From NCBI RefSeq assembly GCF_033441515.1, contig NZ_JAWQJT010000001.1:1-64000 (forward strand): a DNA stretch of 64,000 nt, in the 5' to 3' direction. The notes below the pieces were generated by a model. It worked only from the letters and a program-made list of their open reading frames with translations, ran no database searches and had not been told where the DNA came from. A program made the position numbers and the translations under genes. This document shows, piece after piece, positions 1-64,000 of this stretch. This DNA comes from Amycolatopsis solani. GTDB taxonomy: Bacteria; Actinomycetota; Actinomycetes; Mycobacteriales; Pseudonocardiaceae. Every line of letters starts with the position of its first letter. The first letter of the stretch is position 1.

Positions 1-107
1 CCGTTCGCCACTCATCCCCACCCGAAGGTGGTTCAGCGTTCGACTTGCATGTGTTAAGCACGCCGCCAGCGTTCGTCCTGAGCCAGGATCAAACTCTCCA
101 ACAATGA
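1..107 (-). rRNA. rrs: 16S rRNA, 5' end (truncated by window edge)
   Basis: Read on the minus strand, positions 99-70 give the universal 16S start motif (GAGAGTTTGATCCTGGCTCAG), followed by the actinobacterial GACGAACGCTGGCGGCGTGC block and the first variable helix. Only about the first 107 nucleotides are in the window; the rest lies to the left. The 5' end is placed by analogy, a few bases before the conserved motif, and could be off by about five bases. Confidence 0.97.
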
Positions 108-351
108 ATAGTTTAATCGAGGCAAATGTTACTTGCTCTCAAAGGAACCTCATACGAGGTTTCATATATAAGCTCTACTGGCTTAGTTCACTAGCACACT
201 GTTGAGTTCTCAAGCAACACACTCTGGATTCACCGCCTTATCAGCGGCTATATCCTCGGCAGTTGTTCCAAGCGATATTCACAAGCTTTTGGTCGAGCAT
301 GCCTCATCCCACGATGTTAGTCGTAGGGAATCGGCGGCCGCTCGTGGGCCG
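108..351 (-). promoter_or_regulatory. rRNA operon leader with boxA-like element
   Basis: This is the transcribed leader between the predicted rrn start and the 16S gene. It is much less GC-rich than the rest of the window. On the minus strand, about positions 220-198 read TTGCTTGAGAACTCAACAG, which resembles the actinobacterial rrn boxA used for Nus antitermination. Positions 146-161 form a small perfect hairpin (AACCTC/GAGGTT) that could be a processing signal. No protein gene is credible here. Confidence 0.75.
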
Positions 352-358
352 ACGCTGA

Positions 359-387
359 ACATTACCCGGTCCGATCCGCGGTGTCAA
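359..387 (-). promoter_or_regulatory. rRNA operon promoter (-35 TTGACA, -10 TAATGT)
   Basis: On the minus strand TTGACA (387-382) and TAATGT (364-359) are separated by exactly 17 bases, a near-perfect primary-sigma promoter. Transcription would begin near 352 and run into the leader and 16S gene. Between it and the amidase stop (388-537) I see only a short GC hairpin near 410-427 and no gene. Confidence 0.85.
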
Positions 388-537
388 CCCGCTCGTCCCG
401 GCCTGGTCTCCGGGGCTTGCGGCCCCGGTGTGACCCGGTGTTCCTGGCGACGAAGAGAAGATTACATGCCCTGGAACCGCCCCAAAACAGGGGGGTCACT
501 TAACGCCATTGCCGCAGGTCAGAGCGTGTCCGCCCGC

Positions 538-2094
538 CTACGACGGCGACGTCGGCAGGTAGCGCGGCGGGACCCGCGCCGGCGCGGCCCGTTCGAAGTC
601 GGCCGCGAGACCGAGCATCCGGGCGTCCGACCACCGGGCACCCATGAATGAGATACCCACCGGGAGGGCGCCGGCAAACCCCGCGGGCACGGTCACGTCC
701 GGGTAGCCCGCCACCGCGGCCGGGGTCGACGACGGGATCACGTCGTTGTCGCCCACCGCGCAGTCGGTCGGCCACGCCGGCGGGTTCGTCGGCGACGCGA
801 TCGCGTCCAGGCGGTACTTCGCCAGCGTCTCGTCGAGGGAGCGGCGGGCAAGATCCGAGAGCTCCGCCCGGCCGGCGAGGTAGCCCGGGTCGGTCGGCGG
901 CGGCGCGGCCAGCGCCTGCTCGAACAGCTCCTGCCCGGCGAAGCACGTCCGCTCCAGCGGGTCCGCCCGGTTGTAGGCGATCAGCTCGGCCAGGTTCCGC
1001 GGCCCGCGCGGACGGGTGGCCAGGTACTTGTCGATGTCCCGGTGGAACTCCGTGAGCAGCGCCGGGAACTCCAGTTCGCCGAGCCGGGCCTGGTACGGCG
1101 GAGTCACTTCGACGACCGTCGCACCTGCCTTGACCAGGGAATTCCGGGCGGACGTCATGACCGCGTCGGTCTCGCGGCCGAGCACCGGCAGCCGCCAGAG
1201 GCCGATCCGCGCGCCGCGCAGGACGCCCGGCTTCAGCAGCTTCGCGTAGTCCGTCGGCTGCGACTTCGGGTACTGCGCCGTCGCGGGATCCGCGGGGTCC
1301 CGCCCCTGCAGGACCGACAGCGTCAGCGCGACGTCGACGACGTTGCGGGCGATCGGCCCGGCGGTGTCCTGCTCGGCGGAGATCGGCACCACGCCGGTGC
1401 GGCTGACCAGGCCGAGGCTGGGTTTGTGACCGACCGTCGCGGTCATCCCGGCCGGGCACACGATCGAGCCGTCGGTCTCCGAGCCGATCGCGACCTGGGC
1501 CAGCGACGCGGCGACGCCGGCCGCGGACCCGGCGGACGACCCGCACGGGTTGCGGTCCAGCACGTACGGGTTGTTCGTCTGACCACCCACGCCCGACCAG
1601 CCCGACGTCGGTTTCGCGGCGCGGAAGTTCGCCCATTCGGACAGGTTCGCCTTGCCGAGGATCACCGCTCCGGCGTCCCGCAACCGGGTGATCAGCGTGG
1701 CGTCCTTCGCCGGGAGGCTGCGCAGGGCCCGCGAGCCCGCCGTCGTCCACTGGTCGCGGGTGTCGACGTTGTCCTTGACCAGCACCGGGATGCCGTCGAG
1801 GGGGCCGCGCAGGCGGTGCGCGCGACGCCGGGCGTCACTCGCCGCGGCCTGGCTCAGGGCCGCCGGGTTGAGCGCGAGGACCGCGTTGACCCTGCCGTCG
1901 ATCCGGTGGATCCGGTCGAGGTAACTGCCGGTCAGGCCCACCGCGGTGAGCCGGCCGGACGCCATCCGCGCCTGCAGTGCCGGGATGTCGGCCGAGTCGA
2001 GGTCGAAGCGGGCGGGCGCCGCTGTCGCGGGTGTGCCCGTGACAAGCACGAGTGCGGCGGCCAGGATCGCGAGGAACACCGGCCGCCGCCCCAT
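538..2094 (-). CDS. secreted amidase, amidase-signature family
   Basis: A 518-residue amidase-signature hydrolase expected to cleave amide bonds outside the membrane. The N-terminus (MGRRPVFLAILAAALVLVTG) is a Sec signal peptide ending near ATAA. The Ser-cisSer-Lys triad is visible: Lys in VLVKDNVDT, then the Gly/Ser-rich GSSAGSAAGVAASLAQ block with ETDGSIVCPA after it. The ATG overlaps the TGA of the GlnA2-like gene (ATGA), which fixes the start and implies translational coupling; longer in-frame extensions run into that gene and are rejected. The substrate cannot be told; a nitrogen-scavenging role is suggested only by the neighbour. Confidence 0.88.
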   Translation of the reverse strand: MGRRPVFLAILAAALVLVTGTPATAAPARFDLDSADIPALQARMASGRLTAVGLTGSYLDRIHRIDGRVNAVLALNPAALSQAAASDARRRAHRLRGPLDGIPVLVKDNVDTRDQWTTAGSRALRSLPAKDATLITRLRDAGAVILGKANLSEWANFRAAKPTSGWSGVGGQTNNPYVLDRNPCGSSAGSAAGVAASLAQVAIGSETDGSIVCPAGMTATVGHKPSLGLVSRTGVVPISAEQDTAGPIARNVVDVALTLSVLQGRDPADPATAQYPKSQPTDYAKLLKPGVLRGARIGLWRLPVLGRETDAVMTSARNSLVKAGATVVEVTPPYQARLGELEFPALLTEFHRDIDKYLATRPRGPRNLAELIAYNRADPLERTCFAGQELFEQALAAPPPTDPGYLAGRAELSDLARRSLDETLAKYRLDAIASPTNPPAWPTDCAVGDNDVIPSSTPAAVAGYPDVTVPAGFAGALPVGISFMGARWSDARMLGLAADFERAAPARVPPRYLPTSPS

Positions 2095-3437
2095 CAGAGC
2101 ACCGGGAGGAGCGTTCGGAGTTCGTACGGGGTGACCGCGCTGCGGTAGTTGTCCCACTCCACGCGCTTGTTCCGGAGGAAGAAGTCGTAGACGTGCTCGC
2201 CGAGCGCTTCCGGCAGGAGTTCGGACTTCTCCATCTCCGCCAGCGCCTCCCCCAGGTTCTGCGGCAGCTGCGAGTACCCGGCGGCGCGCCGCTCGGAGTC
2301 GCTCAGCTGCCAGATGTTGTCCTCGGCCGGCGGCGGCAGCTCGTAGCCCTTCTCGATCCCCTTCAGCCCGGCGGCCAGGATGACCGAGTACGCCAGGTAC
2401 GGGTTGCACGCCGAGTCCAGCGTACGGATCTCCACCCGCCGGGATGACGCCTTTCCGGGTGAATACATCGGGACGCGGACGAGCGCGGAGCGGTTCGCCC
2501 GGCCCCACGAAACCGTCGTCGGCGCTTCACTGCCGCTGATCAGGCGTTTGTAGGAGTTCACCCACTGGTTGGTGACCGCGGAGATCTCCTTGGCGTGGTG
2601 CAGCAGGCCCGCGACGAACGCCTTGCCGGTGTCCGACAGCTCGTGCGGGTCCTCGGCGTCGTAGAAGGCGTTGCGATCGCCTTCGAACAGGCTGATGTGG
2701 GTGTGCATGCCCGAGCCGGGCTGGTCCGTGAACGGCTTCGGCATGAACGTCGCGCGCACGCCCTGGGTCAGCGCGACCTCCTTGACGACGTAGCGGAACG
2801 TCATCACGTTGTCGGCCATCGTCAGCGCATCGGCGTAACGGAGGTCGATTTCCTGCTGGCCCGGTGCCCCTTCGTGGTGGCTGAACTCGACCGAGATGCC
2901 CATCGCCTCGAGGGTCTCGATGGCGTGCCGCCGGAAGTGCGTCGCCGTCGCGTGGCTGGCCTGGTCGAAGTAGCCGCCGTTGTCGGCGGGCTCCGGCTCG
3001 CTGCCGTCGTCGGGCAGGTTGGCGAGGAGGAAGAACTCGATCTCGGGGTGCACGTAGCAGGTGAAGCCCGCTTCGGCGGCCTTCGACAGCTGACGCCGGA
3101 GGACGTGCCGCGGGTCGGCCCACGACGGCGAGCCGTCCGGCATCGCGATGTCGCAGAACATGCGCGCCGAGTACGGGCCGCCGTCCGGGGTCTCCCACGG
3201 CAGGACCTGGAAGGTGGCCGGGTCCGGTTTGGCGACCATGTCCGATTCGTAGACGCGCGCGAAGCCCTCGATGGCGGAGCCGTCGAACCCGATTCCCTCG
3301 GTGAAAGCGCCCTCGAGCTCGGCGGGCGCGACCGCGACGGACTTGAGGAACCCCAGCACATCGGTGAACCAGAGACGGACGAAACGGATGTCGCGCTCCT
3401 CGAGCGTGCGGAGCACGAATTCCTGCTGGCGATCCAT
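2094..3437 (-). CDS. glnA2: glutamine synthetase-like ligase, GlnA2 type
   Basis: 447 residues of glutamine-synthetase fold. It opens with MDRQQEFVLRTLEERDIRFV and carries GIGFDGSAIEGFAR, HPEIEFFL, FSHHEGAPGQQEIDLR, MHTHISLF and NRSALVRVPMY, in the family order. It resembles mycobacterial GlnA2 along its whole length. The region where GS-I-beta enzymes have the adenylylated tyrosine reads NIWQLSDSERR, so that control site is missing. In Streptomyces the GlnA2-type enzyme has been reported as a gamma-glutamylpolyamine synthetase rather than a true glutamine synthetase, so polyamine ligation is a real alternative here. It is first gene of a two-gene unit with the amidase. Confidence 0.9.
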   Translation of the reverse strand: MDRQQEFVLRTLEERDIRFVRLWFTDVLGFLKSVAVAPAELEGAFTEGIGFDGSAIEGFARVYESDMVAKPDPATFQVLPWETPDGGPYSARMFCDIAMPDGSPSWADPRHVLRRQLSKAAEAGFTCYVHPEIEFFLLANLPDDGSEPEPADNGGYFDQASHATATHFRRHAIETLEAMGISVEFSHHEGAPGQQEIDLRYADALTMADNVMTFRYVVKEVALTQGVRATFMPKPFTDQPGSGMHTHISLFEGDRNAFYDAEDPHELSDTGKAFVAGLLHHAKEISAVTNQWVNSYKRLISGSEAPTTVSWGRANRSALVRVPMYSPGKASSRRVEIRTLDSACNPYLAYSVILAAGLKGIEKGYELPPPAEDNIWQLSDSERRAAGYSQLPQNLGEALAEMEKSELLPEALGEHVYDFFLRNKRVEWDNYRSAVTPYELRTLLPVL

Positions 3438-3498
3438 GGCCGCACCCTAACGACAGCGTGTTAACGGGATGTTTCACGACGCGCCGAGGGTGACGAAG

Positions 3499-4779
3499 TC
3501 AGCTCGCGAGCACCGGAACGGGCTTCTTCGCGCGGGTGATGGCCAGTGACGCCGCCGACGCCAGCACCGCCAGGACCGCCGCCGAGTACCAGGCCACGTT
3601 GTAGTTGCCCAGCTGGTCGCGGACCAGGCCGGCCGCCGAGGCCGCGAACGCCGCGCCCAGCTGGTGGCTCGCGAAGACCCAGCCGAACACGATCGGGCCC
3701 GCGTCGCCGAAGGCGCGGACGCAGAGCGCCACCGTCGGGGGAACCGTGGCCACCCAGTCGAGGCCGTAGAACAGGATGAACGCCCACATGCTCGGCTGGA
3801 CCGAGTCCGTGAACAGCTGCGGCAGCAGGGCCAGCGACAGCCCGCGCAGCGCGTAGTACACGCCGAGCAGGAGCCGCGGGTCGACGCGGTCGGTGAGCCA
3901 GCCCGAAAAGATGGTGCCGACGACGTCGAAGACGCCGACCAGGGCCAGCAGGCCCGCCGCGGTCGTCTGGGGCATGCCGTGGTCGTGGGCCGCCGGGACG
4001 AAGTGGGTGCCGACCAGGCCGTTCGTCGTCGCTCCGCAGATCGCGAAACCGGCGGCGAGCAGCCAGAACGTACGGGTGCGGGCGGCTTGGCGCAGCACCG
4101 AGAGCGCCCGGCGGACCGAGCCGGTCGTCGGGGCCGGGCGGGTGACCTCCGCGTCGGACGGCGCGCCGTACGCCGTGGTGCCGATGTCGGCCGGGTGGTC
4201 GCGGATGACCAGCAGGACCACCGGGACGACGGCGAGCGCCGCGATCGCGATGACCAGTGACGCCGTCCGCCAGCCCGAGGTCACCGCGAGGTTCGCGATG
4301 AGCGGGAGGAAGATCAGCTGGCCGGTGGCGCCCGCCGCGGTCAGGACGCCCGTCACGACGCCGCGGCTGCGGACGAACCAGCGGGCGGCGACCATCGCCG
4401 CGAAGCCCATCGCCATCGAGCCGGTGCCCAGGCCGACCAGGACGCCCCAGCACAGGATGAGCTGCCAGCTCGCGGTCATGAACACCGTGCCGCCCGCGCC
4501 GAGGGCGATGACGAACAACGCCGTCGCCGACACGCGGCGGATGCCGAAGCGTTCCATCAACGCGGCCGCGAAGGGCGCGAAGAGGCCGAAGAGCACCAGG
4601 TTGACCGAGACGGCCGAGCTGATCGTCGCCGTCGACCAGCCGAACTCCTGGTGCAGCGGGTCGATGAGGACGCCGGGGGCGGCGCGGAAGCCGGCGGAAG
4701 CCAGCAGCGCGACGAAGGCGGCACCGGCGATCGGCCAGGCGCGGTGCAGCTTCGGGGCGGGACGGGTCTCAACAGTCAC
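3499..4779 (-). CDS. MFS transporter
   Basis: A 426-residue integral membrane protein with about 12 predicted helices in two halves and a hydrophilic middle loop around residues 195-215. The half-repeats show major-facilitator features, including MERFGIRRVS after helix 2 and GWLTDRVDPR at the matching place in the second half. It resembles OFA/NarK-like or monocarboxylate-type MFS carriers, but the substrate is unknown. The GTG start (4779) faces the lipoprotein gene at 4867, so the two share an 87-base divergent promoter region. Confidence 0.85.
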   Translation of the reverse strand: MTVETRPAPKLHRAWPIAGAAFVALLASAGFRAAPGVLIDPLHQEFGWSTATISSAVSVNLVLFGLFAPFAAALMERFGIRRVSATALFVIALGAGGTVFMTASWQLILCWGVLVGLGTGSMAMGFAAMVAARWFVRSRGVVTGVLTAAGATGQLIFLPLIANLAVTSGWRTASLVIAIAALAVVPVVLLVIRDHPADIGTTAYGAPSDAEVTRPAPTTGSVRRALSVLRQAARTRTFWLLAAGFAICGATTNGLVGTHFVPAAHDHGMPQTTAAGLLALVGVFDVVGTIFSGWLTDRVDPRLLLGVYYALRGLSLALLPQLFTDSVQPSMWAFILFYGLDWVATVPPTVALCVRAFGDAGPIVFGWVFASHQLGAAFAASAAGLVRDQLGNYNVAWYSAAVLAVLASAASLAITRAKKPVPVLAS

Positions 4780-4866
4780 CTAGGCAGTCTCTCCGCGCGC
4801 GCGTGACGTCGAAAGTGGCCGGGAGGACATCATCCGCAAGGATCGGGCCACGGCTACCCTCTCGGC

Positions 4867-5523
4867 ATGCCCCGCGCCGCCCTTCTGCTCGTGCTCCTGC
4901 TGACCGCCGGCTGTACCGGATCACCGGACACGCGAGGGCCCTTCCCCGCGGGCGCCGACCTGGTCCGCGACGCCGCGACGTCGTTCGCCGCGGTCCGCAG
5001 CGTGCACTTCGCGGCCGGCGTCAACGGCGTGCTCCCCGGCTTCCCGCTCCGGCAGATCGAGGGCGACGCGACCCTCGACGAAGGCGGCGGGGCGACCGGC
5101 ACGGCCGACGTCCAGGACGGGGACGGGCACACGAAGTTGCGGTTCACCGTCCGCAAGGACGACGTCACGACGGAGCCCGAGGTCGGGCCCCTGCCGGAGA
5201 TGTACACCGTGGGCGCGTTCCTCGGCCCGTCCGCCGGGCTGAAGCGGCTCCTCGACGGCGTGACCGACGCCAAGACCGAGGGCAAGGAGAACGTCGACGG
5301 CGCCGCGGCCCTGCGCGTCGGCGGCAAGGTGCCCGCGGCCGTCGCGCACGGCGTGCTGCCGCAGGTCACCGAGGACGTCGTCGTCAAGGTATGGGTTTCG
5401 GTCGACGGGCCGCGGCGGTTCACCCGCCTGTGGGCGCAGATCCCGCCGGCCGGGGACCACCTCAGCCCCGTGATGATCGAACTGTCGCTGACCAGGCAGA
5501 ACGAGCCGGTCGACCTCGGCTAG
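4867..5523 (+). CDS. LppX/LprG-family lipoprotein
   Basis: 218 residues starting with a short lipoprotein signal peptide and lipobox LLTAGC, so Cys18 should be lipidated. The body matches the LppX/LprAFG pattern: an early DAATSFAAVRSVHF stretch, central strands such as LRFTVRKDD, and KVWVSVDGPRRFTRLWAQI near the end. Family members carry lipids or lipoglycans in a hydrophobic cavity at the cell envelope. The mycobacterial partner MFS gene (P55) follows lprG in an operon; here the MFS gene is divergent and not of that type. The stop interlocks with the opposing hydrolase stop in the tetranucleotide CTAG. Confidence 0.8.
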   Translation: MPRAALLLVLLLTAGCTGSPDTRGPFPAGADLVRDAATSFAAVRSVHFAAGVNGVLPGFPLRQIEGDATLDEGGGATGTADVQDGDGHTKLRFTVRKDDVTTEPEVGPLPEMYTVGAFLGPSAGLKRLLDGVTDAKTEGKENVDGAAALRVGGKVPAAVAHGVLPQVTEDVVVKVWVSVDGPRRFTRLWAQIPPAGDHLSPVMIELSLTRQNEPVDLG

Positions 5524-6983
5524 CAGCGGGTGGTCGCGGCGGTGCCGCCGATCAGGTACGCGATGCCCGCGCGGTCCACGCACACGTTGCCCTGCAGGAA
5601 CACCGTGTGCTGGACGCCTTCGTGGGTGAGCAGGACGCCGTCGAGGTCCCTGGCGAGGTCGACGCCCTGCCGGTACGGCGTGGCCGGGTCGTGCGTGGTC
5701 GACACGACCAGGGGTTTCGGCAGGCCGGGGGCGCGCGGCGTGTGTTCGGCCGACGTCGGCGGGACCGGCCAGGTCGAGCAGATGTCGAGTTCGCTCGTGT
5801 CCGGCGTGCCGCCGGCCAGGAAGGGCGCGCCGGCCAGCATCTCCCCGTGCGCGCGGTCGATCTCGGCCCGGTCGGTCACGCGGGTGTGGTCGACGCAGCG
5901 GACGGCGAAGTACGCGTCGATCGCGCCGCTGTAGTGGCCTTCCGGGTCGCGCTGGTAGTAGTCGTCGGCGAAGGCCAGCAGCGTCCGGCCGTTGCCCTGG
6001 GCCACCTGCGCGAGCGCGGCCTTCAACGCGGGCCAGTCGCCGCGGGAGTAGAGCCCGCCGAACGTGCCCGTGATCGAGTCCTCGAACGACAGCTTCCGGG
6101 TCCCCGCCGGGAGGGGCTTCGCGACCAGCGGGCGCACGAGCCGCTGGAACGCTTCCGTGCTGCCGGCGAACGGGCACGTGCACCACTTCGTGAACTCGTT
6201 CAGGGCGTCCTGGAAGCCCGCGGCCTGCGTGACCAGCGAGTCCACCAGGCCCTGCGCGGGGTCGACGGCCCCGTCGAGCAGCAACGCGCGGACGTTGCGC
6301 GGGTACGCCTCGGCGTAGGCCGCGCCGATCTGCGTCCCGTACGAATAGCCGAGATAGGTGAGCTTCTCGTCGCCGAGCACCGCGCGGAGGACGTCGAGGT
6401 CGCGGACGACGTCCCGGGTGCCGGCGTTGGCGAGGAACTCTTTGCCGTACTTCGTCGCTTCGACGCACTTCGCGCCGTACGCGGTCGTCTCGGCGAGCTG
6501 CTTTTTCACCCCATCGGGCGACGCGTCGCTCTCGATATCCGACGCGCGGTCCGCGTCCTGCTCGGCGTCGGTGCGGCAGGTGATCCGCGGCTCGCTGGTG
6601 CCGACGCCCCGCGGGTCGAAGCCGACCAGGTCGAACCGGTCCAGCAGGGGCGCGGCGGCGGGGGTCTTCGCCAGCGCCGCCGCCGTCGCCGTCCCCGAAC
6701 CGCCCGGCCCACCGGGGTTGACGACCAGCGAGCCGATCCGCTGCTTCGCCGCCTTGTGCCTCAGCAGGCCGACCGTGACGGTCTTGCCGTCCGGCGCCGC
6801 GTAGTCCAGCGGAACGGTCAGGTGCGCGCAGTCCAGCGCCTGCCCGCACGGGGTCCAGGTGAGCTGCTGCGACGTGAACTTCCCCAGGTCAGGAGGTGGT
6901 GGTGGCAGCGGCACGGGTGCCGGAGCACTCGTGCACGCCGCCAGCAGCACCGCCAGCGCGACGGCGCCTACTGCCCGGAGCAC
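5520..6983 (-). CDS. lipoprotein alpha/beta hydrolase, TAP-like (copy 1)
   Basis: A tripeptidyl-aminopeptidase-like exported hydrolase of 487 residues. I chose the GTG at 6983 because it leaves a compact lipoprotein signal with lipobox LAVLLAAC; an upstream start would add an arginine-rich extension inside the neighbour. It has VNPGGPGGSG (oxyanion region), the nucleophile elbow GYSYGTQIG, and a C-terminal TAP-like region with the acid and His (THDPATPY, EGVQHTVFL). It overlaps the stop of the upstream paralogue by 16 bases. Substrates are probably peptides or esters outside the cell; specificity is not visible. Confidence 0.88.
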   Translation of the reverse strand: MLRAVGAVALAVLLAACTSAPAPVPLPPPPPDLGKFTSQQLTWTPCGQALDCAHLTVPLDYAAPDGKTVTVGLLRHKAAKQRIGSLVVNPGGPGGSGTATAAALAKTPAAAPLLDRFDLVGFDPRGVGTSEPRITCRTDAEQDADRASDIESDASPDGVKKQLAETTAYGAKCVEATKYGKEFLANAGTRDVVRDLDVLRAVLGDEKLTYLGYSYGTQIGAAYAEAYPRNVRALLLDGAVDPAQGLVDSLVTQAAGFQDALNEFTKWCTCPFAGSTEAFQRLVRPLVAKPLPAGTRKLSFEDSITGTFGGLYSRGDWPALKAALAQVAQGNGRTLLAFADDYYQRDPEGHYSGAIDAYFAVRCVDHTRVTDRAEIDRAHGEMLAGAPFLAGGTPDTSELDICSTWPVPPTSAEHTPRAPGLPKPLVVSTTHDPATPYRQGVDLARDLDGVLLTHEGVQHTVFLQGNVCVDRAGIAYLIGGTAATTRC

Positions 6984-8590
6984 CGGGTCCCGTCCGGCGG
7001 CACCGTGCCGTCGACGAGGTAGTCCACGCCCGCCTCGTCCACGCACTTCACGCCCTGGAGGAACACCGTGTGCTGGGTGCCCTCGAAGGTCAGCAGCGCG
7101 CCCTTCAGGCCCTTCGCGAGGTTGACGCCGGCCTGGTACGGCGTCGCCGGGTCGTTGGTCGTCGAGATGACCAGCGTCTTCGCCAGGCCCTCGACGTTCG
7201 GCACGTGCGGCTCGGAGGTGTTCGGCACCGGCCAGAACGCGCAGGCGTCGCGGGCCGCCGAAGCCGGGCGGCCGTCGTCGAGGAACGGCGCCACCTTCAC
7301 GTACTCCTCCTGCGCCTTCAGGATGACCTGCGGGTCCGTGACGCGCGGGTCGTCGACGCAGCGGACCGCGGTGAAGGCGTCCTGCGTGGTGCCGTACTTG
7401 CCGGTGGAGTCACGCTCGTTGTAGATGTCCGCCAGCTTCTCCAGCGTCGCGCCGCGATGCTGCTTCAGCTCGTTGAGGCCGGAGTTGAGGGTGTCCCAGA
7501 GGCTCTGCTGGTAGAGCGCCTGGATGACGCCGGTGGTGGCGTCCTCGTAGGAGAGCTTGCGGCCGTCGCCGACGGGCACCGGGAAGTCGATCAGCGGGCG
7601 GACCAGGTTCTGGAACGCCGTGACCGCGGCGCCCGCGTCCCCGCCGAGCGCGCAGTCCTGCTGGGCGGTGCACCACTTGGCGAACTCGGTGAACGCCGTC
7701 CCGAAGCCCTGGCCCTGCGCGACCAGCGACTCGACGGCGTCCTGCTCGGGGTCGACGGCGCCGTCGAGGATCATCGCGCGGACGTTCTTCGGGAACGCTT
7801 CGGCGTAGGCCGACCCGATCCGGGTGCCGTAGGAGTAGCCCAAATAGGTCAACTTTTCGTCGCCGAGGACCGAGCGGAGGACGTCCAGGTCCTTCACGAC
7901 GTCCCGGGTGCCGACGTTCGCGAGCATCCCGGCGCCGTCGTCGGTGCGCTGGGCGCACTTCGCGGCGAAGTCCTTTTCCTGCGCTTCCTGCTTGAGCACC
8001 CCGGCGGGCGAGCCGTCGGTCTCGCTGTCGTCGGCGCGGTCGGCGTCGCGCTCGGAGTCGGTCAGGCAGTGGATGGCCGGCTGGCTCGCGCCGATGCCGC
8101 GCGGGTCGAAGCCGACCAGGTCGAAGCGCTTGCCGAGGCCGGTGCTCGCCGTCGGCTTGACCAGCCCGGCGGCCGCGACCATGCCGGAGGCGCCGGGGCC
8201 GCCCGGGTTGACCACGAGCGACCCGATCCGGGAGCCCTCGTCGGACGCCTTGTGCCGGAGCAAGCCCAGCGTGATGGTCTCCCCCGCCGGCTTCGCGTAG
8301 TCCAGCGGCACGGTCAGCCGCGCGCACTGGACGTCTTTCGCCTGGAAGGCCGACCGCGAGTCCTCCGACGTCGCGTAAGGTGCGCAGTCGGCCCAGGACA
8401 GGCTCTGGCCGTAGAACCGCTCCAGCCCGGCCGGCACCGGCCCGGACGGCGGGTGCGACTCCGTCGTCGGCGCGACCGGCGCCGGCTTTCCGGAGGACGT
8501 GCAGGCGGCCAGCGAGGCCGCGATCAGCACGGATGTCGCAATTGCGGTGATCCGGCGACGACCGGACCTGGCGCTGGGATGAGGGAACAC
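6968..8590 (-). CDS. lipoprotein alpha/beta hydrolase, TAP-like (copy 2)
   Basis: A 540-residue paralogue of the downstream hydrolase. The GTG at 8590 gives a signal peptide ending in lipobox SLAAC. The same landmarks occur in order: VNPGGPGASG, GYSYGTRIG with the nucleophilic serine, then TTNDPATPY and EGTQHTVFLQG near the end. The two copies agree over nearly their full length, so this is a tandem duplication. The longer open frame upstream runs antisense through secA2 and is spurious. The gene is divergent from secA2, with 96 bases between the starts. Confidence 0.88.
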   Translation of the reverse strand: MFPHPSARSGRRRITAIATSVLIAASLAACTSSGKPAPVAPTTESHPPSGPVPAGLERFYGQSLSWADCAPYATSEDSRSAFQAKDVQCARLTVPLDYAKPAGETITLGLLRHKASDEGSRIGSLVVNPGGPGASGMVAAAGLVKPTASTGLGKRFDLVGFDPRGIGASQPAIHCLTDSERDADRADDSETDGSPAGVLKQEAQEKDFAAKCAQRTDDGAGMLANVGTRDVVKDLDVLRSVLGDEKLTYLGYSYGTRIGSAYAEAFPKNVRAMILDGAVDPEQDAVESLVAQGQGFGTAFTEFAKWCTAQQDCALGGDAGAAVTAFQNLVRPLIDFPVPVGDGRKLSYEDATTGVIQALYQQSLWDTLNSGLNELKQHRGATLEKLADIYNERDSTGKYGTTQDAFTAVRCVDDPRVTDPQVILKAQEEYVKVAPFLDDGRPASAARDACAFWPVPNTSEPHVPNVEGLAKTLVISTTNDPATPYQAGVNLAKGLKGALLTFEGTQHTVFLQGVKCVDEAGVDYLVDGTVPPDGTRCSGQ

Positions 8591-8686
8591 GGTTGGATCG
8601 TCCCATCCGGCCGCGGAACTCGAACGCACCACCGTCGCGTTGGGTGGTGGAAGGCCGGTCGAGCGAGAGAGAACGGGAGACCAGGG

Positions 8687-11026
8687 GTGGCAGCACTGAT
8701 CAGCCGGGTGGGCAAGAAGCTCCGCCGGATCATCCAGCGGCCGGGCAGCGTCGAGCTGACCCGCTACGAAGCACTGCTGCCCGCGGTCGAGAAGCTCGAA
8801 CCCGAGCTCGAGAAGCTCTCCGACGAAGAGCTGACCGAGCGGGCGGGCGAACTCCGCGAGAAGCTGAAGGACACCGCGTTCGGCGACAACCACCTGATCG
8901 AGATCTGCGCGCTCGGTCGCGAGGCCGCCCGGCGCGCGCTCGGCGAGCGTGCGTTCGACGTCCAGATCCTCGGCACGATGGGCCTGCTCAGCAAGCACGT
9001 CGTCCAGATGGAGACCGGTGAGGGCAAGACGCTCGCCGGTGCGCTGGCCGCGGCCGGCTACGCGATCCGCGGGAAGCGCGCGCACGTCGTCACGGTCAAC
9101 GACTACCTGGCCCGCCGCGACGCCGAGTGGATGGGCCCGGTGTACGCCCTGCTCGGCGTGTCGGTCGGCTGGGTCGAGCCCGCGCACTCGCGCGAGGAGC
9201 GCAAGGTCGCCTACGCCAAGGACGTCACCTACGGCGCCGTCGCCGAGATCGGCTTCGACGTGCTGCGCGACCGCCTGGTCACCAGCGTGGACGACCTCGT
9301 CCAGCCCGAACCCGAGGTCGCGATCGTCGACGAGGCGGACTCGGTGCTGGTCGACGAGGCCCGCGTCCCGTTGGTGATGGCCGGCTCGATCGACCACACC
9401 GACGCCGACGAAGAGGTCGCGAAGGTCGTCCGGCGGCTGCGGCTCAACCTGCACTACGAAACCGACAGCGAGGGCCGCAACGCCTGGCTGACCGACGCCG
9501 GCGCGTCCGTCGTCGCGAAGTCGCTCGGCCTGGAGGTCGACGACCTCTACGGCGAGACGGCGTCCGACCGGCTCCCCGCGGTGAACGTCGCGCTGCACGC
9601 GCACGCGCTGCTCACCCGCGACGTCGACTACCTGGTCCGAGACGGCAAGGTGCAGCTCATCAACGCCGCCCGCGGCCGCGTCGCCGAGCTGCAGCGCTGG
9701 CCGGACGGCCTGCAGGCGGCCGTCGAGGCGAAGGAGCAGGTCACCGCGACCGACCGCGGCGAGATCCTGGACTCGATCACCGTCCAGGCGCTGCTGGCGC
9801 GCTACCCCGAGGTCGCGGGCATGACCGGGACCGCGGTCGCCGTCGCCGAGCAGCTGCGCGAGTTCTACGAGCTCGAGGTCGCGGTCATCCCGCCGAACAC
9901 CCCGAACGTCCGCGAGGACCTGGAAGACCGCGTCTTCGCGTCGCCGTCGCAGAAGCTGCGGGCGATCGAGGAGGAGATCCGGACGGTCCACGAGACCGGG
10001 CGGCCGATCCTCGTCGGCACCCAGGACGTCGCCGAGTCCGAAGAGCTGGCCGAGAAGCTGGCGAAGGTCGACCTCGAGTGCGTCGTGCTCAACGCGCGCA
10101 ACGACGCCGAAGAGGCCGCGATCATCGCCGAAGCCGGCAAGAAGGGCGCGGTCACCGTGTCCACGCAGATGGCGGGCCGCGGTACCGACATCCGGCTGGG
10201 CGGCACCGACGGCGCGACCCGCGAAGAGGTCGTCGAGCTGGGCGGCCTGCACGTCATCGGCACCGCGCGGTACCCGTCGAGCCGGCTCGACGGCCAGCTG
10301 CGCGGCCGCTCCGGCCGCCAGGGCGACCCGGGCAGCGCGATCTTCTTCGCGAGCCTGAACGACGAGCTCGTGCTGTCGAACGCGCCGGACGTGCCCGAGG
10401 GCATCGTCGACGACGAAGAGACCGGCGAGATCACCGACGGCGCGGCGCTGCGGCAGCTCAACCACGCCCAGCGCGTCGCCGAGGGCGTCGACCTCGAGAT
10501 CCACCGCAACACCTGGCGCTACACGCGGCTGATCGAGCGGCAGCGGCGTGACCTGCTGACCCACCGCGACAAGGTGCTTCGCACCGCGTACGCGGCGGAG
10601 GCGATGGAGAAGGCGCACCCGGAGAAGTTCGGCGAGCTGAAGGAGAAGCTCGACGACCAGGAGAAGCTGGAGCAGATGTGCCGCGAGGTGCTGCTGTTCC
10701 ACATCGACCAGCTCTGGTCGGACCACCTGGCGTACCTGACCGACGTCCGCGAGAGCATCCACCTGCGGGCGTTGGCGCGCGAGACGCCGCTGGACGAGTT
10801 CCACCGCGCGGCGATCCCGGAGTTCCACAAGATCATCGGCGAGGCCGACTCGCGGGCGGCGAAGACCCTCGAAGAGGCCGAGCTGACCGACGAGGGCATC
10901 GACCTCGGCGAGGCGGGCGTCCGGCGGGCGAACACGACGTGGACGTACCTGGTCCACGACAACCCGTTCGATTCGGACTTCGAGCAGACCATCAAGAAGG
11001 TCCGGAGCATGATCAAGCGCAAGTGA
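8687..11026 (+). CDS. secA2: accessory Sec translocase ATPase SecA2
   Basis: 779 residues, the size of actinobacterial SecA2 and shorter than housekeeping SecA1. It powers export of a subset of proteins through or beside SecYEG. Visible landmarks are Walker A GEGKT (residues 111-115), the DEAD-type Walker B VDEADS (214-219), TVNDYLARRDAEWMG, MAGRGTDI and QLRGRSGRQGDPGS in the second nucleotide-binding fold. The C-terminus ends KVRSMIKRK without the Cys-rich SecB/zinc tail of SecA1. The GTG at 8687 has a GGGAGA Shine-Dalgarno and starts the conserved helix; a palindrome follows six bases after the stop. Confidence 0.95.
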   Translation: MAALISRVGKKLRRIIQRPGSVELTRYEALLPAVEKLEPELEKLSDEELTERAGELREKLKDTAFGDNHLIEICALGREAARRALGERAFDVQILGTMGLLSKHVVQMETGEGKTLAGALAAAGYAIRGKRAHVVTVNDYLARRDAEWMGPVYALLGVSVGWVEPAHSREERKVAYAKDVTYGAVAEIGFDVLRDRLVTSVDDLVQPEPEVAIVDEADSVLVDEARVPLVMAGSIDHTDADEEVAKVVRRLRLNLHYETDSEGRNAWLTDAGASVVAKSLGLEVDDLYGETASDRLPAVNVALHAHALLTRDVDYLVRDGKVQLINAARGRVAELQRWPDGLQAAVEAKEQVTATDRGEILDSITVQALLARYPEVAGMTGTAVAVAEQLREFYELEVAVIPPNTPNVREDLEDRVFASPSQKLRAIEEEIRTVHETGRPILVGTQDVAESEELAEKLAKVDLECVVLNARNDAEEAAIIAEAGKKGAVTVSTQMAGRGTDIRLGGTDGATREEVVELGGLHVIGTARYPSSRLDGQLRGRSGRQGDPGSAIFFASLNDELVLSNAPDVPEGIVDDEETGEITDGAALRQLNHAQRVAEGVDLEIHRNTWRYTRLIERQRRDLLTHRDKVLRTAYAAEAMEKAHPEKFGELKEKLDDQEKLEQMCREVLLFHIDQLWSDHLAYLTDVRESIHLRALARETPLDEFHRAAIPEFHKIIGEADSRAAKTLEEAELTDEGIDLGEAGVRRANTTWTYLVHDNPFDSDFEQTIKKVRSMIKRK

Positions 11027-11031
11027 CGCTG

Positions 11032-11075
11032 TCGTGAGTGTTTAGGACGGTTAGAACCGTCCTAAACACTCACGA
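11032..11075. terminator. palindrome family A, copy 1 (after secA2)
   Basis: A perfect palindrome with 21-bp arms (11032-11052 and 11055-11075) around AG. The outer part reads TCGTGAGTGTTTAG and the inner part GACGGTT. It begins six bases after the secA2 stop and ends 70 bases before nadE. The outer stem matches copies at 26492 and 52454. It probably ends or protects the secA2 message, although no U-run follows. Confidence 0.8.
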
Positions 11076-11145
11076 CCGGCTGGGGCACGGACGGTTCGCC
11101 CACATTCGCTCGGCCTCCCGGGTGGCCGTGGGACAGAATGGCGGC

Positions 11146-12867
11146 ATGCCGCAACTGCGCATCGCGCTCGCCCAGGTCAACCCCACCGTCGGCGACCTCG
11201 ACGGCAACGCCGACCGGCACGTCGACTGGACCCGCCGGGCCGCCGAAGCCGGCGCCCACGTGGTGGTCTTCCCCGAAATGTCCCTGACCGGCTACCCGGT
11301 CGAGGACCTCGCGCTGCGCCGCACCTTCGCCGAGGCCTCCCGCCAGGGCGTCGAGTCGCTGGCGCGCCGCCTCGACGAAGCCGGGTGCGGCGAAGTGCTG
11401 ACCTACATCGGCTACCTCGACGTCGACGAGGCCGGCCCGCGCGACGCGGCGGCGGCGCTCTACCGCGGCGAGGTCGTCGCGCGGCAGTTCAAGCACCACC
11501 TCCCCAACTACGGCGTGTTCGACGAGCACCGCTGGTTCAAGCCGGGCACCACGCTCGACGTCGTCCGGTTCCACGGGCTCGACATCGGCATGGTCATCTG
11601 CGAGGACATCTGGCAGGACGGCGGCCCGATCTCGGCACTCGGCCGGGCCGGTGTCGACCTCGTCGTGGCGCCGAACGCGTCGCCGTACGAACGCTCGAAG
11701 GACGAGCAGCGGCTGCCGCTGATCGCCCGCCGCGCCGCCGAAGCGGGCGCGCCGCTGGTCTACACCAACCAGGTCGGCGGCCAGGACGACCTGGTCTTCG
11801 ACGGTGACTCGCTCGTCGTCGCCGCGGACGGCTCGGTCGTGGCGCGCGCGCCGCAGTTCGTCGAGCACCTGCTCGTGCTGGACATGGACCTCACCGCGGG
11901 CGGGCACGCCGGCGACGGCGAGCTCGAAGGCCTGCACGTCCGGCGCCGGGTGCTCAGCGAAGAACCGCTGCCGTCGTACGAGCCGACGGCCGAGCCGGTG
12001 ATCAGCGAGCCGCTGTCGGACGAGGCCGAGGTGTGGCACGCGCTGGTCGTCGGGCTGCGCGACTACGTGCACAAGAACGGCTTCTCGTCGGTGACGTTCG
12101 GCTTCTCCGGCGGCATCGACTCGGCGGTCTGCGCGTCGCTGGCGGCGGACGCGCTGGGCGGCCACAACGTCTACGGCGTCTCGATGCCGTCGAAGTACTC
12201 CTCGGGCCACTCGAAGGACGACGCCGCCGACCTGGCCCGGCGGATCGGGGCGCACTACCGCGTCGAGCCGGTCGAGGACATGGTCCGCGTGTACGTCGAG
12301 CAGCTTTCGCTGACCGGGCTGGCCGAGGAGAACATCCAGGCGCGGACGCGGGGCATGCTGCTGATGGCACTGTCCAACCAGGACGGTCACCTGGTGCTGG
12401 CCACCGGCAACAAGACCGAGCTGGCGGTCGGGTACTCGACGATCTACGGGGACGCGGTCGGGGCGTTCGCGCCGATCAAGGACGTCTTCAAGACGCACGT
12501 GTGGCAGCTGGCCCGCTGGCGCAACGCCGAGGCGGCCAAGCGCGGCGAGACCCCGCCGATCCCGGAGAACTCGATTTCGAAACCACCGTCGGCCGAGCTG
12601 CGGCCGGGGCAGGTCGACACCGACTCGTTGCCGGACTACGCGCTGCTCGACGACATCCTCGACGACTACGTCGAGGGCGACCGCGGGTACGCCGACCTGA
12701 TCGAGGCCGGGTTCGACGCCGAGACCATCGACCGGGTCGTGCGGATGGTCGACAAGGCCGAGTACAAGCGGCGCCAGTACCCGCCGGGCACGAAGATCAC
12801 GTTCAAGGCCTTCGGCCGCGACCGGCGGCTCCCGATGACCAACCTCTGGCGCGAGGGCAAGGCCTGA
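11146..12867 (+). CDS. nadE: glutamine-dependent NAD+ synthetase
   Basis: 573 residues making NAD+ from deamido-NAD+, ATP and glutamine in the cytoplasm. The N-terminal nitrilase-type glutaminase domain (about 1-270) has the Glu-Lys-Cys triad: E44 in FPEMSLTGYP, K116 in QFKHHLPNYGVF and C152 in VICEDIW. The C-terminal synthetase domain has the PP-loop FSGGIDSAV (321-326 core) and ends DRRLPMTNLWREG. The ATG at 11146 begins the conserved MPQLRIALAQVNPT strand. It stands alone between palindromes. Confidence 0.96.
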   Translation: MPQLRIALAQVNPTVGDLDGNADRHVDWTRRAAEAGAHVVVFPEMSLTGYPVEDLALRRTFAEASRQGVESLARRLDEAGCGEVLTYIGYLDVDEAGPRDAAAALYRGEVVARQFKHHLPNYGVFDEHRWFKPGTTLDVVRFHGLDIGMVICEDIWQDGGPISALGRAGVDLVVAPNASPYERSKDEQRLPLIARRAAEAGAPLVYTNQVGGQDDLVFDGDSLVVAADGSVVARAPQFVEHLLVLDMDLTAGGHAGDGELEGLHVRRRVLSEEPLPSYEPTAEPVISEPLSDEAEVWHALVVGLRDYVHKNGFSSVTFGFSGGIDSAVCASLAADALGGHNVYGVSMPSKYSSGHSKDDAADLARRIGAHYRVEPVEDMVRVYVEQLSLTGLAEENIQARTRGMLLMALSNQDGHLVLATGNKTELAVGYSTIYGDAVGAFAPIKDVFKTHVWQLARWRNAEAAKRGETPPIPENSISKPPSAELRPGQVDTDSLPDYALLDDILDDYVEGDRGYADLIEAGFDAETIDRVVRMVDKAEYKRRQYPPGTKITFKAFGRDRRLPMTNLWREGKA

Positions 12868-12903
12868 CCGCTTCCGGCGGAGTCGGATCGGCGGCAGAAG
12901 GTC

Positions 12904-12950
12904 GCGAATGACTCATTGGGGACCTCGCTGGTCCCGAATGAGTCATTCGC
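12904..12950. terminator. large palindrome between convergent genes (family C)
   Basis: Arms of 21 bp (12904-12924 and 12930-12950) with one mismatch and a five-base loop TCGCT. The core is GCGAATGACTCATT. It lies between nadE (stop 12867) and the oppositely transcribed VOC gene (stop 12982), where a bidirectional terminator is expected. Its sequence is unrelated to palindrome families A and B. Confidence 0.75.
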
Positions 12951-12981
12951 GGCATCGGGAAGGGCGGGGATCGGGCCGCTG

Positions 12982-13596
12982 TCAGCTGAGCGCGACCTGG
13001 CGGCCTTCCGGAGTCCGGAGGGCCGCCGTGAGGGTCGCCTTTTCGGTGCGGCGGACCAGGAACTCCAGGCCCAGCGCCTCCGTCGCCGTGTGGACCGACG
13101 CCGGGTCCGGGTGGGTGGCCGTCACCATCAGGAGCGGCAGGGACGGCAGGCCGCGGGTCGTCGGGTGCGGGGTGGTGCCCCAGTCGATCAGGAACGGGCG
13201 GAGCGTGCCCGGCGCGCTCGGCGGGGTCAGCCGCCAGCGCAGCGTCTCGCCGTCGGCGGTGGACCGGGACATCTCGCGCGCGTCGCCCGGGTCGAAGCCG
13301 TGGGCGCGGGCCTGGGCGATCGTCGCGTCGAGGTCGGTCGTGCGGACCGCCCACGCGACCAGCGCGGGCTCGGTGAGGTCGTCGATGCCGAACGGGCGGG
13401 GCAGCTCGGGTTCCGGCTGCGCCGGGTCCGGGCCGATCACCTCCAGGTACATCCCCGCGCCGAGGTCGGCGAGGTGGTTGGCGGTGCCGAGGCCGGGGTG
13501 GCTGCCGCCGGGTGCCGGGGTGACCCCGGTCAGCTGGGCGACGCGGGCGACGGCGGCGGCGAGGTCGGGGCCGGCGTAGACGAGGTGATCGAGCAC
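12982..13596 (-). CDS. VOC / glyoxalase-like domain protein
   Basis: 204 residues beginning VLDHLVYAGPDLAAAVARV, the usual opening strand-helix of glyoxalase-like (VOC) proteins. It continues with GTANHLADLGAGMYLEVIGPDP and a second half containing RPFLIDWGTTPHPTT, as in the Glyoxalase_3 subgroup. These are small cytoplasmic proteins of varied or unknown activity; no substrate can be assigned. The GTG at 13596 lies seven bases after the subtilase stop, so the two are probably co-transcribed. Confidence 0.75.
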   Translation of the reverse strand: MLDHLVYAGPDLAAAVARVAQLTGVTPAPGGSHPGLGTANHLADLGAGMYLEVIGPDPAQPEPELPRPFGIDDLTEPALVAWAVRTTDLDATIAQARAHGFDPGDAREMSRSTADGETLRWRLTPPSAPGTLRPFLIDWGTTPHPTTRGLPSLPLLMVTATHPDPASVHTATEALGLEFLVRRTEKATLTAALRTPEGRQVALS

Positions 13597-13603
13597 CGCG
13601 CCA

Positions 13604-14941
13604 TCATCCCGCGCCGACGGCGCTCGCCGCATCGACCATCCCGTGGCCGTAGTAGGTCGTGCCGGCCGGGATCGCGCGGCAGACGGCGTCCGGGCACGGC
13701 AGCGGGGTCGCCGTGGCGTACAGGGCCTGCTTGACGCGCTCGGCGCTCCAGCGCGGGTGTTCGCTCGCGATCAGGGCGGCGACGCCGCTCGCGTGCGGTG
13801 CGGCCATCGACGTCCCGCTCGCCGACCGGTATTCGCCGTTCGGCCAGGTCGACCAGACGCGCGCGCCGGGCGCGGCGACGCTGATCCGCGACGCCGAGTA
13901 GTTCGAGAAGCTCGCCTTGACGAGCTTCTCGTCGAGCGCGCCGGTGCCGACGACGCCGGGGAGCTCGTGCGGCAGCCGCGTGCAGGTCGGGTTGATCGCG
14001 CGCTCCACCGGGGTGCTGTCGGCCGGGCTCTCGCGGTCGATCGAGCGGGTGTCGAGGTCGATCCCGGCGTTGCCGGCCGACGCCACGACGAGGACGTTCC
14101 GGCGCTGGGCGTAGGCGACCGCGCGGCCGACGGCGAGCTTCGCCGCGGCCTGGTCCGGCTGGTCGTCGCAGTTGTAGCGCCACGGGATCGAGCGGTAACT
14201 GTTGTTGGTCACGGCGAACCCGTGCTCGGCGGCCCAGACGAACCCGCAGACCATGCTCTCGGCCGTCTCGGTGTCGTCGAGTTCGGCCAGCTTGACGGCG
14301 GCGATCCGGACGCCGGGGGCGACCCCGACGACGCCGGACCCGTTGCGGGCGGCCGCGATCGTGCCGGCGACGTGCGTGCCGTGGCCGTCGAGCGTGGGCC
14401 GCCAGGCGCCGGCGCTCCGGTCGGCCCAGCCGGACAGGCAGGACACGGAGTCCTTGCGGTCGAAGGCACCGGCGAGGTCGGGGTGGGTGTCGTCGACGCC
14501 GACGTCGAGCACGCCGACGACGGTGCGCCTGCTGCCTTCGGTGACCGCGTGCGCTTCGGGGAGGTGCAGCGCCGGGACGTCCCACGCGGTGCCCTCGGGC
14601 GGGACCTGGCCGGAGTTCGGCGAGTTCGGGCCGGTGTAGCGGACGTCCTTGCGGGGCGCGAAGAACTCCTTCGGGATCTTCGCGGTGCGCGTCGCGCCGA
14701 CGGCGTCGATGCCGGGCGTCGCACGGACCTTCGCGGCGAAGTCGTCCTTCGCCGTGTACGCGACGACGACGCCGATCTGCGGGTAGCTCGCGACGACGGT
14801 GCCGCCGTTGTGCTCGACCACCTGCTCGGCCCACCACGTGTGGTGCGTGACGACGACGTGCGGCGTCACCAGGGGATCCGCCGCGGCCGGGGTGGCGATC
14901 AGGCCGAGCAGAAGCGCCGTCACCAAGATCAGTCGCCGCAC
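13604..14941 (-). CDS. secreted S8 serine protease (subtilase)
   Basis: 445 residues with a Sec signal peptide (VRRLILVTALLLGLIATPAAA) and a short propeptide region with VVVAYTAKDDFAAKVRA. The catalytic triad is complete: Asp in VVGVLDVGVDDTHPD, His in LDGHGTHVAGT and Ser in SGTSMAAPHASG, with the oxyanion Asn in VVASAGNAG. The C-terminus ends MVDAASAVGAG without a membrane anchor, so this is not a type VII mycosin. The GTG at 14941 follows a GGAGGA Shine-Dalgarno. It is likely a general extracellular protease; the VOC gene follows. Confidence 0.92.
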   Translation of the reverse strand: MRRLILVTALLLGLIATPAAADPLVTPHVVVTHHTWWAEQVVEHNGGTVVASYPQIGVVVAYTAKDDFAAKVRATPGIDAVGATRTAKIPKEFFAPRKDVRYTGPNSPNSGQVPPEGTAWDVPALHLPEAHAVTEGSRRTVVGVLDVGVDDTHPDLAGAFDRKDSVSCLSGWADRSAGAWRPTLDGHGTHVAGTIAAARNGSGVVGVAPGVRIAAVKLAELDDTETAESMVCGFVWAAEHGFAVTNNSYRSIPWRYNCDDQPDQAAAKLAVGRAVAYAQRRNVLVVASAGNAGIDLDTRSIDRESPADSTPVERAINPTCTRLPHELPGVVGTGALDEKLVKASFSNYSASRISVAAPGARVWSTWPNGEYRSASGTSMAAPHASGVAALIASEHPRWSAERVKQALYATATPLPCPDAVCRAIPAGTTYYGHGMVDAASAVGAG

Positions 14942-15023
14942 ACGTCCTCCTCCGGATCCGCCCGAACCGAACATAGCGATCAATTGCCGCGGCGGTACCC
15001 CTCTTCCGTCGTAGGCTGACCGC

Positions 15024-15554
15024 ATGACGGGCTTCACGGTGTTCGGCACGGCGATCGGGGACTGCGGGCTCGCGTGGCGCGACGACGTCGTGGTCGGCAC
15101 GTCCCTGCCCGAAGGCAGCCAGGCGCGCACCCGCGCCTGGCTGCTCAAGCGCTTCCCGGACGCGGTCGAGGGGACGCCGCCGGCCGCGGTCCAGGCGGCG
15201 GTGGACGGGATCGTGGCCTTGCTGAACGGCACGCGGCCGGACCTGGCGTCGATCCCGCTGGACTTCTCGGCGGTGCCGGAGTTCAACCGCCGGGCGTACG
15301 AGATCGCGCGTCGCATCCCGCCGGGCAAGACGCTGACCTACGGCGACATCGCGCACCGGCTCGGGCAGCCGGGTTCGGCGCAGGCCGTCGGGCAGGCGAT
15401 GGGGCACAACCCGTTCCCGATCATCGTGCCGTGCCACCGCGTCCTGGCCGCGGGCGGCAAGGACGGCGGCTTCTCGGCCCGCGGCGGCGTCGAGACGAAA
15501 CGCCGGATGCTGGTCATCGAAGGCGCACTGGCCGACGAGCCCACCCTGTTCTGA
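15024..15554 (+). CDS. ogt: methylated-DNA--protein-cysteine methyltransferase
   Basis: 176 residues of the Ogt/MGMT suicide repair family, which moves alkyl groups from O6-guanine or O4-thymine to its own cysteine. The active site IVPCHRVL has the acceptor at C137; the preceding helix-turn-helix (PPGKTLTYGDIAHRLGQPGSAQAVGQAMGHN) includes the tyrosine and arginine-finger region typical of the fold. No Ada-type metal domain is present. The ATG at 15024 is 82 bases from the divergent subtilase start. Its stop is six bases from the convergent DinB gene. Confidence 0.94.
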   Translation: MTGFTVFGTAIGDCGLAWRDDVVVGTSLPEGSQARTRAWLLKRFPDAVEGTPPAAVQAAVDGIVALLNGTRPDLASIPLDFSAVPEFNRRAYEIARRIPPGKTLTYGDIAHRLGQPGSAQAVGQAMGHNPFPIIVPCHRVLAAGGKDGGFSARGGVETKRRMLVIEGALADEPTLF

Positions 15555-15560
15555 AAGGTC

Positions 15561-16139
15561 TCAAGCAGGCTGCCAGGGCTTGATGAACGGGGACTCCGGC
15601 CAGCCCTCGGCCGCGGCCATCAGGGGCATCGCCGTGCCGCCGTCGATGTGCTCGCGGATGATGTCCGCGTGCCCCGCGTGGCGGGCCGTCTCCTGGATCA
15701 GGTGCAGCAGGACCCACCGGACCGACCAGGCGTCGACGTCCTTCGGGAACCACGGCACGCCCTTCGGCACCGGCACCGCCTGGCCCAGGTCCTCGATCCC
15801 GCCGATGACCTCCACCGTCCGCGCCGCGACCTCGTCGTAGCGGGCCAGCGTGCCCGCCAGCGTCTCGTCCGGGAGCAGGGTGTGCGCCGACTGGTACTCG
15901 GCGATGCTCTCCGCGAACGGCTTCTGCGGCACCTGCAGGATCGTGTCCAGCCAGCTGTCTTCGGTGGCCGCGACGTGCTTGATCAGCCCGCCCACCGACA
16001 GCGAGCTCTTCGTCGACGCCGCTCTCGCCTGCTCGTCCGTCAACCCGTGTGCCGCCAACTTCAGCACGTACCGCTGCTGTTCCAGGAAGCTCAGCAGCCC
16101 GTCACGCTCGTCGGCCACCGGACGCACGTTTCCCGCCAT
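15561..16139 (-). CDS. DinB-family protein (DUF664)
   Basis: 192 residues, mostly helical. A His in LIKHVAATEDSWLD and the pair HLIQETARHAGHADIIREHIDGG give the metal-binding pattern of the DinB/YfiT four-helix bundle. Actinobacterial members include mycothiol-dependent thiol transferases, but many have no known role. The ATG at 16139 starts MAGNVRPVADERDGLLSFLE; the region upstream looks non-coding. It is convergent with the MGMT gene. Confidence 0.82.
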   Translation of the reverse strand: MAGNVRPVADERDGLLSFLEQQRYVLKLAAHGLTDEQARAASTKSSLSVGGLIKHVAATEDSWLDTILQVPQKPFAESIAEYQSAHTLLPDETLAGTLARYDEVAARTVEVIGGIEDLGQAVPVPKGVPWFPKDVDAWSVRWVLLHLIQETARHAGHADIIREHIDGGTAMPLMAAAEGWPESPFIKPWQPA

Positions 16140-16212
16140 GTCGTTCCTTCCGCACAGGGACATCTGCTCCGGATAGTGCCATCCGGCACCGACATTCCGG
16201 ACCGGAATCGCG

Positions 16213-16788
16213 CTACCGGTGCGCGTGCCGGGGCGCGGGCTTGACGAAGGCGTACGCGCCGCCGACGCCGTACAGCGCGGCCCGCACCACCAGCTGGAGC
16301 CGCGTGAAGACACCCTCGTACGCGTCGAACTGCCGCGAAAGCACGACGGCCAGCCAGGTCACCATCACCACGAGCAGCCCGGCGACCGCGAGCGCGCGCC
16401 AGCCCGGCGGCCACCACAGGATCAGGCTGATCACGCCGACCACCAGGACGACGTTGAGCAGCGACGAAATCAGGTCGCTGCGTTCGGGGTAGGCCGCCTG
16501 GATCAGCACGAACAGGCCGAACACGCTGACCGAAACGGAGCTGAGCCGCGCCGACCACTGGACCGGGCCGAGGCGGTGCAGGGGCGGGCCGGCGAGCAGG
16601 AACGCGACCCCCGAGACGGCCAGCAGGACCCGGAACACCGGCGGTCCGGCCAGCAGCGCCTCGACCGGGTCGTGGACCGGCGAGACGCCCGTCGGGAAGA
16701 AGAACTCCAGCAGCCACCCCGAATACCCGAGGACGGCCACCCCCATCAGGAGGGCCGAGGCGATTCGAGCCGTGCGCACGAGGCACAC
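16213..16788 (-). CDS. integral membrane protein, DUF998-like
   Basis: 191 residues with about six hydrophobic segments (near residues 8-28, 50-66, 82-98, 106-125, 128-150 and a weaker one around 165-180) and a His-rich tail APRHAHR. The general look is that of small DUF998-type membrane proteins; no catalytic motif is visible and no function can be assigned. The chosen start is GTG 16788 (VCLVRTARI); an internal GTG three codons later is equally possible. Confidence 0.65.
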   Translation of the reverse strand: MCLVRTARIASALLMGVAVLGYSGWLLEFFFPTGVSPVHDPVEALLAGPPVFRVLLAVSGVAFLLAGPPLHRLGPVQWSARLSSVSVSVFGLFVLIQAAYPERSDLISSLLNVVLVVGVISLILWWPPGWRALAVAGLLVVMVTWLAVVLSRQFDAYEGVFTRLQLVVRAALYGVGGAYAFVKPAPRHAHR

Positions 16789-16842
16789 ACTAAGCGAAGG
16801 CCCGCGTCATGGCGGTGTGACACTGACCGGGACGACGGCTCG

Positions 16843-19800
16843 TTACGACTGCGGACGGACGAAGGGGAAGAGGACCGTCTGGCGGATCGACGCCCCGGTG
16901 AGCATCATCAGCAGCCGGTCGACGCCCAGGCCGAGGCCACCGGTCGGCGGCATGCCGTGCTCCAAGGCCAGCAGGAAGTCCTCGTCCAGCTCCATCGCCT
17001 CGACGTCGCCGCTGGCCGCGCGCAGGGACTGCGCCTCCAGCCGCCGCCGCTGCTCGATCGGGTCGGTCAGCTCGGTGTAGGCGGTGCCGACCTCGGAGCC
17101 GAACGCGATGAGGTCCCAGCGTTCGGCCAGCCGCGGGTCCTCGCGATGCTGGCGGGTCAGCGGCGAGACGTCGGTCGGGTAGTCGGTGTAGAAGGTCGGC
17201 AGCACGGTCGCGCCTTCGACGAGGTGCTCGAACGCCTTGAGCACGAGGTCGCCGTGGCTCGGGTCCTCCCCCACCGGCACGCCGGCGGCCAGGCACAGGC
17301 GGCGCAGTTCGGCCACGGACGTCCCGGAGTCGACCTGTTCGCCGAAGACCCGCGAGACGGCTTCGTGGACGGGGATCACCGGCCAGTCGCCGGAGATGTC
17401 GTGCTCGACGAGCTTCCCGGCGTCGTCCGGACGGCGCACGACCTGGGCGCCGTACGCCGCTTCGGCCGCGTGCTGGACCAGCTCGCGGGTCAGCGTCCGC
17501 ATCGTGTCGTAGTCCGCGTACGCCTGGTACGCCTCGAGCATCGTGAACTCGGGGTTGTGCGTCGCGTCGACGCCCTCGTTGCGGAAGTTGCGGTTGAGCT
17601 CGAAGACGCGCTCGACGCCGGCCACGCACAGCCGCTTGAGGTACAGCTCGGGCGCGATCCGCAGGTACATCCGCATGTCGTAGGCGTTGATGTGGGTGAC
17701 GAACGGGCGCGCGTTGGCGCCGCCGTGCACCGTCTGCAGCATCGGCGTCTCGACTTCGAGGTAGTCGGCGTGGTGCAGGCGGTCGCGCACCGCGCGGACC
17801 ACGGTGGAGCGCAGCCGGAGCATGTTCGTCGAGTCCGGGTTGACCGCGAGGTCGAGGTAGCGCTGCCGGACCCTCGTCTCCGGGTCGGTGAGGCCCTTCC
17901 GCTTGTCCGGCAACGGGTGCAGGCACTTCGCGGTGACCGTCCACTCGTCGACGAGCACCGAGAGCTCGCCCCGCTTCGACGTCACGACCTGGCCGCTGAC
18001 GCCGACGTGGTCGCCGAGGTCGACGCCGGTCCGCCAGCGGGCGAGGTCGAGCTCCCCCGCTTCCAGCATCAGCTGGATCTCGCCACTGAAGTCCTTGACG
18101 CGGGCGAAGCACAGCCCGCCGAGGATGCGCAGGTTCAGCACGCGCCCGGCGATCCGGACCCGGTGCCCGGTGGCCGTGTCCGGAGCCAGGCCGCCGAACT
18201 TCTTCACGACCTCGCCGATCTGGTCGTCGCGGCGGAACCCGACCGGGTAGGGGTCGATCCCGGCCTCGCGCAGCTTGCCGAGCTTGGCGATCCGGACGCG
18301 GACCTGCTCGGGCCGCCGCAGCTGCTTCGTGGCCGGCGTCGCCGCCGACTCCTCGATCTCCTTCGCGCGGGCGACGAAGTCGTCGCCGACCGTCTCCAGG
18401 CGCAGCGAGCGCGCCCGGCCGGTCGGGACGAACCCTTCGAGGGCGCCCGCGACGATGCCGACGCGCGGCAGCCGCCGGGCCGAGGAGTAGCAGAGGAACC
18501 GCGGCACCCAGTCCGGGCCGTACTTGGCGTTGGACCGGTACAGCGACTCGAGCTGGAAGAAGCGCGAGAAGACGCTCAGGATCCCGCGCCAGGCCCGCAG
18601 CACCGGGCCGGCGCCGATGCGCTCGCCCTCGGAGAACACCGCGCGGAACATCGCGAAGTTGAGCGAGATCCGCTGCGCGCCGAGGTGCTGCGCGGCCGCG
18701 ACGACCTCGGCGATCATGTACTCGTTGAGGCCGTTCTCGGCGTCGCGGTCGCGGCGCATGAGGTCCAGCGAGAGGCCGCGACGGCCCCACGGGACGAACG
18801 AGAGCAGGCCGCGCAGGTCGCCGCGGGCGTCGTAGGCCTCGACCATCACGCTGCGGCCGTCGCTGGCGTCGCCGAGCCGGCCCAGCGCCATCGAGAACCC
18901 GCGTTCGGTCTCGGCGCCGCGCCAGGCCTGGGCCCTGGCCAGCAGGTCGGCCATCTCCGCGTCGGGGATTTCGCCGTGGCGGCGGACCCGCGAGGTGTAG
19001 CCGGCCCGCTCGATGCGCTTGACGGCCTGGCGGACCGAGCGCCGCTCCGGCCCGGCGAGGCTGAACTCCCGGACGTCGAGGACGGCTTCGTCGCCGATTT
19101 CCAGCGCCCGCAGACCGGCGTCGGTGTACGCCTTCGCGCCGCTTTCGCTCGCGCCGAGCACGCCGGGGGTCCAGCCGTACGTGCGCGTCTCGTCGAGCCA
19201 CGCGCGGACCGCGTCCGGCCACGCCTCGGGGTCGCCGATGGGGTCGGCGCTGGCGACGCTGGTGCCGCCGAGCACGCGGTAGGTGACCGCCGCGCGGCCG
19301 TTCGGCGCGAAGACGACGCTCTTGTCGCGCCGGGTCGCGAAGTAGCCGAGGGAGTCGTCCTCGCCGTGCTGGGCCAGGAGTTCGCGCAGGCGCAATTCCT
19401 CGTCGTCGGTGCGCAAGCGGCGGCTGCGGACGCCGCGGAAGAGCAGGTACAGCGCCGCGGTGGCGACCGCGGTCGCGCTGAGGTCGAGGAAGGCGTCCAG
19501 CCAGACGGGCCCCTCGCCGACGCCGATCCGGCGCAGCTGGAGGTTTTCGCCGGTGGCGTGGTTCACGACCCAGGCGAAGCGCTCCCACGTGTCGCCGAGG
19601 TGCCCGGGAAACGCTTCCGCGAGCCCCCAGCCGACCAGGATGACCACGGCGAACCCGCCGAACAGCATGGTCAGGCCGTCGCGCCAGGCGCTCGGCGCGA
19701 GCCGGGCCGGGAACGCCGGGCGCAGCGCGAGCAGGAACACGATCAGCGCGATCGAGACGACGTCGGCGACGGTCAGCACCCACAGCTGCGCCGGGATGTG

Positions 19801-20205
19801 CCGGACCTGCTTCGGGCCGAGCGTCAGCAGTTCGGGTGACCACAGCAGCGTCGCCTGCAGGGCCAGGGTGAGCACCAGGCCGCCGACCTGGAACAGCACC
19901 AGCGTGTACAGCGCCGCCGCCTTGCGACGGCGCAGGGCCCCGCCGAGCACCACGAGCAGCAGCACCATGACCAGGCTCGCGCTGGTCGGCACGCTCAGAC
20001 CGGAGAACGCCATGTCGATGCCGTTGAGCAGGCGCCCGTGCGGGCCGTTCGTGAAGAGGAGGATCACCGAAAACACCGCGGCCAGCTGGACCACGGTCGC
20101 GACGATGCCGCCCGCCTTCGCCTTCCAGCGGGGGAGGCGCGGGCGCGTGCTCGCGAGGGTTCCCATCGTTGCTTTCGTCGCCTTTCGCGGCCGATCGGTG
20201 CTCAT
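16843..20205 (-). CDS. lysX: bifunctional LysX: lysyl-tRNA synthetase / lysyl-phosphatidylglycerol synthase
   Basis: An 1120-residue three-part fusion. About residues 30-250 are membrane helices and about 260-570 an MprF-like DUF2156 acyltransferase domain (SLGYFATRRDKSVVF, RRGLSLDLMRRD). After about 620 comes a full class II lysyl-tRNA synthetase: an OB-fold anticodon domain (HRVRIAGRVLNLR), motif 2 ERVFELNRNFRNEG and motif 3 PPTGGLGLGVDRLLM. Mycobacterial LysX makes Lys-tRNA and transfers lysine to phosphatidylglycerol, lowering envelope charge and giving resistance to cationic peptides. Length and order match that family. It is divergent from panB. Confidence 0.96.
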   Translation of the reverse strand: MSTDRPRKATKATMGTLASTRPRLPRWKAKAGGIVATVVQLAAVFSVILLFTNGPHGRLLNGIDMAFSGLSVPTSASLVMVLLLVVLGGALRRRKAAALYTLVLFQVGGLVLTLALQATLLWSPELLTLGPKQVRHIPAQLWVLTVADVVSIALIVFLLALRPAFPARLAPSAWRDGLTMLFGGFAVVILVGWGLAEAFPGHLGDTWERFAWVVNHATGENLQLRRIGVGEGPVWLDAFLDLSATAVATAALYLLFRGVRSRRLRTDDEELRLRELLAQHGEDDSLGYFATRRDKSVVFAPNGRAAVTYRVLGGTSVASADPIGDPEAWPDAVRAWLDETRTYGWTPGVLGASESGAKAYTDAGLRALEIGDEAVLDVREFSLAGPERRSVRQAVKRIERAGYTSRVRRHGEIPDAEMADLLARAQAWRGAETERGFSMALGRLGDASDGRSVMVEAYDARGDLRGLLSFVPWGRRGLSLDLMRRDRDAENGLNEYMIAEVVAAAQHLGAQRISLNFAMFRAVFSEGERIGAGPVLRAWRGILSVFSRFFQLESLYRSNAKYGPDWVPRFLCYSSARRLPRVGIVAGALEGFVPTGRARSLRLETVGDDFVARAKEIEESAATPATKQLRRPEQVRVRIAKLGKLREAGIDPYPVGFRRDDQIGEVVKKFGGLAPDTATGHRVRIAGRVLNLRILGGLCFARVKDFSGEIQLMLEAGELDLARWRTGVDLGDHVGVSGQVVTSKRGELSVLVDEWTVTAKCLHPLPDKRKGLTDPETRVRQRYLDLAVNPDSTNMLRLRSTVVRAVRDRLHHADYLEVETPMLQTVHGGANARPFVTHINAYDMRMYLRIAPELYLKRLCVAGVERVFELNRNFRNEGVDATHNPEFTMLEAYQAYADYDTMRTLTRELVQHAAEAAYGAQVVRRPDDAGKLVEHDISGDWPVIPVHEAVSRVFGEQVDSGTSVAELRRLCLAAGVPVGEDPSHGDLVLKAFEHLVEGATVLPTFYTDYPTDVSPLTRQHREDPRLAERWDLIAFGSEVGTAYTELTDPIEQRRRLEAQSLRAASGDVEAMELDEDFLLALEHGMPPTGGLGLGVDRLLMMLTGASIRQTVLFPFVRPQS

Positions 20206-20219
20206 GCCGTCTTCTTGAC

Positions 20220-20268
20220 GTCAGTGAACACAGGTTGGTTGTCCCCCGACATCAACCTGAAGACTGAC
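20220..20268. other. nested inverted repeat in the lysX-panB divergent region
   Basis: GTCAGT (20220-20225) pairs with ACTGAC (20263-20268), and inside it AGGTTG (20232-20237) pairs with CAACCT (20253-20258). The element lies 15 bases from the lysX start and 137 bases from the panB start, so it could be a 5'-UTR hairpin of either gene or a protein-binding site. The remaining bases up to 20405 show no gene. Confidence 0.4.
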
Positions 20269-20405
20269 GGTGGGTAGTCCCCGAGGGTGTGAAGCTGGTC
20301 CCACGAGGTTGGGGGGCCGCCGGTGAGCGTGCCACGCTCTGAGACGCCCCTGCTCCACGACCCGGGGACCTCACCGAGGCCTCGAGGGAAGGACGGTCGA
20401 CGACG

Positions 20406-21281
20406 ATGTCTGCCCCCGCGAACGGGCCCGCCGAAGAGGCGGCCCCCTACGGCACCGGACCCGGCACGAAGCCGGCTTCGGGCCGGAAAGTCCGCGTGCA
20501 CCACCTGCGTGAGCTGAAGGAACGCGGCGAGCCGTGGCCCATGCTCACCGCGTACGACATGTACACCGCCGCGCTGTTCGACGAGGCCGGGATCCCCGTG
20601 CTGCTCGTCGGCGACTCCGCGGCCAACAACGTGTTCGGCTACGACACCTCGCTGCCGGTGACGGTCGACGAGCTGCTGCCGCTGGTGCGGGCCGTCACCC
20701 GGTCGGTCAAACGCGCCCTCGTGGTCGCCGACCTGCCGTTCGGGTCCTACCAGCTGTCGCCGCAGCAGGCGCTGGAGACGTCGGTGCGGTTCATGAAGGA
20801 GGGCCGCGCGCACGCCGTGAAGCTCGAAGGCGGGCGGCGGTTCGCCGCGCACGTCGAGGCGCTGACGTCGGCGGGCGTGCCGGTGATGGGCCACATCGGG
20901 TTCACCCCGCAGAGTGAACACAACCTCGGTGGCTACCGGGTGCAGGGGCGCGGCGAAGCAGCGGACGCGCTGCTCGCCGACGCGCTGGCCCTGCAGGAGG
21001 CCGGGGCGTTCGCGGTGGTGATGGAGATGGTGCCCGCCGAAGCCGCGAAGCGCGTCACGGCGGAGCTGAAGATCCCGACGGTCGGCATCGGCGCCGGCCC
21101 GGACTGCGACGCCCAGGTGCTCGTCTGGCAGGACATGGCCGGCCTGCGCCGCGGCAAGGCACCGCGGTTCGTCAAGCGCTACGCCGACGTGGCGACGGTG
21201 CTGCAGGACGCCGCGACGGCGTTCGCGGAAGACGTCCGCCGTGGCGAGTTCCCGGCGCCGGAACACGCTTTCCACGACTAA
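20406..21281 (+). CDS. panB: 3-methyl-2-oxobutanoate hydroxymethyltransferase
   Basis: 291 residues of ketopantoate hydroxymethyltransferase, first step of pantothenate synthesis (ketoisovalerate plus methylene-tetrahydrofolate). Motifs are clear: [55 protein letters not shown] and [21 protein letters not shown]. The N-terminal 30 residues are a low-complexity extension common in actinobacterial PanB. The ATG at 20406 has a purine-rich GGGAAGGACGG upstream. The stop interlocks with the opposite ctaG-like gene. Confidence 0.96.
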
Positions 21282-22129
21282 CCCCGGTTCCGGAACCGCT
21301 CGGCCAGCGCCGGGTCGTGTTCCCACCACAACCCGGTCGCGGGCGCTGCGTCCAGCTGGACGTCGATCTGCTTCGCGCGCCGTTCGTCGTCGCGGGCCCA
21401 CCGGACGAACAACGCGACGACGAACGGCAGGCCGGCGACGTCACCGCCGATCCACAGCACCCCCGCGCCGATGACCTGGTCGGTGCGGGGGTCCGGGCCG
21501 TGGCCGGGGTGCGCGGCCGCGTAGTGCGCGGGCGCCAGCAGCGGGCCGAGCCACAGGACCAAGCCGAGCGCGCCGTCGAAGACGACCTCGGTGAACGCGA
21601 TCCAGACCGACACCAGGTGCGGGTCGCGCCGCGGGGTCGGGTCGAGGCCCAGGCGCGTCCAGAAGTACGTGAAGCCGGCGAGCACCAGCGCCAGCCGGAC
21701 CAGGCCGTCGGCGACCGGCGACCGCAGCGTCAGGTCGTAGAGCGGGGTCAGGTACAGCACGAGCACCGGCACGACCAGCGTCAGCGTGACGACCGGCGGG
21801 AACGTCAGCGCCCGCGCCACCTTGCCGCGGCCGTGCCGGCGCAGCCACGGCGCCGGGACGGTGTCGAGCAGGAGCCGGATCGGGGCGCCCAGCGCCAGCA
21901 GCAGCGGGGTGACCATCAGCAGCGTGACCGTCTGGACCGCGCGGACCCAGAAGTACGTCGTGTCGTAGACCGCCAGCGGCGAGCACGTGACGACCAGGAT
22001 CGTCGCCAGGCCGGCGAGGAACGCCGTCGTGCGGCCCGGCGGCAAGCTGCGGCCGCGGGCCGCGCGGACGTAGAGCGTGCCGAGGACGAGCACGCACAGG
22101 ACCGCCGGGGCGTCGAACGTCAGCGGCAC
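21278..22129 (-). CDS. ctaG: cytochrome c oxidase assembly protein, CtaG (caa3) family
   Basis: 283 residues with about seven transmembrane helices. Features of the CtaG_caa3 family are visible: [46 protein letters not shown], and the late [31 protein letters not shown], followed by the usual cytoplasmic tail [14 protein letters not shown]. The family helps copper delivery to cytochrome oxidase. Its GTG starts one base after the uppP stop, so the two are coupled although their functions differ. Confidence 0.85.
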
Positions 22130-22130
22130 C

Positions 22131-23057
22131 TCAGACCGCGAAGAAGATCAGGCTGCCGATTCCGGCGACCACGCAGTAAATGGCGAACGGCGTCAGAGTG
22201 CGCGTTTCGAAGTATCCGGTGAGGAACCGGACAGAAATGTACGAAGCGATCCCGGCGATGACGCTGCCGACGAGCGCCGGGCCGAGTGACGCGTGGTTCT
22301 CCGGCGCGAACAGCGTCGGCATCTTGAGCACGCCCGCGGCCAGGATCACCGGCGTGGCGAGCAGGAACGCGAAGCGCGCCGCGTCTTCGTGCCCCAGGCC
22401 GCGGCGCAGGCCGGCGACCATCGTGATGCCCGAGCGGCTGATGCCGGGCAGCAGCGCGAAGATCTGCGCCGCGCCGATCAGCACCGCCTCGCCCACGCGC
22501 AGCTTCGCCAGCCGGACGTCGGTCCGCTCCTCGACGGTGACCGCGCGCATGACGAGCGTCTCCTCGCTCGAGAAGTCCACGGTGTCCGCTTCTTCGGCAG
22601 GTTTCGCGCGCGAGAACTTCTCGGCGGCGTAGAGGACACCGCCGTTGAGCGTGAGGAAGATGGCCGCGGGCACCGGTTTGCCGAGGAAGTCGCGCAGCAG
22701 CCCTTCGAACAGCAGGCCGGCCAGCCCGACCGGGATGGTGGCGAGCACGAGCAGCCACGCGAGCCGCTGGTCGGGCGTGCGGACCTCGCGGTGACGGATC
22801 GACGTCCACAGGCCGCCGATGATCCGGACCCAGTCCTTGCGAAAGAACAGCACGAGCGCGAGCGCGGTGGCGACGTGCATCGCGACGAGCACCGCGAGGT
22901 ACGGCGAGTCCTTCCCGATGCTCAGGTCCTGCTGCCAGTGCCCGCCGAGCCAGGCGGGCAGCAGGATGCTGTGGCCGAGACTGGACACCGGAAACAATTC
23001 CGACACCCCTTGCAAGGCGCCGACGACAATCGCCTCGAAATAGGTCACCGCGGACAT
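22131..23057 (-). CDS. uppP: undecaprenyl-diphosphate phosphatase
   Basis: 308 residues of the BacA/UppP membrane phosphatase family, which regenerates undecaprenyl phosphate for peptidoglycan and teichoic-acid export. Both signatures are present: GALQGVSELFPVSSLGHSIL near the N-terminus and LLPGISRSGITMVAGL in the second half, with about eight helices. The ATG at 23057 gives the standard start MSAVTYFEAIVVGALQG. Loss-of-function alters bacitracin sensitivity in the family. It leads a two-gene unit with ctaG. Confidence 0.95.
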   Translation of the reverse strand: MSAVTYFEAIVVGALQGVSELFPVSSLGHSILLPAWLGGHWQQDLSIGKDSPYLAVLVAMHVATALALVLFFRKDWVRIIGGLWTSIRHREVRTPDQRLAWLLVLATIPVGLAGLLFEGLLRDFLGKPVPAAIFLTLNGGVLYAAEKFSRAKPAEEADTVDFSSEETLVMRAVTVEERTDVRLAKLRVGEAVLIGAAQIFALLPGISRSGITMVAGLRRGLGHEDAARFAFLLATPVILAAGVLKMPTLFAPENHASLGPALVGSVIAGIASYISVRFLTGYFETRTLTPFAIYCVVAGIGSLIFFAV

Positions 23058-23178
23058 TCCGTGCCTTTCCGTCCCCTTTTTCCGTGCTACCGACACCGGA
23101 AAGTACCGGCCCATTCGTTAACGCGGGGCAAGGGGGACGGGTGCACTCAGCGTCCTCACAGCGGGCGTTCACATCCAT

Positions 23179-23225
23179 GAACATCAGTCATGTTCTTGAC
23201 TAGCGTTCGACTCGTGGCCTAGCGT
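23179..23225 (+). promoter_or_regulatory. promoter with abutting inverted repeat
   Basis: TTGACT (23196-23201) and TAGCGT (23220-23225) with an 18-base spacer form a plausible promoter, starting RNA near 23232. Directly upstream, touching the -35 box, is the inverted repeat GAACAT-CAGTC-ATGTTC (23179-23195), a likely regulator site. The spacing between GAAC and GTTC is nine bases, not the four of an actinobacterial LexA box. Positions 23058-23178 hold no gene. Confidence 0.6.
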
Positions 23226-23280
23226 TTAGCCCGTCGCCGCCACGACGCAACGGAACGAACCTCGACGAGGAGGACGGGAA

Positions 23281-23349
23281 ATGCGTGTGCGGATCACCTG
23301 CCGTCGTGACCACTCCGACGACCACCCCGCGGTTCCCCGAAGCGGCTGA
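23281..23349 (+). CDS. 22-codon small ORF (candidate leader peptide)
   Basis: A very short ORF, MRVRITCRRDHSDDHPAVPR plus SG, with an excellent Shine-Dalgarno GAGGAGG seven bases before its ATG. Few full-length genes here have such a good ribosome site, so translation is likely. It lies about 50 bases after a predicted promoter, and its stop is 12 bases before a strong terminator-like hairpin. The peptide is rich in Arg, Asp and His with one Cys; I do not recognise it. It could be an attenuator leader for the downstream aminopeptidase or a free-standing small protein. Confidence 0.55.
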   Translation: MRVRITCRRDHSDDHPAVPRSG

Positions 23350-23361
23350 CGCCCCCTGACC

Positions 23362-23398
23362 GGGAGCCCGCTCAGCCCGGCGGCGGGGGCGGGCTCCC
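23362..23398 (+). terminator. GC-rich hairpin with T-rich tail
   Basis: GGGAGCCCGC (23362-23371) pairs perfectly with GCGGGCTCCC (23389-23398) and is followed by ACCTTTCTT. This has the form of an intrinsic terminator 12 bases after the small ORF stop. Pausing or stalling on the ORF could change its folding. Confidence 0.65.
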
Positions 23399-23406
23399 AC
23401 CTTTCT

Positions 23407-23453
23407 TGGCCGTCGTCCCGATCCCTGGCGGCGGGGTGTCGGGACGACGGCCA
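23407..23453. other. second strong hairpin, 15-bp stem
   Basis: TGGCCGTCGTCCCGA (23407-23421) is an exact inverted copy of 23439-23453, with a 17-base loop. It lies between the terminator-like hairpin and the aminopeptidase start at 23479. It may be a second terminator, an RNA stability element, or part of a mutually exclusive structure. Confidence 0.6.
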
Positions 23454-23478
23454 GGACCCGTGCGGCACAGTGACGGGC

Positions 23479-24423
23479 ATGCATGAGCTCTACCCGCCGA
23501 TCCCGCCGCGCGCCGAAGGGTTCCTGGACGTCGGCGACGGCCACCGGATCCGGTGCCAGGAGGCGGGCGACCCGGACGGCAAGCCGGTGGTGGTGCTGCA
23601 CGGCGGGCCCGGCAGCGGGATCGCGCCGATGGCGCGCCGGCACTTCGACCCCTCGGCGTACCGGATCATCCTGTTCGACCAGCGCGGTTCCGGGCAGTCG
23701 ACGCCGGGCGCGGACGACCTGACCGCCAACACCCTGTGGCACCTGGTCGCCGACATGGAACTCCTGCGCGAGCGGCTCGGCATCGACCGCTGGCAGCTCT
23801 TCGGCGGCTCGTGGGGCGCGACGCTCGCCCTCGCCTACGCCGAAACCCACCCTTCGCGCGTCAGCGAGATCATCCTGCGCGGCGTGTTCACCGTGCGGCC
23901 GAGCGAGCTCGACTGGATCTACCGCGGCGGCGCGGCCAACCTGTTCCCGCGCGAGTGGGAGGCCTTCCTCGCCCCGATCCCGGCTTCCCTCCGGGACGAT
24001 CCCCTCGCGGCGTACGCGACGCTGCTCGAAGACCCGTCGCCGGAGGTCCGCCACCGGGCCGCGATCGCGTGGAGCACGTGGGAGGGCGCGACGGTTTCGG
24101 TGGTACCGCAGGAATCCTTCGTCCGCCAGTACGCCGACCCGGCGTTCGCACTGACCTTCGCCCGCCTCGCCGTCCACTACTTCCGCCACGGCGCCTGGCT
24201 CGCCGACGGCCAGCTGGTCCGCGACGCCGGCAAGCTCGCCGGCATCCCGGGCATCATCGTCCAGGGCCGCTACGACGCGGTGTGCCCGCCGATCACGGCG
24301 TACGAGCTGCACCAGGCATGGCCGGGGTCGGAGCTGAAGCTCGTCGAGGGCGCCGGGCACGCGGTGACCGACCCGGGCATGCTGGCGGCCCTGCGCGCGG
24401 CGACGGACTCGTTCCGCCAGTAG
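23479..24423 (+). CDS. pip: proline iminopeptidase (S33 family)
   Basis: 314 residues of the S33 prolyl aminopeptidase family, which removes N-terminal proline from peptides. The conserved opening LYPPIPPRAEGFLDVGDGHRI leads to VVLHGGPGSGI (oxyanion loop), FDQRGSGQST and the nucleophile elbow GGSWGATLAL; the acid and His appear in QGRYDAVCPP and GAGHAVTDP. I use ATG 23479; GTG 23470 is in frame. No clear ribosome site precedes it, so it may be leaderless or depend on the upstream leader. Its last 23 coding bases before the final Gln codon are repeated at 24799. Confidence 0.9.
   Translation: MHELYPPIPPRAEGFLDVGDGHRIRCQEAGDPDGKPVVVLHGGPGSGIAPMARRHFDPSAYRIILFDQRGSGQSTPGADDLTANTLWHLVADMELLRERLGIDRWQLFGGSWGATLALAYAETHPSRVSEIILRGVFTVRPSELDWIYRGGAANLFPREWEAFLAPIPASLRDDPLAAYATLLEDPSPEVRHRAAIAWSTWEGATVSVVPQESFVRQYADPAFALTFARLAVHYFRHGAWLADGQLVRDAGKLAGIPGIIVQGRYDAVCPPITAYELHQAWPGSELKLVEGAGHAVTDPGMLAALRAATDSFRQ
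24395..24417 (+). repeat. 23-bp direct repeat, copy 1
   Basis: The stretch GCGCGGCGACGGACTCGTTC plus CGC, in the last codons of the aminopeptidase gene, recurs exactly at 24799-24821, 404 bases away. Both copies are read in a frame giving AATDSFR followed by a stop (here after one extra Gln codon). The repeat brackets decayed gene fragments. Confidence 0.85.
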
Positions 24424-24636
24424 GACGGCGAACACCCGCGCCAGCTTGCGCTCGACGACGGCTTCGTCGGCGCGCGCGAGCTCGGTGCCGCCGATGAGCG
24501 TGCGCATCAGCCGGAAGCCGGCGATCACGGACAGGACCAGCGCCGGGCCCGTCTTTTCGCGGCCGGGGAGCAGGTCGGTGAGGTGCTTCTCGACGTGCCG
24601 CTCGATGCCCGCCCGCAGGATCTCCGCGGCCCGCAC
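24424..24636 (-). pseudogene. TetR-family regulator remnant (C-terminal domain only)
   Basis: The minus strand encodes RAAEILRAGIERHVEKHL, then SVIAGFRLMRTLIGGTEL and ADEAVVERKLARVFAVLL, which reads like the end of a TetR ligand-binding domain. The N-terminal helix-turn-helix is absent. The frame runs without its own stop into the reverse complement of the aminopeptidase gene. This is best explained as a truncated gene whose 3' end was replaced by the copy of the 23-bp repeat or flanking DNA. Confidence 0.55.
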
Positions 24637-24701
24637 TGAAAAGGTCGAGGCGGAGATCGGCGCGGCGGCCGTGCCCCTCAGCGATTTGTCGACCGACGCG
24701 A

Positions 24702-24824
24702 CCCCCGGACGCTTGGAGCGCGACGTACCAGGCGAACGTCGTCGTCGGGCCCCTCGGCCGCCCGGAGGAGATCGCGGCCGCGGTCGGATACCTGGTGAGC
24801 GCGGCGACGGACTCGTTCCGCTAG
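24702..24824 (+). pseudogene. short-chain dehydrogenase remnant with internal deletion
   Basis: The plus strand reads PPDAWSATYQANVVVGPLGR followed by PEEIAAAVGYLVSAATDSFR and a stop. The first part matches the mid-protein segment of SDR enzymes (D-W-x-x-T-Y-x-x-N-V); the second matches their C-terminal GRPEEIAxAVxYLVS motif. About 80-100 residues that should lie between are missing. The last seven residues come from the 23-bp repeat shared with the aminopeptidase gene, so the natural C-terminus was also lost. The stop overlaps the opposing permease stop. Confidence 0.6.
24799..24821 (+). repeat. 23-bp direct repeat, copy 2
   Basis: Exact second copy of the repeat at 24395-24417. It forms the end of the SDR remnant and abuts the stop of the polyamine permease gene. 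With copy 1 it brackets the scar region. Confidence 0.85.
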
Positions 24825-25618
24825 AGCCGGCCGCCCGAAGCCGTGTCGCCCGACAGGCGCTGGGCCAGGTACACCGGGACCGTCGAGGCCACGATCAGCA
24901 CCGCCGCGACGACGTTGACGATCGGGGCCTGGTTGGGGCGGAACAGGTTGTTGTAGATCCAGATCGGCAGCGTCTCCATGCCCGTGCCCAGGGTGAACGT
25001 CGTCACGATGATCTCGTCGAACGACAGCGCGAACGCCAGCAGCCCGCCGGCCAGCAGCGCCGAGCGCAGCATCGGGAACGTCACCAGGCGGAACGTCCTG
25101 AACCCCGTCGCGCCGAGGTCCATCGACGCTTCCTCGAGGTTGCCGCCCATCCGCCGCAACCGGGCGACGACGTTGTTGAACACCACCACGATGCAGAACG
25201 TCGCGTGCGCGATGATCGCCGTCAGCAGGCCGAGGTCGATGCCCAGGATCGTCCGGAACGCGTTGTTGAGCGCGATACCCGTGACGATCCCGGGCAGCGC
25301 GATCGGCAGGATGATCAGCAGCGACACCGGGTTGCGGCCGAAGAACCGGTAGCGCTGCAACGCGAACGCCGCCATCGTGCCCAGCAGCAGCGCGATCGCC
25401 GTGGCCGCGAGGCCCGCCTCCACGCTCGTCCAGAGCGCGTGCAGCGCGCCCTCGTTCGAGGTGGCCCGGCTCCACCACTCCAGCGTGAACCGGGTCGGCG
25501 GGAAGCCGAACGTCGTGTCCGCGTTGAAGGAGTTGAGCAGCACCACCACCAGCGGGAAGTAGATCACCGCCAAGCCGAGGCCCAGCGCCGTCCACAGCAG
25601 TGCCCGAGACGTCCGCAC
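24821..25618 (-). CDS. potC: polyamine-type ABC transporter permease (PotC-like)
   Basis: 265 residues with six transmembrane helices and the permease EAA loop EEASMDLGATGFRTFRLVTFPML. The pattern PIALPGIVTGIALNNAF and the late LSFDEIIVTTFTLG are typical of PotC-type subunits for spermidine/putrescine or related amines. The GTG at 25618 lies just after the PotB-like stop, with the ribosome site AGGAG overlapping that stop. It is the last gene of the ABC operon. Confidence 0.88.
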   Translation of the reverse strand: MRTSRALLWTALGLGLAVIYFPLVVVLLNSFNADTTFGFPPTRFTLEWWSRATSNEGALHALWTSVEAGLAATAIALLLGTMAAFALQRYRFFGRNPVSLLIILPIALPGIVTGIALNNAFRTILGIDLGLLTAIIAHATFCIVVVFNNVVARLRRMGGNLEEASMDLGATGFRTFRLVTFPMLRSALLAGGLLAFALSFDEIIVTTFTLGTGMETLPIWIYNNLFRPNQAPIVNVVAAVLIVASTVPVYLAQRLSGDTASGGRL

Positions 25619-25626
25619 CGAGGCTC

Positions 25627-26466
25627 CTAGAGGTTGTCCAGCGCGCCGGTGCGGCGCACCGCGGCCAGGTACACGAGCATGATCACGACCGGCACGGTCG
25701 CCACCGTCGCCGCGAACGGGAGGTTGTTGGCCGCGCCGATGTTGTCGTAGACGACGTTTCCGAGCATCTGCGACGTGCCGCCGACGATCTTCACCGCGAT
25801 GTAGTCGCCCAGCGACAGCGAGAACGTGAAGATCGAGCCGGCCACGATCGCCGGGAACGTCAGCGGCAGGATCACCGAACGGAACGTCCTCAGCGAGCGA
25901 GCGCCGAGGTCGCCCGACGCGTCCACCAGGGAATCCGGCAGCCGGTCGAGGCCCGCGTAGATCGGCAGGATCATGTACGGCAGCCACAGGTAGGACAGCG
26001 TGATGATCGTGGCGGTGACGCCGTACCCTGGCGAAAGCCAGCTCAGCGCGCCGTTGCCGGACAGCATCGAGCGCCACGCGTACGCCTTCACCAGGTAGCT
26101 CGCCCACAACGGCGTCATCACCGCGATCACCAGGATCCGCTGCGCCCGCGGCGAAGCCAGCTTGGCCATCGCGTACGCCATCGGGAACGCGATGACCGCG
26201 TCGATCACCGTGACCAGAGCGGCGATCCCGACCGTGCGGAAGGTGATCGTGCGGTACACCGCGTCGCTGAACAACGTCTTGAAGTTGTCCAGCGACCACT
26301 CCACGACGACCTGGCCGGTGAACGCGTCCGTGTGCCAGAACGCCGTGACGAACAACGCCGCGAGCGCACCCAAGTAGGCCAGGCCGAGCCAGAGCAGCGG
26401 CGCCGAGAGCAGAAAACCGAGGCGCAGCCGGGGTTTCCGGTAGAAGAAAGCCGAGAGCGCGGTCAT
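25627..26466 (-). CDS. potB: polyamine-type ABC transporter permease (PotB-like)
   Basis: 279 residues with six helices. The EAA loop is DASGDLGARSLRTFRSVILPL, and TFSLSLGDYIAVKIVGG is the usual PotB motif. The ATG at 26466 (MTALSAFFYRKPRLRLG) follows a GAAGGTGAC ribosome site. A 44-base palindrome lies between the binding-protein gene and this start. It pairs with the PotC-like subunit to form the import pore. Confidence 0.88.
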   Translation of the reverse strand: MTALSAFFYRKPRLRLGFLLSAPLLWLGLAYLGALAALFVTAFWHTDAFTGQVVVEWSLDNFKTLFSDAVYRTITFRTVGIAALVTVIDAVIAFPMAYAMAKLASPRAQRILVIAVMTPLWASYLVKAYAWRSMLSGNGALSWLSPGYGVTATIITLSYLWLPYMILPIYAGLDRLPDSLVDASGDLGARSLRTFRSVILPLTFPAIVAGSIFTFSLSLGDYIAVKIVGGTSQMLGNVVYDNIGAANNLPFAATVATVPVVIMLVYLAAVRRTGALDNL

Positions 26467-26491
26467 GTCACCTTCCCGTCGGTGCGGGTCG

Positions 26492-26535
26492 TCGTGAGTG
26501 TTTAGTCGGGTTAGAACCCGACTAAACACTCACGA
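26492..26535. repeat. palindrome family A, copy 2 (inside the ABC operon)
   Basis: Perfect 21-bp arms (26492-26512 and 26515-26535) around AG. The outer part TCGTGAGTGTTTAG equals copy 1; the inner part is TCGGGTT instead of GACGGTT, with matching changes on the other arm. It begins 23 bases after the binding-protein stop and ends 25 bases before the permease start. In this place it could partly terminate transcription or protect the upstream message. Confidence 0.8.
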
Positions 26536-26558
26536 CCGGCCGGAGCTTGCGGAGGCCG

Positions 26559-27761
26559 TCAGCCCTTGATCTCGGTCCAGGCCTTCGTCCACTCGCCGTA
26601 GTCCTTGCACTTGACGTCCGTGCGGCCGTCGAGGCACTGCTGGATCGGCGTGGTCCAGTACGCGATCTTCGACGCGTACCCGGCGTCGTTGGCGTGGTAG
26701 GTGTCGCAGAGCGTCTTGTCGGTCATCTCCGCGCACGCCTTGGGGTTCGCCGGCGCTTCGCCGAAGTACTCGGCGACCTGGGCGTTCACCTTCGGGCTGA
26801 CGATGTAGTCGAGCCACTTGTACGCGCACGTCTTGTGCTGCGACTTCGCCGCGACCATCCAGGTGTCCGACCACCCGGTCGCGCCCTCGCTCGGCACGGA
26901 CGCCTCGAGCGGCGCGCCTTCGCCCTTGGTCAGGTTGACCGTGACCTGCCAGGCGGTGCCGACGACGGCGTCGGCGTTCTTCAGCGCCTGCGATTCCTTG
27001 AGGTAGTCCGACCAGTACTCGCTCACCAGCGGCCGCTGCTGCTTGAGCAGGTTCACCGCGGCGGTGAACTGCTTGTCGTCCAGCGCGTACGGGTTCTTGA
27101 TGCCCAGGTCCGGCTGGTGCGCCATCAGGTACAGCGCGGCGTCGGCGATGTAGATCGGCGAGTCGTACGCGATCACCTTGCCCTTGTAGGGCGAGTTCGC
27201 GTCGAACATCACCGACCACGACGTCGGGGCCGGCGTCACCTTGTCGGTGCGCCAGGTCAGCAGGTTCGCGCCCCAGCCGTGCGGGATGCCGTAGGAGACG
27301 CCGCCGACGCTGTTCCACGACTTGTCCTTGAGGAACGGCTGGACGTCGGCGTAGTTCGGCACCAGCGCGGTGTTCACCGGCTCGGCGTCCCCGGACGCGA
27401 CCAGCCGCAGCGACGCGTCACCCGAGGCGGACACGACGTCGTACTGCCCGGTCTTCATCAGCGTCACGGCTTCGTCGGACGTGCCGAACGGCTTGACGTT
27501 GACCTTGCACCCGGTCTGCTGCTCGAACGGCGTGACCCAGTTGACCTTCGGGTCGTTGGCGCCGTTCTCCGCGTAACCCGGCCAGGCGAGCACGTTCAGC
27601 TGGCCTTCCGGCTGCCCGAGCGCCTTCAGCGCTTCCAGCTTCGGCGGGGTGAACCCCTGCGCGCCGGGCGGCGCGGCCGAGTTCGAGCCCGACGTGCCAC
27701 ATGCAGCCAACAGCAGGCTGGCGCCGAGGAGGCCGGCGAGCCGCGTCTTCCTGTTCTTCAT
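26559..27761 (-). CDS. potD: polyamine-type ABC substrate-binding lipoprotein (PotD-like)
   Basis: 400 residues with a lipoprotein signal ending LLLAACGTSG. The mature part starts with LNVLAWPGYAENG and has DVVSASGDASLRLVASGDAEPV, GIPHGWGANLLTWRTD and WSDTWMVAAKS, as in PotD/PotF-like receptors for spermidine or putrescine. Several Cys pairs in the C-terminal third (KTCAYKW, KACAEM, TLCDTY, QQCLDG, VKCKDY) suggest disulphides. It follows the ATPase gene by 18 bases. The exact ligand is unknown. Confidence 0.88.
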   Translation of the reverse strand: MKNRKTRLAGLLGASLLLAACGTSGSNSAAPPGAQGFTPPKLEALKALGQPEGQLNVLAWPGYAENGANDPKVNWVTPFEQQTGCKVNVKPFGTSDEAVTLMKTGQYDVVSASGDASLRLVASGDAEPVNTALVPNYADVQPFLKDKSWNSVGGVSYGIPHGWGANLLTWRTDKVTPAPTSWSVMFDANSPYKGKVIAYDSPIYIADAALYLMAHQPDLGIKNPYALDDKQFTAAVNLLKQQRPLVSEYWSDYLKESQALKNADAVVGTAWQVTVNLTKGEGAPLEASVPSEGATGWSDTWMVAAKSQHKTCAYKWLDYIVSPKVNAQVAEYFGEAPANPKACAEMTDKTLCDTYHANDAGYASKIAYWTTPIQQCLDGRTDVKCKDYGEWTKAWTEIKG

Positions 27762-27779
27762 GGCATCCCTTTCGAGGTA

Positions 27780-28853
27780 CTACTGGACCTGGAAGCTGTG
27801 TTCGTTCCGCCAGCTGAGCCGGACGCGGCCGTCGGCGAAGGCGCCGTCGGTGTTCTGCCGGACGACCGAAAGCTGGCCGCCCGCGTCGAGCGCGACCGCG
27901 TACCGCACGGTCGCGCCGGCGTACACGACGTCGGTGACCGTGCCGGTCGCGCTGGTGTCCCCCACCGCGGCGGGCTCGGACAGGTCGCCGTCGATGCGGA
28001 TCTTCTCCGGCCGGATGCTGAACAGCCCCGGCCGGCCGATGACGGTCTCGGCGCCGCGCCCGCCGAGCAGGTTCGACGTCCCGACGAAGCCGGCGACGAA
28101 CGCGCTGGCGGGGCGCTCGTAGACCTCTTCCGGCGGCCCGACCTGCTCGATCTTGCCGTCGTTGAAGACCGCGATGCGGTCGCTCATCGTGAGGGCTTCG
28201 TCCTGGTCGTGGGTGACGAAGACGAACGTGATGCCGACGTCGCGCTGGATCTGCTTGAGCTCGAGCTGCATCGCCTGGCGCAGCTTGAGGTCCAGCGCGC
28301 CGAGCGGTTCGTCGAGCAGCAGCACCTTGGGCCGGTTGACCAGCGCGCGGGCGAGCGCGACGCGCTGGCGCTGCCCGCCGGACAGCTGCGCGGGCTTGCG
28401 CGACCCGTAGTCCGCCAGCCGCACGGTTTCCAGCGCTTCGAGCGCGCGCTCCCGGCGTTGCCGCTTCGGGACGCGCTTGACCTTCAGGCCGTACTCGACG
28501 TTCTGCTGCACGGTCATGTGCGGGAACAGCGCGTAGTCCTGGAACACCGTGTTGACGTCGCGTTCGAACGGCGCCAGGCGGGTGACGTCCCGGCCTTCCA
28601 GCTCGATGGTGCCCGCGGTGGGCAGCTCGAAGCCGGCGATCATGCGCAGCACCGTCGTCTTGCCGGAGCCGGACGGGCCGAGCATGGAGAAGAACTCGCC
28701 GGGCGGGATGTCGAGGTCGACGCCGTCGACCGCGTGGACGTCGCCGAAGTGCTTGCGCAGCCCGGTGAGCCGGATCGCCGGGCCCGTGTTTTCGGGCGCC
28801 GCGGGCTCTTCCCGCGTCTCGGACGGTGCTTGGTTGGGCATCGCGAGCCTCAC
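27780..28853 (-). CDS. potA: polyamine-type ABC transporter ATPase (PotA-like)
   Basis: 357 residues. Walker A is [10 protein letters not shown]-loop [11 protein letters not shown], signature [15 protein letters not shown], Walker [13 protein letters not shown] and the switch His in [11 protein letters not shown]-terminal TOBE-like domain follows (about residues 265-357, [12 protein letters not shown]), as in PotA. The GTG at 28853 overlaps the dehydrogenase stop (GTGA), implying coupling; ATG 28841 is an alternative. It energises the import of the binding protein's ligand. Confidence 0.92.
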
Positions 28854-30271
28854 AGTGCGCTCATCACGTGCTTGACGCGGGTGTAGTCCTCGAGGCCGTA
28901 GAGCGAGAGGTCCTTGCCGTAGCCGGACTTCTTGAACCCGCCGTGCGGCATCTCGGCGACCAGGGGGATGTGCGTGTTGATCCAGACGCAGCCGAAGTCG
29001 AGCTTCGCCGACACGCGCATGGCGCGCTGGTGGTCGCGGGTCCAGACGGACGACGCGAGGCCGTACTGGACGGCGTTGGCGGCGGTCAGCGCTTCGGCCT
29101 CGTCGGCGAACCGCTGGACGGTGATCACCGGGCCGAAGATCTCGTTCTGGCTGATCTCGTCGTCCTGGCGGACGCCGGAAACCACGGTGGCTTCGTAGAA
29201 GTAGCCCTCGTCGCCGACGCGGTGCCCGCCACAGTGGACGGTCGCGTGGTCCGGGAGCCGGTCGACGAACCCGGCCACCTTCTCCAGCTGCGCCGCGTTG
29301 TTGAGCGGGCCGAAAGCGACGTCTTCGTCGTCCGGCTTGCCGGTCTTCGCCGCTTCGGCCTGGCGCGAAAGGGCGGCGACGAAGGTGTCGTGCACCTCGT
29401 CCGCGACCAGGACGCGGGTGGCGGCGGTGCAGTCCTGACCGGCGTTGAAGTACCCCGCGACGGCGATGGCTTCGGCGGCGGCTTCGAGGTCGGCGTCGGC
29501 GAACACGATGACCGGCGCCTTGCCGCCGAGCTCCAGGTGCACGCGCTTGACGTCGTTCGCGGCGGACTTGGCCACCTCGATGCCGGCGCGGACCGAGCCG
29601 GTGATCGACACCATCGCCGGGATGTCGTGCTCGACCAGCGCGCGGCCGGTGTCGCGGTCGCCGCAGACGACGTTGAAGACACCCGGCGGCAGGAACTCAC
29701 CGGCGATTTCGGCGAGCAGCAGCGTCGACGCCGGCGTGGTGTCGGACGGCTTCAGCACGATGGTGTTACCCGCGGCGAGCGCGGGCGCGATCTTCCAGAT
29801 GGCCATCAGCAGCGGGTAGTTCCACGGCGTGACCTGGGCGCACACGCCGACGGGTTCGCGGCGGACGAAGGACGTGTGGCCCTCCATGTACTCACCGGCC
29901 GAGCGGCCTTCGAGCACGCGCGCGGCCCCGGCGAAGAAACGGACCTGGTCGAGGACCATGGGGATTTCTTCGGCCGTGGTCAGCGCGATCGGCTTGCCGG
30001 TGTTCGCGGACTCGACGCGGACGACCTCGTCCGCGCGGGCTTCGAGCGCGTCGGCGATCTTGAGCAGCGCGAGCTGGCGTTGGGCCGGCGTCGTCTCCCG
30101 CCAGGTCTCGAACGCGGTCGCGGCCACCCGCAGCGCGTGGTCGACGTCTTCGGGCCCGGCGATCGGCGCGGTGCAGTAGGGCCGCCCGGTGACCGGGTCG
30201 ACGATCTCCGCCGTCCGGCCCGACTTCGACTCGATGTACGCGCCGCCGACGTAGTGCTTCAGCTCCTGCAC
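28850..30271 (-). CDS. gamma-aminobutyraldehyde-type dehydrogenase
   Basis: 473-residue NAD(P)-dependent aldehyde dehydrogenase with [23 protein letters not shown], the catalytic Glu in [10 protein letters not shown], catalytic Cys in [11 protein letters not shown], and [12 protein letters not shown]. The QDC and PWNYPL patterns fit the aminobutyraldehyde/betaine-aldehyde subgroup (PatD/Prr). Leading an operon with a polyamine importer, it most likely oxidises 4-aminobutanal to GABA. The GTG start follows GAGGAG. It is divergent from the GntR regulator. Confidence 0.85.
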
Positions 30272-30301
30272 GGTTGCTCCTCGATGCTGACGGGAGCTAA
30301 A

Positions 30302-30319
30302 ACATATAAGTCCATATGT
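30302..30319. promoter_or_regulatory. inverted repeat ACATAT-N6-ATATGT, likely operator
   Basis: An AT-rich dyad (30302-30307 and 30314-30319, spacer AAGTCC) stands out in the 110-base region between the dehydrogenase and the GntR gene. A second overlapping dyad GTCC-N10-GGAC spans 30310-30327. Position and symmetry fit a site for the adjacent GntR protein controlling both directions. Confidence 0.5.
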
Positions 30320-30381
30320 AATAGGACAAGAGGATCAGGCAAGATTGGTGCGAACGGGTACTCCGGCGGCGAAGGGTCACG

Positions 30382-31116
30382 ATGCGCAAGGGCATGTCGC
30401 ACAGCGCGCGGTCCGCCATGTTCGCGCCGCTCGGCCAGGTCGGCCGGGCGGAAGCGGTGGCGGCGCGGCTGGTCGACGCCATCACGCTCGGCTTCCTCGC
30501 CGACGAGGAGCAGCTGCCGAGCGAGGCCGACCTGGCCGCCCAGTTCGGCGTCTCGACCGTGACGGTCCGGGAAGCACTCGTGGCGTTGCGGCAGCAGGGC
30601 CTGGTCGAGACGCGCCGGGGCCGCAGCGGTGGCAGCTTCGTCCGCGCGCCGGCCGACCCGCCGTCGGACGCCTGGCGCGCGCGGCTGCGCGAGGTGTCGC
30701 TGTCCGACCTCCGTGACGTCGGCGACCACTACCTCGCGATCGCCGGCGCCGCCGCGAAGCTGGCCGCCGAACGCAGCTCCCCCGAGGACATCGCCCGGCT
30801 GCGGCTGGCGACCGACGACCTCCGCACGGCGCACGGCATCGACTTCACGCGGGCGGAGCGGCAGTTCCACCTGGAGGTCGCGGCGGCCGCGCAGTCGCCG
30901 CGGCTCACGCACGAAGAAGTCCACCTGCAGAGCGAACTGGGCGGCCTGCTGTGGCTGCCGTTCGAGCCGGGGGCACACTCCTGCGAAGAGCACGCGGCGA
31001 TCACCACCGCGATCGACGCCGCCGACGGCGAGCTGGCCCGCAAGCTCACCGAGGAGCACCTCCTGGGCGCCCTCGACCGCCTCGCGGACGTGCACCTCGG
31101 CCTGCTCGCCCCCTAA
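30382..31116 (+). CDS. FadR-subfamily GntR transcriptional regulator
   Basis: 244 residues. The winged helix-turn-helix (about 25-85) has LPSEADLAAQFGVSTVTVREALVALRQQGLVETRRGRSGGSFV. The helical C-terminal domain holds possible metal/ligand His residues (RQFHLEVAAAAQS, EEHAAITTAI), the FCD arrangement. It is divergent from the dehydrogenase-importer operon and probably represses it, releasing on a polyamine-derived ligand. ATG 30382 has a GAAGGG site eight bases upstream. Next gene is the cache-domain protein. Confidence 0.85.
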   Translation: MRKGMSHSARSAMFAPLGQVGRAEAVAARLVDAITLGFLADEEQLPSEADLAAQFGVSTVTVREALVALRQQGLVETRRGRSGGSFVRAPADPPSDAWRARLREVSLSDLRDVGDHYLAIAGAAAKLAAERSSPEDIARLRLATDDLRTAHGIDFTRAERQFHLEVAAAAQSPRLTHEEVHLQSELGGLLWLPFEPGAHSCEEHAAITTAIDAADGELARKLTEEHLLGALDRLADVHLGLLAP

Positions 31117-31151
31117 ACTCCGCATTACTCCGCACACCCGAGGTGAGCACC

Positions 31152-31859
31152 GTGAACGACACCCGCACGCAGGCCGGCGACGAGGTCGTCGAGCAGGTCT
31201 CGGCGTTGGCGGAGGGGGTCTTCGAACGCCTCAAGCCCCTGCTGGCGGCGGCCGAATCGGTGCTGGCGGAGTCCCCGTCCGCGGCGGCCCTGCACCGGAT
31301 CCGCCCGCAGGTCACCGAGGCACTGGGCGGGCTGATCATCGGCGCGGGTTTCGTCAGCGCACCCCGCGTCCTCACCGACTCCGAGTTCGGCTTCGAGTGG
31401 TGGACGGCCGGTGCTCCCCCGGCCCAGCTGTTCATCAGCCTGGACCCCGGCAGCGAGAACTTCCTGGACTACACCCGCCAGTCGTGGTTCACGGTCCCGC
31501 GCGACACCGGGCGGCGGCACATCAACGGCCCGTACGTCGATTACCTGTGCACCGACGAGTACACGCTGACGTTCACGATCCCGGTGGTGCTCGGCGGTTC
31601 CTTCGCGGGCGTGGTCGGCGCGGACGTGTACGTGCGCGAGTTCGAGCGGGCGGTGCGACCGCGACTGCGTGCGCTGGGGCGCGGAGCTGCGCTGCTCAAC
31701 GCGCAGGGACGGGTGATCGTCTCCAACAGCGTCCGGCAGCCGACCGGATCGCTGGTGCGGGAGGTCGACGTCCCGGCCTGGTGGTCGGCGGGCGCGGAGC
31801 CCGGCGAGACCCTGCGCCGCTGCGGCGACTCGCCGATCGTGCTGGTCAGCGGCACCTAG
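31152..31859 (+). CDS. cytoplasmic cache (PDC)-like domain protein
   Basis: 235 residues without signal peptide or membrane helix. Motifs of a single PDC/cache sensor domain are visible: FEWWTAGAPPAQLFISLDPGSENFLDYTRQSWF, GPYVDYLCTDEYTLTFTIPVVLGGSFAGVVGADVYV and GRVIVSN. Such domains bind small ligands, usually outside the cell as part of receptors; here there is no output domain. Its place between two regulators of amine catabolism suggests a ligand-binding accessory. GTG 31152 is chosen because GAGGTGAG precedes it; GTG 31143 is in frame. Confidence 0.65.
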   Translation: MNDTRTQAGDEVVEQVSALAEGVFERLKPLLAAAESVLAESPSAAALHRIRPQVTEALGGLIIGAGFVSAPRVLTDSEFGFEWWTAGAPPAQLFISLDPGSENFLDYTRQSWFTVPRDTGRRHINGPYVDYLCTDEYTLTFTIPVVLGGSFAGVVGADVYVREFERAVRPRLRALGRGAALLNAQGRVIVSNSVRQPTGSLVREVDVPAWWSAGAEPGETLRRCGDSPIVLVSGT

Positions 31860-31887
31860 CGCCCCAAGGCGGCCTTGGGGCGCTAGG
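31855..31887. terminator. palindrome family B, copy 1 (between convergent genes)
   Basis: CCTAGCGCCCCAAGGC (31855-31870) is followed after one G by its exact reverse complement (31872-31887). It includes the stop codon of the cache gene and ends two bases before the PucR stop. It is a compact bidirectional terminator candidate. The GCGCCCCAA core recurs at 60737. Confidence 0.75.
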
Positions 31888-31889
31888 GG

Positions 31890-33329
31890 CTAGGCCTGCA
31901 GCGCCAGCCAGAGTTCCGCGCGGACGCCCGGGGAGTCGAGGTCGCGGCCGAGGAGCTCCTCGGCCTTCTTGATCCGGTTCCGCAGCGTGTGGCGGTGGAC
32001 GCTGAGGCGGGCGGCCGCGGTGTCCCAGTGGCCGTGGTGTTCCAGCCAGCAGCGCAGCGAGTCCACGAGGTCGCCGCGGCCCGTCTCGTCGTGGTTGCGC
32101 AACGGCGTCAGCACCCCGCGCGCAAACGCTTGCACCACCGCGGGTTCGATCAGCGAAAGCAGCCCGCGGCCCGAATGCTCCACCGCCGACACCAGCAGCT
32201 TGCCCTCCGCCTCCGCCACCCCGGCCGCCAGTTCCGCCTGCTCCAGGCCGGCCGCGAAGTCCGCCGGGGACACCGGGCCGGCCAGCCCGCCGTGCAGGCC
32301 GCCGATCCGCAGCGCCGCGTCCGTCACGGCGTCGGCCGCGCCGAACGCGACCACCGACGAACCCCGGCGCGCCGCGAACACCGGCTCGTTCTCCAGCGCG
32401 CCGAGCAGCTTGCGCCGCGCGGCGGGCGCCCCCACGAACGCCAGCACCGACCACGGCGCCGGGGGCGTCTCGGCCCCGGAAGCGTCCAGCACCCGCAGCG
32501 CCAGCTCGGCCTGGCCGCCGACGAGCAGCTCCACCACCCCGGTCCGCAACGCCTGGCGCGCCGCGGCCTGCGCGCGATCCTGTTCCAGCGCCAAGGAAAG
32601 CACCGACACCGCCGTGTTGACGATGTGGTGCCCCGCCGTGTCGAGCGACGCCCCGACGGCGAGCACCCGGCGCGCGCTCGTGTCGAGGGTCTGCAGCACG
32701 ACTTCCTGCCCGTCCAGCACGACGACCCGCGTGCCGGTGCGAAGGCGCTCCAGCTCCTCACGCAGCGAAGCGCCGTACGCCCGCGCGCTCGCCGGAGCGG
32801 CTTCGACGACCGTCGTGCGTTCGAAGAGCAGCACCCAGCCGTCGACGAGCTTCGCCAGCTTGCGCAGCACCCCCGGCGGGCCGCCCTTGCCGACCGCCGT
32901 GCGGGTCAGCTCCTGCTGCGCGCGGCCGATGCGGACCGTCGCCGCGTACTCGTCGGCCGCCACCGCCCGCGAGACCGCGCGCGTGATCGCGATGAACGGC
33001 GTCTCGCGCGGCACCTCCAGCACCGGGAACCCGACCGCGGCCGCCGTCGCCACGAGCGACCGCGGGACGGCGTCGTGGCTCAGCCCGACGCCGAAGCCGA
33101 GCCCGGCGACCCCGGCGGCCACCAGCCGGCGCACGTAGGCCGGCGAGGTCTGTTCGTCCAGGGCCAGCCCGGTGGTCAGCAGCAGCTCGCCGCCTTCGAG
33201 GAACGCCTGCGGGTCCGTCAGCTCGGTCGGGTGCACCCAGCCGATCGGGCGGTCCAGGAGATCGTCGCCGGTCAGCACGCGCAGCCCGAGCGGGCGGTCG
33301 GCGGCCAGTCCGGCCAGCGTGAGTGCCAT
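31890..33329 (-). CDS. PucR-family transcriptional regulator
   Basis: 479 residues. The N-terminal PucR domain (about 1-120) includes GWVHPTELTDPQAFLEGGELLLTTG. The GGDEF-like middle is degenerate, and the C-terminal PucR helix-turn-helix reads LRCWLEHHGHWDTAAARLSVHRHTLRNRIKKAEELLGRDL. PucR proteins are usually activators of purine, amino-acid or GABA catabolism. It is divergent from the GABA aminotransferase, which makes that operon the likely target. ATG 33329 starts MALTLAGLAADRPLGLRVLTG. Confidence 0.88.
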   Translation of the reverse strand: MALTLAGLAADRPLGLRVLTGDDLLDRPIGWVHPTELTDPQAFLEGGELLLTTGLALDEQTSPAYVRRLVAAGVAGLGFGVGLSHDAVPRSLVATAAAVGFPVLEVPRETPFIAITRAVSRAVAADEYAATVRIGRAQQELTRTAVGKGGPPGVLRKLAKLVDGWVLLFERTTVVEAAPASARAYGASLREELERLRTGTRVVVLDGQEVVLQTLDTSARRVLAVGASLDTAGHHIVNTAVSVLSLALEQDRAQAAARQALRTGVVELLVGGQAELALRVLDASGAETPPAPWSVLAFVGAPAARRKLLGALENEPVFAARRGSSVVAFGAADAVTDAALRIGGLHGGLAGPVSPADFAAGLEQAELAAGVAEAEGKLLVSAVEHSGRGLLSLIEPAVVQAFARGVLTPLRNHDETGRGDLVDSLRCWLEHHGHWDTAAARLSVHRHTLRNRIKKAEELLGRDLDSPGVRAELWLALQA

Positions 33330-33368
33330 AACGGCCAAGTCTACGCGTCTTTTTGTACGGAACGGCCA
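33330..33368 (+). promoter_or_regulatory. direct repeat AACGGCCA x2 in the PucR-gabT intergenic region
   Basis: AACGGCCA occurs at 33330-33337 and again at 33361-33368, starts 31 bases apart (about three helical turns). The interval holds a T-run and GTACGG. These are the only obvious repeated elements between the divergent PucR and GABA aminotransferase genes and may be regulator half-sites. Confidence 0.35.
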
Positions 33369-33436
33369 GCTGACGGCGGTCGCCGCGGCACCCATCCTGA
33401 GGACGTCCACCCCGTTCGCGTCCGCAGGAGCACGCC

Positions 33437-34792
33437 GTGACCGCAAGCACCACCGCCGAGCCGCAGGCCCCGGCGCCCCGGCAGCGCAGGCTGCGCACCG
33501 AGATCCCCGGCCCCGTCTCGCGCGAGCTGCAGGAGCGCCGCGCGAACGCCGTCGCCGCCGGCGTCAGCTCGGTGCTGCCCGTCTACGTCACCTCCGCCAG
33601 CGGCGGGCTGCTCACCGACGCCGACGGCAACGTCCTGATCGACTTCGGCTCCGGCATCGCGGTGACCAACGTCGGGCACTCCGCGCCCGCCGTCGTCGAC
33701 CGCGTCCGCAAGCAGGCGTGCTGGTTCACCCACACCTGTTTCATGGTCACGCCGTACGAGGGGTACGTCGAGGTCTGCGAGGCGCTGGCCGAGCTGACGC
33801 CGGGCGACCACGCGAAGAAGTCCGTGCTGTTCAACTCCGGCGCCGAAGCCGTCGAGAACGCCGTGAAGATCGCGCGCACGGCGACCGGGCGCCAGGCCGT
33901 CGTCGTGTTCGACCACGCCTACCACGGCCGCACCAACCTGACGATGGGCATGACCGCGAAGTCCGTGCCCTACAAGCACGGCTTCGGCCCGTTCGCGCCC
34001 GAGGTCTACCGCGTGCCGGGCTCCTACCCCTACCGCGACGGTCTGTCCGGTCCCGAAGCGGCCGCGCTGGCCATCGACCGGATCGAGAAGCAGATCGGCG
34101 GCGACCAGGTCGCGGCCGTGGTCTTGGAGCCGATCCAGGGCGAAGGCGGGTTCATCGAGCCCGCACGCGGCTTCCTGCCCGCGATTTCCGCGTGGTGCCG
34201 CGAAAACGGCGTCGTGTTCGTCGCCGACGAGGTCCAGACCGGCTTCTGCCGCACGGGTTCCTGGTTCGCGTCGAGTGACGAAGACGTCGTGCCCGATCTG
34301 ATCGCGACGGCCAAGGGCATCGCGGGCGGCCTGCCGCTGTCCGCCGTCACCGGCCGCGCGGAGCTGCTCGACGCCGTCGGGCCGGGCGGGCTCGGCGGCA
34401 CGTACGGCGGCAACCCGATCGCCTGCGCCGCCGCGCTCGGCTCGATCGAGACGATGAAGAACGAAGACCTGGCTTCGTCGGCGAAGCGGATCGAAAACGT
34501 CGTGCTGCCGCGGCTGCGCGCGCTGGCCGCCGAGACCGGGGTGATCGGCGACGTCCGCGGGCGCGGCGCGATGCTGGCCGCGGAGTTCGTGAAGCCCGGT
34601 TCTTCGGAACCGGACGCCGACCTCACCAAGCGCGTCGCGGCAGCCTGCCACCGAGCCGGCGTGGTGGTGCTGACCTGCGGCACCTACGGCAACGTCGTCC
34701 GGCTGCTGCCGCCGCTGTCCCTGGCCGACGACCTGCTCGACGAGGGCCTCTCGGTCCTCGAACACGCTGTCCGCACGGAGGTTCTCGCATGA
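33437..34792 (+). CDS. gabT: 4-aminobutyrate aminotransferase
   Basis: 451-residue class III PLP aminotransferase that moves the amino group of GABA to 2-oxoglutarate, giving succinate semialdehyde. Visible are LIDFGSGIAVTNVGH, LFNSGAEAVENAVKIAR, VVVFDHAYHGRTNLTMGMTAK, the cofactor Asp in VFVADEVQTGF and the PLP lysine in LIATAKGIAGGLPLS. The match to actinobacterial GabT is strong. GTG 33437 follows CAGGAG. Its TGA overlaps the next ATG (ATGA). Confidence 0.93.
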   Translation: MTASTTAEPQAPAPRQRRLRTEIPGPVSRELQERRANAVAAGVSSVLPVYVTSASGGLLTDADGNVLIDFGSGIAVTNVGHSAPAVVDRVRKQACWFTHTCFMVTPYEGYVEVCEALAELTPGDHAKKSVLFNSGAEAVENAVKIARTATGRQAVVVFDHAYHGRTNLTMGMTAKSVPYKHGFGPFAPEVYRVPGSYPYRDGLSGPEAAALAIDRIEKQIGGDQVAAVVLEPIQGEGGFIEPARGFLPAISAWCRENGVVFVADEVQTGFCRTGSWFASSDEDVVPDLIATAKGIAGGLPLSAVTGRAELLDAVGPGGLGGTYGGNPIACAAALGSIETMKNEDLASSAKRIENVVLPRLRALAAETGVIGDVRGRGAMLAAEFVKPGSSEPDADLTKRVAAACHRAGVVVLTCGTYGNVVRLLPPLSLADDLLDEGLSVLEHAVRTEVLA

Positions 34793-36216
34793 CTTTCCCG
34801 TTCTGGGTCGCCGGGAAGCCGGTGACCGCCGGCGCGACCGCGCTCGTCCGGCATTCCTACGACGGTTCCTCCGCCGGGTCGCACTACGTGCCGTCCGAGG
34901 CGGACGTCGAAGCCGCGGTCCAGGCCGCGCACGACGTCGCCGACGAGTTCGCGACGCTGCCCGCGCACGTCCGCGCCGGCGCGCTGGACCACGTGTCCCG
35001 GGCGCTGGGCGAGCGGTCCGAGGAGATCGCGGCGCTGATCACCGCCGAGTCCGGCAAGCCGCTGAAGTGGGCGCGCGGCGAGGTCGGCCGCGCGGTCTCG
35101 ACGTTCCGCTGGGCGGCCGAGGAAGCCCGCCGGTTCTCCGGCGAGCTGCAGCGCCTCGACACCGACCCCGGCGGCACCGGGCGGCTCGCGCTGGTCCGGC
35201 GCGTGTCCCGCGGGCCGGTGCTGGGCATCACGCCGTTCAACTTCCCGCTCAACCTGGTGGCGCACAAGGTGGCCCCGGCGATCGCGGTGGGCGCGCCGAT
35301 CGTGCTCAAGCCCGCGCCCGCGACGCCGCTGACGGCGTTGCTGCTGGGCGAAATCCTGGCTTCGACGGACCTTCCGGCGGGGTCGTGGTCGATCCTGCCG
35401 GTGGACAACGAGACGTCGTCGCGGCTGGTCGAGGACCCGCGGCTGCCGGTGGTGTCGTTCACCGGCTCGGTCCCGGTCGGCTGGGCGATCCGCGACCGCG
35501 TCCCGCGCAAGCACGTGGCACTGGAGCTCGGCGGCAACGGCGCGGTGCTGGTCTGTCCTGATTGGACGGACCTCGACTTCGCGGCGCAGCGGATCGCGAC
35601 CTTCGCGATGTACCAGGCCGGACAGTCGTGCATTTCGGTGCAGCGGGTGTACGCGCACTCCGACGTCTTCGACGCGTTGCAGGAAAAGGTGCTCGAGCAG
35701 GTCAAGGCGCTGCGCACCGGCGACCCGCGCGCCGACGGGGTCGACGTCGGCCCGCTGATCAGCACCGACGCGGCTTCGCGGGTCGAGTCGTGGGTGTCCT
35801 CCGCCGTGGCCGCGGGCGGACGCCTGCTCACGGGTGGCGGGCGGTCGGGAGCCACGGTCGAGCCGACGGTGCTGGCGGACGTCCCCGAGGACGCGTCGGT
35901 GATGGCCGAGGAGGTGTTCGGACCGGTGGTTTCGCTGGTCCGGGTGGCTTCGGTCGCCGAGGGCGTGTCCCGGATCAACGCGTCGCGCTTCGGCCTGCAA
36001 GCCGGCGTGTTCACCCGCGACCTGCCGACGGCGTTCGAGGTGTCGGCGGCGCTGAAGGTGGGCGGCGTGCTGGTGGGCGACGTCCCGAGCTTCCGCGCGG
36101 ACCAGATGCCCTACGGCGGGGTGAAGGACTCCGGCGTGGGCCGCGAGGGCCCGGCGTCGGCGATGGCGGACTTCACCGAGGAGCGGGTGACCGTCCTGAC
36201 CGGACTGACGCTCTGA
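34789..36216 (+). CDS. aldehyde dehydrogenase, probable succinate-semialdehyde dehydrogenase
   Basis: 475 residues. Catalytic Cys is in YQAGQSCISVQRVY and Glu in VALELGGNGAVLV; GITPFNFPLNLVAHKVAPAIA and EEVFGPVVSLVRV complete the pattern. The sequence belongs to the NAD-dependent ALDH branch that includes lactaldehyde and semialdehyde dehydrogenases rather than classical GabD. Translational coupling to gabT makes succinate semialdehyde the best substrate guess. Its stop lies one base from the convergent MBL gene. Confidence 0.85.
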   Translation: MTFPFWVAGKPVTAGATALVRHSYDGSSAGSHYVPSEADVEAAVQAAHDVADEFATLPAHVRAGALDHVSRALGERSEEIAALITAESGKPLKWARGEVGRAVSTFRWAAEEARRFSGELQRLDTDPGGTGRLALVRRVSRGPVLGITPFNFPLNLVAHKVAPAIAVGAPIVLKPAPATPLTALLLGEILASTDLPAGSWSILPVDNETSSRLVEDPRLPVVSFTGSVPVGWAIRDRVPRKHVALELGGNGAVLVCPDWTDLDFAAQRIATFAMYQAGQSCISVQRVYAHSDVFDALQEKVLEQVKALRTGDPRADGVDVGPLISTDAASRVESWVSSAVAAGGRLLTGGGRSGATVEPTVLADVPEDASVMAEEVFGPVVSLVRVASVAEGVSRINASRFGLQAGVFTRDLPTAFEVSAALKVGGVLVGDVPSFRADQMPYGGVKDSGVGREGPASAMADFTEERVTVLTGLTL

Positions 36217-36217
36217 G

Positions 36218-36925
36218 CTACCGGCGTTTCCCCCAGCGCTCGTCGGCCGGCTCTTCGCCGCGTCGCAGCGCTTCGAGGTAGGCGCGGTCGACGGCGAACC
36301 GGGCCGCGATCTCGTCGTTCCGGGCCACGGCGCCGTGGCCCGGAACGAGGACGTCGACGTGCTCGGCGGCCTTGTCCAGCCGATCGAGAGCGGCCTCGTA
36401 GGCCTCCTGCTGCCCGGTACGGCGCGGGTCGAGGAGCGGGATGAGGACGTCGGAGAGCATGTCCCCGGCCAGCAGGACGCCGCGGTCCGCGAGCAGGACC
36501 GCGGCGTGCCCGACGGCGTGCGCGTCGTGCTCGACTACCTCACCCGGTATCGGCCCGCCGCCGGACGGCAGCGGGGTGAGCAGGGCGACGAGGTCGAGCG
36601 GAACGTCCTCGGCGGTCTCGGCCGCCATCGCCTGGGCCCGCTCGCGAACTTCGCCGGCGACCTGCGCGCAGGCGGCGGTGGCGTAGCGCGGCACGTCGCC
36701 GAAGCGGGGGTGCCAGAGCAGGTGGTCCCAGTGCGGGTGCGTGCAGAACCCGGCGACCACCGGTTCGCCGAGCCGGTCGAGGTCGTCGGCGAGCGCGTCC
36801 AGCTCGGCGCCTTCGATGCCGGGGTCGACCACGACCAGGCCGTGGTCGGCGCGGATGACGGTGGTGTTGCTCCAGACCCAGCCGCTTTGCCGCACCCAGA
36901 CCCCGTCGGCCACCTCGTTCAGCAT
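36218..36925 (-). CDS. MBL-fold metallohydrolase
   Basis: 235 residues of metallo-beta-lactamase fold. The zinc motif is GFCTHPHWDHLLWH (HxHxDH), followed by later ligands in AHAVGHAAVLLADRGVLLAGD and LVPGHGAVA. It begins with VADGVWVRQSGWVWSNTTVIRADHGLVVVDPG, typical of hydrolases related to glyoxalase II and lactonases. No signal peptide is present. Substrate is unknown; it is not a classical beta-lactamase. Confidence 0.8.
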   Translation of the reverse strand: MLNEVADGVWVRQSGWVWSNTTVIRADHGLVVVDPGIEGAELDALADDLDRLGEPVVAGFCTHPHWDHLLWHPRFGDVPRYATAACAQVAGEVRERAQAMAAETAEDVPLDLVALLTPLPSGGGPIPGEVVEHDAHAVGHAAVLLADRGVLLAGDMLSDVLIPLLDPRRTGQQEAYEAALDRLDKAAEHVDVLVPGHGAVARNDEIAARFAVDRAYLEALRRGEEPADERWGKRR

Positions 36926-36960
36926 CGGCTCACCGTGTCAGGCCGCGGAGCCGGGCGCAA

Positions 36961-37734
36961 TCATTCCGCCCGCAGCGCCGCCGTCAGCGCGGCGTGCGCC
37001 TCCACCAGCGAAGGTCCGTACCACGTCAGGTGCCGCCCCGAGATCAGCACGTACCGCGCGCCCGGGAAGTGGTCCGGCCCGTCGTCCTCGGTGAACAGGT
37101 ACGGCTCGTCCGGCAGCACCAGCAGGTCCGCGTCCGCGCTCAAGTGCGCCCGCAGCTCCGCCACGTCCGGCCGTGGGTAGCGCTCGTCCGACCCCGCGTA
37201 GACGTTCGCCACGCCGACGCGGCGCAGGACGTCGCCGCCGAAGGTGTCGCGGCCCAGGACTATCCACGGTTTGCGCCAGACCGGGACCACCGCGTGGAAG
37301 CGCACCGGCCGGGTCTCGCGCCAGAGTTCCTCCGCCGACACCAGCCAGTCCGGTTCGTCCAGCTCGCACGCCTGCGTGAGGATCCGCCGCAGCGACGCCA
37401 GCGCGGCGGGCACGGACGCCGACGCGGCCATCACCCAGACCGGGATCCCGTTGGCGCGCAGGCGTTCCACGTCCTCCGGGCGGTTCTCCTCCGAGTTGGC
37501 CAGCACGAGGTCCGGCGCGAGGTCCAGCACCCGGTCGAGCTTCGGGTACTTGGACCCACCCACCCGCGGGACGTCCAAAGTGGACGGATGCGTGCAGTAG
37601 TCCGTGACGCCGGCCAGGCGCCCCGGCGCGCTCACCTCGACCGCTTCGGTCAGCGACGGCACGAGCGACACGATGCGCGAAGCCGGGCCGGACAGCGGCA
37701 CCGGCTCCCCGAGGTCGTCGACGAGAGAGGTCAT
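36961..37734 (-). CDS. BtuF-like helical-backbone metal receptor protein without signal peptide
   Basis: 257 residues of the periplasmic-binding fold used for cobalamin and siderophores (SRIVSLVPSLTEAVEVSAPGRLAGVTDYCTHP, DLAPDLVLANSEENRPEDVERLRANGIPVWV, DLLVLPDEPYLFTEDD). It lacks any signal peptide or lipobox, so it should stay in the cytoplasm; actinobacteria commonly carry such versions. ATG 37734 overlaps the RNB ribonuclease stop (ATGA). Ligand unknown; a corrinoid or metal complex is possible. No ABC partner is nearby. Confidence 0.75.
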   Translation of the reverse strand: MTSLVDDLGEPVPLSGPASRIVSLVPSLTEAVEVSAPGRLAGVTDYCTHPSTLDVPRVGGSKYPKLDRVLDLAPDLVLANSEENRPEDVERLRANGIPVWVMAASASVPAALASLRRILTQACELDEPDWLVSAEELWRETRPVRFHAVVPVWRKPWIVLGRDTFGGDVLRRVGVANVYAGSDERYPRPDVAELRAHLSADADLLVLPDEPYLFTEDDGPDHFPGARYVLISGRHLTWYGPSLVEAHAALTAALRAE

Positions 37735-39143
37735 GCGCGTTCGAACGACACCTTCCGCTGCTCGACGTCCACCGCGGTCAGCCGGACGGCGATCCGCTCC
37801 CCCGCGGTCAGCTTCTCCCCCGCGCACTTCGCCATCACCGTCGGGTCTTCGACGAGGATCTCCGCCTTGTTCTCGTCCGCGCGCAGCACCACCGCGCTGA
37901 ACTCGCCGCCGACGTGCTCGGCCAGCACCCACGCTTCGACCTGGTCGATGCACGCCCGCTCGACCTTCGCGGCGAGGGTGTCCGACGCGCTCATCCGCTC
38001 GGGCACGTCCGCCAGCGCCGCGCGCACCCACGCCAGCACCTCGCGGCCCGCCGAGACGGCGAGGCAGATCTCCGTGGCGAAGCGGTCCACCAGCCGCCGG
38101 ATCGGCGCCGTCACGTGCGCGTACGCGCCGCCGATGCCCGCGTGCGTCGTCAACGCCGGCAGTTCGCCGTCGAACGCCGTGTAGCCCGCGCCGCGCAGCA
38201 GCCGCGTCGTGTCGGCGTAGAGCGCCATCGAGGCAGGTTGCCCGGGGTCCAGCGCGGACAGGAACTCCGACACGGTCGTCTCCGGTGCCCAGGCGATGCC
38301 CAGCGCGTCGGCCGAGCGGCGCAGCCAGTCGACGGCCTCGGGTTCCGGGTCGGGCAGCGTGCGCAGGACGCCGACCCGCGCGTCGATCATGATCCGCGCC
38401 GCCGCCATCCCGGTGAGCAGCGAGATCTCGGCGTTCCAGGCGTCGACGACCGTCCGCGGCCGGCGGGCGAGCACCCAGCCGCCGTCCGGGTTGCCGCTGA
38501 TCTCCTGCTCCGGCAGCTGCAGCTCGACCGCGCCGCGGCGGACGGCCAGTTCGCGCCGCCGCCGCCCGAGCTCGGGCAGCGCCGCCACCGACGGGTGCGG
38601 CTTCCCGGCGTCGAGCGCGGCTTGCACCGTCTCGTAGTCGAACTGCTCGGTGGACCGGACCAGCGCGCGGCGCACGCGCGTGGACGTCGGCTCGCCGGCT
38701 TCGTCGGTCTCGATGGTCCAGAGCACCGCGGGCCGGACCTCGCCCGGCAGCAGGCTCGCGGCGCCTTCGGACAGCACCGGCGGGTGCAGCGGGACGTTCC
38801 CGTCGGGCAGGTAGAGCGTCTGCCCGCGCAGGCGTGATTCGCGGTCGAGCGCGCCGCCGGGCGGGACGAACGCGGCGAGGTCGGCGATCGCGTAGTGCAC
38901 GCGGAAGCCGCGCGCGGTCTTCTCCACGACCATCGCCTGGTCGAGGTCCTTGGACCCGGGCGGGTCGATGGTGACGAACGGCAGCTCGGTCGCGTCTTCG
39001 CGAGGCTCGGCGAGCGGGTCGAGGACCGCCGCCTCCGCTTCGGCCAGCACGTCCGGCCCGAACGACTCCGGCAGCGAAAACTCGGCGCGCAGGGGCCCGA
39101 AGTCCCCGCCCGCCGAGTGTGTCCTGATCACCAGGGGAGGCAC
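37731..39143 (-). CDS. RNB-domain exoribonuclease (RNase II/R-like)
   Basis: 470 residues. The catalytic acidic cluster is visible in TIDPPGSKDLDQAM, with YAIADLAAFVPPGGALDRESRLRGQTLYLPDGNVPLHP and the later AYAHVTAPIRRLVDRF, the RNB fingerprint. N-terminal cold-shock and C-terminal S1 domains are shorter than in E. coli RNase II, as usual in actinobacterial forms. It should degrade RNA 3' to 5'. GTG 39143 is the start. The Zur-like box lies 78-98 bases upstream. Confidence 0.85.
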   Translation of the reverse strand: MPPLVIRTHSAGGDFGPLRAEFSLPESFGPDVLAEAEAAVLDPLAEPREDATELPFVTIDPPGSKDLDQAMVVEKTARGFRVHYAIADLAAFVPPGGALDRESRLRGQTLYLPDGNVPLHPPVLSEGAASLLPGEVRPAVLWTIETDEAGEPTSTRVRRALVRSTEQFDYETVQAALDAGKPHPSVAALPELGRRRRELAVRRGAVELQLPEQEISGNPDGGWVLARRPRTVVDAWNAEISLLTGMAAARIMIDARVGVLRTLPDPEPEAVDWLRRSADALGIAWAPETTVSEFLSALDPGQPASMALYADTTRLLRGAGYTAFDGELPALTTHAGIGGAYAHVTAPIRRLVDRFATEICLAVSAGREVLAWVRAALADVPERMSASDTLAAKVERACIDQVEAWVLAEHVGGEFSAVVLRADENKAEILVEDPTVMAKCAGEKLTAGERIAVRLTAVDVEQRKVSFERA

Positions 39144-39210
39144 CCCCCAACCCTAACCCCGGAAGGGGCCGATGATCGCCCGATCGGGCGCGGGCCGGTC
39201 GGGTGTACGT

Positions 39211-39259
39211 TGTCGGGCAATAATGAAAACCGTCTTCGTTATCAGAAGGGTGCCCGACA
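39211..39259. promoter_or_regulatory. perfect 9-bp inverted repeat flanking the Zur-like box
   Basis: TGTCGGGCA (39211-39219) and TGCCCGACA (39251-39259) are exact reverse complements. They enclose the Zur-like box, and the right arm ends one base before the GTG of the ATPase gene. As RNA the stem would put the GAAGGG ribosome site in the loop and the start codon beside the stem; as DNA it could loop or add an operator. Confidence 0.5.
39221..39241. promoter_or_regulatory. Zur-like operator
   Basis: TAATGAAAAC-C-GTCTTCGTTA (39221-39241) is a 21-base near-palindrome with 8 of 10 positions symmetric. It closely resembles the actinobacterial Zur consensus built on TGAAAATNNTTTTCA with flanking TAA/TTA. 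It is AT-rich in a very GC-rich region and lies 20 bases before the CooC-like ATPase start. This is a match by eye, not a scored hit. Confidence 0.55.
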
Positions 39260-39260
39260 A

Positions 39261-40205
39261 GTGAAGATCGCGTTCGTCGGCAAGGGCGGCAGCGGCAAGA
39301 CCACGCTCTCGTCGCTGTTCGTCGCGTACCTCGCCGACGCCGGCCTGCCGGTGCTGGCGATCGACGCCGACATCAACCAGCACCTGGCGGTGGCGCTCGG
39401 CGCGACCGAAGAAGAAGCACTGGCCTGGCCGACGCTCGGCGACAACATGGCCCTGATCAAGGAGTACCTGCGCGGCGACAACCCGCGCATCCCCGACGCG
39501 GCGTCGATGATCAAGACGACCCCGCCAGGGCGGGGCTCCCGCCTGGTCCGGCCGTTCGAGGACAACCCGGTGTTCTCGGCGTGCTTCCGCCAATTGGGCG
39601 GCGTGCGGCTCGGCGTCACCGGCCAGTTCGACGAGGACGACCTGGGCGTCAAGTGCTACCACTCGAAGGTGGGAGCCGCGGAGCTGCTGCTGAACCACCT
39701 GGTCGACGTGGACGGCGAGTACGTCGTGATGGACATGACGGCGGGCGCGGACGCGTTCGCTTCGGGCCTGTTCACGCGGTTCGACGTGACGTTCCTGGTG
39801 TGCGAGCCGACGGTGCGCAGCGTGGGCGTGTACCGCCAGTACGCGGACTACGCCCGCGACTTCGGCGTCCGGCTCGTGGTGGTGGGCAACAAGGTGACGG
39901 ACGCGGAGGACGTCGAGTTCCTGCAGGACCAGGTCGGCGGCGCGCTGCTGGGCTGGTTGTCGGCGTCCCGCCACGTCCGCGCGGCCGAGCGCGGCACAGC
40001 CCGCCCGATCAGCGAGCTGGAGCCCCGCAACCTCTCGACGCTGCGTTCGATGCACGCGGCGGTGGACGCGGAACACCGCGACTGGGCGCGCTACCAGCGC
40101 CAGGCGGTGGAGTTCCACCTGCGCAACGCCCACGCCTGGGCCGGCGCGGACCTGGCCGCGCAGGTGGATCCGGAGTTCGTCCTGGGACCGCAGCTGGTGG
40201 TCTAG
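39261..40205 (+). CDS. CooC/MinD-type P-loop ATPase, possible metallochaperone
   Basis: 314 residues. The deviant Walker A KGGSGKTT (residues 8-15) follows MKIAFVG, and AIDADINQHLAVALG is the switch I region of the SIMIBI class. VMDMTAGADAFASGLFTRFD holds the Walker B area. Family members include ParA, NifH and CooC. At residues 132-134 it has CYH, where CooC proteins carry the metal-binding CxC motif at their dimer interface. With the Zur-like box upstream this suggests zinc or nickel handling, but no client enzyme is adjacent. GTG 39261 is the only start in phase with the Walker A strand. Confidence 0.75.
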   Translation: MKIAFVGKGGSGKTTLSSLFVAYLADAGLPVLAIDADINQHLAVALGATEEEALAWPTLGDNMALIKEYLRGDNPRIPDAASMIKTTPPGRGSRLVRPFEDNPVFSACFRQLGGVRLGVTGQFDEDDLGVKCYHSKVGAAELLLNHLVDVDGEYVVMDMTAGADAFASGLFTRFDVTFLVCEPTVRSVGVYRQYADYARDFGVRLVVVGNKVTDAEDVEFLQDQVGGALLGWLSASRHVRAAERGTARPISELEPRNLSTLRSMHAAVDAEHRDWARYQRQAVEFHLRNAHAWAGADLAAQVDPEFVLGPQLVV

Positions 40206-40387
40206 TCGTCGTCGGCGGCGTCGGCCTGCCGGGTCCGTTCCTTGGCGATGTCGAGCGCCCGCCGGGCGGTGGCCTCGTCGGGGTAGGGCCCGAGCAGGTC
40301 GACGCTGCGGCTGCGTTCGAGGTGCTCGACCTGGTGGGTGCGGGTGTTGTAGTACCACCCCTGGTCGGGATTCGGATCTTTCGACAT
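40202..40387 (-). CDS. small SPOR-like protein, 61 aa
   Basis: A short soluble protein, with QGWYYNTRTHQVEHLERSRS in the middle and DLLGPYPDEATARRALDIAK after it. The Y-N-x-x-T...V-E and G-P-Y-P-x-x-x-x-A pattern is that of actinobacterial SPOR-like small proteins of unknown role; G-P-F/Y-P-T-x-x-x-A is typical of SPOR repeats that bind denuded glycan strands, but no export signal is present. Its stop interlocks with the ATPase stop in CTAG. Confidence 0.7.
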   Translation of the reverse strand: MSKDPNPDQGWYYNTRTHQVEHLERSRSVDLLGPYPDEATARRALDIAKERTRQADAADDD

Positions 40388-40418
40388 GACCCCAGCCTGG
40401 CAGGTGGTGCGCCCGCTG

Positions 40419-42851
40419 TCAGCGCTTGTACTTGTAGGGGATCTCGGTCGGCTGGCCGGTGGGGCCGAAGTCCTGGGCTTCTTCTTGCTGTTCGGGGAGT
40501 TCGTCGAACCAGCCGCGGGGGGTGCCGCGAGGCGGGGTTTCGGGTTCGGTGCGGGTGGTGGGCTGCGGGAGCGGGGTGTTCTTGCCGGGAAAGACCGGGC
40601 GGGCATCGGTGTTCGGAACGGGCGGCAGGGTGCCGGGACCGGGGAAGACCGGGCGAGCGGGGGCGGCGTGCCGGGCGGGGAACGGTTGGGGGGTGGACTC
40701 CGGGCCGGGAAACACCGGCTTGGGGCGGGGGGTTTGGGGTGTGCTTGGCGCCGGCGGGGTGGCTTGTGTGGGTGCCGGGGCTGGTCCGGGGGGCGGCGCC
40801 GGCGGGGTGGCCGGGGCCGCTGCGGGAAGCGGCGCTTGCGGGGTCGCTTGCGTGGGTGCGGGGGCTGGTCCGGGGGGCGGCACCTGCGGGGCGGGCGCCG
40901 GAGCTGATCCGGCGGGCGCTTGCGGGGCAGGCGCCGAAGCCGATCCAGGGGGCGGCGCTTGCGGGGTGACCGGGGCGGGCGCCGGAGTGGCGTCAGGGAG
41001 CGTTCCCTGCGGCGTGCCCGGTGCCAGCGCCGGAGTGGGCTCGGAGAGCGGCTCCTGCGAGGTTGCCGGGGTCGGGTCGACCGGCTCTTGGGCGTGTGCG
41101 GGGCTGGGCCCCTGCGTCGAAGCCGAGCTGCCTGCGGTAGCCGGCGCCGTGGAGGTTCCAGGCAGCGGGTCGCTGGCAGAAGCCGACTCCGGTGCGGCAG
41201 CCGTGTCGGGAGGCTGAACCTGTGCTGCGGCCTGGCCTTCGACATGCGCCGGGGGAACTTCCGGAACCGGCGCGGCATGGTTCGGGGTCTCGGTGGCTGA
41301 ACTGGCGGGTTCCTGCGCGGGGCCGGAAACCGGCAAGTCGACGGTCGTCCACGGCTGCTGAGCCTGCGGAGAAGTCGGCCGCCCACCATTCGAGAGCGGC
41401 TCGGCGGCGGATTCGCTGCTCGGCGCAGCGGACGCCTGCTCGACCGCGGGCGGTTCCGACTTCGACTCGGCCGGAAGCTGCGATGAAGCCGCCCCCTCGG
41501 GGGGAGGTGTCACGTCCGTGGGCGGACGCTCCACCGCAGCCGGTGGCTGGCTGGCGACCACTGGCTCCGGCTGCTGCGCCGAGGGCGCAGACGGCTCGGG
41601 CACAGCAGGCGGTTCAGGCGCGGCGGCCGGTGGCTGAGGCGCAACCTGTTCGACTTCTGGCCGCTGCACAGGCGGCGGGGGCACGACCTGCTCCGCTGCA
41701 GGCTGAGGCGCGACCGCTGCCGCACCCCGCTCCACCGCCGGCTGCGGCACGGGGGGCTGCGGCGCAACCTGTTCAACTTCAGGCTGCGGCGGCACAGGTG
41801 GCTGCGGCGGGACCCGCTCAGCCGCAGGCTGAGGCACAGCCTGCTCCGGCTGCGGCACAGGCGGCTGAGGCTCGACGGCTGCGGGCTGCGGCGCGGGCGC
41901 CGGCGGCACAACAGGAATCTCCGGCCGTGCGTGCTGCTGCGGCGCCCCCGGCTGCGAGACGCCACCAGACATCGCGGACGGCCCAGCGAAGTCAGGCCGC
42001 CCCGACTTCTCCTCCGCCGCCGCAGGCCGAGCCGCTGCCGCCGGAGGAGCGACCGCTGCAGGAGGGGCCTCCACCCGCGCAGGCGGCGCCGCAGCCTCAG
42101 GCCGAACCGGCGGCCCAGGACGCTGCTCAGCCCCCCAACCCTCCCCACCAGGCGAACCCGGCGCGAAACCAGCCGCATGCCGAGGCTCACCAGGCTGCTC
42201 CGCCGAGCCACCCTCCTCCGGACGTCCCCAAGGCACCTGCTGCCCAGGCGTCCCCGGCACCGAAGGCGCCGGCGGCGGCTGGGGCACCGTCCGCCACACC
42301 GGGGCCGGACCGATGTTCATCGGGGCCGGTGCTTGCCCGGGGGCCGGGCGCGCACCCGGAGGCGGCGGAGCCGGACGTGAAGCAGGCTTCGGGATCGGAT
42401 CCAGCGCTGACACCAGCACCGTCGTGTTCAGCGGGTCCTCGACCTTCCGGCCGCTCCGCTCGCGGTAGACCATCTCGCCGTCCGCGTCCATCTCCACCAG
42501 GTAGCCCGCCTCCGCGAGCTGCTCCTCGTCGAGGTCAGCCAGCTTCTCGTACCGCGACGGCACCACCCGGTAGATCGGCCACGCCAGCCGGGCGTGTTCC
42601 GCGTGGAACTGGGCCAGCAGGGCCGCCATCTGGTGCTGCCACGGCAGGGACATGCCCTCCGCCAGCGACCTCGGCAGCACGACGTACCCCGCGTCCACCC
42701 CCGGGTAACCCTGGCTCAGCTGGTCGGCGAGGGGCGTGCTGGACGCGGGGCGGGCCGACTGCCGGGGTGGCTGGGGCGCGCCGAACAGCGACGCCGGGTC
42801 CCGGGGCTCGGTGCCGCCGGACTTGCCTCGCTTGCCGAATTTACGTCCCAC
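40419..42851 (-). CDS. giant Pro/Ala/Gln/Glu-rich protein of the T4SS-like locus
   Basis: 810 residues. The N-terminus is basic (GRKFGKRGKSGG). A globular domain of about 110 residues (50-160) contains GVDAGYVVLPRSLAEGMSLPWQHQMAALLAQFHAEHA and LADLDEEQLAEAGYLVEMDADGEMVYRERSGRKV. About 600 residues of disordered, PxxP-rich sequence with imperfect tandem units (PEVEQVAPQPP, PQPAVE) follow. The tail is conserved-looking: RGWFDELPEQQEEAQDFGPT then EIPYKYKR. There is no signal peptide or membrane helix. It sits last in the T4SS-like operon and may be a substrate, scaffold or regulator. I recognise no family. Confidence 0.7.
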   Translation of the reverse strand: MGRKFGKRGKSGGTEPRDPASLFGAPQPPRQSARPASSTPLADQLSQGYPGVDAGYVVLPRSLAEGMSLPWQHQMAALLAQFHAEHARLAWPIYRVVPSRYEKLADLDEEQLAEAGYLVEMDADGEMVYRERSGRKVEDPLNTTVLVSALDPIPKPASRPAPPPPGARPAPGQAPAPMNIGPAPVWRTVPQPPPAPSVPGTPGQQVPWGRPEEGGSAEQPGEPRHAAGFAPGSPGGEGWGAEQRPGPPVRPEAAAPPARVEAPPAAVAPPAAAARPAAAEEKSGRPDFAGPSAMSGGVSQPGAPQQHARPEIPVVPPAPAPQPAAVEPQPPVPQPEQAVPQPAAERVPPQPPVPPQPEVEQVAPQPPVPQPAVERGAAAVAPQPAAEQVVPPPPVQRPEVEQVAPQPPAAAPEPPAVPEPSAPSAQQPEPVVASQPPAAVERPPTDVTPPPEGAASSQLPAESKSEPPAVEQASAAPSSESAAEPLSNGGRPTSPQAQQPWTTVDLPVSGPAQEPASSATETPNHAAPVPEVPPAHVEGQAAAQVQPPDTAAAPESASASDPLPGTSTAPATAGSSASTQGPSPAHAQEPVDPTPATSQEPLSEPTPALAPGTPQGTLPDATPAPAPVTPQAPPPGSASAPAPQAPAGSAPAPAPQVPPPGPAPAPTQATPQAPLPAAAPATPPAPPPGPAPAPTQATPPAPSTPQTPRPKPVFPGPESTPQPFPARHAAPARPVFPGPGTLPPVPNTDARPVFPGKNTPLPQPTTRTEPETPPRGTPRGWFDELPEQQEEAQDFGPTGQPTEIPYKYKR

Positions 42852-42949
42852 GTGCTCATCCTCTGCCAGTACGCGGCCGCCTGCTCGTGGAAAGCGCCGC
42901 GACGTCGGGTGAATCGGCCGATTCGTGTCAAGGCCCTCTGCGACCCATG

Positions 42950-43951
42950 CTAAACGCCGGGGCGGACCGCCTGCGGAACGACTTCCGCCTCGTCGAACCG
43001 GAACGGCCGCGTGTGCACGGGGACACCCGTCTGCTGCGCCTCGACGACCTTGCCGTCGCCCAGGTACATCATCACGTGGTGGATGCTGTTCGGGTCCGAG
43101 GGATCCGTGGCCAGGAAGATCAGGTCACCCGGCTGCGCCTCGGCGACCGGCAGCAGCGCGCCGGCGTGGTACTGGTCGCGGGACACGCGCGGCAGGATGA
43201 TGCCGGCCGACTCGTACGCGCGGAGCATCAGCCCCGAACAGTCGTACGAGTTCGGGCCCGTGGCGCCCCACACGTACGGCTTCCCCTGCTCGCCCAGCGC
43301 GAAACTGATCGCCTTCGCCGCCGCCTGGCTCGGCGGGAGCAGCTGGCCCAGGCCGGTGCCGCAGGCGACGACGTCGACGACCTGGCCGACGTTCTCCACC
43401 AGCGTCGCCGCCATCGGCTCCCACTTGTGGTAGCGGTCGGGGAAGCCCGAGCGCTCGACCGCCTGCGCCGCGTCGCCCGGGCGCTTGTTCTCCCAGTCCG
43501 GCACCGCGAGCAGGACGTCGTAGAACTTGTTGACCTCGTACGTCGGGTCGGTGACCTGCGCCACCGTCCCCCAGCCCATCGACGGGCGCATCTGGAAGAT
43601 GCCCAGCGAATCCCGGTCGCCGTAGGTGAGGTTGTGCAGCCCGGACTCGGTCATCCCGGCCTGGATCGCGACCTGCCACGCGCGCGGCGCCAGCGACCGC
43701 TGCTTGCCGATCGAGATGATCACCGCGACGATGCCGCGCTGCTCGTCGTCGAGCTTCGACGCGTCGACGGTGCCGCGCTCGCCCTGGCCGGGCTGCGTCG
43801 GCCCGACCGAGGCGTCGCAGCTGGTCAGCGACACGCCCCGCGCCTGCGCCTGCTGGTTGTCGATGACGACCTTCGCGGCGACCGCGGTCACGACCAGTGC
43901 GCCGATCGCGACGAACACGATCAGCCCCAGCCACAACCCCAGGCGCCGCAC
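42950..43951 (-). CDS. membrane-anchored NlpC/P60 hydrolase with lysozyme-like segment (VirB1-like)
   Basis: 333 residues. One N-terminal membrane helix (about 5-28) is followed by a transglycosylase-like segment (AIQAGMTESGLHNLTYGDRDSLGIFQMRPSMGWG, Glu102). After it comes an NlpC/P60 domain with Cys238 in GPNSYDCSGLML and the His pair 291-292 in SIHHVMMYLGDG. Such two-domain enzymes cut glycan and peptide bonds to open a path through peptidoglycan, the VirB1 role in type IV secretion. GTG 43951 starts two bases after the VirB8-like stop. Confidence 0.85.
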   Translation of the reverse strand: MRRLGLWLGLIVFVAIGALVVTAVAAKVVIDNQQAQARGVSLTSCDASVGPTQPGQGERGTVDASKLDDEQRGIVAVIISIGKQRSLAPRAWQVAIQAGMTESGLHNLTYGDRDSLGIFQMRPSMGWGTVAQVTDPTYEVNKFYDVLLAVPDWENKRPGDAAQAVERSGFPDRYHKWEPMAATLVENVGQVVDVVACGTGLGQLLPPSQAAAKAISFALGEQGKPYVWGATGPNSYDCSGLMLRAYESAGIILPRVSRDQYHAGALLPVAEAQPGDLIFLATDPSDPNSIHHVMMYLGDGKVVEAQQTGVPVHTRPFRFDEAEVVPQAVRPGV

Positions 43952-43953
43952 GC

Positions 43954-44553
43954 TCAGCTCGCCTGGTCGTAGTCGGCGACGCGCCAGCCCGCGTTGGTGC
44001 TGATGATCGTGATCGCGAGCTTGGGCCCGTCGGTCGGGATGGTCAGCTGCACCGAGTTCGGGTAGGACGTGCCGACGACCGGTTCACCGGTGACCTTCGT
44101 CGCGGGGATGTTGGCCGGGTCCACCGAGCCCATCACCGGCAGGTACTCCTCGGTGGTGAACGGCTTCAGCTGCGCGAGCCACTGCTCGGACGTCATGCCC
44201 GCCGGGTGGTTCACCCAGGCCGCGGCCCACTCCTTGGCGACGCGGATCGCGTCGGCGTTCGGCGGCGCCGGGGTCGGCGTGGCCAGCGGCGTGGACAGCC
44301 GCGTCGGCAGGTTCGACGTCGGCACCGGCGCGGCGACGCCCGGCGCGGTCCTGGTCACCGACGTGGTCGTCCCCGTGGCCGGCGACGCCTTGGCCTGCGG
44401 CTTGCCGACGACCTTGGGCAGCACGATGCCGAGCGCGGTGATGAGGATCGCGAGGAACACGAGCGCGCCGATGAGGTGGCGCGGCGAGCGCAGCGGCCAG
44501 CCCCACAGGCGCCGGTAGACCGCGGCGCGGCCGCGGTTGGTGCGGATCGGCAT
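43954..44553 (-). CDS. VirB8-like membrane protein
   Basis: 199 residues: a short cytoplasmic N-terminus, one transmembrane helix (LIGALVFLAILITALGIVLP), a Pro/Thr/Ala linker and an extracytoplasmic domain of about 100 residues (AIRVAKEWAAAWVNHPAG to GWRVADYDQAS). The domain pattern suggests an NTF2-like fold, as in VirB8/TcpC of Gram-positive conjugation systems. Sequence similarity is weak, so the call rests on topology and place. Gaps to both neighbours are two to three bases. Confidence 0.6.
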   Translation of the reverse strand: MPIRTNRGRAAVYRRLWGWPLRSPRHLIGALVFLAILITALGIVLPKVVGKPQAKASPATGTTTSVTRTAPGVAAPVPTSNLPTRLSTPLATPTPAPPNADAIRVAKEWAAAWVNHPAGMTSEQWLAQLKPFTTEEYLPVMGSVDPANIPATKVTGEPVVGTSYPNSVQLTIPTDGPKLAITIISTNAGWRVADYDQAS

Positions 44554-44556
44554 CGG

Positions 44557-46641
44557 TCACCGCCCCATGACTTGGTCGGTGTCCCGCGGTTCCTCGCGGA
44601 CCTCGATGCCCCGCGACGGCCGGTACAGCACGAACACCGGCTTGCCGGCGACGACTTCCGGGTCGACGCGACGCGGCTGGGCGCGCACACCCGGCGCCCG
44701 GGCCGCGTCCTGCGCCGGGTAGTCGTTGAACCCAGCCTCCGGCGCCCGCAGGTCGGACGGCACGACGACGGGCTCGGGCTCGTCGTTCCACCGCCGGTCG
44801 GCCACCGGCGAGGTGTCGACGCGCCGGCTCTCCTCCCGCGTGGTCGGCCTGCCGTTGGACCCGACGACGACGTAGTCGCCCGGGTCGCCGTTGGCGGGGT
44901 TGTACTGGCCGAACACCGGCGAGCCGGGACGGCCGCCCGCGGGCAGCGCGCCCGCGGCCCCGCCGCCTCCGACGGCGCCCGGCCAGGCCCCGGACCAGGC
45001 GGCCGCCGGGCGGGCGGCGCCCGAAGCGTTGTCGAGCCGCTGGGCGTTGGCGAAGATCGTGGCCTCCGGCCGGAACCGGCCACCACCGGCGGTGGCGCCG
45101 AGCGGACCGCGCTGCTCGCCGTCGACGACGTCGTCGGTGTCCCGCACGGTCTGCCAGAACTCGTCCTGCGGCGTCGGCCCGCTGCGGTTGCGCTTGAAGC
45201 GAGAGAAGATCCCGCCCCCGGGCGACGGCACGGCGGCGCCGACCATGCTGACCGACATCTCGACCATCTGCCACAGCCGCCGCACCGGCCGCCCGACCAT
45301 GAACAGCAGCACGGTGATGAGCCCGGCGAGGACCATCTGCGTGAGCATGTTCAGCGAGTTGCCGGCGTCGAAGATGGCCTGCAGGAGCAGGGCGTGCACG
45401 CCGGCGAGGACGGAGAGCACGACGAGGTTGAAGGCGACCCCGCCGGCGACCTTGAGCACGCGGCGCAGGATCTCCGGGTGCAGCAGGGCGACGAGCCCGA
45501 TCAGCGGCGCGGTGAGCGCGAAGAGGCGGATCAGGACCTGGGCCAGCAGCACTGACGCTTTCGCCAGGAGCTGGAAGAGCGAGTAGACGAGGGCTTGGCC
45601 GAGGGAGAGGAAGCCCGCGCCGGTGCGGCCGCCGGCTTCGCCGGTGAAGTAGCCGGTGGCGGGGCCGAGCTTGGTGGAGATGTCCTTGTAGGCGTTCTTC
45701 TTGCCGTCGATGACGGCCTGGTTGCCGTCGTCGCCGTTGCGCAGCTGCGCCCAGGTGAACGCCTGCGCGTCCAGCAGCGGGCGGCCGAACTGGTCGGCCT
45801 GCGGCGCGGTCGGCGAACCGAACTCGCCGCGCACCCAGTTCTTGTAGACGATCTCGTTGTGCAGGTTCGTCGGCAGCACGTGCCGGATGACCCGGTTGTC
45901 GGAGTCGTCGACGAAACCGGCCTGGATGTTCGTCGTGGTCTGGACGATCGCTTTGTCGATCGGGTCGAAGTACCGCAGCATCGCCAGCGACGACGCGGCG
46001 AGCCAGACACCGGCCAGCGCGTACAGCGCCCGTTTGCTGACCGCGGCGAGGTCGCCGCGCCAGATGTTGCGGAACAACATGATCGACATGACCAGCGCGA
46101 CCAGCCCGAACAGCTGGGCGTAGATGTTGTTGTAGACCTTCTCCGCGCCCGACTTCACCGCGCTGTAGATCGGGTTGAGCAGGCCGCCTTCGAGCACGGT
46201 GTAGTGCAGCGAGTTCGTCGCGCCGACGATGTTCTTGCCCAGGTTGAACAGCTGGTTGCCGCCCCAGGTGTCGAGCGTCGAGCCCGGCGGCGTCAGGCTC
46301 AGCCCGGAGCAGTTCGTCTCGAAGGTGTTCCAGACGAACCCGGCGTAGCTGTAGTCGACGTAGGCGCTGCCCGCCTCGCCGTGGCCTTCGGCGGGGTCGA
46401 TCGCGCCGACCATGCCCGCGCCGGGGCGTTCCGGGTTGGGGGCTTCGCCGCACGCTGCCGCGCTCGCCGCCGGGGCGGTCGCGATTGCCTGGAGACCGAG
46501 CACGAGCATGACGGCGAACATCGTCGCCTTGCGTCCCGGGGTGCGGCGGCCCGGCCGCGGGCCTTCCTTGATCCGCCGCTTGAGCGAGTGCCACCCCGCG
46601 GCCATCGTCAGCAGGACCGCGAGTGTCGCCACGGTGTTCAT
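44557..46641 (-). CDS. polytopic TrbL/VirB6-like protein
   Basis: 694 residues. A membrane segment and a signal-like helix near the N-terminus are followed by an extracytoplasmic region with GEAPNPERPGAGMVGAIDPA and NCSGL. About six to seven helices follow between residues 150 and 430 (LFGLVALVMSIMLFRNIWRG, LFQLLAKASVLLAQVLIRLF, VAFNLVVLSVLAGVHALLLQ). The C-terminal 250 residues are a hydrophilic Pro/Arg/Gly-rich tail. This is the VirB6/TrbL channel topology. ATG 46641 overlaps the VirB4-like stop (ATGA). Confidence 0.72.
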   Translation of the reverse strand: MNTVATLAVLLTMAAGWHSLKRRIKEGPRPGRRTPGRKATMFAVMLVLGLQAIATAPAASAAACGEAPNPERPGAGMVGAIDPAEGHGEAGSAYVDYSYAGFVWNTFETNCSGLSLTPPGSTLDTWGGNQLFNLGKNIVGATNSLHYTVLEGGLLNPIYSAVKSGAEKVYNNIYAQLFGLVALVMSIMLFRNIWRGDLAAVSKRALYALAGVWLAASSLAMLRYFDPIDKAIVQTTTNIQAGFVDDSDNRVIRHVLPTNLHNEIVYKNWVRGEFGSPTAPQADQFGRPLLDAQAFTWAQLRNGDDGNQAVIDGKKNAYKDISTKLGPATGYFTGEAGGRTGAGFLSLGQALVYSLFQLLAKASVLLAQVLIRLFALTAPLIGLVALLHPEILRRVLKVAGGVAFNLVVLSVLAGVHALLLQAIFDAGNSLNMLTQMVLAGLITVLLFMVGRPVRRLWQMVEMSVSMVGAAVPSPGGGIFSRFKRNRSGPTPQDEFWQTVRDTDDVVDGEQRGPLGATAGGGRFRPEATIFANAQRLDNASGAARPAAAWSGAWPGAVGGGGAAGALPAGGRPGSPVFGQYNPANGDPGDYVVVGSNGRPTTREESRRVDTSPVADRRWNDEPEPVVVPSDLRAPEAGFNDYPAQDAARAPGVRAQPRRVDPEVVAGKPVFVLYRPSRGIEVREEPRDTDQVMGR

Positions 46642-49607
46642 GCGGCGTCCCGGCCGGTGCCGCCCTTTCCACCCGTGCGGGCGTGTTGCTGCTGCCCGTT
46701 GGACGGCTGCACCCCGCCCTCCACTTCCCCGGTCTCGGACGCCAGCGGGTCCGGCGCGCCCAGGAGGTTCTCGTCGGCCAGGCCGACCTCCAGTTCGGCC
46801 GCCAGCTCGAAGTCCTGCTCCAGCTCGATGTCGTCCTCCGGCGGGGTGGCCACGAACGGCTTCTCCGGCGGGACTCCGTTGGGCGGCAGTGCCAGCTCGT
46901 TGCCGGGCCGGCGGGGTGGGGATGCCGCGTCCTTCGAGCCCGGAGTCGTGTCCATCACCGACCGCAGGTGGTCGAGGTGCGGGCCGGAGAAGTCGACGCG
47001 GATGCGCTCCACGCCGCCCGCGCCGTCGCCGAAGATGAACTGGCGGGGCTCGACGTCGCGCTCGAGACCGCTTCGCTGCGCGCCCGGACGACGTCCGAGA
47101 GCCGCGACGACCTGCTCGTAGCCGACGCCGACCGGGACCTTCAGCAGGCGCAGCGCGTCCGCCTGGGCGTCGTCGTCGTCGAGACGGCCGACGAACACCG
47201 AGTCCAGCAGGGCCACGAAGCCCTGGATCTTCAGGAAGTCCGCCGGGATCTGCGAGGACAGCAGGACCCGGACGTTCCACTTCCGCGAGTCGCGCGCGAA
47301 GCGGTTCATCAGCACGCGCCCGGTCGGGACCTCGGACAGGAAGAACGCCTCGTCGATCCAGACGCCCTTGCGCATCTCCTTCGGCTTCTCGTACACCGAC
47401 CGCTGGGTCAGCCACGCCGCCAGGTTCAGCATCTCGACGCCGAGGGATTCCGCGTCCGTCCAGTACTCGCGCGGGACGCCGTCCTTCGGCAGCGTCAGCC
47501 CGGCCATCGTCAGGACCGTCAGGCGGTCGTCACGCGTCTCCGAGTACGGGTCCGCGTCCGCCTCCGGGATGAGCAGCGCCATCCGCTCGCGCATCTCGTC
47601 GAGGAAGTCCGCGACGACGCCCGCGTGCTCGTGGTGTTCCGAAGAATCCCGCCGCAGCGCGTCGATGACCTGGCCCGGGTCCGCGTCGAAGCGGCCACCC
47701 ACCGCCCGCACCGCGCGCAGCAGCACGATCCGGGTCTGGGCCATCCGGGAGACCTCGTACGGCAGGACACCCGTCAGGACGTCCAGCACGAGACGTCGCC
47801 GCGTCGCGCCGGCCAGTGCTTTCTCGCGGCGCCAGGAGCGCTCCGGGTCGTCCTCGTCCATGAAGTGCTCGATCAGCGGCTCGGCGACCACCCGGTACGG
47901 GTTCAGGATCCCCGGCTGGGCGTTGAGCAGGTTGATCGGCCGCGCGTACGGGCGCAGCTCCGGCAGGTCGCACAGCCGCGACAGCGGGCCGGAGGGGTCG
48001 AGGATCGTCCAGTTCGCCCCCGCGCGCAGCGTCTTGTAGACGATGCCGCCGCCGAGGAACGACTTGCCGCCACCCAGGCCCGCGACCATCGCCGTCAGGC
48101 CGGAGCCGTCGCGGATCTCCTGGGCCATCCACGGGTCCCAGGCCACCGGACGGCGGGTCGCCGTGCACGTCTCGCCGAGCAGGATGCCGCGGCGGTCGCC
48201 GACCTCCGCCGTCGCCGTCGGGACCGCCGAAGCGCTCCAGACGACCGAGCCGCGGCGCATGTACGCCGCCGAGGCCAGCGGCTCGCCCGGGATGAACTCC
48301 CTGGCCAGCGCGTACTGGGCTTCGGGGTGCTCGATGGCGATCTTCGGCTTGTACAGGTCGAGCAGCTGCTGGGCCAGGCGCAGCGCGTCGCGCTCGGTCG
48401 GGCCGGACACCGCCAGCCGCCACCACGAGCGCACGCGGGTGGCGAGCGCGGTGAAGCCCGACGTCATCTCGTCGTCGATCTCCAGCACGCGCCCGGCCTG
48501 CCGCGACAGCGACTGCGGCGGCTCCAGCTCGTGCTCGTCGGTGTAGTGCTTGACCTGCGAGCGGACCTTGTTCATCTGGCGCTGCAGCTCGCCGGCGACC
48601 TCTTCGGGCCGCCGGACGTAGATGCGCGCGGACACCTCGACCGCGGCGGGCAGGCGGTCGGCGTGCTGGATCCACGGGTCGTCGACCTCGGGGATCTGCA
48701 GGCCGTGCATCTGCCCGACGGTCAGCACCGCCAGGTGCCGCGAGACGCCGGCGTTGGAGCCGGTGCGGCCGCGGACGGTCACCGTCGGCGCGTACGGCTC
48801 GGCGTAGAAGTCGGCCGCGTCGGTGAAGCTGGCCAGGTCCTCCGGCTCCCAGGCCGCGCCCGGCACGGCGGGCATGTTCCGCGGCGCGGGCAGGCCGAGG
48901 GAGCACGAGCGGTGCATCAGCCAGGACATCTCCTCGGCGTGCACCGGACGGCCTTCCAGCCCGGCGCTGCCGATGACCTGGTCGAGGTGCTCGACCTCGG
49001 AGTCCAGCGCGCTCAGCTCGGCGTCGACGGCCTCGGGCAGGATCTTGCGCAGCACCGGCGCGGCGCGCTCGACCGCGCGGTCGACCATCCGCCGGGTCTG
49101 CACCTGGACGCCGATGTAGACCTCTTTTTCGGCCATCGAGCGGCCCATGAGCTGCTGCTGCTCGCCGATCAGGTAGTCGTCGAACGACATCGCGCCCGGC
49201 ACGTCCTGGGGGCGGTTGTGGGCGTTGTAGACGTGCGCCTCGGCCCACATCCGGATCGGGTACGGCCGGTTCGTGACGCGCAGGTGCAGCCAGCGGCCCT
49301 GCAGCTCGGCGTACTGGCCGGCGATGGCCGCGATCAGGTCGCGCCGCTGCGAGTCCGAGCGGAACGACCAGCGCTGCGGCGCGAGCCGGTACCAGGCGTA
49401 GACCTCGAACCCGGTGCGGACCAGGTGCCCGTCGATGCTTCGCACCGCGATCGACGGGGTATACGCGGGAATCGCCTGCTCCCCGGTCAAGCGCCGGGTC
49501 TTGCCACCCGAGCCGTTCCGCGACGCGCGGACCTGCTCGGGCGGTTGCCACGCGCCCGAGTGTGCGTCCCGACCCCGTTTTCCTCGGCTATCGCCGCGAC
49601 CGAACAA
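46638..49607 (-). CDS. VirB4/TraC-type secretion ATPase
   Basis: 989 residues, the energising ATPase of a T4SS-like machine. Walker A is GLGGGKS (510-516), Walker B GVWIDEAF (748-755), with the motif DSRKWNVRVLLSSQIPADF behind it as in VirB4/TraC/HerA proteins. The N-terminal 450 residues carry the variable VirB4 domain (SFDDYLIGEQQQLMGRS). A TTG start at 49607 lies three bases after the previous stop and has the strong site GGGAGG six bases upstream. The C-terminal 100 residues are acidic and low in complexity. Confidence 0.88.
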   Translation of the reverse strand: MFGRGDSRGKRGRDAHSGAWQPPEQVRASRNGSGGKTRRLTGEQAIPAYTPSIAVRSIDGHLVRTGFEVYAWYRLAPQRWSFRSDSQRRDLIAAIAGQYAELQGRWLHLRVTNRPYPIRMWAEAHVYNAHNRPQDVPGAMSFDDYLIGEQQQLMGRSMAEKEVYIGVQVQTRRMVDRAVERAAPVLRKILPEAVDAELSALDSEVEHLDQVIGSAGLEGRPVHAEEMSWLMHRSCSLGLPAPRNMPAVPGAAWEPEDLASFTDAADFYAEPYAPTVTVRGRTGSNAGVSRHLAVLTVGQMHGLQIPEVDDPWIQHADRLPAAVEVSARIYVRRPEEVAGELQRQMNKVRSQVKHYTDEHELEPPQSLSRQAGRVLEIDDEMTSGFTALATRVRSWWRLAVSGPTERDALRLAQQLLDLYKPKIAIEHPEAQYALAREFIPGEPLASAAYMRRGSVVWSASAVPTATAEVGDRRGILLGETCTATRRPVAWDPWMAQEIRDGSGLTAMVAGLGGGKSFLGGGIVYKTLRAGANWTILDPSGPLSRLCDLPELRPYARPINLLNAQPGILNPYRVVAEPLIEHFMDEDDPERSWRREKALAGATRRRLVLDVLTGVLPYEVSRMAQTRIVLLRAVRAVGGRFDADPGQVIDALRRDSSEHHEHAGVVADFLDEMRERMALLIPEADADPYSETRDDRLTVLTMAGLTLPKDGVPREYWTDAESLGVEMLNLAAWLTQRSVYEKPKEMRKGVWIDEAFFLSEVPTGRVLMNRFARDSRKWNVRVLLSSQIPADFLKIQGFVALLDSVFVGRLDDDDAQADALRLLKVPVGVGYEQVVAALGRRPGAQRSGLERDVEPRQFIFGDGAGGVERIRVDFSGPHLDHLRSVMDTTPGSKDAASPPRRPGNELALPPNGVPPEKPFVATPPEDDIELEQDFELAAELEVGLADENLLGAPDPLASETGEVEGGVQPSNGQQQHARTGGKGGTGRDAA

Positions 49608-49610
49608 CGA

Positions 49611-50138
49611 CTACCTCCCGGCCCGGGCCGCGTTGCCGCGGCCCCGGCGCGCTCGTGGTGCTCCCTGGTGAACCGGCGCGGTGGCGCGGCGCGCCCCCGT
49701 CGAGGGTGGCATGGGCGGAGCCGCACCCGGCTGGCCGCCGTGGTGCTGGTACTGCCGCCTCCGGCGGTGCTTCGGCAGCGGGCGCTCGGCCCGCACCCGG
49801 ACCCGGCTGGCGCTCACCGCGCCGCCCGTGCCCGTGGTCAGTTCTCTCGGGGTGTTGAGCTCGCGCCCCGCCATCGCCACCACGGCGCCGAGCGGGCGCT
49901 CGTGGCTGATCTTGGCGGTCAGCAGCCGGGTCACGACGATGGTGGCGACGAACGCCCACGCCGTCGAAAAGAACCCGAAGCTCCAGCCCGCCCAGCGTTC
50001 GACGCCGAGCACGACGAAGAACGTCGGGATGCCGATGAGCCAGGCGACGTACCGGGCTCTCCAGGGAAAAGTCGCTTTCGGGGGGCCGAGCCACACGGCG
50101 TCGACCCGGTAGACCTCGTCATCCGTCCTGATGCGCAC
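49611..50138 (-). CDS. PrgI/VirB3-like membrane protein
   Basis: 175 residues: VYRVDAVWLGPPKATFPWRARYVAWLIGIPTFFVVLGVE and WSFGFFSTAWAFVATIVVTRLL give two membrane helices within the first 75 residues. A basic, Pro-rich and disordered C-terminal half follows. Two-helix proteins of this size directly before a VirB4 gene fill the PrgI/VirB3 slot. GTG 50138 starts 12 bases after the pilin-like stop. The function is inferred from order and topology, not from strong motifs. Confidence 0.62.
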   Translation of the reverse strand: MRIRTDDEVYRVDAVWLGPPKATFPWRARYVAWLIGIPTFFVVLGVERWAGWSFGFFSTAWAFVATIVVTRLLTAKISHERPLGAVVAMAGRELNTPRELTTGTGGAVSASRVRVRAERPLPKHRRRRQYQHHGGQPGAAPPMPPSTGARRATAPVHQGAPRARRGRGNAARAGR

Positions 50139-50150
50139 GCGGGCCCCGCC

Positions 50151-50417
50151 TCAGCCGGTGAACAGGCCGGCGATCCACTGGCCCACGTTGACGCCGGCGC
50201 CGCTGACCGCGAGTCCGATGATGGCGAGCGCGATGACGACACCGGCGAGCCGGCGCATGACACCGGCGTTGTCGCCCTTGCCGCCACCGAGCCAGAGCAG
50301 GAGGAGCGCTACGGCCAACAGCACCAGCGGAATGATGTTGTCGATCAGCCAGGTGCGCACGTTTCCCGTGCCCAGCTCGCCGGCGGCCAGCGTGTCGAGG
50401 GTGGTCAAGGTCGTCAT
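50151..50417 (-). CDS. small two-helix membrane protein (VirB2/pilin-like)
   Basis: 88 residues: NVRTWLIDNIIPLVLLAVALLLLWLGGGKGDNAGVMRRLAGVVIALAIIGLAVSGAGVNVGQWIAGLFTG. It has two hydrophobic helices around a short basic loop with GGGKGDN. Size, topology and the first place in the operon resemble VirB2/TrbC pilins, but no cleaved signal is obvious. ATG 50417 has GGGAG upstream. The promoter at 50481-50510 probably drives this and the genes down to 40419. Confidence 0.65.
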   Translation of the reverse strand: MTTLTTLDTLAAGELGTGNVRTWLIDNIIPLVLLAVALLLLWLGGGKGDNAGVMRRLAGVVIALAIIGLAVSGAGVNVGQWIAGLFTG

Positions 50418-50468
50418 CGCGATACTCCCGGTGCGCGGTGGGGGCCGCGCGGTTCTGGCTCAGGCGGT

Positions 50469-50696
50469 GCTTCGAACAACATCATGGGGGCTACGAGGGG
50501 TAGTGGTCAAAGCGCGCTGCGTGAATACCGGCTGCCTCTTCAACCGGTGCGGTGCGCGTGGCACACGAAATCTCCACGCCCACCATCATCGCGGCAAGGG
50601 CCCTCGGGTTGAACCCCGGCCACCCATACTTCTCAGTGTGCTGACGAACTCACCCCAATGCCCGGGATTTGCTCACTGTGGGTACTGGCACCGTGG
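50469..50696. repeat. ~230-bp non-coding direct repeat, copy 1
   Basis: This block aligns along its length with 51298-51525, at roughly three-quarters identity by eye. Shared runs include GGTCAAAGCGCGCTGCGT, CAACCGGTGCGGTGCGC, CTCCACGCCCAC and GACGAACTCACCCC (one base changed in copy 2). It carries a promoter reading leftwards into the pilin-like gene. Open frames inside it are not credible as genes. Confidence 0.85.
50481..50510 (-). promoter_or_regulatory. promoter of the T4SS-like operon
   Basis: On the minus strand TTGACC (50510-50505) and CATGAT (50486-50481) have an 18-base spacer. The spacer contains the inverted repeat CTAC-CCCTC-GTAG (50503-50491). All three elements are kept, at the same distances, in the second repeat copy. 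RNA would start near 50474, about 57 bases before the pilin-like ATG. Confidence 0.55.
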
Positions 50697-50875
50697 CCGG
50701 TGTGCGGCCTGGAACAGTGTGACATGACCCGAACGGCCGTGTCGCACGAGTCCGTTCTGTGACAACCCTTCGGCCGGTCGGCGGCCATCTCGATCTTGAG
50801 AGGCTGGGCCGTCCGTCACAGGGCGCGCTGGACTTCACACATTTTTCACTACATAGCGTGATCATTTCTTTACAC

Positions 50876-50915
50876 CCCTGGTGGGCTCGACCACCACGAG
50901 CCGAGCCCACCAGGG
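50876..50915. terminator. perfect 14-bp hairpin after the 84-aa gene
   Basis: CCCTGGTGGGCTCG (50876-50889) is the exact reverse complement of 50902-50915, with a 12-base loop. It lies 15 bases after the stop of the leftward 84-aa gene and is a likely terminator, though no U-run follows. Between 50697 and 50875 I see no gene, only an AT-rich patch (about 50833-50875). Confidence 0.65.
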
Positions 50916-50930
50916 ATCACCTCGGGGCAG

Positions 50931-51185
50931 TCAGCCGGCGACCTTCGGAAGGACGCGGGCGGCGACCAAGTCGTGCATGACCGCGGCCAAGTCCGGCCCT
51001 CGAACCAAAAGGACCACCGCGGCCAGAGCAACCAAGGTGATCGCGATCCTGCCGAGCAGGTGCACATATTCAGTACAACGTCGATGCAACTTCTTGCTGG
51101 CCAAGATTTTGACCACTGCCCACCAGAAGGTGTGACGAGGCTCCGAGGCTGGGCCACGTCGTCTGCTGCCGTTAGTCTTGGACAT
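50931..51185 (-). CDS. 84-aa single-helix membrane protein, unknown
   Basis: The protein has a basic N-terminal half (SKTNGSRRRGPASEP, AVVKILASKKLHRRCTEYVH) and one membrane helix (LLGRIAITLVALAAVVLLV), ending MHDLVAARVLPKVAG. I do not recognise it. Support for reality is a good AGGAG ribosome site eight bases before ATG 51185, a hairpin after the stop, and a promoter duplicated from the T4SS-like operon. Codon use is less GC3-biased than in the neighbours, hinting at recent acquisition or weak expression. Confidence 0.55.
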   Translation of the reverse strand: MSKTNGSRRRGPASEPRHTFWWAVVKILASKKLHRRCTEYVHLLGRIAITLVALAAVVLLVRGPDLAAVMHDLVAARVLPKVAG

Positions 51186-51297
51186 GCGGCATTCTCCTGC
51201 TCGTTAGTCGCGTGCGGATTTGTCGTGGTGGGGCGTCGCCTGTTGCAGCAGGGGGCGCCCCGTTTGCTTGAGCCGACAGCTTCACGCTGTCCGGGTA

Positions 51298-51525
51298 GCT
51301 TCGAACACCATCATGGAAGCTACGAGCTGTAGTGGTCAAAGCGCGCTGCGTAAACGACAGCTGCCTTGTCAACCGGTGCGGTGCGCCTGGCCCACCAAAA
51401 CTCCACGCCCACACCATCGTGACGAGGGCTCTCAGGGGCAAACCCGGCCACCCGAAATTCTCGACGCACTAACGAACTCACCCCGACGCCCGGCATTTGT
51501 TCACCGTGAGTGCCGACACTGCCGC
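51298..51525. repeat. ~230-bp non-coding direct repeat, copy 2
   Basis: Diverged second copy of the block at 50469-50696, in the same orientation and 829 bases away. It lies upstream of the 84-aa gene as copy 1 lies upstream of the pilin-like gene. It ends about 30 bases before the stop of the SCO6745-like gene. Confidence 0.85.
51310..51339 (-). promoter_or_regulatory. promoter of the 84-aa gene
   Basis: TTGACC (51339-51334) and CATGAT (51315-51310) on the minus strand, again with an 18-base spacer, hold the dyad CTAC-AGCTC-GTAG (51332-51320). The hexamers and dyad arms match copy 1 while surrounding bases differ, as expected for constrained sites. The predicted 5' UTR is about 118 bases. 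Confidence 0.5.
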
Positions 51526-51553
51526 AACCCTGCGACTCGCGTGATCCCGAACG

Positions 51554-52408
51554 TCAGGCCCGGCGCTTCGCGAAGACACCCTCCGGGAACGCCCCGGCCT
51601 CGACCACCCGCCGGCTCAACCCGCGGCAAAGTTCCTCGAGCCGGGCCGTCCGCTCCTCGCCCAGGTGCTCCCACGGCCCCCGCGCGGCCGCCTCCGTCGC
51701 GACCTCGACGCGGTCGCGGAGCGCGGCCCCCTCGTCGGTCAGCCGGCTCTCGGCGTCGAGGAGACCGCGCTCGACGAGCCGGGCTTCGGCGGCCGCCCAC
51801 TCTTCGTCGCTCCAGCCGCGGGTCAGCTTGGCCGTGGCGGTGAGGAAGCCGCGGCCGGTGGCCACGTGGGTGACCAGGGCTTCGACGCCGCTCAGGCCGT
51901 TGAGGACCAGAGCGGCGATGTGGCCGTCGCCGCGGTACTCGCGGATCAGGGTGATCGCGTGCCAGAGCACCAGGTGCGCCTCGCCCGGCCAGCCGAGCCC
52001 CGCGTGCGCGGCGTAGAGCGGGCGGCCTTCGGCGGTGCAGCCGGCGGTGGCTTCGCGCGCGAGCTCGGCGGCTTCGGCGACCTCGTCGCTCTTCACGTGG
52101 TCGCCGAGCAGCCTGGTCAGCGCTTTGTCGACGCCGTCGACGCGGGCTTCGAGGACCTGCTCCGGTGTCGCCAGCGTCCAGGCGCGCGGGATCACGCGGG
52201 CGACGACCTCGGGGTTGAAGTTGTAGAAGGTGGCCGCGACGACCTCGGGCCCGACGGCGCCCATGGCCGCGGACCGCCCGGCGAAGTACGGCATCCGCCC
52301 GGGGCGCAGGCCGGCTCCGGTGAGCGCTTCGTCCACCTCGGGGGCGAAGTACGCCAGAGCGTGCAGGGAATCGAACGCCGACTTGAACCGCTTCTCGTCA
52401 CCCGCCAT
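51554..52408 (-). CDS. SCO6745-family helical protein
   Basis: 284 residues, almost all helical, without signal or membrane segments. Motifs such as SLHALAYFAPEVDEAL, GRMPYFAGRSAAMGAVGPEVVAATFYNFNPEVV, LWHAITLIREYRGDGHIAAL and GWSDEEWAAAEARLVERGLLD match the actinobacterial SCO6745-like family. The second half looks like a winged helix of the MarR type (RLTDEGAALRDRVE). Function is not established. ATG 52408 is the start; palindrome family A copy 3 lies just upstream. Confidence 0.75.
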   Translation of the reverse strand: MAGDEKRFKSAFDSLHALAYFAPEVDEALTGAGLRPGRMPYFAGRSAAMGAVGPEVVAATFYNFNPEVVARVIPRAWTLATPEQVLEARVDGVDKALTRLLGDHVKSDEVAEAAELAREATAGCTAEGRPLYAAHAGLGWPGEAHLVLWHAITLIREYRGDGHIAALVLNGLSGVEALVTHVATGRGFLTATAKLTRGWSDEEWAAAEARLVERGLLDAESRLTDEGAALRDRVEVATEAAARGPWEHLGEERTARLEELCRGLSRRVVEAGAFPEGVFAKRRA

Positions 52409-52453
52409 AGCGGCACCCTACTACCGGGTAACCCCGCGGGGAACCGCCTGCGG

Positions 52454-52497
52454 TCGTGAGTGGTAAGTCGGGTTCTAACCCGACTTGCCACTCACGA
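52454..52497. terminator. palindrome family A, copy 3 (after rnpB)
   Basis: Arms of 21 bases (52454-52474 and 52477-52497) around CT, with one non-Watson-Crick pair (G-T, i.e. a possible G-U pair in RNA). The outer part is TCGTGAGTGGTAAG, the inner TCGGGTT as in copy 2. For the leftward rnpB transcript it starts about 20 bases after the mature 3' end, so it is probably the rnpB terminator. Confidence 0.78.
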
Positions 52498-52516
52498 GCG
52501 TGAGCGTGAAGGAGGG

Positions 52517-52920
52517 GCGGACGAGCTGGCATGTAAGCCGGATCCTGTTCCCCGGTCGCCTCGCGGCTCCCGGGGCGGCGGCCATCCATCTCGGCCTGCC
52601 GTCGCCGGCAGGCTCCAGCGGCCTACCCGCAGGCTCGGACGGGCCGTCCTCGAACGCCTGCGCAGGAGCTCGAAAGCTCCCTCTTGGCCTTGCTCCGGGT
52701 GGGGTTTACCTAGCCGTCCCGGTCACCCGGGACGCTGGTGGTCTCTTACACCACCGTTTCACCCTTACCCCTGCCCGAAGGCGGGGGCGGTCTGTTTTCT
52801 GTGGCACTTTCCCGCGGGTCACCCCGGGTTGCCGTTAGCAACCACCCTGCCCCGTGGAGTCCGGACTTTCCTCGGGCCGGGTCGCCCCGGCCCGCGGCCG
52901 CCCTGCCAGCTCGTCCGCAG
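52517..52920 (-). ncRNA. rnpB: RNase P RNA, bacterial class A
   Basis: On the minus strand the RNA starts near GGACGAGCTGGCA, which pairs with TGCCAGCTCGTCC at the 3' end to form P1. It has the universal GAGGAAAGTCCGGACTCCAC block (about 52878-52858) and the conserved ACAGAAAACAGACCGCC (about 52803-52787). GGTAAACCCCACCCGGAGCA and the late GGCTTACATGCC complete the class A pattern. Length is about 404 bases; ends are estimated from P1 and may be a few bases off. It processes tRNA 5' ends with the RnpA protein. Confidence 0.95.
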
Positions 52921-52933
52921 CCAGGATGGTAGC

Positions 52934-54145
52934 TCAGTAGCCCGCCACCGCTTCGGTGTGGTGGCGGGCCGGCGCGGGGTGCTGGCGGGCCAGTTCGGCC
53001 GTCCAGTGCAGGACGGCGGCGGGGCTGTCCAGGCCGATCAGCCCGACCAGCCTGCCGTGGCGGACGAAGCCCGTGATGGGCCGCGTGCCGGGCACCGGCG
53101 ACTCCAGCAGGACCGTGTCGGTGGCCAGCGCGGGGCGGCCCGCGACCTGGATGCGGACGCCGTGCTGCTCGGACCAGTAGCGCGGCACCGGCGTGTACGG
53201 CCGCGCGCCCTGCGGCCCCGCCAGGAGGTTCTCGGCGGCCGCGCGGCTCATTTCGACGGCGTTGAGCCAGTGTTCGTCGCGCCGCGGTGCCGGGTCGTAG
53301 CGGAGGTTGGGCCAGCGGGCGACGTCGCCGGCCGCGACGATCGTCGACGAGCCGACGACGTGGCAGGTGGGTTCGCAGACGACGCCGTCGTCGAGCGGCA
53401 GCTTCGCGCCGCGCAGCCACGACACCGCCGGGACGCTCCCCACCGCGACGACGACGCACGCGACGTCGAGCGCGCGGCCGTCGGCGAACTCGAGCCCGAC
53501 GGACGTCGTCCCCGGGCGCCAGCGGCGGATCGTCGTGCCGAGTTCCAGGTGGACGCCGCGGGCGGTGTGCAGCGCGGTGAGCCAGTCGCCGATGTCGGGG
53601 CCGAGGACGTCGGCCAGCAGCGGGCGCGACCGGCCGAAGAGGACGACGCCGCGGCCGGTCTCGCGGAGGCTGGACGCGACTTCGCAGCCGATGAAGCCGT
53701 CGCCGATCACCGCGACCGGGCCCGGGTGGCCGGCCAGCGCGCGCTGGAGGGCGACGGTGTCGGAGAGGGTGCGGACGACGACCACGCGCGGGTGGCCGTG
53801 CGGCGCGCCCGGCAGGCGCCGGGGTTCGACGCCGGTGGCGATGATCAAGCCGTCGTAGCGGAGTTCCTCGTCGCGGAGGTGGACGACCTGCCGGTGCGGG
53901 GACAGCGCGGTGACCGGCGTGTCGAACCGCCATTCCGCGTCCACTTCGAGCGGGTCGGCGAGGAGGGTGTCGGCGCGGCTGACCGCACCGGTGAGCAGCT
54001 GCTTGGACAGCGCCGGGCGGTGGTAGGCGATGCCGGATTCGGCCCCGAGGACGACGACCTCGCCGTCGAACCCCAGTTCGCGCAGCCGTTCGGCGGCGCG
54101 CAGGCCGGCCAGTCCGGCTCCGGCGATGACGATGCGTTCAGTCAT
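52934..54145 (-). CDS. FAD/NAD-dependent ferredoxin reductase
   Basis: 403 residues. An FAD-binding Rossmann motif opens the protein (RIVIAGAGLAGLRAAERL), the NAD(P) motif is VAVIGDGFIGCEVASSLRETG, and ATGVEPRRLPG and TIVAAGDVARWPN complete the pattern. This is the class that feeds electrons to ferredoxins of P450 or dioxygenase systems. ATG 54145 overlaps the preceding stop (ATGA), tying it to the membrane-ferredoxin fusion. rnpB begins about 14 bases after its stop. Confidence 0.88.
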   Translation of the reverse strand: MTERIVIAGAGLAGLRAAERLRELGFDGEVVVLGAESGIAYHRPALSKQLLTGAVSRADTLLADPLEVDAEWRFDTPVTALSPHRQVVHLRDEELRYDGLIIATGVEPRRLPGAPHGHPRVVVVRTLSDTVALQRALAGHPGPVAVIGDGFIGCEVASSLRETGRGVVLFGRSRPLLADVLGPDIGDWLTALHTARGVHLELGTTIRRWRPGTTSVGLEFADGRALDVACVVVAVGSVPAVSWLRGAKLPLDDGVVCEPTCHVVGSSTIVAAGDVARWPNLRYDPAPRRDEHWLNAVEMSRAAAENLLAGPQGARPYTPVPRYWSEQHGVRIQVAGRPALATDTVLLESPVPGTRPITGFVRHGRLVGLIGLDSPAAVLHWTAELARQHPAPARHHTEAVAGY

Positions 54146-54942
54146 CTGATCGCTCCCAGCAGGTGGATGGCTCGCATGGGACAGGCGCGTGCGGCGGCGC
54201 GGACGTTCGGGGCCTCCCCCGCGCCGGGGCGTTTCTCGTACTCGAGCCGTCCGTCCTGGCCGAGCTGGAACACCTGGGGCGCCTCGCTCTGGCAGACGCC
54301 GTACGCGTGGCACCGGTCGCTGTCGACGTCCACGCGCAGCGCCGCCGGCTCCGGCTCGGGCGGGGTGATCAGCCCGGCGCGGGCGAGCACCGCGGCGGGC
54401 AGCACCCGCAGGACCGACAGCAGCACCGGCGGGACGAGCAGGGTGAGACCGGCCAGCCAGACGACGGCGAGGTGCCCGCTCGAGACGGCGCCGAGCCACG
54501 CGTGCACGGCGAGGAGGCCGATCGCGAGGTAGCCGGCCTGGTGGAAGCGCAGCCAGCGGCCTTCGCGTGCGCCGCGGCGCAGGCCCGCCGTCACGGACAC
54601 GGCGATCACCAGCTCGAGACCGGCGATGCCGAGCGCGTGCCGCGGGGCGCCGTCGTAGAAGGGCAGCAGGAGGTCGGCGGCGCCGAACGGGTCGTCCTCG
54701 AGGAAGAGGAAGGTCAGCCCGTGCACGGTGCCGGTGGCGAGGGTGAACGCGGCGAGCAGGACGTGCCCGGTGCGCAGCGCGTCCTGGCCGCTGAGCCGGC
54801 GGACCCAGCCGGTGGCGGCGAGCACGCCCCAGCACAGGGTGAGGCACATGCAGAGGTAGGTGAGGCGGCCGGAGAGCGCGGCCGCCTCGGCGATCCCGGT
54901 GTCGTGCGGCGACACCGGGACCAGTGCGGCAGAGGGGGACAT
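54142..54942 (-). CDS. fusion of ferric-reductase-like membrane domain and 3Fe-4S ferredoxin
   Basis: 266 residues. About residues 25-190 form five to six membrane helices with His residues placed for b-type heme (GHVLLAAFTLATGTVHGLTF, RFHQAGYLAIGLLAVHAWLG). After a Pro linker comes a ferredoxin domain of about 65 residues with DSDRCHAYGVCQSEAPQVFQL and ARACPMRAI: three Cys, CX5C...CP, the [3Fe-4S] pattern. The parts are familiar; the fusion is unusual. With the coupled reductase it would move electrons from NAD(P)H to the membrane heme. The final acceptor is unknown. Confidence 0.8.
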   Translation of the reverse strand: MSPSAALVPVSPHDTGIAEAAALSGRLTYLCMCLTLCWGVLAATGWVRRLSGQDALRTGHVLLAAFTLATGTVHGLTFLFLEDDPFGAADLLLPFYDGAPRHALGIAGLELVIAVSVTAGLRRGAREGRWLRFHQAGYLAIGLLAVHAWLGAVSSGHLAVVWLAGLTLLVPPVLLSVLRVLPAAVLARAGLITPPEPEPAALRVDVDSDRCHAYGVCQSEAPQVFQLGQDGRLEYEKRPGAGEAPNVRAAARACPMRAIHLLGAIR

Positions 54943-54948
54943 GGGCGG

Positions 54949-55617
54949 CTACCTCCGGGTGCGCGGCGGGGTCGTGCGGGGAGTTCCGAGCAGGCGGAGC
55001 AGGCCGAACGTGGCGACGGCGGCGAGGGCCACGAGGACGGCACCGGCGGCGAGGTCGCCGCCGCCGAGGGTGTCGGCTTCGGTGGCGGACACGAGCAGGG
55101 ACGTGGTTTCGGCGAGCCCGGTGCTCTCCAGGAGCGTCAGGTGCCCGAGCGCGGTGTCGACGGCGGTCTGGGCGAACGCGCGGACGTCGTCGTCGCGGGT
55201 GCCGGCGCGGACGTCGGAGGCGAGCGCGAAGAGGCTGCCGTACTCGGCGCGGAGCCGGTTGACGTAGGCGCGGTCGAACGCGTCGCCGGAGTCCGCGGCG
55301 ATTTCCTCCGCCCAGGCGCGCTCCTGGCCGGTCGGTTCCCCCGGGAGGGTGATCGCGAGCCGGTCGGCGACCGCGCGCAGGGCGACGTCGAGGCGGGCCT
55401 GGTCGTCGGCGATGCGGACGGCGACCGCGCGGACGCGGCGGTTGACGGCCCGCTCGGCGGCGAGCCTGCTCGACGGCCCGGCCCACAGCGTGTGCTGCTT
55501 CAGCCGGGTCAGCAGGCCGCGATCGGTCTGCTGCAGTTCGCCCGCGGCCGCCGGGAGCGCGCACCCGAGCGCGAACGCGGCCGCGGCGGCCAGCAGCGCC
55601 ATGAATCGGAGCGGCAT
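54949..55617 (-). CDS. exported DUF4142-type protein with C-terminal membrane anchor
   Basis: 222 residues. It begins with a signal peptide (MPLRFMALLAAAAAFALGC, with processing possible near AAAGELQQ). The long helical middle (TDRGLLTRLKQHTLWAGPSSRLAAERAVNRRVRAVAVRIADDQARLD) matches DUF4142. A C-terminal helix (LAAGAVLVALAAVATFGLLRLLG) and a basic tail follow. DUF4142 proteins are ferritin-like bundles of unknown role. The gap to the membrane-ferredoxin gene is six bases, so it leads this operon. Confidence 0.75.
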   Translation of the reverse strand: MPLRFMALLAAAAAFALGCALPAAAGELQQTDRGLLTRLKQHTLWAGPSSRLAAERAVNRRVRAVAVRIADDQARLDVALRAVADRLAITLPGEPTGQERAWAEEIAADSGDAFDRAYVNRLRAEYGSLFALASDVRAGTRDDDVRAFAQTAVDTALGHLTLLESTGLAETTSLLVSATEADTLGGGDLAAGAVLVALAAVATFGLLRLLGTPRTTPPRTRR

Positions 55618-55703
55618 CCCCGTTGTCCCTTCGCGAAGGAGTCCTCACATCCAGCTACGGCGGAAAGGTGTGATCCGGTTCTCGATGTCACCTTTTAGTG
55701 ACC

Positions 55704-55719
55704 TGTGACGTGCATCACA
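55704..55719. promoter_or_regulatory. CRP-like site TGTGA-N6-TCACA
   Basis: TGTGACGTGCATCACA is an exact match to the CRP consensus TGTGA-N6-TCACA, conserved in actinobacterial Crp. It lies 86 bases upstream of the DUF4142 start and 146 bases upstream of the ECF sigma start, so it could act in either direction. Between 55720 and 55865 there is an AT-richer stretch and no further gene. Confidence 0.6.
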
Positions 55720-55865
55720 AGACACATTCTGAACCGATCTTGAACGCGCGTCGTCGACGCCGACGCTAATGGGGCACGGAAACTAATGCATATGGCCTAT
55801 TAAGTGGTTTTGCGCTACGCTCCGATGGCCCCACGGTCCGCCAGTCAGGTGAGGTTGCGAGCTTT

Positions 55866-56444
55866 ATGGAAGCACTGGGCAGAGAAAGTCGCGGCCAGCT
55901 CGGCTACGCCTCGTCCGCCACCGCGGCCGCCGTCGCGGCCGATCCGGCGGACGATCTCGTCCCGTTGCTGTACAAGGACTTCCGCGCCACCCTGTTCGCG
56001 CAGGTACTGGCCCTGACCAACCACGACCGACAGTGGACCGAAGACGTCGTGCAGGAGACCATGATCCGCGCGTGGCAGCACTCGGACACCCTCGAACGCG
56101 ACCCCGGAATGCTGCGCGGCTGGCTGCTCACGGTGGCCCGCCGGATCGTCATCGACGGCTGGAGAAATCGCCGGGTCCGCCCGCAGGAGGTCGCTCTGGA
56201 CATCCCGGAAAACACCGAGTCGGCCGACCGGGCGGACAGTTCGTTAGCCGCACTAACGATTACTCGGGCATTGGGAGAACTGGACGCGAAATACCAGTCC
56301 GTCATCTACGAGACCTACCTCGCCGGAAACACCGTTCGGCGGGCGGCGGAAATTCTGGGAATTCCGGAAGGAACCGTTAAATCGCGGTTGTACACGGCGA
56401 TGCGGCAATTGCGGAAGGCGCTCGGGGAAGTGGCGGTGCGATGA
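55866..56444 (+). CDS. ECF sigma factor
   Basis: 192 residues. Region 2 reads LVPLLYKDFRATLFAQVLALTNHDRQWTEDVVQETMIRAWQH plus LRGWLLTVARRIVIDGWRNRR. Region 4 is ELDAKYQSVIYETYLAGNTVRRAAEILGIPEGTVKSRLYTAMRQLRKAL. This resembles the SigL/SigK-type group 4 factors of actinobacteria. ATG 55866 is used. The next ORF starts within its stop region (ATG 56441), as usual for sigma/anti-sigma pairs. Confidence 0.92.
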   Translation: MEALGRESRGQLGYASSATAAAVAADPADDLVPLLYKDFRATLFAQVLALTNHDRQWTEDVVQETMIRAWQHSDTLERDPGMLRGWLLTVARRIVIDGWRNRRVRPQEVALDIPENTESADRADSSLAALTITRALGELDAKYQSVIYETYLAGNTVRRAAEILGIPEGTVKSRLYTAMRQLRKALGEVAVR

Positions 56445-56770
56445 CGGGGAAGCACCGGGACGCCGCGGCGCACGGGCTCGGCGTCCTCGACGATCCGGCG
56501 GAGTTCGAAACGCACCTGCGGGGCTGCGCGCGCTGCCGGGTCCTGGTGGCCGAGTTCCGCTCGGTGGGCGAGGCGCTGGCGGAGGCGGACCGGCTCGGGT
56601 ACCTCCCCCGCGGCGGCTCCGGCTACCCGCTGCCCGACGGGGGTGCGGCGGGGCCGGCCGAGGAGAAGGACCGGTTCGCATCGGCTGCGTCCATCGTCTC
56701 CCCTGCTCGTGTCGTGGCCCGTTCCGGCCGCGCTCCGCGGGATCTCCCCTGGTCGGCCGGATTCCAGTAG
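56441..56770 (+). CDS. short zinc-finger anti-sigma-like protein lacking a membrane helix
   Basis: 109 residues. The first 45 (HRDAAAHGLGVLDDPAEFETHLRGCARCRVLVAEF) form a zinc-binding anti-sigma (ZAS) domain with HxxxCxxC. The usual relatives continue into a membrane helix and an outer domain; here the rest is short, Gly/Pro/Arg-rich and without any hydrophobic segment. So it is either a soluble anti-sigma factor or one truncated by a frameshift after about residue 60. It overlaps the sigma gene by four bases. Confidence 0.75.
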   Translation: MTGKHRDAAAHGLGVLDDPAEFETHLRGCARCRVLVAEFRSVGEALAEADRLGYLPRGGSGYPLPDGGAAGPAEEKDRFASAASIVSPARVVARSGRAPRDLPWSAGFQ

Positions 56771-56786
56771 TCTGCCCCAACCCAAC

Positions 56787-59588
56787 ATGAAAGTCCTTAC
56801 GGTGGATACCGAAGTAAATCCCGAGAACCCCGTCAGCGGGGCTTCGGTACCGAAGCGTCCCGCCCCGCGGCTCCCCGGCCGCGAGCCCGAGCTCAGCCGT
56901 CTGACCAGCCTCTTCCCCGCCGCGCTCGGCGGCCGGGCGGCCAGCGCGGTCCTGGTCGGCGAGTTCGGCATGGGCAAGAGCGCCACCCTCCACACCGTCG
57001 CGGCGCTGGCCGCGGACGCGGGCTTCACCGTCGCGATCGCCACCGGGTCGCGGCTGGAGAGCCACCTGCCGGGCGGGCTCGCCCGCCAGCTCGCGGACGC
57101 GCTGAGCGAACCCGGCGCGCCGCGCCCGCGGACCGCCGAGCTGTGCGGACCGGCCGGGGAGAGCGAAGCGCTCGAACTCTTCTTCGGGCTCGTCCGCGAG
57201 GCGGCCGGCCGGGGGCCGCTGTTCCTCGGCATCGACAACGTGCACCTCGCCGACGCCTGGTCCATGCGGTGCCTCGCCTACATCCGCAACCGCGTGCTCG
57301 ACCTGCCGGTGCTGATCCTCCTGACGGCGCTGACCGGGCACCCGCCGCACCACGAGGTCGCGCTGCTGGAGATGGCGGGCTGCACGCCGGCGTCGATCAC
57401 CCTCAACGGCCTCGGCGACGCGGCCGCGGCCGAAATCCTCGGCCTCGCCCCCGGCGAGCTCGCCACCGCGTGCCGCGAAGCGACTGGCGGCAACCCGTAC
57501 CTGCTGCAGGCCCTGCGGCCGCGGCTGCTGCCCGGCGCGGACCCGCACGAGCTCGGCTCGTCGCTGATCGGCCAGGTGCTCCACACGCGGATGCAGGAGT
57601 TCCCGCACGCGGCGGAGATCCTGCACGCGGCGGCCATCCTCGGCGAGGACGCCGGGTTCGACCTGCTGGCCCAGCTCGCCGGGGTCGACGAGCTCGACGC
57701 GTTGCAGGCGATCGACACGATGGTCCGGCTGCACGTGCTCACCAACAGCAACCAGCCGTCGCTGACCTACTCGTTCGTCCGCAACTCCCTGCTGAAGGAC
57801 ATGCCGCAGACGACTCGCGCGGTCAACCACGGGCGGGCGGCGAAGCTGCTGTCGGAGACGGGCGCGCCGGTCGAGCGCGTGGCCGCGCACCTGCTGGAAG
57901 CGACGTCGATCCGGATCCCGTGGGGCGTGGACGTGCTCCGGCTGAGCGCGCGTGACGCCGTGTTCTCCGGACGGCCCGAGCTGGCGGCGCGGCACCTGCG
58001 GCGGGCGCTGGCGGAACGGCTGACGTCCGGGCGCCGGGTCGCCGTGCTGCTGCAGCTGGCGCACGCGGAGTTCCAGGTCGACCCGCAGGCCGCGGCGAAG
58101 CGGGTGCGGGAAGCCGTCGACACGATCAGCAACCGCGAGACGGCCGCGTTCATCGCCTCCGCGATGCTGCTGTCCCTCTGCGGCGGGCAGGACGCCCGGC
58201 TCGGGATCAGCGCGGCGGGCCAGATCGCGGCGCGGCTCGACGCCGGCGGGCCGGACGCCGTCTGGCCGCTGCTGTGCATGACCTACCTCGCCGAGGCGGG
58301 CAGCCGGCTGGGCCCGCCCCCGGAGTTCCGCGACTTCGAGGAGCAGTGGGCGCCGCTGACCGACCCGGCGGCGCAGCGGAGCCGCTCGGCGCTGCTCGCG
58401 CTCGACGCCGTCCGCAGCGGTGAGTCCGCGCAGGACGCGCTCGGGCACTTCACGGACGCGTTGTCGGGCGACGACGGAGAACTGTTCGAGCAGCACTACT
58501 TCTTCACGCTGGCCACCGCGGTGCTCGCGGACGAGCCGGCCCACGTCGACCGGCTCTGCCGCGTCCTCGACGTCGAGCGCGAGCCGTGGGACGTGCACGT
58601 GCCGCACGGCGCGCTGCCCACCCTGGCCCGAGGCATCGCGCTGCAGGCCAGCGGTGACCTGCAGCGCGCGAGCGTGCACTTCGAATCGCTGCTGCGCCGG
58701 TTCGACGAGCGCGGCGGCACGACGACCTGCCCGGTCGGCGTGCTGTGCGCGGCGAGACTCGTCGAGTGCTGGGTGGACCTGGGCCGGTTCGAGGCGGCGA
58801 CGTCGCTGCTGGACCGGATGGACTTCGTGGCCAGCCAGGGCCTGTTCACCCACACCTACCTGCTGTACGCGCGGGGACGCCTGCGCGTCGCCACCGGGTA
58901 CACCCGCTTCGGGTTCGAGGACCTGCTCAGCTGCGGACGGCGGCTGGCCCACCACGGCATGCGATTCCCGGGGTTCGTGCCGTGGCGCGCGCACGCCGCG
59001 CGGGCCGCGCTGGCGCTCGGGCAGGCCGACGACGCGGCCCGGCTGGCCGAAGAGGACAGCAACGCGGCGGCCCGCTGGGGCGCGGCGCGCCCGCTCGGCA
59101 CGGCGTTGACGACGCTGGGCCTCGTGCGCGAGGACGACGAAGCCGAGCGCGCGCTGACCAAGGCGATCACGACGCTGCGGACGTCCCCGGCGCGGCTGCA
59201 GCTGGCGACGGCGCTGACGGAGCTCGGCAGCCTGCAGGCGCGGCACGGCCAGTCCGAAAAGGCCATCGAAACGCTGCGACAGGCGGTGGAGCTGAGCGAG
59301 CACTGCGGCGCGCGCCCGCTCGCCCGGCGCGCGGCGGAGGAACTGCGTTCGGCGCGGCGCGCGCTGACCCCGGCCAAGGACAACGAACACGGCTTGACCC
59401 GGCAGGAAAACCGCATCGCCGTGATGGCCGCGCAGGGGTTGACCAACCGGGAAATCGCGACGGCGCTGCACCTCACGCGGCGCACGGTGGAGCTGCACCT
59501 GTCGGGTGCGTACCGGAAGCTGGGCATCCCCGGCCGCGCGGAACTCGGTGGCGCGCTGGCCAAGTCCCACCGTGCGGACGCGCGTTGA
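56787..59588 (+). CDS. LAL-type (large ATP-binding) LuxR regulator
   Basis: 933 residues. An AAA-type ATPase at the N-terminus has Walker A VGEFGMGKS (57-65) and Walker B GPLFLGIDNVHLAD. A long helical TPR-like middle follows, and a LuxR helix-turn-helix at the end (LTRQENRIAVMAAQGLTNREIATALHLTRRTVELHLSGAYRKLGI). LAL proteins are ATP-dependent activators, often of antibiotic or carbon-source genes. It begins 16 bases after the anti-sigma-like ORF and is probably in the sigma operon. Confidence 0.9.
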   Translation: MKVLTVDTEVNPENPVSGASVPKRPAPRLPGREPELSRLTSLFPAALGGRAASAVLVGEFGMGKSATLHTVAALAADAGFTVAIATGSRLESHLPGGLARQLADALSEPGAPRPRTAELCGPAGESEALELFFGLVREAAGRGPLFLGIDNVHLADAWSMRCLAYIRNRVLDLPVLILLTALTGHPPHHEVALLEMAGCTPASITLNGLGDAAAAEILGLAPGELATACREATGGNPYLLQALRPRLLPGADPHELGSSLIGQVLHTRMQEFPHAAEILHAAAILGEDAGFDLLAQLAGVDELDALQAIDTMVRLHVLTNSNQPSLTYSFVRNSLLKDMPQTTRAVNHGRAAKLLSETGAPVERVAAHLLEATSIRIPWGVDVLRLSARDAVFSGRPELAARHLRRALAERLTSGRRVAVLLQLAHAEFQVDPQAAAKRVREAVDTISNRETAAFIASAMLLSLCGGQDARLGISAAGQIAARLDAGGPDAVWPLLCMTYLAEAGSRLGPPPEFRDFEEQWAPLTDPAAQRSRSALLALDAVRSGESAQDALGHFTDALSGDDGELFEQHYFFTLATAVLADEPAHVDRLCRVLDVEREPWDVHVPHGALPTLARGIALQASGDLQRASVHFESLLRRFDERGGTTTCPVGVLCAARLVECWVDLGRFEAATSLLDRMDFVASQGLFTHTYLLYARGRLRVATGYTRFGFEDLLSCGRRLAHHGMRFPGFVPWRAHAARAALALGQADDAARLAEEDSNAAARWGAARPLGTALTTLGLVREDDEAERALTKAITTLRTSPARLQLATALTELGSLQARHGQSEKAIETLRQAVELSEHCGARPLARRAAEELRSARRALTPAKDNEHGLTRQENRIAVMAAQGLTNREIATALHLTRRTVELHLSGAYRKLGIPGRAELGGALAKSHRADAR

Positions 59589-59619
59589 CCCGTTTCCGGG
59601 TCGTTGCTCTACTCGGGTC

Positions 59620-60732
59620 ATGTCGTTCGAAGAGCCGTTGAAATTCGCCTACTGGGTCCCGAACGTGAGCGGTGGCCTCGTCACGTCCGATATCGAACAG
59701 CGGACGGACTGGGGCTACGAGTACAACAAACAGCTGGCGGTGCTGGCCGAGAACAGCGGGTTCGAGTACGCGCTTTCCCAGGTTCGCTACACCGCGAGCT
59801 ACGGCGCCTCCTACCAGCACGAGTCGACCGGGTTCAGCTTGGCGCTTTTGCTGGCCACACAACGGTTGAAGGTGATCGCGGCCGTCCACCCGGGACTGTG
59901 GCACCCGGGCGTGCTGGCGAAGTTCATCGCCAGCGCCGACGTCATTTCCGGCGGCCGCGCGGCGGTGAACGTGGTCAGCGGCTGGTTCAAGGGCGAATTC
60001 ACCGGCCTCGGCGAACCGTGGCTGGAGCACGACGAGCGCTACCGGCGTTCGGAGGAGTTCATCCGCGTCCTGCGCGAACTCTGGACCAACGACCACGCCG
60101 AGTTCCGCGGCGACTTCTACCGCATCCACGACTTCGACATCAAACCGAAGCCGGTCGCGGCCCCGCACCCGGAGATCTTCCAGGGCGGCAATTCGACGGC
60201 GGCGCGGAAGCTGGCCGGGAGCGTTTCGGACTGGTACTTCAGCAATGGCAAGGATTTCGACGGGTTCAGCGAGCAGGTTTCGGAGGTGCGCGGCTACGCC
60301 GCTACTGCCGGCCGGACTGTCCGATTCGGACTGAACGGGTTCGTGATCGCGCGTTCTTCGGAGAGCGAGGCCCGCGCGGTGCTGAAGGAGATCGTCGAGA
60401 AGGCCAACGTCGAGGCGGTCGAGGGTTTCCGCTCGGCGGTGGCACAGGCCGGCAAGTCCACTTCGGACGCGAAGGGGATGTGGGCGGACTCGGAGTTCGA
60501 GGACCTGGTGCAGTACAACGACGGCTTCCGGACGAAGCTGATCGGGACGCCGGAGCAGATCGCCGACCGGGCGATCGAGTACAAGAAGCGCGGGGCGAAC
60601 CTGTTGCTGCTCGGGTTCCTGCACTACCTGGAGGACGTCGAGCACTTCGGCAAGGAGGTGCTGCCGGTGATCCGCGCGAAGGAACAGGACCTGGCCCGCG
60701 GCGCGGCCACGCCGGAGCCGCTGGGGGTCTGA
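59620..60732 (+). CDS. sfnG: FMN-dependent monooxygenase, SfnG-like
   Basis: 370 residues of the luciferase-like (LLM) family. FAYWVPNVSGGLVTSDIEQRTDW, FEYALSQVRYTASYGASYQHESTGFSLALL, HPGLWHPGVLAKFIASADVISGGRAAVNVVSGW and PEIFQGGNSTAARKLAG match SfnG. SfnG is a dimethylsulfone monooxygenase that needs reduced FMN from a separate reductase. Sulfonate substrates (SsuD-like) are the alternative. No FMN reductase or sulfonate transporter lies nearby. ATG 59620 is 31 bases after the LAL stop. Confidence 0.8.
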   Translation: MSFEEPLKFAYWVPNVSGGLVTSDIEQRTDWGYEYNKQLAVLAENSGFEYALSQVRYTASYGASYQHESTGFSLALLLATQRLKVIAAVHPGLWHPGVLAKFIASADVISGGRAAVNVVSGWFKGEFTGLGEPWLEHDERYRRSEEFIRVLRELWTNDHAEFRGDFYRIHDFDIKPKPVAAPHPEIFQGGNSTAARKLAGSVSDWYFSNGKDFDGFSEQVSEVRGYAATAGRTVRFGLNGFVIARSSESEARAVLKEIVEKANVEAVEGFRSAVAQAGKSTSDAKGMWADSEFEDLVQYNDGFRTKLIGTPEQIADRAIEYKKRGANLLLLGFLHYLEDVEHFGKEVLPVIRAKEQDLARGAATPEPLGV

Positions 60733-60797
60733 CGCAAGCGCCCCAATGTGGCGTTCGGTGCGTTGAACGCAACCAACGCCACATTGGGGCGCTTGCG
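60733..60797. terminator. palindrome family B, copy 2 (starts at the sfnG stop)
   Basis: Arms of 23 bp (60733-60755 and 60775-60797) pair without mismatch around a 19-base loop that itself holds GCGT/ACGC. The stem begins at the base after the TGA of the monooxygenase gene. Its core GCGCCCCAA is shared with the palindrome at 31855. It separates the monooxygenase and permease genes. Confidence 0.78.
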
Positions 60798-60820
60798 CGG
60801 CCGTCGATTAGCGTGGGCAC

Positions 60821-62062
60821 GTGAACTTCTGGGCAGGGGCCGGCAGCCTCGCACTGCTGGCCGTCGTGCTGGTCTTCGCCATCGTCCGGCCGCGCGGCTG
60901 GCCCGAAGCCGTTGCCGCGGTGCCGGCGGCGGGTCTCGCGTTGCTGCTCGGGCTCGTCCGTCCCGAAGCGGCCGGGCAACGGGCTGTCGAGATCCTCCCG
61001 ACCCTGGGCTTCCTGGCCGCCATCCTGCTTTTGTCCTTTTTGGCCAGTGTGGACGGCGTCTTCAGCTGGCTCGGCAACCGCCTGGCCGAGGCCTGCCACG
61101 GCAAACCGCGCCGGCTTCTGGTGCTCACCTTCGCCGCGGCGGCCGGAGTGACCGCGATCCTGAGCCTGGACGCCACCGTCGTCCTGCTCACCCCGGTCGT
61201 GCTCGCCACGGCGAAGGGCCTGGCGCTGCCGCCCCGCCCGCACGTCTACGCGTGCGCGCACCTGGCCAACTCGGCGTCGACGCTGCTGCCGGTGTCCAAC
61301 CTGACGAACCTCCTCGCCTTCGCCGCGTCGGGACTGACGTTCGCCGGGTTCACGGCGCTGATGGCGTTGCCGTGGCTGGTCACGATCGGGATCGAACTGC
61401 TGGTGTTCCTGCGGTTCTTCGCCGCCGACCTGCGTCCCCGCGAGACGGCCGAGCCGAAGCAGCACCTCGAGACGCCGACGTTCGCGCTGGTCGTCCTCGG
61501 CCTGACGCTGGCCGGCTTCGGCATCGGCCAGCTCGGCCACGTCGAGCCGGTCTGGATCGCGGCGCTCGCGGCGTTGATCCTCGGCGTCCGGGCCCTCGCG
61601 ACAGGAAAGATCCGACCGTGGCAGCTGGTCACCGAAGCGTCGCCGCAGCTGTGCCTGTTCGTGCTGGGCCTGGCGGTCGTCGTGGAGGCGGTGTCGGAGC
61701 ACGTGCTGGGCGGCCTCCTCGGCGACGTCCTGCCGACGTCCACCGGCCTGCTGGACCTCCTGGTCGCGGCCGGGGTGGCGGCGCTGCTCGCCAACCTCGT
61801 CAACAACCTCCCGGCGACGCTGATCCTGCTCTCGGTCCTCGGCCCGCACCCGGCACCGGGCGTGCTGCTGGCGGTCCTGCTGGGCGTCAACATCGGCCCG
61901 AACGCGACCTACCTGGGCTCACTGGCGACACTGCTGTGGCGCCGGACGCTCCCGGCCCCGCCGTCGGCCCGCACGTTCCACGCGCTGGGCGCGATCACGA
62001 CGCCGCTGTGCCTGGCCGCGGCGACGGTCGCGTTGTGGGTGAGTCTCAGCTGGGCATCGTGA
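60821..62062 (+). CDS. ArsB/SLC13-type ion permease
   Basis: 413 residues with about 10-12 hydrophobic helices. [51 protein letters not shown] and the matching [16 protein letters not shown]...[21 protein letters not shown] are the paired motifs of the ArsB/P-type ion transporter superfamily. Members export arsenite or carry dicarboxylates and other anions. No ars genes lie nearby, so arsenic is only one possibility. GTG 60821 starts MNFWAGAG. Its 3' end overlaps the opposing gene by 17 bases. Confidence 0.82.
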
Positions 62063-63788
62063 TCGTCTGGCCCGGCTTCATCGTCGCCCCGCAGTCGTCG
62101 AGCGGGCCGCCGAAGCGGTCCGCCGCCACGGCCGGGATCGTCTTCGCCGCGTACTCCTGCGCCGCCTTCAGCTTCGCCGGGTCGGTGGCCGCGTCGCGAC
62201 GGACCCAGTCGCCGTTGCGGAGGCCCTCGATCGGGCTGCTGTAGATCAGCACGTAGTCGCGGTCCAGGCGCGGGTCCAGCGCGATGCCGTTGCCCGCCGC
62301 CCACGGGCCCCACGAGTGAATGAACGTCGGCTTCACCGTGTCGAACACGTAGTTGCGCAGGCCCGCCAGGTCGTTGTCGTGGACCAGGTCCGCGATCGGC
62401 TTGTTGACCAGGCCCGCCATGTCGACCAGCTCGAGGCGGCTGGTCATCGACGAACCGCCGAGGTCCGGCAGCAGCAGCGACGCCTTCTGGATGCCGAGGA
62501 TGTCCGCGTACGTGTTGAAGCCGCGGCCGAAGCGGTCCGCCACCAGGCACGCCGTGATGTTGGGGTTCTTCGCGAACTTGTCGGCCGCGGCCGCGAACCC
62601 GATCGCCGACGGGACGAACGCGCCCACCAGCACCACGACCACGCCGACGCGCAGCAGGGCCTGGCGGTGGCGCAGCAGCTCGCCCGCCGACAGCGTGCCC
62701 GCGATGACCGCCAGCGCCCAGATCGGGCTGGCGAAACGGTGCTGGTACATCCAGTCGGCGACCATCACGCCGTACGCGACGATGCCGAGCCCCAGCGGCA
62801 CCAGCAGCGCGATCAGCGAGCGCCGCCACGGGGCCTTGACCAGCGCGAACGCGATCACCAGCGCCAGCACCACGACGCCGGCCCAGCCCGCGTATTCGGC
62901 CAGTTCGAAGGGGCGCTTCACCGCGTCGAAGCCGGGCAACCCCTGCTGCTTCGCCACCGACGGGTTGGCCAGGAGCCGGCCGAACTCGGCGTGGCGCCAG
63001 ACGACGTACGCGCCGAACGGCACCGCGAACGCCGCCACGGACAGCAGCGCGAGGCGGAAGCTCTTCCAGAACAGCCCGCCGCGCAGCAGGAACAGCGCCG
63101 TCAGCGGGTACGCGCCCGCGTAGATCAGGCCTTCCGGCCGGGTCAGCGCGGCGAACGCCACCATGACCCCGGCCCAGAGCGCGACCTTCGGCGTCAGCAG
63201 GCGATCGTTGCGGACCGCGACGAACAGCGTCACGGCCAGCGTGACCACGGCGAACGCGAACAGCGAGTTCTCCAGGCCGGACACGACCCAGATGACGAAC
63301 GACGGGATCGTCGCCAGCGTCAGGCCGGCGACCAGCGTGGCCAGCCACGCGAAGCGGGTGAAGATCTGCTTCGCGGCGAAGTAGCAGGCGGTCAGGATGC
63401 CGCCGGTGAACAGCAGGCCCAGCGCCTTCGGGAACAGCACGTAGTCGGGCAGACCGAAGAGCGAGCCGTGGTCGAAGAGGCCGACGAGCTTGCCGAGGCC
63501 GAGCAGCACCATCCACGTCGGGTCGGAGAAGCCCTCGACCGGCGGGGCGCCCGGCTGCAGCACCGGGCCGAGGCCGTCGGCGAAGCTGCGGGCGTAGGAG
63601 AACGTGATGGCGGCGTCGTCGACGATCCAGTGGCCGTAGCGGGTGGCGTGCACGGCGACCGCCGCGACGCCGGCGAGCACGGCCAGCACCGGTGCGAGCC
63701 GCGAGCCCCAGCTCCGCGTCGTCGTCGCGGGCGCGGGGTCCTCGGGGACGTCGCTCGGGGAGGTCTCGGTGAGTGCGCTAGCCGTCAT
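62046..63788 (-). CDS. GT-C-fold membrane glycosyltransferase-like protein
   Basis: 580 residues with about ten membrane helices. The first outer loop has [40 protein letters not shown], which resembles the acidic loop of GT-C enzymes (arabinosyl- or mannosyltransferases such as mycobacterial AftB). The final 130 residues are an extracytoplasmic domain ([43 protein letters not shown]). Polyprenyl-phosphate sugars are the expected donors; the acceptor is unknown. ATG 63788 follows GACGAGG. Confidence 0.75.
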
Positions 63789-64000
63789 GTCCTCGTCACT
63801 GTTCCGCCCGCAGGCTTCTGCCGGTGGGATACGCGCGAGCCGGCGCCCCCTGAAGTGGATCCACAGGCGGACCCGCCACCGCGGCGACGCGGTCGAGACA
63901 CTGTAGCCAATACCCCATCGGGGGTCGGCCACGCGTCGGCATTGAGCGTGATCCACCCCACATTCGACGGGTCAGGACAGGTGCGAGGTGTCGTTCACCA
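63789..64000. other. intergenic tail, nothing recognised
   Basis: The last 212 bases lie upstream of the leftward glycosyltransferase-like gene. A short GC hairpin-like run (CCCC-ATC-GGGG) occurs near 63915-63926. I see no promoter of quality, RNA or gene start before the window ends. Confidence 0.5.

Follow-up and report, generated by a model that had tools for sequence, protein, structure and literature searches.

A CooC-like ATPase gene behind a candidate Zur operator in Amycolatopsis solani: a probable zinc-allocation system

CooC is a P-loop ATPase metallochaperone that serves nickel, and HypB is a nickel chaperone for hydrogenase. As for zinc, we know of no allocating NTPases beyond the G3E/COG0523 GTPases, with which ZNG1 is counted. 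Parts of PMC9164220 likewise place the zinc-allocating NTPases in a single branch of the P-loop proteins, that of the G3E/COG0523 GTPases. According to passages of PMC6006190, Cys112 and Cys114 of CooC1 bind Zn at the dimer interface, and Ni and Zn share one binding site in that protein.

The window analyzed here, a stretch of 64,000 nucleotides of Amycolatopsis solani DNA, contains a gene for a CooC-like ATPase preceded by a Zur-like palindrome. A preliminary description of this DNA had conjectured a zinc metallochaperone system. The box, the zinc setting of the gene in relatives and the position of the putative metal site all support that conjecture. As the box and the neighboring genes in relatives point to zinc shortage, the ATPase may represent an unrecognized type of zinc-delivery protein. 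We consider it probable (about 0.7) that the gene encodes a Zur-repressed zinc-allocation ATPase built on the CooC scaffold and analogous to the COG0523 GTPases.

The titles and abstracts searched yielded no report of a Zur-regulated CooC-like ATPase. No CooC-like ATPase is named in the Zur regulon passages of section 7 of PMC2823685 or in the part covered of the regulon table of PMC6103462, and the portions consulted of PMC2770081, PMC5472717, PMC7174638, PMC4531530, PMC4726154, PMC6006190 and PMC9164220 contain none under Zur control.

The ATPase and its C-x-H motif

The open reading frame at 39261-40205 of the forward strand starts with GTG and encodes a protein of 314 residues (PF01656/PF13614) which, by sequence and predicted fold, is a CooC/MinD-type ATPase. 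The deviant Walker A motif previously attributed to it, KGGSGKTT, was confirmed, as GKGGSGKTT at residues 7 to 15 (codons at 39279-39305, forward strand). All nine residues are invariant in an 18-row alignment of the ATPase, and two named loci (L193 and L210) have GKGGAGKTT instead. The protein thus combines the GKGGxGKTT signature with a CooC fold. Its closest solved relative by sequence is CooC1 (PDB 3kje), which is also the top Foldseek match of the AF2 model (pLDDT 89, pTM 0.90). No curated MinD/ParA family cut-off was passed, the top NCBIfam score being 27.3 against the 201.75 bits required for minD_arch. The cobW domain PF02492 was absent at E ≤ 0.01, and the CxCC motif of the COG0523/G3E GTPases was not found in the protein. 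JGI and some NCBI records label relatives of the ATPase as CO dehydrogenase maturation factor. The gene is missing from 2 of 35 congeneric genomes (G004 and G020). Several partial matches to CooC-like ATPases lie side by side on contig C27 of genome G010 and on contig C16 of G057.

The ATPase has three Cys residues, at positions 108, 132 and 181. In a profile alignment, the G-V-A-C-Y-H segment of the family falls on residues 109 to 114 of CooC1, G-S-Q-C-Y-C, which places C132-Y133-H134 (codons at 39654-39662, forward strand) on Cys112-Tyr-Cys114. The alignment thereby bears out the earlier proposal that CYH occupies the place of the CooC CxC motif. A lack of conservation of these positions had been named as an argument against a metal role. 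The C-[YF]-H sequence proved invariant, being present in 155 of 155 loci (149 CYH, 6 CFH), which represent 148 different proteins and apparently include several genomes twice. On another such argument, a buried non-metal role of these residues, the alignment bears indirectly, as it sets them on the interface metal ligands of CooC1. The confidence of the AF2 model is lowest in the loop bearing the motif, with residues 130 to 132 under pLDDT 50. We infer from the alignment that two C-x-H motifs may form a Cys2His2 zinc site at the interface of a dimer.

A candidate Zur operator before the ATPase gene

The candidate operator TAATGAAAACCGTCTTCGTTA spans 21 bp at 39221-39241 of the forward strand, matching both a Zur matrix and a Zur consensus. 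It reads TAATGAAAAC-C-GTCTTCGTTA, with 8 of the 10 arm positions palindromic, and ends 19 bases 5′ of the ATPase start codon. The palindrome deviates by two mismatches from the actinobacterial Zur consensus taaTGaNAANNNTTNtCANta quoted in a passage of PMC5472717, which confirms the resemblance initially reported. No other site in the window has three or fewer mismatches, and 100 shuffles gave no match. Scoring with an actinobacterial Zur matrix, which the preliminary description had suggested, gave 28.7 bits, and the next-best site in the window reached 10.5. The chance of such a score is 1.6e-10 per position under an order-0 model. The matrix was built from six Corynebacterium glutamicum sites printed in the relevant part of PMC2823685, one of which (adhA) is merely predicted.

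Just before the box, an extended -10-like element, TG-TACGTT (39204-39211, forward strand), was read by eye, and all 30 Amycolatopsis loci fetched contain the string TGTANNNT in the 75 bp upstream. As a generic sigma-70 consensus scan found no promoter, this element is put forward as a candidate -10.

The genome encodes a Zur protein, a Fur-family member at locus L054 (1.2e-52 to M. tuberculosis FurB, 4.6e-52 to S. coelicolor Zur), along with two other Fur-family proteins. Both features of a Zur regulon, a candidate 21-bp operator at the promoter and a Zur protein in the genome, are therefore present. The sole znuA gene, the only one with PF01297, is preceded by a box of 24.7 bits by the C. 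glutamicum matrix that has 14 of 21 bases in common with the ATPase box. Each of the two boxes lies directly 3′ of a -10-like hexamer, as judged by eye, the consensus scan having found none. Across the genome, the simple 15-bp Zur pattern TGANAANNNTTNTCA shows no enrichment, with 14 sites compared with 12 when the pattern is reversed. A pattern made from the ATPase and znuA boxes retrieved exactly these two without mismatch and seven sites with up to two mismatches, the reversed control giving five; it is no independent test because it was derived from those two boxes.

An unlinked gene of the SCO5389 family (PF20704; C1:1158663-1159052, L252:2001-2390) has a Zur-like box, TGATGATCATCGTTTTCTCTT, 59 to 79 bp upstream. 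This box is weaker, with 19.0 bits, a score whose chance is 5e-5 in 250 bp and of which about two are expected genome-wide. On this sequence match, the gene is possibly a second regulon member. The genome also encodes cobW-domain proteins; a COG0523 (cobW) gene pair lies at C2:756321-758483 (L045, L049), with a weak Zur-like site near one of the starts.

Matches came from 34 Amycolatopsis genomes, this one included, and conservation of the box was examined in the 30 loci of these that were fetched. The box scored at least 24 bits in all 30. Its right half is degraded or shortened in 14 of them (13 loci of an orientalis-like subclade plus L010), which score 24.1 to 24.7 bits.

Beyond the genus, 250 bp upstream of the ATPase gene was searched in 80 named loci, the best 80 of 586 confirmed relatives, a sample that leans to close relatives. 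With a cut of 16 bits, which was chosen after the scores were known, a box was found in 58 of 61 non-Streptomyces loci, in 1 of 19 Streptomyces loci and before 19 of the 874 remaining genes in these loci, which serve as controls and are the output of a simple ORF caller, not annotation. Raising the cut in the same sample gave 52/61, 1/19 and 14/874 at 20 bits, and 39/61, 0/19 and 13/874 at 24 bits. By mismatch count, up to four deviations from the consensus were seen in 3 of 22 Streptomycetaceae (a group that here includes Streptacidiphilus), 40 of 58 other loci, 15 of the 874 control genes and 5 of the 1160 shuffles, which preserve single-base composition only. Among these best 80 relatives, a 16-bit box is present in the majority of loci for 21 of the 23 genus labels; one label stands for a MAG identified only to family. 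Of the 19 other genes that passed, at least nine are zinc-linked, their labels coming from position matches to the neighbor search; the passing genes include cobW (L185, L191, L208, L209), znuA (L196, L208, L214) and SCO5389-family genes (L208, L209).

A class-level sample of 29 loci contained 12 that reach 16 bits and 17 below, 15 of the latter in a box-less Streptomyces clade and two at 14 to 15 bits. Locus counts are phylogenetically non-independent, and a label test on the tree of 148 proteins serves as a guard: the distribution of the box needs 5 changes, compared with a mean of 36 for shuffled labels, and a single Streptomyces clade accounts for 36 of the 41 proteins without a box. Since 18 of the 19 named Streptomyces loci are box-less, a zinc role of the ATPase would be constitutive or absent there. 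The box is also absent from two Actinomycetospora loci, although an SCO5389-family gene comes next. On the same tree, the ATPase of a record assigned to Rhodococcus rhodnii NRRL B-16535 (L178) groups near those of Kibdelosporangium, and the record is perhaps mislabeled or contaminated.

Gene neighborhoods in Amycolatopsis and its relatives

The ATPase gene faces a divergent operon on the reverse strand, composed of an RNase II/R-type exoribonuclease gene (37731-39143; PF00773, PF18614) and a gene for a PF01497 receptor-fold protein (36961-37734), with 77 bases between the RNase start and the box. The gene order given in the preliminary description is correct, and the N terminus of the receptor-fold protein has no obvious signal peptide by eye. 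The value of this operon as support for the conjecture did not stand. Only 18 of the best 80 of 586 relatives, all Amycolatopsis or Prauserella, have the RNase gene close to the ATPase, and the operon is for this reason no evidence for a metal role; we rejected it as a functional partner and judged both genes to lie outside the system. A perfect palindrome, CGCCCGATCGGGCG, is found between the divergent genes at 39177-39190; it reads CGCCCG(A/T)TCGGGCG in 21 of 30 Amycolatopsis loci, and the other nine have a closely similar sequence.

In some genomes of the Frankia, Micromonospora and Dactylosporangium types, zinc genes (znuABC, zur or COG0523) stand beside the ATPase gene. In two Frankia-type loci (L136 and L247), the order is ATPase, SCO5389-family gene, znuA, znuC, znuB, and a further locus of the L247 genome (L135) has SCO5389-family gene, ATPase, znuA, znuC; one Frankia-type genome encodes a protein that also occurs, with the same sequence, in Frankia sp. 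AgB1.9. In Dactylosporangium siamense (L206), the ATPase gene is followed by an SCO5389-family gene, a luciferase-like gene, zur, znuA, znuC and two permease genes, and in L214 by an SCO5389-family gene and znuA. Micromonospora veneta (L196) has SCO5389-family gene, luciferase-like gene, ATPase, zur in the opposite orientation, an ArsP-type permease gene, znuA, znuC and znuB; some neighbors in L206, L214 and L196 were assigned by BLAST alone. L208 combines the ATPase with zur and znuA-znuC-znuB. Within 8 kb of the ATPase gene in the best 80 of 586 relatives, znuA was found in 4 loci, znuB in 5, a Zur-like Fur gene in 5 and cobW in 4; none of the Amycolatopsis loci in this sample showed direct linkage to znuA.

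The SCO5389-family gene lies within 8 kb in 21 of these best 80 of 586 relatives, directly downstream of the ATPase gene in 16. Boxed versions exist of both genes, and the Amycolatopsis SCO5389-family genes compared are unlinked copies with candidate boxes; the comparison left out L205 and L194 of 29 linked loci and L154 of 12 unlinked Amycolatopsis loci. Six genomes have two copies of the ATPase gene. In four of four Streptomyces-type genomes (G076, G247, G264, G281), one copy is boxed and followed by an SCO5389-family gene and the other is box-less, and in the f32 genomes G198 and G403 both copies have a box. Near two other boxed copies, the Streptomyces-type L248 and the f31 copy L250, no SCO5389 match was found. 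The SCO5389-family proteins share an invariant Q-N-C-H sequence and a C-terminal Cys (18 rows). Their AF2 model (pLDDT 92) has no Foldseek match in the PDB at E ≤ 0.001, and there is no PDB sequence match. A luciferase-like monooxygenase (PF00296) is encoded immediately after the SCO5389-family gene in three loci (L206:9382-10404, L196:6835-7791 and L133:9070-10104).

Proposed role and comparison with known systems

The sequence of the box, its conservation and the gene linkage in relatives make a strong case for Zur control of the ATPase gene, and we strongly infer such control. The box might instead serve another Fur-family protein or an unrelated palindrome-binding regulator, leaving the gene unconnected to zinc. 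The two further Fur-family proteins, the degraded right half of the box in one subclade and the lack of genome-wide enrichment of the simple pattern would agree with that explanation. Against it speak the score with the C. glutamicum Zur matrix, the likeness to the genome's own znuA box, the linkage that relatives show to zur and znuABC, and the zinc-linked share of the other genes that passed, and we regard it as very improbable.

Two other explanations accept Zur control and dispute the cargo. The ATPase could handle nickel or cobalt and merely be added by Zur when zinc is short, as the single site of CooC1 for Ni and Zn (parts of PMC6006190) and the database label of CO dehydrogenase maturation factor would allow. 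The Ni-CO-dehydrogenase catalytic subunit (TIGR01702, CooS) has no match in the 10.28-Mb genome, using a model that matches 5 of 14 control genomes; for this subunit, the absence of CO dehydrogenase that had been claimed from the window extends to the whole genome. Cys/His ligation is suited to Zn(II), and the Zur boxes and the linkage to znu, zur and cobW in relatives also argue against another metal, making a nickel or cobalt role improbable. Of the zinc- or nickel-stress role first suggested, zinc is thus favored and nickel less so. We also think it unlikely, though less so, that the protein is a Zur-controlled switch of the MinD/ParA kind that carries no metal and serves to drive or place the SCO5389-family protein, with structural or catalytic functions for C132 and H134. 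What opposes this role is the invariant C-x-H sequence on the metal ligands of CooC1 and the rank of CooC1 as best match by both sequence and structure.

For a Zur-repressed zinc-allocation ATPase, we propose the following model. When zinc is sufficient, Zur would bind at 39221-39241, immediately 3′ of the -10-like element, thereby blocking transcription. Zinc starvation would derepress the ATPase gene together with znuA, and perhaps the unlinked SCO5389-family gene with its weaker box. The ATPase would dimerize, its two C-x-H motifs forming a Cys2His2-like Zn(II) site at the position of the CooC1 interface site. With moderate confidence, ATP binding and hydrolysis would then alter the dimer and free its zinc for a priority client, a step modeled on CooC with nickel and on the COG0523 GTPases with zinc. 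The likeliest client or partner, speculatively, is the SCO5389-family protein, with its conserved Q-N-C-H and C-terminal Cys.

More tentatively, these elements could make up a second ATP-driven zinc-allocation pathway of actinomycetes outside COG0523/ZNG1, in which a CooC-scaffold dimer passes zinc from a Cys2His2 site to an SCO5389-family protein. As a part of that doubtful but possible pathway, constitutive and zinc-starvation copies of the ATPase might coexist in some Streptomyces, by analogy with the C+/C- pairs of ribosomal proteins. If true, many actinomycete genera would have, in a Zur-controlled ATPase of the CooC type, a second and separate means of allocating zinc, the label "CO dehydrogenase maturation factor" would gain a testable meaning where CO dehydrogenase is absent, and the uncharacterized SCO5389 family would receive its first functional setting.

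Among known systems, MinD/ParA and NifH/BchL share the fold and the deviant Walker A motif with the ATPase, but most of their sequence matches are limited to the N-terminal P-loop region, and the ATPase differs in having C-x-H where CooC has its metal motif. HypB of the ATPase type (5auq) is alike in fold but missing among the sequence matches. The COG0523 G3E GTPases (YciC/ZagA/ZigA) resemble it as NTPases thought to allocate zinc and found in Zur regulons (parts of PMC2770081, PMC2823685 and PMC9164220), whereas the ATPase belongs to the MinD-type P-loop subclass and has a different metal motif. The nearest system is CooC1, the nickel ATPase that serves carbon monoxide dehydrogenase (PDB 3kje/3kji), which has the same deviant Walker A, the same fold (Foldseek first, TMt 0.74) and, with C112-Y-C114 on C132-Y-H134, the same metal-motif position. 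We do not class the ATPase with CooC, since neither the C-x-C motif nor a CODH client was found when looked for: it has C-x-H, is 60 residues longer and 21 to 23% identical, and its host genome lacks the CODH catalytic subunit. Unlike CooC1, it has a candidate Zur box of its own and, in relatives, linkage to zinc genes.
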